This document shows, piece after piece, positions 1 through 64,000 of a stretch of DNA of 64,000 nt. Position 1 is the stretch's first letter. Every line of letters starts with the position of its first letter. Location: the NCBI GenBank assembly GCA_964036195.1, contig OZ038451.1:14016529-14080528 (forward strand), written 5' to 3'. Made by a program: the position numbers and the translations under genes. The notes beneath the pieces are model-generated. The model was given only the letters and a program-made list of their open reading frames with translations. It was not told the DNA's origin and ran no database searches. This DNA is from Sphaerolaimus hirsutus (Eukaryota; Nematoda; Chromadorea; Monhysterida; Sphaerolaimidae).

Positions 1-95
1 ATGTATATCCCTTCCGAGGAGCGATTTACTATCTCTATGAATACCCGCAGGGGTCGAAATTCACTGAACCCCTGGTGAAATCAGAGCATGTTTAC

Positions 96-3000
96 CTTGG
101 CGGCGGCGAGAACATGGCCAGCATATGAAGTAGATGCTTCTGGCGCGCTGCAGACGCCGCCGCTGGACTGCGCTTCGCAGCTCAGCTGCAACGGCAAAAA
201 ATGCGACAAAATACACACGCGGCACAAAATACACGGCATAGTTAAGGTAGACAACCTTCACGTCTGCAAAAAATATCCATCTGTCGGCTAATGAAAAAGC
301 GCTGCCACCGTCCACATCGCACGGCACAGCGGCGGCAATCGTGCAGCGCACTTGGAGGTCGTGCGGCCAGAACAGCACGAGCGAGTCGCGCAGAGAAACC
401 ACTATCGAGCTGTGACAACAAATCTTAATAACCAATAACATAGGGTTCAAACGGGATTGACATTTTGGGATCGGGATTGACATTTCGGGATCGGGATCGT
501 TCTTTTGAGATCTCGGAATCGGGATCGAGGTCACGGGATCAAGATTGCGATTTTCAGATTTCGGGATAAAGTCACAAAATCCCAGAATTTTTCGGGTTTC
601 GGGATCGCGATCACGTTTGAACCCTATACAAACCCGATAGAAAAAAATCGAAAATAAAAAACTTCAACGAACCACTCATTCGCCTGTACATCCATAATGC
701 TACTATTCAATCTGACGCTGTGCACTTGAGTGGAGCGGCGCAGCGACACAAAAGACAGTGTGCAGCAGGGGCGGCCCGCCAGCGCCGGCGCCCCATCGAC
801 CACAGCTAAAAGCGGACGGTCGCTGGAGAATGGATCGTGGTTGGCAGCGAGCGGCTCGTCGTTGGCATCGCGCCAAGCAGCTGCGCAATTTGGGGGGAGG
901 TTGTTTAACGTTTGGAACGAAAGGAACAGAGACGGTGAATACGATTAGGGTTGGGAGAAATCTTTTGTTCCGAATAGGGTTGGGAAAAAAACGTTTTTTT
1001 TTAACTCGATGTTTTTTTAAAAAAAACAACGTTTTTTTTAAAAAAAACGTTTTTTTTAAAAGCTCCCAGATATGACCTAGTGTCAACATATATAGGTATA
1101 TCAGACACTGGCAATACTCTGTGATGTAAAATATGACCATATAATGGCTGTGGAACCATGGGATAGCATTATAAGTGGTGATTTGTGTCAAAAATATCCA
1201 TTTTTCGTCGACATATCGTTCGTATATCGCCTTATAGTCAAATGTTCGTGACTTCAGGTAAAGTTTGGCACGGAATGGTGATCAAACAAGGTTATAAAAG
1301 GAAGTTGTTACTTTGGGAGTGAAGTTACACACTGTGGAGGTACATGGAAGCACATTACCTCAATATTATATATTACAGCAACATATGTCGGCTTATTCAC
1401 CCATGGTAGCACTTAGAAATGGATGTTTTGATACTAAAAATGCAACAAAACCAATGAAAACAACCACCAATGTCAATTTGTGTGTGAAATTGCGCGCTTG
1501 CGCGCAAAAATTTTGCAAAATACCTAGTGCTTAGTACTAAAAATTTCGGCCGATGTTTTTTTAAAAAAAAAAAAACATTTCGGACGTCATGTTTTTTTTT
1601 ATAAAAAAAACGTTTTTTTTATAAAAAAACGTTTAAAAAAAACATCGGCCAACCCTAGTTCCGAACGCCCTGATAATAAAAAAATCAATCTTTAAAATAA
1701 AAATTTAGTTTTTTTAAATTATAATCAGATGTTTTCAAAACCAGTCTACAATTAAAGATAAAATGCTGTTCTAAAAATCTAACAAACATTTTAATGAGTG
1801 CAATTAAATACCATATTTCGGTATTACTTCCCGGAGCACAATGCATGGTTAAAGGAGTGTAAACTCACCAGCTGGTCCGGGCAACAAAAAAGCATTTTTC
1901 ACTGGTCCCTGTCTGTCGGACAAAAGTTGAACACACTCGCCACTGCCCAATAATGCCCACACTTGGAAACCCTTCGCCAGCGAGAGTATCATCACTAATG
2001 GCGGCCGGTCACCTGCAATGGAGATGGGACATAAATAATATAGCTCTAGTAAGTTCTGGATAAACAATAAGATGACGTTTCCAGCATTTTTGAATGAGGG
2101 GCAGATATTTTATAGGGCCCGACAAACGGGAGGGGGGCCCAGCCCAACAGGTAAGTGCTTTACTCAACATAAATACTGCTGAATACTTGAAAAACTACAC
2201 TTTGATTTCATACCATTATGTTTTCATTTCACGGCAGAAGAGTTTCGAAGGCTGTAGTTGAATACAAGGAACCTGTGCCGGTCAGGGGTCTCCTAGGGGG
2301 GGGGCTGCCCCCCCCCTAGGGTTCAAACGGGATCCCGATCCCGGATCCCGTGAAATTCCGGGATTTAGCAGTCCCGATCCCGATCCCGAAACTTTTCAAA
2401 TCCCGATCCCGATCCCGAGAAACTCCAAAGTCCGGGATCCCGATCCCGGAAAAATTAGTGGAAATTATCAAAAGTGAAAAAACGACGTTTTTGCATGCAA
2501 AAATGTGAACGCAAACCCCCAGCGTTCATTGTATGCCACGTTTTTGGCATCCGACAGTGTTTTTAGACCTTTATGAACAACTGTGGATGCCAAAACATTG
2601 GCCAAAATCTCTATCCCAATCCCGATCCCGAAAAAATGCCAATCCCGATCCCGATCCCGTGACCCCAATCCCGGCCAATCCCGATCCCGAAATCTCAAAA
2701 AACCAATCCCGATCCCGAAACGTCAATCCCGTTTGAACCCTACCCCCTTCCCCCCCCCCCCAAATCGGCCAGCTATCTATCTATCCCGGAGGCCGCTCAG
2801 CTATATCTATCTATCCGGAGGCAAAATTTTTGGCTACTACCCCCCAAAAAAACCCCACCCCCAAATCGCTCAGCTATCTATCTATCTGGAGTGGTTTTTG
2901 AGAAATTTTGCCCCAATTTTCGCTCAAAATCACTAATTTTCGCACCTTTTTATAGTTTGTCACCTTCAAAATCGTGCTTTCCCGCTATATCAAGGACGTA

Positions 3001-4597
3001 TCGAGGGGGGGGCGGGGGGGGGGGGGCTGCAGCCCCCCCCTTCCCGGGGTGAGACCTAAAATGTACCGGAAACTGCAACTTTTCCTATATTTTTTTCGAT
3101 GTTTCTTAAAAATTTTGCGCGCAAGCGCGCAATTTCGTCCCCATGCAGTGTATTTTCAGTGGATCGGCCCCTTTAAACCAAAATCCTTGGAAATGAACAC
3201 ATTTTATCGAATTTCGCTGCAAATGTATGCATATTTCCATACATATAAAGCGGTTCCTGGCGCTGGCGCCAACGCCAATAGCGCCATGGCGTGGCGCATT
3301 TGTATGGCGCTAGCGCCAGAACGCTTTTCCGCCCTTATATAGGGAAAATTTTTTAGGGGGGGCTGAGCCCCCCCCCCGTTCGCCGGCCCCCGTAAACAAG
3401 CAGCCCCCCCCCCGCTCAAAAATCCTGGATACGTCCCTGCGCTATATACATGGTTATATACCTATTTTTAGCCATTTTAAAGCTACTTTTGTCTACTTTT
3501 AACTGATTATTAGTGATTTTTTCCCGTTTCTGTCTTCTTAACCTTGAAAAAGCCTATATATTGTGCCCCCGCCAGCCTCCCCCCAGAAAAATTTTCAGCT
3601 ATCTATCCCTCCGGAGGAGCGATTTGCTATCTATCCAGCCCCCGCGAGGGCCAAAATCTTGGAGACCCCTGGTGCCGGTAGTCATCTAAACCCGCTAGTA
3701 ATCTAAACCGCAGTCATCCATACCGTAGGTAGATGAGTAGCGGATGAGAATAGGTGGGTAGCGGGTCTAGACAACTAGTGGGTTCAGATCACTACTAGCC
3801 GTACCCCAACACAAGAACCCACTACATTCATCATCCATCACGAATCCCACAAAACTCAACTCACCGACGACCGGCCTCAACTGCGGCAGGAGCGCCGGGC
3901 GGGCCAGATCGCAGCCGTGTTGGAAGCTGGCCCACATGACCTTCTCCCTGTCGGCAGCGGGCGTGCCGCCGCCGCCGCCGGTCTGGTGCTGCAGCTGGCC
4001 GCTGGACACGGGTAACACCTCGTGCAGCACCTCGGCCATGTCCGACATGAGCGAGGGGGCGCTGCGATGAAGGATGGATGGGTTTGGTAGAGCAGGGCGG
4101 TAACGATTGAGAGTATGTTAAATGACAAATGATAACCAACGTGAAAGTAAAATGACAAATTGCGGGTTGGCTAAAAGTGAAGGGTATAGTTTTCATTTTT
4201 ACGGGTTTTTTAAATGACATTTTCTTGTCATTTTGCATTTGTCTCTTAACTTTTATCTTTACTCTTCACTTTATACATAACTTTATTCATCACTTGTCAT
4301 TTGTCATTCTACTCTACTTTTATCATTCATCATTAAACGGGACCGGAACCGGCAGCAGATTAAATATTTCAACAGTGGGAAAATTTCTATGCCACTTAGT
4401 TTTTCACTCTCTCGTGCCATCAATCTTCAGCTGTCAATATACTTACATCACAAGCCATCACAATTTCGCAACAACTGGATACACCCAAACCCTCCAAACC
4501 TGATTTTCTCCGGCCTGACAACCACATGAGGCTGCCTGGCCACGGGCTGGACATCGTGGTGTTGCTCCGCGCCGCCCAGCTGGCACCGGGCCGACAT
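96..4597 (-). CDS. BCAS3: BCAS3 homologue, N-terminal part (6 coding exons, runs off left edge)
   Basis: BCAS3 is a WD40/beta-propeller protein that works with PHAF1 at phagophores and in cytoskeletal control of cell migration. Coding exons on the minus strand, 5' to 3': 4597-4500, 4061-3865, 2012-1869, 880-676, 409-256, 185-96. All junctions keep frame with GT-AG sites (298 in-frame splice phases: 2,1,1,2,0,0), giving 296 codons. Start ATG at 4597. Residues 25-31 (VVVRPEK) match the conserved N-terminal BCAS3 motif. Exon 3 (PPLVMILSLAKGFQVWAL) matches the PPLLIMIGYSDGMQVW block, exon 4 carries RPLLAVV, exon 5 SIVVSL and SLADRWIFFAD, exon 6 the QSSGGVC/AAK block. A GGGGG run interrupts exon 2. 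The donor of exon 4 (GA|GTGG) is weak. Introns hold several transposons listed separately. The remaining C-terminal half lies left of the window. What is seen is the exon series; the identity rests on remembered human BCAS3. Confidence 0.92.
441..626. mobile_element. TAGGGTTCAAACG inverted-repeat element, GGGATC-rich (copy 1)
   Basis: Ends TAGGGTTCAAACGGGAT and its reverse complement (CGTTTGAACCCTA) face each other, enclosing repeats of GGGATCGGGAT. It lies in a BCAS3 intron (410-675). A second copy is at 2317-2742. I did not find a clean target-site duplication. Confidence 0.6.
967..1665. mobile_element. hAT-like element, TAGGGTTGG family, with 8-bp target duplication
   Basis: Element 975-1657 starts TAGGGTTGG and ends CCAACCCTA. 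It is flanked by the direct repeat GTTCCGAA at 967-974 and 1658-1665. Near each end are complementary homopolymer runs of T and A that would pair. The 8-bp duplication is typical of hAT transposons. No transposase is present, so it is non-autonomous. It lies in BCAS3 intron 3 (881-1868). Confidence 0.8.
2317..2742. mobile_element. TAGGGTTCAAACG inverted-repeat element, GGGATC-rich (copy 2)
   Basis: Starts CTAGGGTTCAAACGGGAT and ends ATCCCGTTTGAACCCTA. The interior is largely degenerate tandem GATCCC units on both sides of a unique centre. It lies in BCAS3 intron 2 (2013-3864). Confidence 0.65.
2750..2990. repeat. TCTATC/C-tract low-complexity repeat
   Basis: Runs of CCCC with TATCTATC units (2752-2890). 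Related sequence recurs at 1-75, 3590-3660, 12896-13060 and 20575-20700, often beside the words ATCTATCCGGAGG or CCGCGAGGG. This looks like fragments of one dispersed element whose ends I cannot define. Confidence 0.4.
2983..3447. mobile_element. hAT MITE (CAAGGACGTAT...ATACGTCCCTG) with 8-bp target duplication
   Basis: Element 2991-3439 is flanked by CGCTATAT at 2983-2990 and 3440-3447. It has long G and C tracts near its two ends, a GGCGCC-type palindromic core and the word GCGCGCAAGCGCGC. It is one of six full copies of this family in the window and is inserted in BCAS3 intron 2. Confidence 0.85.
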
Positions 4598-5783
4598 CCG
4601 GCTGGGCAACGACAAGTGCGCGCATATGGCACCGACGATTACACACTCTCTGGGTTATTGTAGACTATTGGTTAGCGTGTGCGGCGAGATTAAAGTCTTG
4701 GCAGTGCTGCATTGTTCTGCGAGAGGTTGAGAAGTGAGTTTTTGGTTGCTTTTTCGTGTGAAATCAGCGAGCATGTGACCGATTTCCGATCACGTGTTTA
4801 CACAAGTAAACACACTTGTATGTTTATTTTCCATTTGTCTGTTTCAAATTTTTTAGACATTAGATGTGAGATATACAACGGTAAAGTACACGGAAAAACT
4901 GGCAGTGTACACTTCCATACGATTTAGGGAAAGATATCAAATCAGCAGACGAACAACAAATCCCCAAGTTATCACGTGATGAGAAAACAGTGATGTCATA
5001 GATACGGTAGTGTATCACATTTTTACGCGAACGCTATTTTGTCGATTGTATACATGAAAATAAACGCGTTGTCTCCAATTTTACATGCGAAAATGCTACA
5101 TGAACATATTGACATTGCGATAAACACAGAGAACGGACACATAAACAGCAAACTCTTGGACGCCATTCGTTCCCTTTTTAATTGAGTTCCGATCAGGAGA
5201 TCGGGGCACTTGCGTAAACTTGGCCCACGTCCATGTTTCTATTGAATACAATGGTTGAATATTGTACCAACGTAAGTAAAAAAATGCAAGATTTCCGTCT
5301 GCGTCATCGCTAATGGCGTGCGGAATGCAATCAAGCGAACGGAAATGGTCGCTAATGGCGGCGAAGACACTAGTTGACATATTTATGTGATGTATGTGTA
5401 CAAACAAATGTATCCCAAAAAATTTTTGGCCAGCTGCCATGTTCACATTAGTGGTATGAGCGAGATCAAGGGTTTGCAGAACGTAACATTCACTATACTT
5501 TTAATGAACCTCAAATTAATTTACGGCAGCAAAACGTGAAGCGAACAGTCAATTAAACGAAAAAAAGTGATATATTACAAACTGTTTAATTTCACAAATT
5601 TAGCACATTAAAGTAGTTTCATTTCCGTCGCCAAAGCCACAATATTATCACTCAACGGGTCAAAATGACGTCATCACTGTTTACATCACCAAGGAGAATA
5701 TTTTTCTGCGTCGAAAATCTTCGGAAAAAAATCGCCGGCTTTTTTTCGTCCGTCGCGGTGCTTTTGGCGCTGCGAAACGTGCA
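4598..5783. promoter_or_regulatory. Divergent intergenic/promoter region BCAS3-cyclin L, with palindromic CRE
   Basis: About 1.2 kb separates the BCAS3 start codon (minus strand, 4597) from the cyclin L start codon (plus strand, 5784). A perfect TGACGTCA cAMP-response/ATF octamer is at 5666-5673, about 110 bp before the cyclin L ATG. An E-box CACGTG sits at 4974-4979. I see no clear TATA box near 5784. An open frame at 5446-5096 on the minus strand lacks splice or homology support. The promoter role is inferred from position. Confidence 0.5.
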
Positions 5784-8700
5784 ATGGCAATGGCCGGCCC
5801 TTCATCGGCGCCTACAGAAAATGACGTAAGCGCACTTTTTCACTACATTGCCTCAATTTTCCCGCGGCGGGTTTTCACCTCTTACGTTTTTTAAGAGAGA
5901 CAAACACTGAACATTCACCGTTATAGGGTGCGTCGTCGGCGGATTTAAAGTCTGGTCTGCCGCCCGACGAGCTTCCGTTGTCTACTTTTGGCTTGCACAG
6001 GCACTACAGAGGTATGCGTGCTTTGATACTTTTCGCTGGCGAGGTGCCAAGTTACCTGTTGTAGTTCGTTTGGTAGCTCTGTTGTAGTCTATTTATAGAA
6101 TCCGTAAGTTGCTGCTTGTTCATTTGTCTGTTGCAGCAAACTTCGGTTCAAGTTGAGATTCGGTTAGATAACTGCTTCTGTTTTGCGCACGTGTCCCGCA
6201 ACAGGGTGTGGTGCCCTCTTACCGCTGGTTTCCAGGACTTTGACTCTTGTGGGGTACGGTAGCTGTGAGATTTGGGAGTGATAGTAATCAAAATTTATCA
6301 AATTTACCAAAATCAAAGCCAAAATGAGCTTGTAACTTGACTGTACGGATTTGAACTTGCCTTTCATTCCAGTTTCTAAACTATCTGAATTTGCAGGTGT
6401 GGATATCACGCCCGATAAGTGTCTCCTGTCTCCAAGCAGATTGTCGGTTACACCTTCCATGCGTGAGTTTTTTCTGTCAGTTTTGGGTCTTTGAATAGAT
6501 GATGATGAGTCACTGCGAATTTTGGTGCCAAATTCGTACGTTTTTGGCTCCACAAGTACGGAAATGATATTAGATGTGGGGACTTCCGTTCCAAAAGTTC
6601 ACAAGCGCCAAATCCAGAAAAATCGAGTTAGCTGTGGATTCGACATCCACGTATAATTCTGCCCATTTTGGTAAAAAAATCAGTGTTATAGTCCATTTCG
6701 TTCCCGAGATACAGTGGTACCGTTTTTCAGAAAAATCACAATTTTCATATCGAAAGTGCACATATCCATCTCAGATCCCCTATGAAAAACAGAACTTTCA
6801 TTTCGTAAGTGCACATATCCATGTCGGACCACCGGAGTTTCATTTCATAAGTGCACATATCCAAAAAATAGTTTCATTTCCAAAAGTGCACGCGTGTTCC
6901 GGATCGCTCGCGAAGAGCCGGCCGGATTTCCCATACAAAAAAAGTTTCATTTCCAAATGTGCATACGTGAATTTCCAAATTTATTTTGCTCTATAAATCG
7001 AGTACGGGTATAAATCTAGATCTGAAAATTTAGGTTTGCGTACTTCTCGAAAAGGGCTTCTCAGTGGTGTAATTGGTTTTGCCCTGCGATGCACCGTTAG
7101 GAAGTTATTTACATTTCAAGTTCAAATTTTCAAATTTACTCCTTATTTTGGGTGGTTTACAAAATATGACATAACTCCCAAAATATTAACCAGCCGACAA
7201 AATTTAGGGACACAACAATTGTAGACAAATGTCCGAGATATCTGAGAAGTGCAGGGCAAGCTTTGTCGCCCAAACATGGCGCTGCCGGGCCAGCGCCAAA
7301 CTTTAAAATGCGATTTTGAAAAATCGAAAAATCTGGATATGTTAACTTTTGGAATGAAAGTCCCCATGTAAACTTTCAATTGTAGATTCTTGTGCCGCTT
7401 TTGAAAAACAAGAATTTTATTGTTGCATTGATCATACCTTCTTCATCATACTGACTATTATCATTCGGAATAAGCCTTTGATGGTGTCAATTTTGATCAT
7501 CCCATCACCTTTCTAGGGTTGGCCGATGTTTTTTTAAACGTTTTTTAATAAAAAAACGTTTTTTTAATTTAAAAACATGACGTCCGAAATGTTTTTTTAA
7601 AAAAAAACATCGACCGAAATTTTTAGTACCAAGCACTAGGTATTTTGCAAAATTTTTGCGCGCAAGCGCGCAATTTCACACACAAATTGACATTGGTGGT
7701 TGTTTTCATTAGTTTTGTGGCATTTTTAGTATCAAAGTATCCATTTATATATGCTACCATGGGTCAATAAGCCGTCATATGTCGGTGTAGTATATAATTT
7801 TGAGGTAATGTGCTTCCATGTACCTCCACAGTGTGTAACTTCACTCCCAAAGTAACAACCTCCTTTTATAACCTTGTTTCATCAGTATCCTGTGCCAAAC
7901 TTTACCTGAAGTTAGGGTTGGCCGATGTTTTTTTTTAAACGTTTTTTTTTTTTTTTAACGTTGTTTTTTTTAAAAAAAAACATGACGTCCGAAATGTTTT
8001 TTTTTTTAAAAAAACATCGGCCAAAATTTTTAGTACTAAGCACTAGGTATTTTGCAAAATTTTTGCGCGCAAGCGCGCAATTTCACACACAAATTGACAT
8101 TGGTGGTTGTTTTCATTGGTTTTGTTGCATTTTTAGTATCAAAACATCTATTTCGATGTGCTACCATGGGTGAATAAGCCGACATATGTTGCTGTAATAT
8201 ATAATATTGAGGTAATGTGCTTCCATGTACCTCCACAGTGTGTAACTTCACTCCCAAAGTAACAACCTCCTTTTATAACCTTGTTTGATCACCATTCCGT
8301 GCCAAACTTTACCTGAAGTAACGAACATTCGACTATAAGGCGATATACGAACGATATGTCGATGAAAAATGGATATTTTTGACACAAATCACCACTTATA
8401 ATGCTATCCCATGGCTCCACAGCCATTATATGGTCATATTTAACATCACAAAGTATTGCCAGTGTCTGATATACCTATATATATTGACACTAGGTCATAT
8501 CTGGGAGCTTTTAAAAAAAACGTTTTTTTTTTAAAAAAACATCGAGTTAAAAATAAACGTTTTTTTCCAACCCTACCTGAAGTCACGAACATTTGACTAT
8601 AAGGCGATATACGAATGTATCGACAAAAAATGGATATTTTTGACACAAATCACCACTTATAATGCTATCCCATGGCTCAACAGCCATTATATGGTCATAT

Positions 8701-11700
8701 AAAACATCGCAGAATATTGCCACTGTCTGATATACCTATATATGTTGACACAAGGTCATATCTGGGAGCTTTAAAAAAAACGTTGTTTATTTAAAAAAAC
8801 GTTGTTGTGTTTTTAAAACATCGAGTTAAAAAAAACGTTTTTTTTCCAACCCTACACCTTTCAGCCAATTTTTTGGTAAAAAAGTTGCCTATTTACAGAA
8901 GATGGGATGGACGAGGCTGTGGAGCGCGATCTGCGTTTTCACGGCTGTCAATTGATACAATCCGCTTCAATACTGCTCAAGCTGCCTCAGGTGGGGTCAT
9001 TTGACTTTTTAGGCGGTTTTTAGCACAAAAGTTGTGGTCAAGTGGGAGGCTTGTTAAATAGTCCTGATTTCATGTCGGCTATTCACTAGTTTGTTATTCA
9101 AAAATTTCGGAACTGTTTTTTTAAACGACAGTTCTCAGTTCAGATTCGTTTCTAGTTAAAAATACTGCAAAATCAATGAAAACATTGCACACTTGAGCGT
9201 AATTAATTGCGAAACGCTATTGAAATAGAACTGAAAATTTCACTTTCTGTTGTTGTTTTTTTATAATCCGGCTTCGATGCTTGCGTTTTTTCAAAGTTCC
9301 GTCGTAAACTCCTGCAGCCTTTCACCAACTCATTTTTCTTAAAAATACCTTTTTTCAGATCGCGGCGGCTACTGGTCAGACGCTGTATCAGCGTTATTTT
9401 TACTGTAAGTCTTTCATTCGGATGGATTTTGAGCACGTTGCCATGGCTTGCGTTTTGCTGGCGAGTAAAATTGAAGAGGCGATAAGGCGACCGCGGGATG
9501 TTGTTAATGTTTTTCATCATTTGAAGGAGCTGAGCAAGCGAGCCTCGAGACCGGATAGACAGTTTGTTTTTGTTTTAATTGGTTTTTAACATTTCTGATA
9601 TTGGTTGGGGTGATGTGAATTTTCGATTTTAAAAATGTTTAATACAAAATCTGTCGATATTTGATACTGATTTTTGATAGTTTTCGACGTGTCGATGTCG
9701 ACATTCAACATTCTGTATAAAAAACTGCTCGACACTAAATAACCAATATTCCCTACAATTTATATTTTTCTATGTGTCCACAATTCATGATTTTTTCAAC
9801 TCAGAATTCGACCGCTGTTGATCGATGCCAAGTACAGCGAACAGAAAGATTTGGTGCTGAAAGCTGAGCGCCGCGTTCTCAACACATTGGGCTTCTGTGT
9901 GCACGTCAAACACCCGCACAAGGTAAATCGAAAAAATTTGTTATCTTTTTTCCGTCGTTTGATTTTCTGAAATTTAAAATTTGAAATCTTGTGCCAATTT
10001 CAGCTTATCACCGCGTATCTGAAAGCTTTGGACTGTGATGATAATGTCGATTTGGTGCAGAAGGCCTGGTGCGCTTGTCATTTACCTACTTCGATTTACC
10101 GTCATTTTATTCTCTAAATCAATTGACATTTACAAGGCCAATTTTCACCGCAGGAACTGCATGAACGATGGTTTGCGAACTGATATTTTCGTTCGATACA
10201 GTCCCGAAACTGTGGCTTGCGCATGCATTTATCTCGCCGCGCGGTATTGTTTTGCAATAATGTGTTCATATTTTTTCAAATGGGATTAATCGATGCTTAC
10301 ATTTTTCAGCTGGTGCAATGTGCCATTACCCCAGCAGCCGTTCTCTTGGTGGGAATTGTTTGATGTGACCGAACCTGACATTGTTGATATTGGAAACACT
10401 CTTCTGCGGCTCTACACGCGCACAAAGGTATTTAATTGTTAAGGGTGACCAATTTTTTACCTTGTCCCGGATGATATTTATTTTATTTATTTATTTATTT
10501 TTAAAGAGAAGTGCATGTCTGGTTGTGTGTAATGACACCACGAGTTTAGTAACTGACTAAATGAAGAAAAATGTACCTGTGAATAAATGGGAAAATTTAT
10601 TGGGAAAAATTGACTAAAACCGTTATGATTATAAATTTTTTCAAACGATAACCGCGCAGGCGCCATCGTGGTCGCGCCTCACTCGCATCGTGGAGAATTC
10701 TAAGGAAAATTACAAAAAAGATCTGGCTTTGAAGCGCGCCGCCGCCATGGCGCCCGCAAAGCCTCCCGCAGATGTCAAGAAAGAAACAGAGACTGAGGAA
10801 AAGAGCAAAACTTCTAAGGTCTGCTATCTCATTTGTGCATTTCTTTTTGTCGTGACCCGCCACTTCGAGTGCTATCCACCGTAATACCTGTTACCGTATC
10901 GGTATATGAAAGTACGGTAGTGCGCTCGAATTGGCTTGGTTACGGTAGTAGCTATGTGTGGCGTTGAGTCTAGGTCCACCGTCCATACATTCCAGGTGCT
11001 GAGGTACGTGCACCGGTGCAGATGTGCGGCCAGCGCAACGAAATGTAGCGCGCGCCCGCCATTTACCCTTTATTTTTTTCCGTTTGGTATTGAATTAGGA
11101 AGTTATAAATTATGTTTTCCCACAGGTTGTTCAGGTGTTGCGGGCACCCGAAACCCCTATTTTTTGTGAAAAGTGTGGCCAGGCAGCGTGAATTAGTCGT
11201 GCAATCAGTTATTTAAATACAGTGCTTTTGCTCATGAAAACAGTCTAAATTATGATCTAAATCCACATTTACCGCAAATTTCAATCGTTTGTCGCGAAAT
11301 AAAATTCCATATTTTCTGTTGAATTTCTCATCACCAATGTAGCCTTTCTGACTTGATTCAAAAAAGTACCGATTTTCATCAAGCCTAAAAATCCACAAAA
11401 ATTTACCGATTGCACACCAATAACCGCCAGCGCCACACTAGGCTCCGCCCATCCCACCAACAGGACCAGCGCTCATCTGCCGCGCCCGCTGCAACTGCAA
11501 AATCGACTACAAATGGCGTAGCGGCGGCGGAAAAGCGCGCCGATTCTAGCGAGGATGATCGCAGGCAGAGAAATCGAAATCGTCCTAGAGATAGGAAGGA
11601 TGAGAGAATCAAGAAGCCAGGCGGTGGTAGGAGTTATGAGAGGAGCAGATATTTAGGTATTCACTTTGTTGATTTAAAATGATTGTGTTTTTTTAACCAC

Positions 11701-13321
11701 TGTTTTTGAGCTCGAGTTGGAGTGTAGTCGAGAAGGCACAATTTTTTGTTTTCTTCAACCCCTGATCACATCGGTAGCCCTGATCACATCAGTCCGTACG
11801 GACATAAATTTCAACCCAACCCCTCCAGACGGGTCGGGTTCGCCCGGCCGCCGGGGCGGCAGCAAATCGCGTCTGCCCGACGACCGCAGGCCCGCCAGCA
11901 AGGAACGGTCGCGTCTCCCCCCACCCAGAAGGGAATCGCCTCCGCCGTCCGGGGGTGATCGAAAACGGCGCCATTCGCCGGTCATAGCGCCTGGCCGTGG
12001 CGGCGATAAACGGTGGGTGGGTGTAACGTGTTTTGGGGGATTGTATGACGAGGAGGTTTGTTAAATAGAACACGTGTCGAATGCATCTTGGGTGATTTTT
12101 TTGTAAAACTTTTTATAGCATGTCGAATTGCTTTTCCCGGTACCTATTCCGCGCACTGCCCGATAATTTGAATAATAATGCGTATAAATTTCGCACAGAA
12201 TTTACAAAATATGTCGCTCAAACATGTTGAGAACTTGTCGGTACTATAAATTGAATACTAAATTTTTAAAGATAAATATTTATCTGCAGTCGCGCCGCCC
12301 CACTCAACAGCCGTCGCGATTCACCCCCATCTCGCGCTCGGTCACCCCCTCCATCTCGCCCCTCGTCGCACCAGCAGCAGCGCAGATGGGCGCAGCCGCC
12401 CGCCCAGCTGCCCATGCGGCCGTCGCAGACGCACTTGGCACCCGGCCAAGGCAGGCCCAAGCAGCAGCAGCAGCAGGCGCACCACCGCAAGCACAGCGAC
12501 AGGAGCGACACGCGCAGCAGTTCCAGCGCGCCGTCGCAGGACGACCCCGAATCTGACTCGAAGCGCAGGTAGCTGCAGTTTTGTTTGGTGGCGTATTTTG
12601 CCGCACTTGTGTTTATGTTGTAAAAATTACGCGTGAATTAATCTCGCAGAAGTTCGAGCAGCGATGCTGAACGACGCAGGATACGCGCGAGGAAGGTTCG
12701 TTTGATTGTGCTGGCGGATGTTCTTTTTAGGGTTGCAAAAAAATTCAAAAAAATCCGATTGGCCACTGATAAAAAAATCTGTTATACCCCCCTCCTCCCA
12801 CTACAAAACCGAAAATAGTCTTGTACCGAAAATCTTAAATACAATCCCAAATCAATTCAGTTTTTCTGACCCAGAGTATTTTAAAGGCAGTAGAACTTCT
12901 TTGGCTCCCTGCAGGGGTCTCGAATGGGGGTAACCCCACCCCAAACCACCCAGCTATGTATCTCGCAGGCAAAATATTTGGCTTCTATTCCCCGAACCTT
13001 CCCCCAAATCCCCCCCCCCCAAATCGCCTGCCCCCCCTAAAATTCCAGATACCCCAGGCTCCCTGAAAAACCTGCGTGTGCAATCTAACGTCACCCCTGC
13101 TGGCACAACATGGTACCCTCAACAACAAATCACGGCCCATCTAAACATCTCTCCACACAACACAGGAGCGCGAAGTGCGGCAGGCGTTAAACACGCGCAG
13201 ACGGGAACGCGCCAGCGCGCCGAAATCGCGCGCGCGCTCCAGATCCAGCTCCGGCACCAGCTCGGGCCGCAGCAGCGCCAGCCCGCTGCCGGTGCAGAAG
13301 AAAACCCAGCACCACAGGTGA
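5784..13321 (+). CDS. CCNL1: Cyclin L (RS-domain cyclin), 15 exons, 631 aa
   Basis: Cyclin L partners CDK11 (and CDK12/13) in nuclear speckles and links transcription to pre-mRNA splicing. Coding exons: 5784-5825, 5927-6011, 6397-6462, 8899-8990, 9359-9561, 9805-9922, 10004-10068, 10154-10243, 10310-10427, 10660-10818, 11464-11656, 11829-12012, 12290-12568, 12650-12695, 13166-13321 (stop TGA). Every junction is in phase. Residues about 58-346 form the two cyclin folds, with [57 protein letters not shown] and [14 protein letters not shown]. Residues about 350-631 are an Arg/Ser-rich tail with a Q5 run and [15 protein letters not shown] nearer acceptor for exon 11 (start 11431) is also in frame. 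Intron 3 (6463-8898) is 2.4 kb and full of transposons. Animals have one or two cyclin L genes; CCNL1 versus CCNL2 cannot be decided. Confidence 0.95.
6590..7000. repeat. Degenerate short repeats around GTGCACATATCC in cyclin L intron 3
   Basis: The words TTTCATTTC and AAGTGCACATATCC recur at least five times between 6750 and 6965, spaced irregularly by 40-60 bp. They lie wholly inside cyclin L intron 3. No coding signal was recognised there. Confidence 0.5.
7506..8862. mobile_element. hAT-like TAGGGTTGG element interrupted by a second copy of itself
   Basis: The outer element 7514-8854 starts TAGGGTTGG and ends CCAACCCTA, and is flanked by CACCTTTC at 7506-7513 and 8855-8862. An inner copy (7913-8575) is inserted in it and duplicated CCTGAAGT (7905-7912 and 8576-8583). 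Both ends of each copy carry T-run/A-run hairpins. The inner copy must be younger than the outer. The whole nest sits in cyclin L intron 3. Confidence 0.85.
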
Positions 13322-13866
13322 TTTGAATTGGTCCGGGAGCATATCTCAATGTCGGTGGGGGGGGGTTATTTATGGATCAAATTTTGGACTTTGAAAGTGA
13401 TTGGTAAATTTCATTGTGGGAATTTTTGAGATTTGTGGAAATAATGGGATTTTTCACCGACTGTATTTTATCAGGATTTTTTTCGAATATGCAGGCAGAT
13501 GCGAATTGAGATATGCTTTTGTTGATTTGTTTTCGTTTTAGGGGGAGATAATTTTTCTTCATTTGGATTCGTAAATCGAGAGATTAGGTTGCGTTGATTT
13601 ATTTACCTATAATAGTTCCTGCAGGTGCGTGTGTTGTTTGTTTTCGTCAGAATGGCTGCTGTCTTGCACCCGGCTAGACGGCAGCTAAAATTTATAGTAA
13701 AAATGTTACTTAAGCCGTGTTAACAAGTGTGGTATTTAGTTGATCAAATTTACTACCAAATTTTGTAGTCGATTCGGTCAACAAAAGTAATGCTACACAA
13801 AGCCTAGTTACCTATGTCGTAAATACACTCTTTTTCGTTGCAAACCCATTTCAACAGCATTTCCGC
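13322..13866. other. Non-coding DNA after cyclin L
   Basis: This stretch holds the presumed 3' end of cyclin L. I see no clear AATAAA. It is AT-rich and I recognise no gene or defined repeat until the hAT MITE that begins at 13875. Confidence 0.4.
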
Positions 13867-14192
13867 GCTATGTCCAAGGACGTATCCGGGGGGGGTGCTG
13901 CAGCCCGCATTCACCCCCTCAAACATATAATTATCAGTGGATCGGTCCCCGTAAGCACAGATCCTGAACGTTCTGTCAAAACTGCCCGTCGCTGTATATG
14001 TACGTGCATTTACATACATATACAGTGGTTTCTGGCACTGGCGCCAGCGCCAATGACGCCATGGCGTGGCGCCTACAAATGGCGCCAGCGCCGTGGCGCC
14101 ATTCCGTCACTGTATAGGCAAAACCGCTCACGGGGCCCTGTAAACAAGCAGCGCCCCCGTTCAAAAATCCTGGATACGTCCCTGGCTATGTC
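13867..14192. mobile_element. hAT MITE with 8-bp target duplication
   Basis: Element 13875-14184 starts CAAGGACGTATCC and ends GGATACGTCCCTG. It is flanked by GCTATGTC at 13867-13874 and 14185-14192. The core contains repeated GGCGCC palindromes and a TACATACATATACA stretch. Confidence 0.85.
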
Positions 14193-15540
14193 CAATCATT
14201 TTTCCATCACAAGGACGATTATTTCCAGCCTTAGCTATTTGGCACATTTCCAGCGGCGTACTTTTTTGTCATTTTCATGTCCGTGACAGTATAACGAACT
14301 GAAATTTATCACAGGGCGGCGCCGGTCATAGCGTAATGGTCATAACGTGACTTGCCAAACAACTGGAGGATCTGTTATTATACGGTATGCGCATTTTCTG
14401 ATTTTTCGTTTCGAAGTGCCTGGTGGTGAGATTTAATTGGCCCGGTACTGTTTCTTGGGGCTTTGGCTTTTCATTGTATCGGAAATTGCACCCTGCCCGA
14501 TTCAATGTTTTTATAATTGGCTTGGCAGTGATTGTTTGACTCAGGTGCCGCCAGTTCAAGTGAAGTTAAGGTTGTATTTACGTGTAAGTCAACTTGTATT
14601 TAACTAAAAAGTATTTTCACATATTAAGTCCACTTCACCACTTAAAAGTGTACTGATGTCACTTACCACCAATCACTTAACAAGTGCGGACTTTTTTCTG
14701 GGCAGCGTATGATCGCTGAATACAATGCGGCGGGCTGCCCAAAGCACGCCGGTCTAATTAAATTTCGTCCCGAATTTTTAGTGGTAAATTGATTAAGCGT
14801 TGTGGTAAAACACGTTATTGCCAGGCTCCATAGATTCTCATTGATGATCCCGTGAATTGTTATTTATTATAAATCCATCTACCTACATGATTATTGATAA
14901 TACGGTGACTATGTATTTGTCCACATTTGTGGTGAATTTTTTTGTTTTTGATAAATGAAGTTCTCTCGTCTCTGAAGATGGATGTGAAATTGCTTTCATA
15001 CAAAATAATTGTTGATTTCTCTTACAGCTTGGTGAGACAAGCTTTACTGTCGTAATGTCGTGTTTAATCCTTTTGAGGTTGTTGTATTTCATATTAACTG
15101 GCCACATTGTCAGGCAAGGTACCAATCCCGCTCTATGTTAAATGACTAAGTTCACAAAAGTTTCACATTCGTAACGTAAATACCTAGTTCATTGGGTTAG
15201 AAAATTGAACGGTTTCCACAGCACCGAGCACCGGGCGGGCGATCGAATAGCAAATTTATAATTTTATTATAATGGCTTGTTTTCAATGCAAAAAGTTGCC
15301 AATTTGCGGTTGATACCCCCTTAAAAAACCTGACGTTAAATAAGTTTCCCGGGGGGCTATTCGAGGATTTATGGCTGTCCGAAACTATGTTTATTTACAA
15401 AATCCTTGTGTATCATTTTTCCCATGGATGCAACATTTGAAACGCAGAAAAATATCACTGGTTTTTGGTGAAACGGCGATCGGCCCACCCATTATTGGAT
15501 TGTTGAATTTGTATCGTGGTTTGTATTAGCATTTGCCGAT
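14193..15540. other. Intergenic DNA between cyclin L and the hnRNP gene
   Basis: I recognise no gene here. Around 14580-14700 several CACTT/AAGTG words form short imperfect inverted repeats. The 3' part is the presumed promoter region of the hnRNP A/B gene, which starts at 15541; I cannot identify specific sites in it. Confidence 0.3.
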
Positions 15541-21691
<6,151 letters not shown>

Positions 21692-22340
21692 ATAATATTA
21701 ATTGATGCAGGTCGGTTGGGGGCTAATAACATTGTTGCAACTTCAAAAGTCTTTTTGCCTTTGATGTTAGCCGCCTACTTAATTTTAGGTGTGTGCGCGA
21801 AGGAAAACATTTCCCAAACAAATTAGTGGACGGGAGGGTGTCGATTGTTGCATCTGCAGGTTTCCCAGCTGTCAGTTAAGCCTCAAGGCGATATTCTTCT
21901 TCAGTTTAATGTTATACTGTAGGCTTTTTAACTGATTAGTCGTTTAGTTAGTTACTTTCCGTGAGAAATCGTTCAGTTGTGGTCACTCGATCTTCAATTT
22001 TTATTTCGTACTTCGAACTTAGGAAATCCGCTATAATGTGTAGGCTTTACATGATTATTACTGTTAGCTGAGCTCCATAAAAATGGATAATTCGTATGTA
22101 TTAAGTTTTTTGGGGGGTTTTCTCTGGAAAAGTACTGAGGAAAGTAGCCCCCACTTTCATTCAAATGACATTCAATGTTGGTATCAAATTACATGTTACA
22201 GTGTGTTTTTTTAGTATGTAATTGTGGCTATTGGTAATTGTAAATATTTTAGAAAATACATTTCCGATGTTATACTCCTACTGTCAAGGTTAAGTTGTCA
22301 ATATTCGTTTTTTTCAACAATAAAGATCCCATTACAAATA
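21692..22340 (+). terminator. hnRNP 3' UTR and probable polyadenylation signal
   Basis: AT-rich sequence follows the stop codon. The first convincing AATAAA after the TGA is at 22319-22324, so the 3' UTR is probably about 0.65 kb. A nearer signal was not seen. This is inference from the hexamer only. Confidence 0.45.
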
Positions 22341-23236
22341 GTATAGTGATTTAAGTGGGCCAAAAATACAACTGTTTAGGTAAATGTAAATTACGAATAG
22401 CAATGGCGACTGCATTCGTGTGTTATTGGGCGGGGGTTATGAAACATTGTCAGTGGACTTTTGTAACTGTCGATATCAACTTCCATGATTACACGGAATT
22501 TAAATTGATGATTTATAGTCATTTTAACAATGCAAGCAGGTGATTTATTTCATTGTTCGAGAACGGAATATTTTTTTGTGGAAAACCAAACTTTTCTAAA
22601 TTAGTGGAAAACCTACATTTTGCATAAGGTTTTTGGTATTTGGTATTCGTCAGACGTCGCGTATTCTTCATGTCAATTTTTTTCCGAAAATCAAATCTGA
22701 ACATTTACGGTCATTTTGAAGTGTCAAGGTCGGTAGGTGTTTAAATAGTTTATTTGAATAAAGTCTCCTCTCATTGTTTTTACGTGCTATCGGGCTAGGT
22801 TTCATCATATTGCATGAGATAAAAAGTGCAACAAAATCAGACGCATCACGTTGAAAAATCAGGTTGAAGGAAATCATCCTTGTTTCGTTGTATCTCACTG
22901 CTGACCTAAATACCACAAATAAAAGTGAAATGTAAGGCATGAAATTAAATAGCACATAAGTTCAGAAGATCCAGATATTCCGATCCAGAGAAAATCATGG
23001 TGGCAGGTAGCCTAGGGGAGTGAGACAAAGACAAGCAAATTAAATGTGGTCAAATCACGAAATCCCTTTAGGCCCAAGTCTAAGGTCTAAGGCCTAAGGT
23101 GGGAATTGAGGCTGGAACTCACGATTCAGGTATGGGGTGGACATTTTGTAAGCAGGTTCCAATTTTCGAACTTGTCAAGTGGTACGGCAGTGTCAACTTC
23201 AAGCATATTCGACACATCGTTTCCCATTGTCGACAG
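22341..23236. other. Intergenic DNA, no recognised feature
   Basis: AT-rich sequence with no splice-consistent open frame that I recognise. Short GGCCTAAGGTC words occur near 23070-23100. Confidence 0.3.
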
Positions 23237-23414
23237 TAGTGATGTAAAAGACTCTATAAAAGTAGACTCTGGGCCAAGCGCCATGGCGCTTTTTGACCCC
23301 CCCCCCCAGTGCCAAGCGCCAATGGCGTCGAGCAAAAAGCGTAGCGCCCAAAGCGCCATGGACATGGCGTCACAGCAAGATAGCGCCAAGCGCCATGCCG
23401 CTTTTACATCACTA
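23237..23414. mobile_element. TAGTGATGTAAAA element with GGCGCC-rich core
   Basis: Starts TAGTGATGTAAAAG and ends CTTTTACATCACTA. The interior repeats AAGCGCCATGGCGCT-like palindromes. Relatives are at 25198-25357, 45256-45426 and 63540-63770. Confidence 0.65.
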
Positions 23415-23861
23415 GTCGGCAAGTATTTACATCAGTCGGCAAGTTCATCTCGCAGTTATCATTGTTCTTACAATTATAACTGTGGGGTGATTTTTTTTCA
23501 ATTTACCATTTACTTTTTTGATTATTGCCATTTGTCTTATCACTTGACAGTTTGGTGAATAAGGGACGGGTAGCTTTGGTCGATTTTGCAGGTATTTGTC
23601 TTTTTCAGATTAAGCTGAAGAACGCGCAAAAGTGGTCATGTGTTTTGGAATGGGTACATCCTTTTTTATTAAAATATTTATCGCGTTTAATATTTTTTCC
23701 TGCACTTTTCAGCTGCTCGAAGGGTTGATGGATGATTGACAAACGGGTTTACTGATCTATCACTTGATTTTTGGTGTGCTGATACTGATGAAAAACGGGT
23801 AAATTTTTGATATATTGGTCTGTTGCGTGTGGTGATCTCATTTTTATTCACTCTATTGGCG

Positions 23862-24127
23862 CACCGCACACTGAAATTTTGAGTTCAGCGTTCGAACGTT
23901 TTTGCACGCTGAACAACAAACGCTGAAATCAAAATCTAAAGGATACAAGGTTTTTGAAGCGTAAAAATTCGGAATTTGTAATTCTTCGCGTAATTTACAT
24001 TCTAGCGGAAATTTTTACGCTTCAAAAATGCTGTGTTCTTTAGATTTTGATTTCAGCGTTTGTAGTTCAGCGTGCGAAAACGTTCGAACGCTGAACGCAA
24101 AATTTCAGTGTGTGCTGCGCCGATGAA
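23862..24127. mobile_element. Fold-back palindrome (CACACTGAAATTTTG arms)
   Basis: Two arms of about 120 bp pair almost fully: the left arm begins GCACACTGAAATTTTG at about 23868 and the right arm ends CAAAATTTCAGTGTG at about 24114. The palindromic word CGTTCGAACG occurs in both arms. No coding sequence is inside. Confidence 0.75.
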
Positions 24128-24461
24128 TTGGCGAATAATTGCTGTTTGTTGTGTTTGAGCGCCGGCAAAATGGCGTCAAATTCCATGGGCGCTGATGTAG
24201 ATTTGTCTTCAAACTAAATATAAATATGCAACACCTGGGAATAGGAGTGATATTATTTTAAATATTTATTTAAGTTGTTTGTGACATTGAGAAAAAATGA
24301 ATAATTATTCCAGTTTATATTGAATTGTTTGCTTTGTTCCTAAAGAATACTTAACTATCGACTACGGTTCAGTAACGACCGCATAATAACTATTTTCATT
24401 CCTACCAAACGCTGAAAACGTCGCTTAGATATTGTCATCAAAAATTCCAGTCAGCCAGAAA

Positions 24462-27400
24462 ATGTGGGTCGACCTGGCGAACATCGCGCTGGACAAAAAT
24501 TCCAGCGACCGTCTATCGGAGAGGTTTCGCACTGCATTCGAAGTCCGTCTCTTGTTCAATCTTAAAAACAACCCATCCCCGCTCTGCATTTTCGCTCTTC
24601 GCGTCGCAGATTCTGCTACACAATGTTCATTGTGTGCCCGGGATGGGTAAACGGCTCGCTGCCACCGAGCTGCTTCACGATGTTGATCTCGTTGGCGAGG
24701 CCCGACGCGTCGTTGCCCATCGGTTTGGACAGGCTGCCGGGTTGTCTTGTTCGAGTGATGTGCGCTTGAGGCGCTGGCATGTGCGCGGCTCTTTGGATAG
24801 GAGGTTTTATGAACTGTGCGTTTTTGGTGGGTTGAAGCGGTTTGCCTCTCGCTTTAGTGGGTACAAAACCCTTCAACTTCTGGGACGTCAATTTTGCAGA
24901 CGGGCCGGGACTATCTGCTTGCTTTTTTCCCGCATCGATTGATGAAAATCCTCTGTGCAGCGTAGCCTACGCGTTCCATGTATCTTCAGGAGATACCTGT
25001 CCGACGTTTGTTCCCTTGATTTGACGTTGTTTCCTTAAAACGAAGGTCGAAAGAGTCGCCTAAAATAATTTGTCTCGATTAATGATGGCCCATGGCGCTG
25101 TCGCCAAAGCAAAAAGCGCCATGGTATGCTTGGCGCTATCTTGCTGTGGCGCCATCCCCATGAAAGGCGCCAGGGCGCTTGGTCCCTAAGTTAGGGTTAG
25201 TGATGGAAAAGCCAAGCGCTAGCGCCAAAAGAAAAAGCCCAATGGCGCTTTTGCCACTTGGCGCTGTTTTGCACTGGCGCCATTGGCGCTTGGCGCTGGT
25301 GTTCGGAAAAGCGGCGTCGCGCTTGGCGGCAAAGTCCTGGCGCTTTTTCCATCACTAGTCTTGGCGCTTTTTACATCACTACCCTCAATGTCAGGCTCAC
25401 GGTGTCCATCGAAGAAGGACATGAATCAAAAGATGACAAAAGCCTGTCAGCAAATTGGCTCAGAAATCACGTTGGGCCAAAACTGGCCTCTTGGATTTGC
25501 AACGCGGATATCGATGTTGACGCGTCTTCCAAATTGCACTCGTTATCGAAAATCAATGTGCAGCATTACTTTGAAATATATGAGAAATTGAAGACCGAAG
25601 CAGTGCCATTTGTGTTGCAGGTGTGTTTTTGGTAATGGTTGATTGCGTCACCGTTTCAGGGTTAGCTTATTTTGGATTTGATTTTTAATGGAGAGATGTC
25701 CCTATAAATATGATACTCAAAATTGTGATGTGATTTTGTTATTTTTATTTTTTAATCACTGAGAAAATTGTGTTGACTGAAAATGGAAGCAAAGAAATCG
25801 GAGAAAAAATGAATCGAATTTACCACACATTTTAAATAAAATCAATTTTTATTAAACAACTTGAGACATGCGGTATCACACATTGTCACCAGAAGAACCA
25901 ACAGTCACTTGCACAACTTTCAGAACTGGGCAGAAAAGACAGATCCGCAAAAGTTTGTGTTCGAAGATGTTGGCATAGCTTCTTATTTAGTGGTTGGTGA
26001 ATGCAAACGCATTTTGCATTTCCATCAGAAAATCCTCAAAATGCAAAATTGTTTTGTGCAGTCTTTATGGTCATCTTGGGGACACGTGCGCACATTTGCT
26101 GACTGGGGTTGCGGCAATGGATTATTGGTGCATTTCCTGAATTCTTGCGGGGTTCGTTCGTTGGAGTTCAGTCCCACTCGAGGAATTGTGTCGTTTTGTT
26201 TTTGATTGCCCAAATAGGGCCACACACGCTCTCAACTGAGTTTGTGTCAACCAAATTTTGGTGAATTATGTGATTATGTGATGTGAACTCTCCTATCTGA
26301 TAGAGCGTAGTGAATTTTATATCTTGACAAGTAATTTTTATTGTTTCTGTTAAGTGTGATGCTTTAAAAAATGTGTGTTATTTTGTTGACATTGAGTTGA
26401 CACGAATTTGCGATGTCAACTAGTGTGTGTGGGCCCAATTTGTCTACACAAGTTTTCAACCAAAATTTTGAAAACTCATTTATCAGAGTTTACCAGATCA
26501 ACTGTAGTTGACAGACACCTCATTCTAGTAAACTCAGATAGGTTCAATAACTAATTTAGGAGTTTCAATATTTCAGTTGAAAACTAGTGTGTGTAAAGCC
26601 GATATGCGCACCCTACATCTTCACATCTTTCCATCGCGCAGTACGAAGGCTTGGGCCTCGACGTGCGCTCTCGCAAATGCTGGTCTTGGTTGGGCGGCAA
26701 TTTGAAGGTGTCCACATTATTTTTTTATTTATATAATCAGACACATTTTAAAAAAGCCTTCGAAATTTCACAGGTATGCAGCATCGAGCCGGGCTGCAGC
26801 GGCGAGCGCCTGCCGTCGGACAGAGTCGACTGCATTGTGGGAAATCACAGCGATGAACTCACGCCGTGGATTTTACTTGCCGCCGCCAGGTTAAAAAAAA
26901 TTTCAGATATGATTTTATGTTTTTTTCACTGGTCGTTCGACGTTTTTCATGATATTTTACAGGGTATTGGATTTTTGGAACCCCCCATACACTTACCATA
27001 TGATACTGCCAAAAATTGCAAACGCTTATCAACCCCGTCGCAATCTTTTGTATTTTACCTGCAGCCACAATTAACAAATTTTCCAGGCACGGCAGCAGTT
27101 TCTTCGTACTGCCGTGTTGTCCATTCGATTTTTACGGCAAATACACGAGAACGAAATCTGCACGCAGCGGCGCTGAAAGTGTGTACCAGAGTTATTTGCA
27201 CTGGTTAATGGATGTGGCAATTGCGTTGGGCTTTGATGTAAAAGTTGATCGTTTGAGAATCGCCAGCACTAAAAGGGTGGGTGGGTCTGTTTGGAAATGT
27301 GCCAAACTTTTGTTCATTTTTTGTGGATACTAAGATTTCATTGGGAGCTTGGGATCAGTGTCGGGGATCGAGTGGCACTGAAAGTTTTGTGATTATCGTC

Positions 27401-28970
27401 ATCGGAACTAATTTTGATGAGTACTGAGGATCGGGACTGGAAAGGAAACTACTGACATTCGCTAAAAATAGGGATACCGGAGTACCTTTTCACCCCCACA
27501 ATCAGTATACGTATTCATTCATAGACCTGTCTCATTGGTAGACCAAAATGCGAGGTGGATACATCCTTTGTTGCAAAGGAAACTGACCGATTGCTGGCGA
27601 AGTGCCAATCAGTTCATTCTGCAAATAAAAAAATGGTGAGTTCTACATTATGTCGATGTACATAATATGGCACTGGAATTTTTATTCCTAAATATTATTG
27701 TCAATTTTTACATTAGCACCAGCAGCGAACTGGATCACGAGAAGTCAAATTTGTGGCTCGCGGCGCGGATGAACACAAAAAGCCGAATAATCTACACGAT
27801 TTGTCGCTCGATGATGTGCGCCAAATGTGTCTCACCATCATGAATTTATTGATCGGTCGGTAAATACTTTTTCTACATTCCCATAGCTTACGGGTTTGAC
27901 ATCATTTGTTTATATGTGTATGATATAGAGATTCTCATATTGAGCGGATTTTCACATCTTTATACAAATATCGAACATCCGTGAGAACATATGTACCTAC
28001 TATCGATTTTAAAAAAAAACGTAGGTAAGTGCCTTTTTTTGGAGCATGACCACGTAAAAATATTTTATATTGAATATCTATTTTATATCAAATATCGAAT
28101 ATCGACACGAAAGTTCAGATAAACTATATCGAAATCGATGAGTCTTAAGAACCAGATTTGTATTGAGTTTTGCACGTTCTTTCCCACTTTCAATCACGTT
28201 TATAATTTTTAACCACAGCGGGACAATCAACGGCGGCAACATGGCGGCAAGGTTGTTCCAAAACTCTTTCTGACGTAAGCTCCGCCTTATCTGACGACCA
28301 GCGGGCGGCTTTGCGCGCTGGAAATGGAATAGCAACGTTGATAAGAAATCACACGCACATTTTCTCGCTGCAAACACCTAATAGAGTTGGTACAAAGGGA
28401 GGGCAGCCATTGGTTTCGCTGAGGAGGTATAATGAGGTCGGTTTTGTTTGTGACCGATTTTTGATGGGATTTTATTGTTTATTTTGTTGTTGTTTTGATC
28501 TTGGTGAGAATGCGATGTATATGTGTAGTCAAAAAGATTGCTAGTGCACATGTTTGCTACGACAAGACAGTGTAAATGGTGTAGCGTTGATCTTGCTTCG
28601 AGGGTTTTTTAGGTAGCTAGCACGACCCCCTTCCCTTCACGGACTTGTAGACATCAATTTGAATTAAATGTTTCTGTGGGGTGAAATTCAAGACAAGGCT
28701 CGTCAGTAAAGTTATTCGAACGGAATTCCACACCAAATGCCTCTGTAAACGTGAATCGGTATATTTTCATACTCTCAGCACCCTGTGGCTCCAAGTGAAA
28801 ATCGAATGCGGACGAAGTGTTTCATGTATTTTTACCACCCTGACAAGTGTATTTTACCGGATGACATTTGCGTTTTCAGTCATTCCACTGATTGTTCATT
28901 GAAGGAACCATTTCGGTGTAGAAGAGGTACTGAACAATGTAACTCGACTGAAATGCTTTTTAATTTCTAA
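24462..28970 (+). CDS. TRMT44: TRMT44, tRNA (uracil-2'-O)-methyltransferase, 13 exons, about 606 aa
   Basis: TRMT44 (yeast Trm44) is a cytosolic SAM-dependent enzyme that 2'-O-methylates U44 of tRNA-Ser. Exons: 24462-24542, 24610-24826, 24900-25005, 25395-25620, 25924-25992, 26062-26151, 26642-26707, 26774-26889, 27087-27276, 27525-27635, 27717-27855, 28219-28436, 28779-28970 (TAA). Phases agree throughout. Motifs: residues about 210-235 (TDPQKFVFEDVGIASYL), SAM motif I FADWGCGNGLLVHFL at about 245, GLDVRSRKCW, GNHSDELTPW at about 308, FFVLPCCPFDFYGKY, and RIASTKRTCLIG. A C-terminal CCCH zinc finger is C557-x9-C567-x6-C574-x3-H578, as in the vertebrate protein. The first exon is the least certain; exons 2 and 3 rest on spacing against the human protein (RRFYE...ACFFP). 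The intron at 25006-25394 contains GGCGCC elements. An antisense open frame overlaps exon 2. Confidence 0.88.
25066..25382. mobile_element. TAGTGATGGAAAA element(s) with GGCGCC-rich core
   Basis: A copy at 25198-25357 starts TAGTGATGGAAAAG and ends CTTTTTCCATCACTA. It is followed at once by GGCGCTTTTTACATCACTA, the end of another copy. A related GGCGCC-rich stretch lies at 25085-25180. All are inside TRMT44 intron 3 (25006-25394). Confidence 0.6.
26214..26440. mobile_element. GCTAGTTGAC-type inverted-repeat element
   Basis: Left end GGGCCACACACGCTCTCAA and right end GATGTCAACTAGTGTGTG with GGGCCC are inverted. It is a relative of 17062-17436 and lies in the TRMT44 intron 26152-26641. The rest of that intron holds GTTGACAGACACCTCATT words shared with 37800-37960 and 47640-47800. 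Confidence 0.5.
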
Positions 28971-29240
28971 TAATGCCGTTTTTGTGTTCTGCTCTGTATT
29001 TGTTTCTTTTGATCTGTTGATTTTGTTGCAGTAATTCGTTGCATTCAAGTTATACGCAAATCGTGTGTTTACATAATTATTTATTAAAGTATGTGTTTGC
29101 AAATGACCTCTTTGCAACTGTTTTCTTCATAACAAACAAATCTTTGTAGGTACCGTATTTCGTCGAATTACCTCCCGTGGGGTTTATTTTTAAGAGTGGA
29201 AATTTTGAGGGGATGGTATTTCTAGGAAATGCGGTATGTT
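28971..29240. other. TRMT44 downstream region with a short CCGTATTnC fragment
   Basis: AT-rich sequence follows the stop codon. At 29150-29236 a short element begins TACCGTATTTCGTCGAATTACC and ends near AAATGCGGTA, a degenerate member of the CCGTATTnC family. Confidence 0.4.
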
Positions 29241-29475
29241 GAAGCAAGACCTATAAAAATGAACGTAAATAAGCGACGAATACAAGTGTTATCTGAGAGA
29301 ACTCAATGTAACTCAGCAGTGAGTGCACACGCCGATGTGAATAAGTATTGAACGGAACAGACATTGGCGCCCCGCACACTAGTTGACAAGTTGTGCACTA
29401 AAAATTTAGAATTTTGTGCTCGCGCCAAAGCAAACATAATGCTAAACTGGTGGCACATATAAATGGAAAATTGAC

Positions 29476-29720
29476 TACCGTATTTCCTCGAAATACCCCC
29501 CTCAAAATCGGCACTATGAATTTGTGGTCCGGGAAATGCATAACAGACGTTCAAAACACTTACTTACTTACGTTAGCACATCGTTTTTACCATCTACATC
29601 CTTATATAAGGCTGTAAAATCTTATAAATGGTGGTTATTGTTGCATTTTTCACGTTTTTCTCTCAAAATTTTCACTCTGAAAAAATAAACCCCCGGGGGG
29701 TAATTCGAGGAAATACGGTA
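29476..29720. mobile_element. CCGTATTTC inverted-repeat element flanked by TA
   Basis: Starts CCGTATTTCCTCGAAATACC and ends GGTAATTCGAGGAAATACGG. It has TA at 29476-29477 and 29719-29720. The element is about 241 bp with a unique AT-rich middle. It is the shortest intact copy in the window. Confidence 0.75.
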
Positions 29721-31681
29721 CATCATTTTTCGAAATATTCTCATGTGCAAATGATCAGCCCAATCTTGCTAAAATTTTGTGTCAATGTGGGGCCAACATT
29801 TCTTTACATTGGTCCCAAATGGCACCCCCCAGCACCCCCCTAGTCAGCCGTGACTGCCTTCTATATTTTTCTCGATTTTTTTTCTGGCAAATATAAGTGG
29901 AAAATTTCGGAATCCCACACAGAGTATTGCTGCGGGAAAGCGCGCTGCCATTTTTGGCATGCTGCCAACACAAGTAATGGATATGCTTGTGTTGGCAGTT
30001 TTTTGATGAAAAAATATCACAAATGGATCGCTCGGAGTCGCACATAGGTTGCAGGGTTATTTTGACCCCCTGCTGGCACCCCACTGCTGCTGCCCCACAA
30101 AAATCCATCCCAAATTGCGGATATCAGCCACCTTATAACATTCAAACCTATTGAGAATTTTATAAGTGCAAACATTTTGATTGTGATTGCAAAAACCACA
30201 AAATTACACTTTCTGGGAATGACCTATTCATCTGTCTGGCCCATTTACACAAAATACAGGACACATTGCCAGTTGTCCCCTGATATATGTTTAACAGATA
30301 ATTGTTGTCTGAATTCAATGGGCACCAGCATATAATGATTTGCATCCTGGTGTCGCAGAGGCTGGTCATGCTTTTATGGAAATGCTGTCTTTGAACAGTG
30401 GTATTTTCACTGGTGGCCATAAATGAAGACTTTGTGCAACGATGTGGTGTAGGACCCGCCACATGTTGCTCATGACACTTAGGAAGCCAGTCCTGGCCAC
30501 CATGTGCTGTATGATAAGCCTGGGGCTGTGTAAGGCACATTAGTTCCAATATATGTTTTGTTCAAAAAAAAGATTTCAGGTTTGATCTTCGGCAAAATTT
30601 TGGTGTGTGGGTTGTGAGGGGGTGGAAAAGTTGCAGGAAGTTACCATCTCATATGTCAAGAAAAATCAGTGGCCTAAACCATCCCCAACCAATTTTATAA
30701 ATAAATCAAATTTCAGCCTGAACAAAAATTTGTATGGATTTTTCATTTATATTTGCCAGAAAAAAAAACACGACAAAAAATATTTTCAGCAGCAAGGGTG
30801 GCCTGAAGGGGTGCCCCCTTGGGTATATAAAGTACGTAGATACTTGATGGCACCCTCACACAAGATGACAGCTTGCATGTGAGTGTTTTAAAACATGGCT
30901 TTGTGAAAAAATTTCAATTTTCCATTTAAATTTTCCACCAGTTTTTTACAGCAAAATGGCCCCAAGAGTGCCATGGAACTTTTTGCTTTAGCGGTAGCAC
31001 CAAATTCTCAATTTTTAGTATACTCGGCGTACGTGATACTCTGCCCTCGCACTGATTTATGTCTCGTGTTGGAAGCGTGCCAATGATCATTAAATCATGC
31101 GATTTCCGTAAAAATATGAAAAAAATTCATCGATGTGAATATGTTAATGAATAACATTATAACAACAATCATATTTGTTCATCTTTTTATGAAACTCGGA
31201 CGTGTTAACCATCGTTGGCACACTTCCAGCGGGAACCACGCGTGCAGGGTGTAAAGTAACCGGAGTATACGCAACTTTTTTATGTGATGTGTGGGTCGCC
31301 ATTCGGTCTGCGAATGAATAGGTATACGTACCGAAATAATCAGCCATTCAATCCGCAGCGCGATTTGTTTTTTGCTTCATTTGTCTGTGGTCAATTTCTC
31401 GTGACTACAATCTTGGCAAATGGTCAGTTTTCGCAGCATTTTCTCTGATGTACGTAACATCGTCTGTTGGTGTCTCTTTAGTTATGTAATTGGGATGCGG
31501 ACCGATAGGTAAATACCCAATTTGATTGACTGAAATGTTATGAAAAAGATGGACTTTTATGGTTTACCTGGTAAAATAGCGACGAAGGCTGTGGGAACAA
31601 TGCGACCAACGATAAGGGGATGACTCTGTTCCAGTGATTACAATTTTTAACCCACTACCAAACTTGTGAGCTGCTTCAAAT
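29721..31681. other. Intergenic DNA, no recognised feature
   Basis: AT-rich. Open frames here lack convincing splice context or family motifs. A hairpin pair TGCCAACACAAG/CTTGTGTTGGCA is at about 29963-29998. The 3' end is the presumed upstream region of the unidentified gene that begins at 31682. Confidence 0.3.
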
Positions 31682-32957
31682 GGCCGCCGCGCCAGGAACT
31701 AGTGTGCTAATGGAGCATTTACAAAAAGGCGTCAAGCCGGGGACGTATCCAGGATTTTTGTAGCGGGGGGGGGCTACTTGTTTACGGAGCCCGGCCAACG
31801 GAAGGCTCAACCGTTGGCGTTGGCACTGGCGCCAGGAACTGGTGTTTATGTACGTGAATATGTATACACACATTTTACAGCGCCAGAGTACAGGGTTATA
31901 GGGAAGTGTGTTTACAGGTACAAATCTGCTTATAATATCAAGGGCATGGAGGGAAATGCGCGCCTGCGCGCAAAACTTTTGAACACCCATGAAAATTTTA
32001 TAGGAAAAGCTGCATTTCCCGGAATTTTCTGGGGGGGGGCAGCCCCCCGCCCCCACCTGGATACGGCCTTGCGTCAAGCGCCAGCGAAAAATGACGCCAT
32101 TCCTTTGTCAATTGTCAGTCTGTTTGTCAATCGATCAGTTCGCGTATCAATTTAAACATTATCCGGGACTCGGGACATCCAGAGTTGATTCCCTGTCAAC
32201 GTTGTGCAATATAATCGAAATATTTAGAGGAAAATAGGGGTGTAAAAAATTACTCCCCCAGAAATCAGTACCTAAGGACAAATAACCGGGTTGCCACCTT
32301 CCCCTATCTTTCTCGATCTCTAAGTGATTTCTCGCTGCCCCATCCAGGCAGACACCAAGATCAGCACTGATAGCCTCTGCAAAGGTGGAGCTAACATCGA
32401 GGCAACCATATTTTCCTCATTACCCCAGTGGGACAGACTCGACAGGCAAGATTGTCCGGAGGACATCGCCATGTTTCTGTTCCTGTGCGACACCAGCCTT
32501 ATCAACATCGAGAAGTCGACCTAGTTGACTTTAGAGGCTGGTGAACAACGGTATAACTAGACAACAGGGTCAGTCCACCGGACATTTGACAAGTGTGACA
32601 TTTTTCAGGGTTCGGGTTTGGCCTCTGTATAAATTGAAACTGCGCCACTTTCGTGTCGATTGGCACTTTGGCATTTTTCGAGCTCTAGTTAGGAATTTTG
32701 CAACTTCACGTGGCATTTTGACTGGCTGGATTTGACACGGAAAAGGTGCTACGATGAAAGCACAAACATGATCCATTTTCTATACGGTCTCTAAACATAT
32801 TTATATGCAGGAAGATCATCGTGGGCCGCCATCGTGATATGATTCTCGAACTGACCCTAAAGCACCTGCACGATACCAATTTCAATAGAGGCAATCCTGT
32901 CAATCTGAAAGTTGGCATAATGGTCGTTGATGCTGACCACCTGGCCGTCAGGATCCA
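31682..32957 (+). CDS. Unidentified small gene, probably 3 exons
   Basis: I do not recognise this gene. A candidate first exon begins ATGGCCGCCGCG at 31682 (MAAAPGTSVLMEHLQKG, then possible donor at 31731). Exon 2 is 32349-32507, after a strong pyrimidine-rich acceptor, with GGANIEATIFSSLPQWD and CPEDIAMFLFLCDTSLIN. Exon 3 is 32811-32957, with RHRDMILELTLKHLHD and VDADHLAVRIQ, then TGA. Joining GAGAA|GTCGAC to TGCAG|GAAG keeps frame. Codon choice (CTC, AAC, ATC, GAG) looks coding. The product would be about 120-140 aa, acidic and soluble, with no signal peptide. A hAT MITE (31738-32071) sits immediately after exon 1. The exon 1 link is speculative; exons 2 and 3 are better supported. Confidence 0.4.
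31730..32079. mobile_element. hAT MITE with 8-bp target duplication, next to a candidate exon
   Basis: Element 31738-32071 starts CGGGGACGTATCCAGG and ends CCTGGATACGGCCTTG. It is flanked by CGTCAAGC at 31730-31737 and 32072-32079. It carries the GCGCGCCTGCGCGC word and terminal G/C tracts of the family. Confidence 0.85.
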
Positions 32958-33529
32958 GTGAATTCACATTTTTCAGATTTTAAAAAGTCTTTCACACCTG
33001 GGTTTGGTCACTTTATATTTTTATCGAATTTTTATTTAAAATATTACAAATTTTGTTCCGCAGAGGTTAATGTTGCATTTGTGAAAATAAATACATGGGC
33101 ATCACAAATAGTATAAATACCTATCATAACCCATTGAATAATGAACCAAAAGTAATACAATTTTTCATAATAATATTTCGTTTTTACTATGCAATAATTA
33201 ATTACGAAATTTATCGCAAAGTTTTATTCATTAAATTATGGCAGGATTCTGAGCGAAGTATTCACTTCCACTCGGTTTGAATGGTGCCATGATCCCTTAA
33301 GTGCGTTAGAAATAGAGCTCAAACTTTTTCGTCTACCTGTCGCAATGGCAGCATAAAAAAGAAACTCGTTATGTACTTTTTTATAGTATATTTCAACGTA
33401 GCGCTTTTTTCTGTGCATTGTTTGCACTGAGACTTGCAGTTATGTACTTGTTTGTATTGGTTGAGAGTCTGCTTGTAGAACCTGCAGCGAACCTAAGGTA
33501 GTGAAGTGCATAGTTGTTAAAACGTATTT

Positions 33530-34395
33530 ACATTTACTCAAACAGTACTTATACTCATGTACTCAGTAAATACGTTTACGTATACTTTTAAAAAGTACCT
33601 GTACTCGCTTTTACGTATACTTTTTGAAAGTACTCGAGTACATAAACCGTATTTCAGATGTTTGTTTTCAGGCTTCTCCAAGGCAAAGATGGTAAAAAGT
33701 TGAGACAAAAGTGAAAAATAGGGAGAAAAATGCAAAAAAATACCTAGCTGAAAATAGGCAAATAACACATGAATTAGTGAATTCGAAGGTTAAAATGGTG
33801 AAAAAGGCATGAAAATTAGTTATTTTTAGTGAAAATTTGGGCAAAATTCCTGAAAAATACTCACTTTTACGTTTTCTGGGGGCAAAAGTATTTGACTCAT
33901 GTTTACTCATGTGTAAAAGTAAAAAACTTTTACTTTATGTTTTCTGTACTCAGGGGGTGAGTAAAAAATAAATACTCTACGTTTACATATACTTTAAAAA
34001 AGTACCTGTACTCGCTTTTACATATACTTTTTGAAAGTATTCGAGTACATAAAACATATTTCAGATGTCTGTTTTCAGGCTTTTTCAAGGCAAAGATGGT
34101 AAAAAGTTGAGACAAAAGTGAAAAATAGGGAGGAGAAAATGCAAAAAATAGCTGTCAATAGGCAAATAACACATGAACTAGTGAATTCGAAGGTTAAAAT
34201 GGTGAAAAAGGCACGAAAATTAGCTATTTTTAGTGAAAATTTGGGCAAAATTCCTGAAAAATACTCACTTTTACGTTTTCTGGGGGTAAAAGTATTTGAC
34301 TCATGTTTACTCATGTGTAAAAGTAAAAAACTTTTACTTTATGTTTTCTGTACTCAGGGGCTGAGTAAAAAAATAAATACTTTACGTTTACGTTT
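33530..34395. repeat. Tandem duplication of about 425 bp, GTACT/TACGT-rich
   Basis: Copy 1 (about 33555-33960) and copy 2 (about 33980-34390) are highly similar and share AAAAAGTACCTGTACTCGC, AAGTACTCGAGTAC, GGCAAAGATGGTAAAAAG and CTCATGTGTAAAAG. Both start with short ACGTATACTTTT repeats. No protein coding was recognised. Weaker relatives with GCGTAAGCGTAA words are at 42450-42620 and 43120-43300. Confidence 0.75.
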
Positions 34396-34921
34396 ACTTT
34401 GAAAAAAGTTTGGTACTCTTAACAACTCTGGCGCAGTGTAGTGTAAAGGCCATATGCGAGCCAATATCCTTACCTGACCGTTGAGTGCTGACAGTGCAAA
34501 AAAATCTACATTGGCTGCACGTGTGCAGCGCTTTTTAGATGCCTTCATAGCATAAATATCGTTGAGTTTTAGCTTGTGTGTCGGAAGCCGCAACTTGTTT
34601 TTTTGTCATTTGTATCACGCACATTAATTGACAGCCGAAATTCCCAAATAAGCTGATAAATATTTGAAACATCGTTTAGTGAACTGAAAATAATCAGTTT
34701 CGGTCTCCGTCAACAGTTGATGGACTCTGAATACATTCTGGTAAATTCAAATGTGTAATGTGATTGATCTGCTTTGGAAATTGCAACTATCAACTGATCT
34801 GCGTATACTCGGCCGACCGTGCCGATTTTGCATTATGACTAATATTGCTGACTAATAATTTCCGCCTTTCTTTTATTCGATCATTTCTCTTTTCCAAATT
34901 TTGCTTCTCAAATTTGCGCGT

Positions 34922-35467
34922 GATGAAATTGAGGCGTCCAATTCTAAAGCGGGAATTAGAGCTCAGCGTCGATTCGACGTGAAATGATGACGTGAAATGT
35001 TTTCGTGAAATTAATTACACGAGTGTGGATCATGCTACGGGTCTACAATTTTCTAAGGATAATATATGAATCAATACCTTAATCGTGTCCAATACTGAGT
35101 GTTATCAGCCACAACTAGAGCGAATTGAAAAATTCAATTTTTATCATTTCACGTCATCATCATTTCACGTCACAGTGTCAGGGAACAACTTGACATTTCA
35201 CGTCAGACTTTTGCTTGCAATAGTCTGACGTGAAATGTCAAGTTGTTCCCTGACGTAAAATGATGACGTGGAATGATAAAAATTGAATTTTTCAATTCGC
35301 TCTAGTTGTGGCTGATAACACTCAGTATTGGACACGATTAAGGTATTGATTCATATAATATCCTTAGAAAATTGTAGACCCGTAGCATGATCCACACTCG
35401 TGTAATTAATTTCACGAAAACATTTCACGTCATCATTTCACGTCGAATCGACGCTGAGCTCTAATTC
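34922..35467. mobile_element. 545-bp near-perfect fold-back palindrome
   Basis: Two arms of about 265 bp are inverted: the left starts GGAATTAGAGCTCAGCGTCG and the right ends CGACGCTGAGCTCTAATTCC. Both contain many TTTCACGTCA/TGACGTGAAA words and the pair AACAACTTGACATTTCACG/CGTGAAATGTCAAGTTGTT next to the centre. A rearranged, shorter relative is at 42126-42402. No coding content. Confidence 0.85.
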
Positions 35468-35472
35468 CGGCC

Positions 35473-36100
35473 TAAAAGTCGACAAGTCCAAAATATGAAA
35501 ATTTCGAGTTAGGCCCGGAAACGTCATCTGGGGCTACGTCTGCACATTTTTCATCATTTTCCATAAATTTTTTGACCTCACATGCTTGGCATAGTGCCAA
35601 ATTTGACATTTTTTGGGAAAAATGCAAAAAAATTGGGAACGAAGTCGACAAGTCCACGTAGTTTTGAGCTAAAAGTCGTCACGTCCAGCCTCCACTTCCT
35701 TTTTTATGGGAAAAAAGCGCAAGAAATGTGATAAGTCCACTATGGAAACCGATTTCTAAAAGGCGACAAGTCCATAATTTCTCCATAAGGCGGCCTCGGC
35801 TTCCCCGGGAACAAAAACGTTATCGCGTGCAAGAAGTCGACAAGTCCATTTCCCTCCCCAGAACAGTTTTGCTCTGACCGAATGGAATTTTGTGGACCCC
35901 CCATTTTTCACATATGATATAGGTACGTTGAGATTAGGGGCTGAAATTTTGACACTTTATTGTCAACATATGGAACTTAATGGAAAGCATGAGAGAGCCA
36001 AATTGGACATGCACCACGGGCCTGGAATTGGGTCTGAAACTTAAAATGCGATTTACTCAAAATCGCATTTTGTGGACTTGTCGACTTTTACAATTAGAGG
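35473..36100. mobile_element. Element with AAAAGTCGACAAGTCC inverted ends
   Basis: It starts TAAAAGTCGACAAGTCC at 35473 and ends GGACTTGTCGACTTTTA at about 36092. The GTCGACAAGTCCA word recurs at least four times internally. It directly abuts the 545-bp palindrome. Confidence 0.65.
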
Positions 36101-36244
36101 CCTCAATTACGTCCCAACAAATCAATCAGGTCAATGCACACGTCAAGTGACAATAAACGTTGCAATTCATGTGTGACGTTGCGCATTCGCTTTCAAGTGC
36201 TCAAGAGAAGGACTGACAAGAGAATTCTTGCTTAAACTTAAGCA

Positions 36245-36671
36245 TACCGTATTTCCTCGAAATACCCCCCCCCCCTCGAAATACCCGCTCAAAATGGCCA
36301 CTATGAATTTATTAGCCCCCCCCCCCTCGAAATACCCCCAAATTGAGTGTGAAGGGAACGTTAATGACAATAGATGCGTTTTGTGATCCGGGCAATGCAA
36401 AACACACGTTTAAAACAATGACTTGTTACGTAAGAACAGGGTTTATACCATCTACATACTTACATAAGTCTATAGACCCTTATACATGGCAGTTATGGTT
36501 GCATTTTCGTCTGCGTATGTTACAAACGACAAATCGGTACTGGAAGTTCTAAAAATTTCTGGCAAAATAATAAACCCCCCTCGAAACACCCCCTCGTTTA
36601 CCCCCCCCCCCCCTCAAAATTCTCACTCTGAGACGATCACCCCCCGATGGGTATTTCGAGGAAATACGGTA
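36245..36671. mobile_element. CCGTATTTC inverted-repeat element flanked by TA
   Basis: Starts CCGTATTTCCTCGAAATACC and ends GGTATTTCGAGGAAATACGG, with TA on both sides. Inner C tracts and TCGAAATACCCC units repeat. Its middle resembles that of 29476-29720. Confidence 0.75.
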
Positions 36672-36821
36672 TGTCACGTTTCACACAACTCAACTCACCT
36701 AAGTATCACCTTACGACTCGCAGAATCAGGCCCAATCCACTATCAAACTATCTCCAACAATAAAAAATTCTCCAACCCCTCCCCCCCCAAAAAAACCCCC
36801 ACCAACCACAATCACCCCTAG

Positions 36822-39584
36822 CGCACCAACAATGACCGCGGTGGAAGAGGCGCTCGACTCGATGTTGGGCACGTTGCAGCGCTCGATGAGCCAGGTCTCC
36901 GTGGGCGGAGTCTCGCACGCGCCCAAGGGAAACTGTGCTGCTTGTGGCAGACCCATTGTGGGACAGGTTGGGGGGGGGGTTGACTTGGGGCACTCACGGA
37001 CTGACCGGTCGTGCAAAATTCCGTGCAAATACTACGTATGGGGTTTTGGCCGACTATTGGCAGGGCCTGTATTTTTGCTAGGAGCCGCTGCCAATTTTCA
37101 GTGGTGTAATTCTGAGAAAACTCTCCCCCCCCTTGAATAACGCCCGTGGGGAATTATTATTTCGTCAGACTTTTTTGAGGAGGGAACTAATCGAGGGTGA
37201 ATTCTTCAAGGGAGGGATTATTATTTTGTCTAAATTTTTATCTCAATCTATAAGTCTATGTTTCTATCCACTCCTTCATGGAATATGCGTCATTTACACC
37301 ATAAGGTGCAATTTTTGTTCAAATTGGACACAACAAATTGATCATATGCCTTAAGGGGGAATTATTCAAGGGGTTATTATTTTCCTCACTTGTCTTACAG
37401 GGGGAATTATTCAAAGGGGTGAATTATTCAAGCAAATACGGTAGTCTCTGTCCATTTAATTCAATATAATTTTTCAACACCCAGATAGTACTGGCCCTAG
37501 ACCGCCCCTGGCACGCGGAACACTTCGTCTGCGCCCAATGTGGTGAACCCCTAGCTCACCGGGGATTCTATGAGCGCGGAGCCAAGGCCTATTGCGATGT
37601 GGATTACCACAAGCTGTTCAGTCCCAAGTGTGGCTATTGTAGCGGACCTATTAAGGAGGTTGGTGTGGTCTTGTGTTGTTGGCTTTTTTGGTCTTGTCCT
37701 TCTGTCTTTTGTCCTGTTGCACAAAAACTGACGATAATCTGTGAAGTGACAAGTACTACCGGTAAACTAACAATATAGTAAACTCATATATCAGCTTCTG
37801 AGCGCATCTGAGTTTACCGGAATGTGTCATTTTGAATCTCCGTCAACTGTAGTTGACGAACAGCTCACTTCGGTAAACTCAACCTCATTTCGTTCAAAGC
37901 TGATAAATGAGTTTACTAAATTGTTAGGTTTCCTGCAGTAAACTAGTGTGCGTAGCGCCATTATCTACACACTCCACTCAAATATCACATGCAAAATGCC
38001 TTGCCCAGCGCTGCATCACGGCCATGGACCGGCAGTGGCACGTGGAGCACTTCATGTGCGCCCAGTGCGGCCGCGAGCTGTCCGACGGCGCTTTCCACGA
38101 AAAGGACGGCAAAGCGTACTGCAGGGAGGACTTTTTCCGGCTTTTTGGACCAAGGTGTCACAATTGCCAGCAGCCGATTACTAGCGACTTTGTGACTGCA
38201 CTTGGCGCGCAGTGGCATCCAGACTGCTTGATTTGCGTGGTCAGTTGGGGTCGGGCTCTTGACCTGGCATGTCGCTTTTTTGCGGTTCAACATGCATTAT
38301 ACCATATTCCCTGAAAATACCCCCCGGGGTGATTGTGTCGTAGTGCAAATTTTGAGGGGAGTTTTTATTTCGTCAGAAATTTTCGTAAAATTCGTGAAAC
38401 CGTTCAGCAGTGTTTTCTGTATTTACTGTAATTGGCAACCGAGGAAAATACTACGGAAACTGCATTGTCGCGTTCTATGAAGTCGACCGCGGCTACTGAA
38501 TAAATACCTGCATAATGTGCCACATCTCGGAGCCGCACCTTTCACCCCTCATTAAGCCCCCCCCCATGTCGCAGGACTGCAACCGTCGCCCGGAAGACGG
38601 GCACTTCTACGCGGAACAGGGCCATCCGCTGTGCGCGCGGCACTTCCACGCCCGCCGCGGCTCCGTGTGCCACCAGTGCAAAAACCCCATCAATGGCAAG
38701 TGTGTCACCGCCATTGGCAGGTTGGTATTTTGAAGGCTTTGTTGTTGTTGTTTTTGGGGGGTGTCAAAAAATCATGTCGTCTTGAATGTTCAGCCGTTTA
38801 TTCCGCTTACTGTATCCCTAATTGATCGAAATACGGTCAAGCGATCAGTAAAAATTTACTCAAATTTAATATTTTACAGTACATTTTACATCACTTGACA
38901 TATTGCACACATTTGACGTTTGACAAAGCATTGGACATAACTTGACACTTTACATACATTTGACATTTTTCTGGGAATGTTTACATAACTTGACATAACT
39001 TTTTGACATTTTTACATATGTAACTTGACAGAACATTTTTTACATACTTTTGAAATTTTTCAGAGAATTTTACAGGGTCTGGGATTTCAGATTAATAAAT
39101 ACAGGTTAATAAATATCTTGCCACTAGGATCTTTACTTATCACTTACATACAAGTCATCTTCTCACTTGCAACGTCCATGTGCAAATCCACTGTCAACCC
39201 CCCCCCCCTCCCCCACGCAGGCGCTACCACCCGGAGCATTTCCGCTGCGCCGAGTGCTCGGCCATGCTAAACCGGAACACCTTCAAGCAGTTCGAAGACA
39301 GGCCCTATTGTTTCCGTTGTATCAGGAAACTGACCAGACCCGTGCAGCGCACCCAGGTGACAATCCCAGACCCTGTATGATGCCCTGTGAAATGTCAAAT
39401 GTCATGCAAATTGTCAAAAGTCATGTAAAATGCCCTGGAAAATGGCTAACGTACGTTTGCCATTTTCCAGGGCATTTTACACGACTTTTGACACTTTGCA
39501 TGACATTTGACATTTTACAGGGCATTTTACACGGTCTGGGATTGCCACCAGGCACCTGTGCAGGTGGCGCACAACTCTGTTTGA
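36822..39584 (+). CDS. PXN: Paxillin/Hic-5/leupaxin-type protein with four LIM domains
   Basis: This is a focal-adhesion adaptor: LIM domains target it to integrin adhesions. Exons: 36822-36966, 37485-37658, 38009-38239, 38575-38720, 39221-39356, 39552-39584 (TGA). From the ATG at 36832 it is 284 aa. Residues 8-21 (LDSMLGTLQRSMSQ) are an LD5-type motif directly before LIM1, as in paxillin. Zn-binding pairs open at C35/C38 (LIM1), C94/C97 (LIM2), C153/C156 (LIM3) and C212/C215 (LIM4); WH and HF spacings are conserved. The frame stays open to an acceptor at 36821, so 36822 may be an internal exon and LD1-LD4 exons may lie upstream, where I could not find them; alternatively this is a LIM-only form like fly PDLP. 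The last intron is a complete introner (39357-39551); after it only ten codons remain (APVQVAHNSV). Confidence 0.9.
37110..37442. mobile_element. CCGTATTnC-family remnant in paxillin intron 1
   Basis: GGGGAATTATTCAAGGGG and GAATTATTATTTCGTCAGA units end at CAAATACGGTA (37432-37442). The left terminal repeat is missing or very diverged. Confidence 0.5.
37735..37960. mobile_element. GTTGAC/CAACTGTAGTTGAC element in paxillin intron 2
   Basis: It contains AACTGTAGTTGACGAACA and GTAAACTCA words repeated in both orientations, ending AAACTAGTGTGCGTAGCGCC. It is related to 26440-26605 and 47640-47800. Confidence 0.45.
38880..39082. mobile_element. Degenerate introner-family copy in paxillin intron 4
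   Basis: Many CTTGACAT/TTTTACAT words lead to TTTACAGGGTCTGGGATTTCAG at 39061-39082, which matches the 3' terminal repeat of the introner family. The left end is not recognisable. It is part of a longer intron (38721-39220), so it is an old copy or fragment. Confidence 0.5.
39357..39551 (+). mobile_element. Introner copy 1: transposon forming the whole last intron of the paxillin gene
   Basis: The intron is 195 nt. It starts GTGACAATCCCAGACCCTG and ends GTCTGGGATTGCCACCAG. The two halves are inverted repeats over almost their whole length, meeting at AACGTACGTT. The exon before ends ACC CAG and the element is followed by a second CAG (the acceptor), consistent with a 3-bp CAG target duplication. 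Phase 0. Removing the element and one CAG leaves one uninterrupted frame. Confidence 0.85.
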
Positions 39585-40052
39585 GAGTTTGAAAATGGGA
39601 TTCGGTGGTTTGTGTAAAGGGTTTGTGTGAAGTGATTGATTTGATGGTGGGGTGTTTTTGGTAGTTTTTGAGGGGCCTGTTTCTCGAGAAAATTTATAGA
39701 GTTAGCTTTACTCCAGTTTACTAATACTGTCCTTATAGGTCACGCAGTAGTCTTATTAGAAAGCTCCATAGCTTTTTTAGCTAAATAGCTAGAAATTGTG
39801 CTTATGATCAGATTTCATTTGTGTTTTGTGTGCATCAGTTTTTCATCCTCTCAGTATTTTTCAGCTGTCAAACCCGCTTGCTCAAACTATTTTACATACC
39901 TATTTCGCTCTCACTAGAATAAAATTGGTCGGCTAAATAATCATTTATATGGATCACACGAAAAACACTCTAAAAAAACAAATGAAAATCACAAAATCGC
40001 GCCAATCAAAGTTGGTAAAGCCATCAATAATCACCCCCAAAATCGGAACAAA
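39585..40052. other. Convergent intergenic gap between paxillin and the BTB gene
   Basis: About 470 bp separate the two stop codons. It is AT-rich, with the shared 3' ends of both transcripts. No clear polyadenylation pair or repeat is seen, except TTTAGAG/AGAGTTAGC words. Confidence 0.4.
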
Positions 40053-43000
40053 TCACCGCCGCAACGGGGGTCCACGGGCACCCCCGGCACCGAGGACCCT
40101 TTCCAATCTCTCAGCTGTCTGGATCACTGTGCATCCCTCGCTGGGCGACGTGGCCGCCGAGCTGGACCCTTCAAACTTGCTGCAAGCGTCGAAAATGAAC
40201 GAGTGATCTTGGACACGTGCCAAGTCTATGTTGCGTCGCAGCCGCTGCGGTTGGTTGTGCTGCGATTTGCTGCGGCGCGGCGCCGCAGCTGCGGCCGCCA
40301 TTTTTGCGTTTTCATCGTTTGAAGGGTGCGATGCGCGCGCGGCGCGACCGCTCGGCTTGGGCGTCTGTGATATGCGGTTTTGGTGACCAGCGCGGCTTGT
40401 CAAGTTACAAACCTAGGGTTTAGAGTGAAGAAAAGTGCTTCATTGCATTTCAGGCGTTTTTCATTCTTGACGTCACTTGACAAGGTACGTAATTGGATGC
40501 CAGTTCTGCAGACTGTGAGTCACAATCACCGCGATTAATGGCGGCCCACACACTAGTTGACACACATGTGTCAACTAGTGGGTAGGCCGCCATTATTAAA
40601 TCTCCGTAAAACATTTGAGACTGTACCAGTGGAGGTGGTGGTCTACTGCCGCCGGCACTGTTCAACTGCACTTCCGACCTCGCCGCGCTGGCGAACTTGT
40701 AAAACGCCTTGTCCAAGTTTCGTTCAATGTCTTCAGTATTTCTCGTCGCTGGATGAATATTCTTGTTGTGCATCGTGTGCGATGAGGTGCCCACGTCGAA
40801 ATCGTCGGAAGTGGAGTTTTGACTGCTTGGCGCCGTTGATAGACTCTGACTTTGGGCGGTCAGCATGCTCGCGCTTAGGTAGTCTGAAGGTTGTGTCGGT
40901 TCAGTTGTTGCTGCTAATGAATTTGTTATAAGTTTTTCATTAAAATTTTCACATTTATTATTGTATATTATTGAGGTCGGTGTCAAATCACTCTGCACTT
41001 TAACAAGCCGCCCTCCCCGAAAGGCGACGTTCCCGTCTAAAGTCATCTTGTAAGCTCTCCCAGCAGAGACAAAAGTAAGCGAGATTTAAATTTAAAAAAT
41101 AAAATAGGTACCTAGTTAAAATAAAATATTTTGTCAAAATGTCACAGTAAACAGTGACAATAAAAAACAAAGTTAGAAAAAATAAAAAGAAGTGCAAATG
41201 TATCAAAATTCATTGTGACAAATTAAGCCAATTCACAACTTGTAAAAAAACCCAAGACCACACTATTTCTCACTCACCAACACTATTCGCTCGGTCACAT
41301 TGTGGTGAAGAGGCCAGTGGCAAATCATTGGGGTCAAAATGAGGCCTATCAGTGTATGGTACACTTTTGGCACTGTTTAAACTAGCTGTATTTCGACCAT
41401 TTTGGAAGTGAGTTGAAACTCTGGATGTGAATGCGCTGAAAATGGAGGTGTCCACCGAGCTTGGGTCGGCCTGTGGAGGTTTTATGGTGCTTGTTGTTGT
41501 TGTGACTCTGCTTAAGCAACACTGGCACTGCATCGTTCACCTCGAAAATTTGGGAAACTCATAAATCTGTTTTGCACACATTTGAGTTTACCACAATGAG
41601 GAATCAGTCAACTTCTGTTGACGGCGTTCAAAAATAATTCATTGTGGTTCAAATAATAATTCAAATCAGTTCAAAACAGATTTATGAGTCGCCCTACTTT
41701 CAATGGTGTAATAGTTTGGATACCTAGTTTGTAACAACGAAAAAAATAACCCGACACGCTTACGCGGGCAACCCACGGTTCACTTTGCGAAGTTTCCCAA
41801 TTTAATTCCGTTTCGGTTTGCATGTAGACAAATAGAAACACATGCAATACCAAATGCATTTGGTTGGGATTCCATGAAAAAAACTAGTCCGGATAACTAA
41901 TTTTGACATGACAAAAATTTACCTGATAAGCTAATGCTTGCATCATCAAAGTATCGGGCACTATCCTCATTGGTCTAATTTCAGTCATGAGCACACTGGC
42001 GGGAATCTCGTGGAATCCAATGTGATGAATAAAACGGGCCAAAATTTTGCTGGCCGGACCTTGTAGGCGCTTTGTGTGGATCTGAAAAAAAGTGAGAAAA
42101 AAATTTGAGCGACGTCTTGCTAAAGCCGGAATTAGAGCTCAGCGTCGATTCGACGTGAAATGACGACGTGAAATGACGTCGTGAAATTAATTACACGGGT
42201 GTGGATCATGCTACGGGTCTACAATTTTCTAAGGATAATATCTGAATAAATACCTTCATTGCAAGCAGCAGTCTGACGTGAAATGTCAAGTTGTTCCCTG
42301 ACACTGTGACGTGAAATGATGATGATGTGAAATGATAAAAATTGAATTTTTCAATTCGCTCTAGTTGTGGCTGATAACACTCAGTATTGGACACGATTAA
42401 GGTAAAACTTTTTTTTGAAAAACACTTGAAACCTGATTTACTCTAATAAAGTATGCGCCAGAGTTGTTAAAATACCGGTATTTTTGGAAAGCGTAAGCGT
42501 AAGCGTAAATACACTTTCCAAATTTTGAGTATGGATACTAAAAGCGTAAGGTATTTTTAAAATACCTAGGAAAGCGTAAAAAAAAGCGTAAGCATAAAAT
42601 TTTTCTAGAAAGTGCTCCTGCTGTTGAGCATGGGGAAACACCCTAGCTTTCACTTTTAGACGACTTTATATATCATTTCCATTCATTTTTTCACATCATT
42701 TCATCAACACGATCACCATATAACAACACAACTTCATCTAACTGGGACCCACCGTATTACCTTGAATTATCCAGCCCCCTTGAATTAACCCAATCCCCCC
42801 GCCCCCTCAAAATTGGCTCGGGAAATAATAAACCCCCTCGAATAAGCCCCCCTCGAATTAACCCCCCTAAAATTTCGCTGGCGAAATAATAAACCCCCAC
42901 AGGGGTATTTCGAGGTAATACGGTAAGTGCTGTTGACGGAATCCATCGTCGCCCCAAAAATTCCTAGTCTGACGCCACGATATTGCAGGCGACAGAATTT

Positions 43001-46000
43001 TAGCACAATTTGTACATGTACCACCATCTTCAGTGTGTTTATGCACACACGCAGTAATTTTATTTTGGTACGCATTGTCGTTCATATTGTTTTTTTGTAG
43101 TTTCACGCTTTTTGAAAACCGTAAAACTGGGCCGCGTGAAAAGTTTTTTTACGCTTTTAGTACCCGGGTAATTCGGCCAGGAAAGCGTAATAAAGCGTAC
43201 AGGTATTTTATGAAAGCGTAAGCGTAAGCGTAAGTATAAATACCCATTTACCCGGGTATTTCGGGTAAGCGTAAATACGCTTTCGCAACTCTGGTATGCG
43301 CAGAATCCAACCATAATTTTATGAATAAAATCTTATATAAAACCAATTATTCCATAGTAAAAACGAAATATCATGATGAAAATGACTTTATAATTTTGGT
43401 TCATTATTCAGATGGGTTATGGTAGGTTTCCATACTAGATGTGATGTCATCCGACTATAGGTAGTTAAAAAACGCACCGCATGTTGAGCCCATCTCATAA
43501 CCGTCCTGTATTTAGTCAACTCTGCAGCATTCAAATGCGGCCTGGACAACACTAACTCAAGCACATTGGGCGAAAGTAGAGCGAATTCGTCGCGGTCCAG
43601 AACCGAATCTCCGTGTGAATCGATGAAGCTTAGCAGCTGCGATTGTACGGGGTGTGTGTTGATATTGAATTTGATGTGCATTTTGACCACTTTCTTGGAA
43701 TGAGACAATAGAAAAATTAAACATTGTTTCATTAGTTTGCCCATAGTTACATAAAATACCGTATTTATTCAAATAAGTCCCCGCTCTTGAACCATTCCCC
43801 CTGTTAGACGAGTGAGAAAAACCGACCCCCTTCAATACACCCCCCCCCCTCCCCTTAAGGCCACAGGATCAATTTTTATGTCCAAATTGAACAAAAATGG
43901 CGTGTTAGTGTGTTTATAAAGCATTTTTGTTGAATGATATGATCGAAACATGCTTGAAAATTTAAACGAAGAAATAATTCCCCCCTTGAATAATCCCCCC
44001 CCCCCCTCAGAAAGTGTGACGAAAAAAGTATTCCCCAGGGGATGGGAAACTGATCGCTTCACCAAAACAACTTACCCTCTGCATGAAGCTCTTTGTCGCT
44101 TTATAGTGGACATATCGTTCGCCAGTGGCCAGAAGCAGGCAAGCTGTTTCTGTGCAAATCATTTCGTAAGCGCATTCCTGTGCAGATTTTCTCAAATCGT
44201 CCATAGCAAAATGATCTGCCGCATTCATCAGACCTGTGAAGTGGTGTTATTATTTCTGAGATTACGGTAGTGATGCTTAGGTCGATTTCCACTTACCAAT
44301 TATAGTTTCTGGCTGGAAAGTGGTCAAACCAGTGTGCGCAAATTCTAGCAATTGCTGGAACACTGGCGGTTCGAATTCCTCGATTGTGACTATCGATTTG
44401 TTTGTGCACAGCGCTTCAAGGGCCTGTTGAATTTAAAAATTGATTAAAAATGAAAATAAATTACCATATTTCCACGGAATACACCCAGGGGGATAATCCG
44501 AGGAGGTAATAAATATAATTATAATTTCGCCAACAAATTTTGAGGGGGATAATCAAAGGGGGGCTTATTCGAGGGGTAATAAAAAGATTCAAGGGGGTTA
44601 ATTTGAGGAAATACGGTAATCTCCGTAAAAATGATGACTGAAATTGAAAAACGCAAACCTACCTCAGGTGAAATGATGCTAGCTGCCGACTTTTTATCCT
44701 GCCCGCCACTTCTCTGCGCCTGTCCATTGGCCGTCAAAATTCTCTGCAGCTTGGCAAAATTCGGCATGGCCGTTTTCGATTTCGCCTCGATTTCCGATGA
44801 TCTAGACGAACTGAATCCATTGCTGCCGGGCGATTGCAAGCCGCCCGGTTGAAAATCCCAATCGAAATTTGAATAGCTATCATTTTGGGCGCTTTTGACG
44901 TTCTGATAAATGGCCTGGAGGCAATCCCAGACGCTGTAAAATGCCGTGTAAAATGTCAAATGTCATGCAAAGTGTCAAAACTCACATAAAATGCCCTGCA
45001 AAATAGCGACTCGGTCGTCATTTTGCAGGGCAGTTTGCGTGACTTTTGACACTTTGCATGACATTTTACATTTTACAGGGCACTTTACAGGGTCTGGGAC
45101 TGACACCTGGGTTATGCCGGCGTTGGCTAAATTCTGGTAGTGATTCGTGTGAGACGCGCGCGCGGCTGCGGACCGAGGGCCGCACAGCAGCTTGTAGAAC
45201 ACTCTGTTGAATAGTGATAATGATTATGAACTGGATCGGTTCATAATGTCATGAATAGTGGCGTAAGCGCTCTTGGCGCTTGGCGCCATGCCCATGAAAA
45301 GCGTCATAGCGCTATTTTTTGTGGCGCTACAAAATTCCTGGCGCTGGCGCTACTGGCGCTGGGCGTCGAAAAACCGCCATGACGCTTGGGCTTTGGCGCC
45401 AACGTCCTGGCGCTTTTACATCACTAGTCATGACTCACATGCTTCACACACAAACGCTCAAAACAGACCTGCTTCTAACAGCCAAAATGGCCCTAACACC
45501 CAGCACTGGCACCTTGTCCTTGCCCACGATGAACACCACGTCGCACAGGTGCGGCACGGCCGCCAACCTGCGCAGGTCGGTCACCAGCGACGGCAGGTTG
45601 TGGAAACCCTGCAAGATTGGTGGATATACATATAAATGGTTACCTGAATAGGCATTCAGCTCACTATGAATTGTTCATAAAAACTATGAAGTGTTTGCAT
45701 TCATGTTTATTGGAGCGATTGTATTTATTTAGTGAAAAAATGGAGTTAGATTCCAATTCAAATATTTAGTCTGTTTCATATCCCCTTTAATTTGCGTGCA
45801 GCTCAAAGTTCTATCTATTTGTTAGACCTTTGGCATGTCATCAAATGGAAATTTATTCAACGAGATATTTATTTACATCGTTCGAAATAGTCGTATTGAT
45901 CCGAACTTCATACTCCACAACAATCTACCGTATTTCCTCGAATTACCCCCGGAGGGTTTAGTTTTTCAGTGAAAATTTTGAGCGGGGGTTAAACGAGGAG

Positions 46001-46741
46001 GGTATTTCGAGGAAACACAAAAAAACACCCAGCTTGTTACCACCACTAAACTCTCAAATCCGAAACACTCACCTCCAAACACAGAGAATCATCGTCCCGC
46101 CCCTTGTCACACTTCGACCCGCCAGCCGCACTTTCACTGGCGCAACTAGAGGCATTCGAACCGTCGTTCGACACGGTCGCATAATGACTGTGGCTCGAAT
46201 TTCTACCCAAACTGTTGACGATTATGTCGCTGGCGATATTGCCCGCTTGCACGTGAGTTGACTGGGGGCAATCCCAGACCCTGTAAATGACCATGTAAAA
46301 TGTAAAATGTCATGTAAAAGTGTCAAAAGTCATGGGAAATGCCCTGCAAAATGGCAAACGTACGTTTGCCATTTTGTAGGGCATTTTACATGACTTTTGA
46401 CAGTTTGCATGACATTTTACATTTTACAGGGCCTTTTACAAGGGCTGGGATTGGCACCTGGTTTCCGGTACGATTTATGGTGGAATATTCGGCTGGCATG
46501 GCGAGTTTTAGACTGGAAAATGAAGTGGGGAAAATTGGTGGGATGGAAGGTGTTATTGAAAGCATCCGTTGAAGATTTATTTGGTGAAGGCTATAAGAAT
46601 TCTAACGTCATTATTGCTGTGGAAATAGTTTTCGCACCGGAGGCCACCCAATTTGTCGCGCGTGCGTGGATTTGCCGGATTTGCACAATTCGCGCGATTG
46701 CAAAAAGTGTCAAGCAACGAGCGCCGCAAGGTGGATGACAT
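40053..46741 (-). CDS. gprs: BTB-BACK 'serine-enriched protein' (Drosophila gprs type), 13 exons, 790 aa
   Basis: This is a BTB/POZ-BACK protein of the arthropod serine-enriched group. BTB-BACK proteins often act as CUL3 adaptors, but no function is proved for this group. Exons 5' to 3': 46741-46638, 46512-46458, 46261-46073, 45608-45469, 45203-45107, 44914-44663, 44423-44297, 44233-44076, 43636-43478, 42081-41923, 41470-41278, 41054-40627, 40364-40053 (TGA). All phases agree. BTB residues about 117-195 (LVTDLRRLAAVPHLCDVVFI, VRAILAVRSRVFYKLL) and 290-322 (VTIEEFEPPVFQQLLEF) are split by a Ser/Gln-rich insert. Then LMNAADHFAMDDLR, the BACK region to residue 480 (FHEIPASVLMTEIRP, ALAYQ, ADPSSVD), and a long Ser/Thr-rich tail. 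An ATG at 46762 is an alternative start. Two of its introns (46457-46262 and 45106-44915) are introners. Confidence 0.85.
40545..40600. repeat. Short palindrome GTTGACACATGTGTCAAC
   Basis: GGCGGCC, CACTAGTTGACACA and their reverse complements make a hairpin of about 50 bp at 40539-40592, in the last intron of the BTB gene. It is a miniature of the GCTAGTTGAC family. Confidence 0.55.
42126..42402. mobile_element. Rearranged relative of the 545-bp palindrome
   Basis: It starts GGAATTAGAGCTCAGCGTCG like the arm at 34922, then jumps to the AACAACTTGACATTTCACG-type centre and ends in the GTATTGGACACGATTAAGG segment. One arm is thus incomplete. It lies in the BTB gene intron 42082-43477. Confidence 0.7.
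42450..43310. repeat. GCGTAAGCGTAA-rich repeats and a CCGTATTACC element
   Basis: Runs of AAGCGTAAGCGTAAGCGTA occur at 42487-42620 and 43120-43290, with the sense reversed in places. Between them a CCGTATTnC-family element spans 42752-42924 (CCGTATTACCTTGAATTATC to GGTATTTCGAGGTAATACGG). All is intronic in the BTB gene. Confidence 0.6.
43757..44035. mobile_element. CCGTATTnC-family fragment
   Basis: It begins TACCGTATTTATTCAAATAAG and contains CCCCCTTGAATAATCCCCCC. The right terminal repeat is not seen. It lies in the BTB gene intron 43637-44075. Confidence 0.45.
44462..44620. mobile_element. CCGTATTnC-family element, short
   Basis: It begins TACCATATTTCCACGGAATAC and ends TTTGAGGAAATACGGTAA, with GGGGGGCTTATTCGAGGGG inside. 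It lies in the BTB gene intron 44424-44662. Confidence 0.55.
44915..45106 (-). mobile_element. Introner copy 2: transposon forming a whole intron of the BTB gene
   Basis: Read on the minus strand, the 192-nt intron starts GTGTCAGTCCCAGACCCTG and ends GCGTCTGGGATTGCCTCCAG. The upstream exon ends ACC CAG and the downstream exon starts GCC. Phase 0. It is a hairpin over its length like copy 1, with a different loop (GACCGAGTC). It separates BTB exons 5 and 6. Confidence 0.85.
45256..45426. mobile_element. TAGTG...CACTA element with GGCGC-rich core
   Basis: It begins TAGTGGCGTAAGCGC and ends CTTTTACATCACTA. The core repeats GGCGCTGGCGC-like words. It lies in the BTB gene intron 45204-45468. Confidence 0.55.
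45928..46018. mobile_element. Short CCGTATTTC element
   Basis: It starts TACCGTATTTCCTCGAATTAC and ends GGTATTTCGAGGAAACAC. About 90 bp, one of the smallest copies. It lies in the BTB gene intron 45609-46072. Confidence 0.6.
46262..46457 (-). mobile_element. Introner copy 3: transposon forming a whole intron of the BTB gene
   Basis: Read on the minus strand, the 196-nt intron starts GTGCCAATCCCAGCCCTTG and ends GTCTGGGATTGCCCCCAG. The upstream exon ends AAC CAG and the downstream exon starts TCA. Phase 0. Its loop AACGTACGTT is the same as in copy 1. It separates BTB exons 2 and 3. Confidence 0.85.
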
Positions 46742-46762
46742 GAGAAAGCACACTTTGCACAC

Positions 46763-48830
46763 TTCACGGCCAAACCAAGTGTCACGTGTTGGCCGTTTTT
46801 CATTTACGTATGTGGAATTGCGATGGTCGCCAGAATGCTCAGTAGCGATGACAAAAAAAACGTATAAAAATGTTTTCGGATTTTTTTTGAGTTTTCGATT
46901 TTGTTTTGTTTTTACACCCTCTAAAAAACGCAGTCTCCAAGAAATTTGAAATAACGTTTAAATTATTCGAGTGATGCAAACTCAAATGTAAGGATAACTC
47001 ATAATGAAAACTGCAATCCATTTGTGGCTCAATGAAACATAAATCATGAAAGATAAGACTGCTGACTGTAGAAAATATAATAATAAAATTTAAATTGACT
47101 TCACACGTTCCACTAAATTTAAACGCTTTCAGGGAAATTGAAACGTGAAAAACTTATTTCTGAAACGACTTTTTCTACAGATTTTTGACATCGTTGATGC
47201 TCAGGGCTAAGCAACATGCAAATAAAATGAATCAATCCAACTAATTGAATGAAAAATGTAAAGTTTAGTGTGACAGCGAAAAATTTATGAGATTTATCGT
47301 TTTGAAGGAACAATGTATCGCAATAAAAAATAATGTTCGGCAAGCAGGGAAGGAAACAGAAATTTTAACACTACGCAGTACACACGCGCCCCACTTTTGC
47401 CTTTGTTTTTTTCAATATTAGACCTAATTAATATGAAAATAAAAACGGTACCAATGAACTTTCATCCATTTTTTATCGGATCGGGAGGGGGCCATCGAAA
47501 TATTTTTCAATCATGCGATTGAGTTCAAAAACATATGAGCCATTAAGACTGTTATTTTTATGATAACATGCGACAGAATGTATCTACGCTACGCACATAG
47601 GTAATATAGTTTTCAACAGAAATGTCGAGAAATGATAAATCAGCTTTGAACGCTGAAATGATGAAAATGAGTCATTTTTAATCGTCGTCAACTGTGGTTG
47701 ACGGACACATCATTACGGCAAACTCAAATGCGTTCAAAGCAGATTCAAGGGTTTTCAGAATTTCGGTTGTAAACTATTTAGTATGTGCAGGGTCAATTTG
47801 AACGAAAAGTACTAAATCTAGACCAGGTAACTGCATTTCTTCAAAATTAAAACTTAAGCTTAAACAAAAACAACAACTTTAAAATTAAGAGCCACTTCTG
47901 CACCATGTCAAATCACAGTTTGCATGAATTGAACAAATTTGTAAGACATTTTCCATGACATTTAAAAAATTTGCACATCATTTTGCATGACATTTGACAC
48001 TTTACATGTTGTGCATGCTGACTATAAAATCAGAAACTTCCGAAAGTCCAAAATTTGTTCTTGGATGCATTAAACAGTGTAGTTTGCAAGGTGCGGGAAC
48101 AACCACAATTTTCCTGTCACAAATCAAAGTGATTTCCCAGATAAATCATGACAACTCGTTTCAAATGAAAGAATGCGATTTGCGCGTCGAGTGGAAATAT
48201 CCGCGGCGGTCGAAATAATAAAAATCCTTCCGTCAATGGAAGCAGTCAAGCAGAAAGCTCGAGGAAGGCTTTTCACATAGTAAATTACACTTTAAAGTGA
48301 TATGAAAATAACATTTGATATAGAGTTATCAAATATTTAAAGCACTTCTTGTTTCATTTACATGTTGTGGAGATTCTATAAATCACGAGGGAAGGTTTAT
48401 AAATATGCTCCGAAAAAAGCCAAATATTGACGAAAATCCGTTATGACAGGCAGGCTTCACAGACTTATTTTACAACAAAGATACATAGACGATATCCCAT
48501 TTACACCCATCCACCTGTATCGCCATTGTCAAAAACACAATTCGCTGCGGATTATCAACAGCTCAAAATTCAAAAGCAATAAAATACAAAAGTCTCGCTG
48601 CACGTCGCCATTTGATCTGGTGTGAAAAATTAACAAGTGCACAAACAAGTTATCAAAAAGGACAATAAAAAGGGCACTTGATATGAATGGAGCAACCAGC
48701 GAACCATGACACGAAATTAACTTTCACTCTGTCACACTTTACGAGCACAAAATGCAATTGAAAATGACATACCTATGCGCAAATCAAAAGGGGTGCCCGA
48801 AAATGTGAAATACGATGAGAATTGTTTATT
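46763..48830. other. Upstream region of the BTB gene, mostly featureless
   Basis: AT-rich and presumably containing the promoter of the minus-strand BTB gene near 46.8 kb. At 47640-47800 there is a GTTGAC/AACTGTGGTTGACGG element related to 26440-26605 and 37735-37960. At 47900-48010 TTTGCATGACATTTGACAC words resemble introner sequence without its ends. I recognise no gene here. Confidence 0.35.
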
Positions 48831-48833
48831 ACT

Positions 48834-49098
48834 AGCAGGATTCTCTCCGACCTTCGGTCGGGTTTTGTGGTTCCCTACAATTAATACCATTGGAGAAAAT
48901 ATGATACTTTAGTTAAGTTTGCCCACATGCTAGGCATGTGTTTTGAAATGCGGTATGTAATCTACCAACAATAACAAGACCAATACCAAAGATGCAATGT
49001 TTTGGAATGGATTTTTGTAAACTTCTGTAAAATGGTTGGGCATGAAACTCGGTAGTAAAATGTAGACAGTTTGCGATTTGGTATGATGGTGTGCAGTG
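48834..49098. repeat. Inverted copy of the tandem-repeat leader
   Basis: AGCAGGATTCTCTCCGACC and GGGTTTTGTGGTT at 48837-48876 are the reverse complement of the segment at about 49240-49275 (AACCACAAAACCC, GGTTGGAGAGAATCCTGCT). The left side of the array is therefore bounded by an inverted partial unit. Confidence 0.55.
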
Positions 49099-49100
49099 TG

Positions 49101-50690
49101 CATTCTGTGTGGTATAGGTTTTGTGATATGATAGTGTGGTTTTTGCAAGGTGTCAAACTTTGTTGTAATCTTCAATTGGTTACATTTGTGCTTTGCTGTT
49201 CTTTTTGTGTTTGTAAATCCTTGTGGTATAAATTGTAGAGAACCACAAAACCCAACTGAAGGTTGGAGAGAATCCTGCTATAGGTACCCACTACTCAGAG
49301 GCTTGCAAAAACTGACACCCCAATGGGGACCCCCCTCCAAATGGCACCCCCTGGGGAACCTCCCAAAAGTGGCACCCCCTGGGAACCGCCCAAAAATGGG
49401 ACCTCCTAGGGCCCCACAAATATGGCACCCCCTGAGGACCACCAGAAAATGGCACCCCTTAGGGACCCCCCAAAAATGGCACCCCCTTGGGACCCCATAA
49501 AAATAGCACCCCCTGGGGACCCCCCAAACATGGCACCCCCTAGGAACCCCCACAAAAATGGCACCCCCTGGGGACCCACCCAAAGTTGGCTCCCCCTGGG
49601 GACTCTCCAAAAATGGCACCCCCCTGGGAACCCTGTGCATTCTGTGTGGTATAGGTTTTGTGATATGATAGTGTGGTTTTTGCAAGGTGTCAAACTTTGT
49701 TGTAATCTTCAATTGGTTACATTTGTGCTTTGCTGTTCTTTTTGTGTTTGTAAATCCTTGTGGTATAAATTGTAGAGAACCACAAAACCCAACTGAAGGT
49801 TGGAGAGAATCCTGCTATAGGTACCCACTACTCAGAGGCTTGCAAAAACTGACACCCCAGTGGGGACCCCCCTCCAAATGGCACCCCCTGGGGAACCTCC
49901 CAAAAGTGGCACCCCCTGGGAACCGCCCAAAAATGGGACCCCCTAGGGCCCCACAAATATGGCACCCCCTGAGGACCACCAGAAAATGGCACCCCTTAGG
50001 GACCCCCCAAAAATGGCACCCCCTTGGGACCCCATAAAAATAGCACCCCCTGGGGACCCCCCAAACATGGCACCCCCTAGGAACCCCCACAAAAATGGCA
50101 CCCCCTGGGGACCCACCCAAAGTTGGCTCCCCCTGGGGACTCTCCAAAAATGGCACCCCCCTGGGGACCCTGTGCATTCTGTGTGGTATAGGTTTTGTGA
50201 TATGATAGTGTGGTTTTTGCAAGGTGTCAAACTTTGTTGTAATCTTCAATTGGTTACATTTGTGCTTTGCTGTTTTTTTTGTGTTTGTAAATCCTTGTGG
50301 TATAAATTGTAGAGAACCACAAAACCCAACTGAAGGTTGGAGAGAATCCTGCTATAGGTACCCACTACTCAGAGGCTTGCAAAAACTGACACCCCAATGG
50401 GGACCCCCCTCCAAATGGCACCCCCTGGGGAACCTCCCAAAAGTGGCACCCCCTGGGAACCGCCCAAAAATGGGACCCCCTAGGGCCCCACAAATATGGC
50501 ACCCCCTGAGGACCACCAAAAAATGGCACCCCTTAGGGACCCCCCAAAAATGGCACCCCTTAGGGACCCCCCAAAAATAGCACCCCTGGGGACCCCCCAA
50601 ACATGGCACCCCCTAGGAACCCCCACAAAAATGGCACCCCCTGGGGACCCACCCAAAGTTGGCTCCCCCTGGGGACTCTACAAAACCCAA
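49101..50690. repeat. 537-bp tandem repeat, two full copies and a partial third
   Basis: The same word (CATTCTGTGTGGTATAGG) recurs at 49101, 49638 and 50175, exactly 537 bp apart, and the copies differ at only a handful of positions. Each unit has a unique leader of about 230 bp and a body of roughly 27-30-bp GC-rich units (ATGGCACCCCCTGGGGACCC). Because 537 is a multiple of three, long open frames repeat in several frames; I do not regard them as genes. Confidence 0.9.
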
Positions 50691-51290
50691 CTGAAGGTTG
50701 GAGAGAATCCTGCTTTAGGTACCCACTTCTCAGAGGCTTGCAAAAACTGACACCCCAATGGGGACCCCCCTCCAAATGGCACCCCCTGGGGAACCCCCCA
50801 AAAGTGGCACCCCCTGGGAACCGCCCAAAAATGGGACCCCCTAGGGCCCCACAAATATGGCACCCCCTGAGGACCACCAGAAAATGGCACCCCTTAGGGA
50901 CCCCCCAAAAATGGCACCCCCTTGGGACCCCCCAAAAATAGCACCCCCTGGGGACCCCCCAAACATGGCACCCCCTAGGAACCCCCACAAAAATGGCACC
51001 CCCTGGGGACCCACCCAAAGTTGGCTCCACCTGGGGACTCTCCAAAAATGGCACCCCCCTGGGGACCCCTCTCAAAATGGCACCCCATATGGACCCCCCC
51101 CGCAAAAAAAAATTTAGCACCCCCCTGAGGACCACCAAAAAATGGCACCCCTGGGGACCACCCAAAAAATGGCATCCCATGTGGACCCCCTTTAAATGGC
51201 ACCCCCATATGTACCTCCAGAAAATGGCACCCCCTGGAGACCCCCCAAAAATGGCACCCCATGGGGACCCCCTCTAAATCCTGTAAACAC
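50680..51290. repeat. Minisatellite of GGCACCCCCTGGGGACC units
   Basis: The 27-30-bp units continue after the third 537-bp copy, starting again from the AAAACCCAACTGAAGGTTGG leader segment at 50682. The later units diverge towards 51290. Confidence 0.85.
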
Positions 51291-51345
51291 AGCCCCTAGT
51301 TTGGAAACTCCTGTAAACTCAGCCCCTAATTTGGAAAATGGTATG
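51280..51345. repeat. CCTGTAAACTCAGCCCCTA minisatellite, left flank
   Basis: Two to three units of CCTGTAAACTCAGCCCCTA with AATTTGGAAA precede the 116-bp satellite. The same unit reappears on the far side at 53910-54110. Confidence 0.7.
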
Positions 51346-53910
51346 AATATTTCAAAAAATCACTATCATCAATCCACAAATGCATCAATTCACAATTTTC
51401 AATTTTTTAGCCCCAGGGGTTAGACTTAAAAAGTTATGGTAATGTAGAGTAGAAATGGAGTGCACATCTCAAATCAGTGCAATAAAAAACCCACAAATGC
51501 ATCATTTCACAAATTGAAAGTTTTTGTGCCCAGGGGTTCATTATCAGGGTTTTAGTAATGTGGTGTCAAAATGGAGTGCATATTTGAAATCGCTACAATC
51601 AGAAACCCACAAACACATCATTTTATGATTTGAAAATTTTTGGCCCTGGGGGTTCATTTTCAGGGTTATGGTAATGTAGTGTCAGAATGAAGTGCATATT
51701 TCAAATCAAGGCAATCAAAAAGCCACAAATGCATCATTTCACAATTTCTAATTTATTAGCCCCATGGGTTCAATTTAAGGCTTACAGTAATGTAGAGTTG
51801 AAATTGAGTCATTTCAAATCAGTGCAATTAGAAACCTGCAAAATGCATCATTTCACAATAAGAAATTATTGGGTCTAGGGGTTCAATTTCAGGGTTTTAG
51901 TAATGTAGTGTCAAAATGGAGTGCATATTTGAAATCGCTACAATCAGAAACCCACAAATGCATCATTTTATGATTTGAAAGTTTTTGGCTTAGGGGGTTT
52001 ATTTTTATGGTTATGGTAATGTAGTGTGAAAATGAAGTGCATATTTCAAATGAGTGAAATCAGAAACCTGAAAATTTATGATTTCACAAATTGAAAGTTT
52101 TTGGCTCCAGAGGTTCATTTTCAGGGTTATGGTTATGTAGTTTTCAGGGTTATGTAGTGTCAAAATGGATTGCATATTTCAAATCAGTGCAATTAGAAAC
52201 CCACATCAAATCATTTCACAATTTCTAATTTTTTAAGCCCTGGGCATATTTGAAATTGCTACACTCAGAAACCCACAAATCCATCATTTTATGGTTTGAA
52301 AGTTTTTGGCCCAGGGGGTTCATTTTTAGGGTTATGGTAATGTAGTATCAAAATGAAGTGCATATTTCAAATGAGTGCTTTCAGAAACCCGAAAATGCAT
52401 CATTTCTCAAATTGAAAGTATTTGGCCCCATGGGTTCATTTTTAGGGTTATGGTAATGTAGTGTCAAAATGGAGTGCATATATCAAATTGGTGCAATCAG
52501 AGACCCAAATTTGAAATCAGTGCAATCAGAAACCCAAAAATGAATGATTTCACAAATTGAAAGTTTTTGGCTCCAGAGCTTCATTTTCAGGGTTATGGTT
52601 ATGTAGTTTTCAGGGTTATGTAGTGTCAAAACAGAGTGCATATTTCAAATCAGTGCAATTAGAAACCCACATTGAATCATTTCACAATTTCTAATTTTTT
52701 AAGCCCTGGGCATATTTGAAATCGCTACACTCAGAAACCCACAAATCCATCATTTTATGGTTTGAAAGTTTTTGGCCCAGGGGGTTCATTTTAGGGTTAT
52801 GGTAATGTAGTGTCAAAATGAAGTGCATATTTCAAATGAGTGCTATCAGAAACCCAAAAATGCATCATTTCTCAAATTGAAAGTATTTGGCCCCATGGGT
52901 TCATTTTTAGGGTTATGGTAATGTAGTGTCAAAATGGAGTGCATATATCAAATTGGTGCAATCAGAGACCCAAATTTTAAATCAGTGCAATCAGAAACCC
53001 AAAAATGAATGATTTCACAAATTGAAAGTTTTTGGCTCCAGAGGTTCATTTTCAGGGTTATGGTTATGTAGTTTTCAGGGTTATGTAGTGTCAAAACAGA
53101 GTGCATATTTCAAATCAGTGCAATTAGAAACCCACATTGAATCATTTCACAATTTCTAATTTTTTAAGCCCTGGGCATATTTGAAATCGCTACACTCAGA
53201 AACCCACAAATCCATCATTTTATGGTTTGAAAGTTTTTGGCCCAGGGGGTTCATTTTAGGGTTATGGTTATGTAGTGTCAAAATGAAGTGCATATTTCAA
53301 ATGAGTGCAATCAGAAACCCGAAAATGCATCATTTCTCAAATTGAAAGTATTTAACCCCATGGGTCCATTTTGAGGGTTATGGTAATGTAGTGTCAAAAT
53401 GGAGTGCATGTATCAAATCAGTGCAATCAGAAACCCAAATTTGAAATCAGTGCAATCAGAAACCCAAAAATGCATCATTTCACAAATTGAAAGTTTTTGG
53501 CCCCAGTGGTTCATTTTCAGGGTTATGGTAATGTAGTGTCAAAATGAAGTGCATATTTCAAATGAGTGCAATCAGAAACCCAAAAATGCATCATTTCTCA
53601 AATTGAAAGTATTTGGCCCCATGGGTTCATTAACGGGTTATGGTAATGTAGTGTCAATGGAGTGCATATATCAAATCAGTGCAATCAGAAACCTAAATTT
53701 GAAATCAGTTCAATCAGAAACCCAAAATTGCATCATTTCACAAATTGAAAGTTTTTGGCCCCAGTGGTTCATTTTCAGGGTTATGGTAATGTAGTGTCAA
53801 AATGGAGTGCATTATATATCAAATCAGTGTAATTAGAAACCCACAATGCATCATTTCACAATTTGAAAGTTTTGGCCCTGGGGGCCTCACTTAAGGATTA
53901 TGGTAATGTT
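51346..53910. repeat. 116-117-bp satellite array with about 466-bp higher-order unit
   Basis: The word GGTTATGGTAATGTAGTGTC recurs about every 116-117 bp, with conserved GTGCATATTTCAAATCAGTG, AATCAGAAACCCA, TGCATCATTTCACAA and GAAAGTTTTTGGCCCC. There are about 22 monomers. In the middle, the variant containing TTATGTAGTTTTCAGGG returns at about 52140, 52605 and 53070, a higher-order period of about 466 bp (four monomers). AT-rich and non-coding. Confidence 0.9.
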
Positions 53911-54115
53911 ATTGTTAACTCCCATAAACTCAGCCCCTAATTTGGCAAACACCCACCAACTCAACTCCCATAAACTCGGCCTCTAATTTGTGAACTTGTG
54001 TCAACAGCCCCTTATTTTTAAACTTCTGTCAACTCAACCCTAATTTATAAACACCCATCAACTCAACCCTGAATTGTAAACTCAGCCCCTAAAAACTCAA
54101 GTCAACCCCCTATAC
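53910..54115. repeat. TAAACTCAGCCCCTAATTTG minisatellite, right flank
   Basis: About six degenerate units of 25-30 bp (AACTCAGCCCCTAATTTG) follow the satellite and match the short array at 51280-51345. Confidence 0.7.
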
Positions 54116-54446
54116 ATGTGCAATTGCATTCTTGGGAAGCAACTTTGCCATCTACTAACCCTGTTTGTCAAGATTGTGGATCGTGTTTGTAAAGGGCATT
54201 TGTACTAATAAATAGTGACTGCATTGTGTGCAAAAACACACACGAATTGGGCACAATGATGCCTGTGATTGTGTGTCCTATCTTTTACATTAGGCATACC
54301 TAGCACGCAATTCTTTCACAATTGTATATGTTTTGATGACGATAAGGCGGTGAAAAATCCTCTCAAATTGCGCATTATACGCGCGTAATTTGAGCAAATA
54401 AATAATAGAATTCAGGTGCCAGCTTTTGGAGTCAAAATGCGACGCA

Positions 54447-54932
54447 CGTGTATTCAGTGGCGTAGCCAGGATTTTTGAGCGGGGGGGGGGCGGATTGTTT
54501 ACGGGGCTCTGCGAACGGGGGGGGGGCGGCGCCCCCCCCCCTAAAATTTGACCGCTATAGTAAGGAACTTGCGCCATTGCGCTGGCGCCATTCGTAGGTG
54601 CCACGCCATGGCGTTGGCGCCATTCGTAGGCGCTGAGCCATGGCGCCATTGGCGCCACAGACTGCTGTAAATGTATGCATTTTACATACATATACAGCGA
54701 CATGGACGCAAATGAGAGCATTTTCACACAGCTTGAGGCAATCGCGACCTGTGAAGTAAAAATGGCTGTGCTGTCAAGCAAAAATGCGCGCTTGCGCGCA
54801 AAATTTTTGAAAATTGCCCCCAAAATCGTTGAACCAGAACACATTTCCTGACATTTCCATGTCTCACCCCGGAAGGGGGGGGGGGCGGCCGCCCCCCCCG
54901 CCCCCCCCCCTGGCTACGCCACTGCGTGTATT
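54447..54932. mobile_element. hAT MITE (CAGTGGCGTAGCC ends) with perfect 8-bp target duplication
   Basis: Element 54455-54924 starts CAGTGGCGTAGCCAGG and ends CTGGCTACGCCACTG. It is flanked by CGTGTATT at 54447-54454 and 54925-54932. It is the close sibling of 16019-16448, sharing the GGCGCC core and terminal G/C tracts. Confidence 0.9.
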
Positions 54933-56190
54933 TATGCAAGTGAAGAAGTTTTAAGTAAATATGTCACAACACGAGCAGGAGTTGATTCTGCGCTTTGTCA
55001 AGTGACAAATCAAGTGTCAGTAAAGAATTTGGGGGGTTATTTAAGGGAGGTATATTTTCCTCACTCTTATAAGTTTAAGAGAGGGAATTTATCGAGGAGG
55101 GTTGTTCGGGCAAATACTGTATATCAAACTGATGTGTTTATTGCTCGCTGCCATTTCACCTGACATTTGAGCATTCTTCTACACTTCGCCGGCAATGGAA
55201 ACTTGTCACTTGACATGATGTTCAATTGTCCCCGGGTATGGTCCAGTTCACACAACATCAGAACATTCCATCTCAGAAAGTGTGTCACTGCCATTCAGGT
55301 GTACATTTGGGAGAACAATGCAACGAGATGCTAGCCAAGTGGTTTAAGAGTAAATCCACAGCGAATCGATTTGAATACATATGTACAATTGTGTTGGTCA
55401 AACGAATGCAAAAAAATAGTTACGTTGAATTTTTTGCACACCTTTCAAAATTAATAAAAAGCGGTGCCGATTTCAGGCTTTTCGGGATCAGGAAAGTTCA
55501 TTCAGTTGAGTACCTCATTAGTGATTACAGAGAAAAAAATCTGTTCCTAACTTTTGGCTGAGGGCCAACTTTTTACATTTTCGATAGTCATTTTAGAAAA
55601 AGGTCACAATGTCAAAAACATGCACAAACTACAAATGCATACACATGTTATTGTGCTGCTGTGAAATCATGTAAATACCTATTTAAGTACCAAAAATGCG
55701 GTAATTATTTTGTTGTTGCGACAACTATAACATCTAAAATACAAAAATGCGGCAACGCGGAAGACCACAAGAAAACGAGACAAAAATCAGCCACTGTTTC
55801 TGTACAAAACGGAAATGGCAGGCGATACGCTCTTTCCCAATGGGGAATAAAACATGCAATTTGCGCCCACCTGCACCGCACTAAATTCCACTGTAAGGTA
55901 AATATAAATATACACGCACCCATTTCTCACATGAACGCAGATTCAAATCAAGGAGATAGGTCGAATAAACCGCATAAGACACACTTCAACGATTTATCAA
56001 ACAATCAACTACTACAATCCCATACACAACTACAATCCACGTGCCACATTCAGCAGATTACGGTGGCCAAGCCACTAGCCAGCTTCCGGCGTGTCCGAAT
56101 ATAAAACCGCACTGGGAATGCACTGCGCGCGGGACTGGCGCGCACGCAAATGCGCGCTGGGACAACGCAAGGTCAACGTGATATTGGTAG
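54933..56190. other. No confidently recognised feature
   Basis: AT-rich sequence with a CCGTATTnC-like remnant at 55025-55125 (GGGGGGTTATTTAAGGG, GAGGAGGGTTGTTCGGGCAAATACTG). Open frames on both strands at 55660-56190 have no family motif that I know. Confidence 0.3.
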
Positions 56191-56348
56191 CGCTCGCTAC
56201 GCATGTGATTGTTTCTGGTTGGGGGGGGGGGGGGTTAATTGATAGGGTTTTTTGGGTGGTCGAATTTTGCGTGAGAAGTTTTGCGTTGCATGTTTTGCGT
56301 TGTTAAGATTGGAAGGTAAATATAATAGGAAAAAAGCTAGTTTGCTGA

Positions 56349-56990
56349 TTGAGTTAATCGAGATTCGCACCTGATTTTGAAGATTGATCAGACGCGATTT
56401 CAGTGAGTGACGAACACTGACAAAGATTATTATAACACTTGTTGTCCACTGAGACATTTCATGTAAATAAGCGAGATCGCCGAAACATAAGCCAATCACA
56501 ACCCTAATAAATGTACAAAATTGGGGCACAAACTGCACGGGGTCGCCAGCACTACGAATAAACACGCGGTAGTGACCACACACGCGGCACATCATCATGG
56601 TATTTATGCAGTACGTAGGGCCGCACAGCGTGCCTAAATGCAAACACGAGATTTGGAGCCTTAGCAATGATATTGAACGGTCACGCTAGCAAACACCGAA
56701 TTCCCATATAGCAATCATTAGTCCAAGCGCCGCTCCCAGACCCTGTAAAATGCCCTGTCAAATTGCAAAGATCGTTGGCCATTTTACATGACTTTTGACA
56801 CTTTGCATGACATTTTACATTTTATAGCGTCTATGAGTGCCCCCAGCGCATTACAAAGCGACGAACCAAGTGAACACACCCAACAAAGAACCAGACAGGT
56901 GCTATTGTCCGAGCAAATATTTCTATCCAGTAGGATGATACACAATACAGGGGCATGAATATTTACATAAATAGATGCCGGAAACCTGCA
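56349..56990 (-). CDS. Possible exons of a multi-pass membrane protein
   Basis: I do not recognise this gene. Minus-strand open segments at about 56990-56830 (hydrophobic, APVLCIILLD and LVLCWVCSLGSSLCNALG) and about 56627-56349 (CINTMMMCRVCGHYRVFI, FCTFIRVVIGLCFGDLAYL, TTSVIIIFVSVRHSLKSR) have good codon choice, pyrimidine-rich acceptors and a CAG|GTGCGA donor at 56349. The pattern of hydrophobic stretches suggests a membrane receptor or transporter. A degenerate introner-family sequence (56735-56840) lies between the two segments. Start, end and frame joins are not established, and it may not be a gene. Confidence 0.2.
56735..56840. mobile_element. Truncated introner-family copy
   Basis: CTCCCAGACCCTGTAAAATGCCCTG at one end and CATTTTATAGCGTCTATGAGTGCCCCCAG at the other are inverted, about 105 bp in total, half the normal length. 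Neither orientation gives a clean GT...CAG with CAG duplication, so this copy is not an intact introner. Confidence 0.6.
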
Positions 56991-56999
56991 CATACGAAC

Positions 57000-58860
57000 T
57001 GGGTCAAATGAGTGAAAATTCCAGATTAAACGATAACTTTATGCAGCGATGACCTAACCCGGATGATTTTCAAAATGGGCAGGTGCTCACTCGAAATTGA
57101 TAGGAAAACATTTACGACCACCTACCTAAATCAACAATTCATGGTCGTTAACTACTGAACGTCCACTGATGACCGTCACAGCGATGGTCACTTCCAATGA
57201 TAACAAGTGATCGACATTTTTTGATGGCCACCACAACGTGCACTTGTGGTAGCTATTCGATGCAATAAATATTATGAAATAGACATTCGCTTGCGTTAGT
57301 TTTAAAAACATTAAACCATAAGAGGGTTGAATGTTTGACAGAACTTTCTAAAAATCCCGAAAATTTGACACTGTTAATTTTTCATCATGTTAATGTCAAT
57401 CAATCATTTCCCGCAAAATCCAAAACGAGAAACACAATTAAATAGTATACCCAAAAACACCTAAATCAGAAATACTCCTCTAAATAGTTGCCACCACCAA
57501 GAGCGACAGTGAAAAATCAACCATCTATCAGCCTCTGCTTTGTCCGCCGGATCGATCCATGCAAATGGACATCCATGATCACAATGCATGATCGCACCCG
57601 GATCCAACCCCCAAAATGTATATCGCGCAATGGAATGACTGAAATATTATGCCAATTTCGACAGTGCGATGACAACTGCCAAGGTCGACCATAACTCGAT
57701 GCGGAATGGATCCGATCGATTGTGATTTTGGTTTGCGTTGTTGTGACGTTCGCGCCGATAAAAAACTTCACGTGAGTAAAAAGGCGTTTCTTTACACTCG
57801 CAGTGGCCTACTTTTGTGTTTATGTGATAGGCACCTTAATAAGGTGCCTATCGTAAATTATGTCAAAATGTCAAGTGCCATGTAAAATGGTAAGTTTTAG
57901 ACAGGTTCGGTAATCTGGAACTTCGTGTTGTTTGATATTTTTGTTATCACATGCCATCACGCACCGTGTCAAATGCCATATTTCGAACAAAGTTTCGAAT
58001 CCGTGGTAAACTAGCATGCAAAAGTTTCAAGTGACGTTCAAGTAACGTGACAAGTAAATGTTTAAGTTGCCTTTTAAGAATTTTACCTGTTCTCAAGCAG
58101 AACCTTAATCTAAAAGTTGTCACTTGACAGGGTCAATGGAAACTTGATAAACTTTTCAAAAGTAGAGGTTTACATGATAAATAGGTGAATCAAAACATGT
58201 CCACGATGTTCTGACGCGTTACGTGTGTAATTTGAGGGAATTTAAGAAAGGAGTGTGAAAGATGGCCGCACGCGTAGTTGTGAACTGGTTTGTGTGCTCA
58301 ACTTTATGTGCACTGTGAAAATTATCTACCTATTGATTTTCCCAACGTTATGTTTGAGAATTTATTTATGCATTTACAAGATTTAAGAAACCGCATTTAT
58401 TTACATATTTTGTCATTTGACTGATTTTCGAATAATCACAAAAGCCAACCGCCTCTGACACTTGATACGACAGTGTGCAAGAACTAATTCTATTATTGCG
58501 CTGTACAGATATCAACACGTGTAATTGGATGGAAATGTGACGCATTCATTTTTTATGCGAGTATTGACATTGAACCAATTTTTCTGATCAGAAATGTTCA
58601 GCGATGCGCGAAAGAATATACATGCACTATCAAAATATTCAATTTCGTCAATGTTCCGCTGATAACCACTCTTAAATTTGGCCACAAACTCACAAATATT
58701 CTTTTCATACTCAGTTCCTTCACAGCAATGTCTTCATATTTATTTACATAGCAGAGAATGACCAAACTAATCTAGTCACTTGATTCTTCACCCTGGTCAA
58801 TAGGCGGCAGGGCTTCCAACAACCTGTAGGTTCATAGGGTGAGAATATGAGGACATTGAA
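57000..58860. other. Intergenic DNA, mostly featureless
   Basis: AT-rich. The perfect 24-bp palindrome around GGCACCTTAATAAGGTGCC is at 57828-57851. TGTCAAGTGCCATGTAAAATGG near 57870 resembles introner sequence. No gene is recognised. Confidence 0.3.
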
Positions 58861-58869
58861 ACTATCAAA

Positions 58870-59112
58870 GTCGTATTTCCGCAAAATACCTCGCCCTAGA
58901 AATACCCCCCACCCAAAATGAGTGTAAAGAGAATGTAATAGCCAAAAACTGCATTGTGTAATGTGTGTAATTACGTCTGTGTACGTTACAACAAAGAATA
59001 AGTACTGGGAGTTCTGGTGAAAACATTCTGGTGAAATAATACCCCCCCCCCCGTCGAAATTTGCACTATGAAACAATCACCCCCCTGGGGGTATATTGAG
59101 GAAATACGGTAC
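58870..59112. mobile_element. CCGTATTTC-family element near the cereblon 3' end
   Basis: It starts CGTATTTCCGCAAAATACC and ends GGTATATTGAGGAAATACGG, followed by TA. C tracts and GTCGAAATTTGCACTATGAA lie in the middle. It sits about 120 bp beyond the cereblon stop codon. Confidence 0.65.
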
Positions 59113-59233
59113 ATAGATATACCTAAATATCAGCCACGCGAATCAGCACACGGGCGGGTTATCCCGTATCCAAATCAACTAGCAAACTTCTCAAATGCTG
59201 TCAACTTTCAAGATCCCATACCCCAGCCACATT

Positions 59234-62200
59234 TCACCAAAAAAACCCGACCCACCCGCGCCTGACAGGTACATCCAGATCGTGGTCACTGCCACTCGAG
59301 GCAGCTGGCCTCCTGACAGGTTGCCCAGTGGCTGCGCTAATCAGCTGCTCCACGTTGACCATGCTCGGCTTCAGCGCCGCCCTGGTCAAACCGTAGAATT
59401 TGGTGGGCCTCAAATTGGCTTTCATCAGAGCCGCGGTGAACATCCAGCCCAGGTGCGAGTCGCATGTGGAACATGTTATGATTGTCCACGCGTAGCTGTG
59501 GGGCGGGGTAAATGGGCTATGTGGAATTTATGTATCACATTAAAAATCAACATTGAAAGCGTTGGATAATTTAAAAGTCGGTAAATACCAGGTTAGGAAA
59601 ATCACAAATTGATATTGATGACAGCATTCGGTGTACAGAAACAGAGTCACGTATGAACATTAGGATAAAGAAATGCACCATAAAAGAACAGACAGAACAC
59701 TACACGTACCCGGGGAACCAACTGTTCTCTCTGGACGGACCTCCCTGGTTTCGAACATTTTTCGCCCTGTACACAGTCAGCATTTCGTGCACGTGCCCAC
59801 CTAAAAATCGAAAAAAAAGTTTCATACGGAAAATTTAAAAGTAAAAATGCACCAGATTGGCAACCGGGTAATAACCTGGGTTGACATAAGCAGCCATGGG
59901 TCCATCAACAGACATAGAAAAAATATCCGAGCGCATTGTGACTAGCGAGTAGCACCCGGCGCAGTTGTAGGCGGATGCCTGCGGGCGTAAGTTGCACTTA
60001 TTTGTGTAACGCATAAAAAAGATTGTCAAATGATAATGATCAAATAAATGATCACTTCATCATGTAAATACTTCAGGGCAGTTAGGTACTTCAAATTCAC
60101 TTTGAATGCAGTGCGGTTAGGTAAGATTTGTAGTGAATACACACGATTAAAGCCATGTGAGTGCACTCAAAAGGAGTGTACCATCACCTGAAAATCACTG
60201 TAATACAGTGAAACAGAGTTAATACAGTGAAAAATATTAACATTAAATTAAAAATTAAAGTTTTATCATAAGTATTACATATACGTTCTATACATTTTTT
60301 GTTGAATTTTCATATTTTTGGGGATGATTGTAAGAAGCTTTTTTTAAATAAAAACTTTCTCATATTATATATACTCCCTAAAAAGTCTCACGGTTCAAAC
60401 GTCCCGAAGGTCCAGCTATGGGAAAGTAAATACTGTGTAAATAATTCCGTAAATTTGCAAACGCCGCATCGCCAATAAGTTCCTCTAACCGATTCGAGTA
60501 ATTTGAGCTCCGTGCAGAGGCGGCGCAGCGTGCAGTCCACCTGCAGCAGGCCCAGCTTGGCCGTGTCGTCGATCGGCATGCAGCTCGCCAGCCAGAAACT
60601 GATAGCGTAATTGTGTTATTTACAATTTGACTCGATTTTTTTCCGGCCTTTGGTAGTTTTTTCTACCTCCCATATTCTTTGCGTGCATCTACAAAATTCT
60701 CAGCTAGTCGAAATCAAAGTAATTCGAATTGGCACATTGAAGAAAGAATCTTTAGCTTGGAATCTCGTTCACCTGAAATCTTCCGTATTCTCTGCCATCA
60801 GCCGCAGCTGCTCCTCGTCATACCAATCGCGCAGGGCGGCCACAATCCGCGACATGATGTATTCCTGAAATTCAGGGCAGCTCTATTTGTTAGATAACGA
60901 CAAAAACACTGCCCAGGGTATGTTCAATAGCTGAGGTGGCTGGCAGGTACTGTCAGTCGGCCCTACGCCTGTAGACATGTAAAACCGCTGGACATGTAGG
61001 TAAAAAATAGCCAAAATGGGTATATACCTAACCATGTTTATAGCCGAAAATAACGATTTTGAAATTGAAAATTGCCAGAATGGAGCACAAATCAAATGTC
61101 CTACCAGCCTGCCGAGACTCCAAAACGCACCAAACAGCCTTCACTCGCAAAAAGTCAAGCACAATAACAGCTCACCACATCATTCAACCTATACACAGCG
61201 GCCGGCCAGGCGGTCACTTGCGCAGCGGCGTACTTGCGCCGCCAGTCGACATGCTTGGCGCCAATTCGAAGGCGCGCCATGGAAGGCGACTCGGCGCAGC
61301 GCAGCGGGAAGCCCAGACGCACGTCGGGCCGGATGCGCACGCGACCCACCAGCGAGCTGCAGGGGGTGGAGGTGGGCATTCGGATGGAGTGAGAGCGAAT
61401 TTACAGGGTCTGATTGGGATGGCAGATTGATACTGAGTAGTGCAACGGGTTGGACACATGAGTGGGCGAAATCATAATCCCGAGAAACGGCCGGCTATTG
61501 TTACCTAGATCCAATACGATCAAGGTCATACATTCCCTTAACCGTCAATTTAAATCCCGAAAGCCAGGCCCATTTGCACTGCACCGCCATCACGAAGATT
61601 CAAATCATTTCAAAGATATTTCTAATACAATTTCAAAATTTTCAATTTTAAAAATTTTCATGATTTTTTTCAGATAATTTCAAATTTCGACAAAATTTCA
61701 AACGATTGAGTAGACTTGCACGATTCAACCCACCCGTCAATCAACCGCGTGGTATGCAACAATGTAAACCTCTGGCGACCCACAGCGAGCAGCTTGAGCG
61801 TGCTGATTTCGTGCTCATTGTTCTCCTTGAACGACAGCACCTGCGCCAAAGTGCCCACCGGCGCCAGTGCCGTCGCGCCGAGCGGACCGGATGGCGAACT
61901 TTCGGCGTCGAATCTTGGTGTGAAAGCGACTTGTCAAGGCCAGAGAGGCCAAAACCCGCTGCCCATGTAAACCCGCTGCCCGTGTAGACCCGGTGCACAT
62001 GTAGACCCGGTGCTCGGGGGCCAGATACGTATCAGGGTTTTGAGGGGAGAGGGCCTGTTTGTTTACTGAGCCCGGTTAAAGCTGAGCTCAGTCACCCCCC
62101 CCCCTCCATAAAATTTTACATACATGGTGACGGAATGCCGTCATGGCACTGGCACCATTGGCGTTGGCGCCAAAAATTGCTGATATGTAGGTAAATATAA

Positions 62201-63043
62201 ATACATACATATAGAAAGACCGGCACGCCATTCGGTGTATTTTAGAGAATTGACACTACGAGGACCGATTTACTTATAAAATACCTGTGCGATAGAAAAA
62301 TGCGGGAAAATGAACCTACATGTGCACCGGGTTTATATGCACACCGGCACAGGGTCCTTCAGAATCTACCTGATGCTGACAACGGCGAACATGGTCTTGC
62401 GGTCGATGATGCCGCGGAACATGGACACGGCCCTGGGGTGGAGCGACGTGAGCGGCAGCGTCCGGCCGGGCATGAGCACCACGTGCGGCACTGGGAACAG
62501 CGGCACGTTGTCCAACTGCTCGCCCGGCTCGTAGACCGTACGTTCTGCTACTAGGTCTTCCAAGTCGCCGCCGAGGTACTGGGGGAGCGGAAAATGCAGT
62601 GTACCAATTGCACATTTCACCCAATCGTAACTCCGCTAGCGTAAAATTCCCAAATTGTTCGAACAAATAAGTAGTCATAAATTTTCAACGAAAATTCACG
62701 CCAAGCGGATACTACCATTTTATTTTGTTCATCCCTGAAACTACTCGTCTTGCCACCAGGTGCCAGTCCCAGACGCTGTCAAGTGCCCTGTAAAATGTCT
62801 TGCAAAGTGTCAAAAGTCATTTAAAATGCCCTGTAAAATGGCAGCTCGGTTGCCATTTTGCAGGGTATTTTACATGACTTTTGACACTTTGCATTGACAT
62901 TTGACATTTTACAGGGTCTGTGACTGCCCTCGACTCGGTAGCGCATTTGCCCCAGCCGAACGAACTCTGTGCCTGGCTGGCATGGCCTTGTCGAAGGTGA
63001 CCTGCCGCCGCCGAGCAGAGTGTCTGGCAGCGCGCACGTCAAC
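59234..63043 (-). CDS. CRBN: Cereblon, CRL4 substrate receptor (9 exons, first exon not found)
   Basis: Cereblon binds DDB1 and recruits substrates to the CUL4 ubiquitin ligase; its CULT domain binds cyclic-imide degrons and thalidomide. Exons 5' to 3': 63043-62966, 62578-62370, 61913-61734, 61356-61189, 60880-60773, 60598-60490, 59978-59876, 59800-59710, 59495-59234 (TGA); 435 codons, all in phase. Markers: [23 protein letters not shown] domain [36 protein letters not shown], and a CULT domain with zinc pairs YNCAGC and TCSTC. It has [20 protein letters not shown] and the tri-Trp pocket NSWFPGYAW...GWMF. Human Val388 is Ile here and His378 is Asn. The N-terminal exon is missing from what I can read; the region to 64000 holds repeats. 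The tail after VPVRRG is unusual, and a donor at VQ-GTACCT could add another exon. Confidence 0.94.
62030..62215. mobile_element. hAT MITE fragment in a cereblon intron
   Basis: GTTTACTGAGCCCGG, a C tract, GGCACTGGCACCATTGGCG and a TACATACATATAG stretch match the interior of the CAGGGACGTA hAT family. The terminal repeats are absent. It lies in intron 61914-62369. Confidence 0.55.
62760..62931. mobile_element. Introner-family copy inside a longer cereblon intron
   Basis: On the plus strand it reads CAG|GTGCCAGTCCCAGACGCTG through a hairpin to GGGTCTGTGACTGCCCTC. The gene is on the minus strand, and the real intron (62965-62579) is larger, using other splice sites. The second CAG is lost. This is an inserted copy that is not acting as an exact intron. 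Confidence 0.7.
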
Positions 63044-63535
63044 CTGGCGACAATTGCGAAAGTTATAAATGTGACAAGTGGATTATAAACAGGGGACACG
63101 CCATGTCTGCCACCCAAATTCTGAGTCGGTGCCGGACGCCATATCTCCAGTTGTAGTGGGGGGATTTATTCGAAATTTTGAGGGCATATACTCGAAACCC
63201 ACCCACTACTATATACGGGCTGGGGAAGGTCGGCGACCCACCTGAGTGTGGGTCGCCGTATAAATGAATAGTTTTTTTGAAAAAATCGCTGTCCACGCGA
63301 GGTCCGCCACCCCTTGTTTTTTTGATAAAACGGGCTGCCAAACTAAAACTGTTGGGGGGAATTGATCGAAATTTTGAGGGGGTGTACACGACACCCCCAC
63401 TACTTTTCACGGAACGTTGAGCCCCCTGGCGACCCCCCTGACAGTGGACCGATGGAAAATAAAATGATATTTTTGAGAATTCGTTGTCCAGGTTTGGCAC
63501 TGGACAGTAAAAATAAAAATTACATTAGAATGTCC
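63044..63535. other. Sequence upstream of the cereblon exons, repeat-like
   Basis: Units GGGGGGATTTATTCGAAATTTTGAGGG (63157-63185) and GGGGGGAATTGATCGAAATTTTGAGGG (63353-63381) are two copies about 196 bp apart. Each is followed by CGAAACCCACC/CGACACCCCC and CACTACT, so this looks like a tandem or duplicated transposon fragment. I could not find the missing first cereblon exon. Confidence 0.45.
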
Positions 63536-63539
63536 CTTG

Positions 63540-63772
63540 TAGTGATGTAAAGGCACCGGGGCACCGGTGCCCCGGTGCTGGGCACCGAAGGGCACCAGCA
63601 CCGGTGCTGGTGCGGTGCCATTGCAATCTTCAGGGGTGCCATGCCGGTGCCGGTGCCATTTTTTTCAGAATAGCACCGGTGCTGGTGCGGTGCGGTGCCA
63701 TTTTTTTGCCGGTGCCAAAGGTGCTAGCACCAGTGCCGAAGTAAAAGGCACCGGGAAAGGCACCGGCCAAGG
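63540..63772. mobile_element. TAGTGATGTAAA element with GGCACCGGTGCC core
   Basis: Starts TAGTGATGTAAAGGCACC and continues with many GGCACCGGTGCC, GCACCGGTGCTGG and GGTGCCATTTTTTT units. It shares its end with the GGCGCC-cored elements at 23237 and 45256, but the core is different. The right end is not clear. The remaining bases to 64000 are AT-rich without recognised features. Confidence 0.55.
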
Positions 63773-64000
63773 CTTCATGTGCCGTGCAATTTTGTCCATA
63801 GTATGTGCTTATTCATATTTAAAAAAACAGCGATATATTTACCCAACCCTTTTGGCCTTTTTTGTAAACCTCCCATCAAATAAATATACCTACTGTGAAA
63901 TCCATTATACCCGATACGTGATCTGATGAGCGAATCCAAAATTTTGTTGAATTTTAAATAATTTTTATATTTTATATTCATCTTACTTTTTTGTTCAAAA

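Follow-up and report, generated by a model that had tools for sequence, protein, structure and literature searches.

From its sequence, the proposed last intron of a paxillin-like gene of Sphaerolaimus hirsutus is judged, with a probability of about 0.88, to be an introner: one copy of a DNA transposon that is non-autonomous and belongs to the NuwaI-like MITEs of the PHIS superfamily. The gene lies in the window, which is the whole stretch of 64,000 nucleotides that was analysed (G000:C2:14016529-14080528; the assembly comprises 348,482,957 bases). Positions 39354-39551 read CAG followed by GTGACAATCCCAGACCC...GGTCTGGGATTGCCAC and a further CAG, so that a 192-bp near-perfect palindrome (39357-39548) is flanked by two duplicate CAGs, and positions 39357-39551, which comprise the element and the second CAG, are compatible with a GT-AG intron. 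The original prediction of a hairpin element with CAG duplicates at this site was thus borne out by the sequence, by the complementarity of the arms (39353-39452 versus 39453-39552; 91% over 100 nt, no spacer) and by folding tests. As DNA, the folding of the 195-nt stretch beats that of 200 out of 200 dinucleotide shuffles (z -23.1), and as RNA it reaches -146.6 kcal/mol (z -23.6). The gene is paxillin-like, as predicted: paxillin alpha is the only match among solved structures at E<=1e-20 (E 1.5e-38, exons joined by eye).

Excision of positions 39357-39551 joins ...KLTRPVQRTQ to APVQVAHNSV and a stop codon, which reproduces the single open frame (RTQ then APVQ) of the original prediction, but 195 nt correspond to 65 codons and the paxillin frame is open with or without removal (read without excision, the tail is RTQVTIPDPV and stop). 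For this reason we rejected the open frame as proof of splicing here. The last LIM match ends at residue 83, and the junction follows residue 92 of 102, nine residues further on in an unconserved tail. Since the length is frame-neutral and the junction lies past the LIM match, frame and homology are weak proof at the paxillin site alone, and we infer the splicing of this copy from its membership in the element family.

This family is abundant. Its GT end (GTGNCANTCCCAGACC) has 5,521 exact matches in the 348-Mb genome, compared to 2 for the backward control, and its other end (GGGGCANTCCCAGACC, GGGGC) has 4,112, compared to none; CAGGTGNCAATCCCAGACC has 580 matches and its backward control none. 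Fifty-six full-length copies yield a consensus of 192 bp, with two 96-nt arms that are identical at 93 of 96 positions and differ only at positions 2, 4 and 7 (GTGCCAA versus GGGGCAG); one of these differences creates the GT of the putative donor. Length, absence of coding capacity, inverted repeats, target duplication and high copy number all characterize the family as a MITE. The proposal that the terminal inverted repeat supplies the GT consequently stands for one end (GTGCC) and fails for the other (GGGGC), although the paxillin copy itself is GT-initial on both strands. Copies diverge from the consensus by a median of 6.2%; the value for the paxillin copy, 6.25%, gives only loose support to the predicted recent gain.

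Genome-wide, the flank adjoining the GT end is CAG in 580 cases and CTG in 564 (p 0.66). Flanks on both sides were recorded for 91 copies, namely those that were read and oriented by a GT end, and these are not a fair sample of duplicates because 30 loci were picked for CAG and 28 for its absence, and copies in which neither end has T as its second base were excluded. They comprise 29 CAG/CAG, 18 CTG/CTG, 13 CTG/CAG, 6 CAG/CTG and 25 other combinations. Sixty-six of the 91 carry CWG on both sides, with identical triplets in 47 and mixed ones (CAG on one side, CTG on the other) in 19; L028, L029, L032, L037, L058 and L020:3685 are examples of the latter. A W:W mismatch in the pairing of CWG overhangs at insertion would yield such mixed duplicates. 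The claim that a duplicated CAG provides the 3' AG therefore applies to the paxillin copy and does not extend to the whole family, in which the duplicate is CWG and not always CAG. Copies also occur in clusters, with five CTG-flanked GT ends on the same strand within 1.3 kb at G000:C1:31369466-31370765, and a Ras-like gene (L019) surrounded by four copies in a span of 3.2 kb. Four further loci (L045, L046, L052 and L055) start with GTGCCAATCCCAGACC and have a different interior (TGTAAAGTGCAAAGTAAAGTGTC..., AATAAAATCTTTT); they apparently form a second subfamily.

To assess copies in conserved coding sequence, the element and one duplicate were removed and the joined flanks were compared with Pfam and with solved structures. 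At 13 sites in other genes (see the Table), excision restores a protein whose match to known relatives runs through the junction, either above the Pfam cut-off or by alignment, and in all 13 the GT end is the 5' one on the coding strand. If orientation were random this would occur by chance once in 8,192, but it should be noted that most of these sites were chosen by eye ahead of testing and that two of the screens covered GT-first splices only. The coding sequence is unchanged after excision, with gap-free junctions in the nicotinic receptor, SLC6 and AMPK-gamma, and likewise in GRK2. Seven of the 13 sites have CTG/CTG duplicates and hence no 3' AG at the border. The introner reading of the original prediction thus holds at the level of the family. 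The TSP1 insertion is common to two paralogues, L012 and L014, located about 34 kb apart, which makes it older than their duplication, unless it was copied with it. Outside the 13, about nine sites gave weak or one-sided matches: PDZ (L017), LRR (L031), cadherins (L041), calpain (L051), vinculin (L016), zinc finger (L086), sterol-sensing (L056), VWA (L111) and MFS (L098); a tally that mixed strict and weak forward sites came to 22. The Pfam search of the joined flanks gave no match for three candidates, AMP-binding L054:2752, VWA L011 and L019:1164. The last of these lies in the Ras-like gene with GGGCC on its 5' side in the coding sense; it may be a GG-first coding copy, and as such a counter-example to the orientation rule.

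Features of the window and copies of the element in conserved coding sequence. Positions are those of the window; the fourth column gives the triplets flanking the element.
Feature	Position	Strand	Triplets	Basis
Paxillin exon: end of the last LIM domain and tail ...KLTRPVQRTQ	39222..39356	+		translation, homology
First CAG of the target duplication; last exon bases 5' of the intron	39354..39356	+		sequence reading
Palindromic NuwaI-like miniature element, GT end leading; proposed last paxillin intron	39357..39548	+	CAG/CAG	sequence, arm complementarity, folding, consensus
Second CAG copy, putative source of the 3' AG	39549..39551	+		sequence reading
Proposed last paxillin exon, APVQVAHNSV and stop	39552..39584	+		open frame only, without homology
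Degraded family remnants within the preceding paxillin intron	38871..39086	.		sequence comparison
Third copy, GT end first, between two BTB-coding stretches of the BTB/BACK gene	44918..45106	-	CAG/CAG	flanking peptide without Pfam match
Second copy, GT end first, upstream of the BTB exon of the minus-strand BTB/BACK gene	46265..46457	-	CAG/CAG	flanking peptide without Pfam match
Truncated family copy	56734..56827	.		sequence comparison
Diverged copy, right duplicate absent	62760..62930	+	left CAG	sequence reading
Nicotinic receptor, site 1			CAG/CAG	PF02931, E 1.1e-37; gap-free to human alpha-7
Nicotinic receptor, site 2, 45 codons further			CTG/CTG	PF02931, E 1.1e-37; gap-free to human alpha-7
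Rhodopsin-type GPCR, L004 and L020			CTG/CTG	Pfam and alignment across junction
TSP1, L014			CAG	Pfam match across junction
GT92			CAG/CAG	Pfam E 3.6e-11
CHGN			CTG/CTG	Pfam E 3.2e-9
Trypsin			CTG/CTG	Pfam E 1.9e-10
Oxysterol-binding protein (OSBP)			CTG/CAG	Pfam E 5.1e-34
PLOD			CTG/CTG	Pfam E 4.5e-29
M14 carboxypeptidase			CTG/CAG	Pfam E 6.5e-16
SLC6			CTG/CTG	Pfam E 8.3e-35; gap-free to GlyT2
AMPK-gamma			CTG/CTG	alignment, gap-free at junction
GRK2 N-terminus			CAG/TAG	alignment across junction; without Pfam match

The orientation of the copies was also examined with both directions in competition. The 86 copies used gave 212 open joined stretches, counting both orientations; all were scored with a codon model, and 94 were submitted to Pfam, whereas 114 with lower scores and 4 duplicates were left out. 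At an E-value of 0.05, matches were obtained for 14 of 54 GT-first stretches compared to 1 of 40 others (Fisher p 0.0017), in a test that is not fully blind because the training set of the codon model, 847 codons, came from peptides that had already been recognised in the GT-first sense. The single match in the other class is L098, the coding strand of which reads CAG followed by GTGGCC because its other end also carries GT; its reassignment to the GT-first class lowers the p-value to 0.00014. Above the curated Pfam cut-offs there are 7 GT-first matches and none in the other orientation. Within the window, the three intact CAG/CAG copies are all GT-first on the strand of the gene and therefore all in the intron-compatible sense.

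These observations suggest how the element may generate introns. It inserts at CWG with duplication of the three target bases, and its GTG end would then serve as a U2-type 5' splice donor (exonic CAG followed by GTGCC), while the duplicated CAG beyond the far end (CCCCCAG) would provide the 3' acceptor and the hairpin would draw both ends together. An insertion at CAG would in this way become an instant intron and leave the mRNA unaltered. Insertions at CTG would use the same donor, with an intron ending in CTG, and our best guess is that many CTG copies are removed as GT-TG introns. Since NuwaI elements duplicate CWG and usually begin with GGG (PMC4482050, in the portion available), the GTG end is most readily seen as a derived donor: the change of one terminal repeat from the usual GGG to GTG may have made the element spliceable and allowed it to spread through genes. 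The most complete form of this model is that the tip change created an introner that is spliced out at either type of CWG, leaving as a GT-AG intron when the target is CAG and as a GT-TG intron when it is CTG. The 96-bp hairpin would keep the ends together and render the 3' AG dispensable, so that new introns would be seeded at any exonic CAG or CTG on the right strand. To this complete form we assign somewhat less than an even chance.

Alternatively, the CTG copies could be spliced as GT-AG introns at an AG within the far arm, with a few additional codons remaining in the mRNA; we regard this as a serious possibility on the lower side of even. Five of the eight CTG/CTG sites tested indeed allow an in-frame, stop-free splice of this kind from the first GT, with the addition of 18 nt in the nicotinic receptor, 9 in the GPCR, 21 in AMPK-gamma, 30 in trypsin and 21 in PLOD. 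However, several AGs are on offer at each site and five of eight is approximately the chance expectation, while the extra residues would interrupt invariant stretches such as VGYAVGL-GNVWRFPY (the hyphen marks the junction). At the CHGN, SLC6 and L056 sites the first GT allows no splice of this kind; the only options are GC donors or GT donors located deeper that retain at least 54 nt, and the sequence at these three favours a TG acceptor over an internal AG.

Two further explanations dispense with intron creation altogether. The element could be a plain MITE, with the paxillin copy retained in the mRNA, where it would replace the last ten residues by VTIPDPV, and with the other genic copies being damaging or residing in pseudogenes. 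This is compatible with an unspliced paxillin frame that runs open to a nearby stop, with the unconserved tail and with the equal numbers of genome-wide CAG and CTG flanks, but damaging insertions would be expected in either orientation, and both the uniform orientation of the 13 sites and the Pfam matches in the two-orientation test contradict this. Moreover, the same GPCR insertion is present in two assembled copies (L004 and L020) and the TSP1 insertion is shared by paralogues, and we therefore consider the plain MITE improbable. Even less probable, to the point of being very hard to sustain, is that the introns existed beforehand and the element arrived later near both splice sites. The preceding paxillin intron does contain degraded copies, but at the 13 sites the element plus one duplicate accounts for the entire gap between conserved codons, with no leftover intron on either side.

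As a possible source of mobility, which in NuwaI is an autonomous element with a DDE transposase and a Myb/SANT protein, the genome was searched for DDE_Tnp_4 and 20 loci (L059-L078) were read. They represent a PIF/Harbinger-type family, with more than 100 members among the matches listed; the 20 are mostly about 98% alike and have the ends GGCCCCACGCACACTAGTTTACTGGCG in A/T-rich flanks. This family has a transposase domain of the PHIS type, but we rejected it, a TWA Harbinger family, as the source because its ends (GGCCCCAC...) differ and its flanks are A/T-rich and not CWG. PIF/Harbinger proper was rejected as the class of the element since the duplicates of the element are CAG or CTG and not TWA. 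Apart from one separate copy of the element, no introner-type ends were seen in the 20 loci, and no transposase with ends like those of the introner was found among them.

Introners derived from DNA transposons are established, and the accessible text of PMC9860276 reports them from two animal groups, of which copepods are named, and from no plants, so that introners in animals are not unheard of. Those introners resemble the present element in forming repeated families whose ends coincide with splice boundaries, in their terminal inverted repeats and target duplications, and in carrying one splice site while the other comes from the duplicate and mRNA length is unchanged. The same text reports no homology among the introners of distant species, and NuwaI or PHIS, CWG duplicates and a whole-length palindrome are not named in it. 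NuwaI elements, in turn, are described in the available part of PMC4482050 as PHIS elements restricted to animals and not as makers of introns; the present element shares with them the CWG duplication, while of its two ends one reads GGGGC and the other GTGCC. The GT-TG ends proposed for the CTG copies have a parallel in the Micromonas introners IE-B and IE-D (25 and 6 members, 100 to 6,494 nt), although this is an alga and, in the text at hand, its authors prefer reverse splicing to transposition (PMC3879977). A TG acceptor is also known at alternative sites in human genes, according to the available part of PMC2374985. The Amoebophrya introners, as far as covered by the accessible text of PMC7789003, are similar in their inverted repeats (8-20 nt), in the direct repeats of 3-5 nt that border the exons, in their predicted stem-loops and in their non-canonical ends, whereas they belong to a dinoflagellate, their splice dinucleotides are not fixed and family-specific repeats are absent.

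Among the papers listed in a search of the open-access literature, none mentioned both NuwaI and introners. Intron-making of this manner is known, including animal and GT-TG cases, while its occurrence in this animal and the splice ends seen here seem to be new. As far as that literature shows, three features are new: the assignment to NuwaI, the CWG rule, with copies at CTG inside conserved exons, and an asymmetry of a full palindrome that is confined to its tip. This is important because the origin of introns is a long-standing question, and here one family contributes over 5,000 exact GT ends to an animal genome. Because the transposon group has a name, the target is defined and one change in an otherwise perfect palindrome yields the predicted splice donor, the birth of introns becomes testable in an animal, which opens comparisons of CAG with CTG insertions, of GT with GG orientation, and of the hairpin as a substitute for the 3' AG.

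Two observations concern other sequences. The mitochondrial contig (L079, translation table 5) carries COX1 and ATP6 on one strand and ND1 and ND2 on the other, as assigned by eye, with a repeated stretch after ATP6. In the window, positions 49135-50580 contain near-identical open frames with a period of 537 bases, which form a long tandem repeat with many GGAIF/PRGCHF-like motifs.
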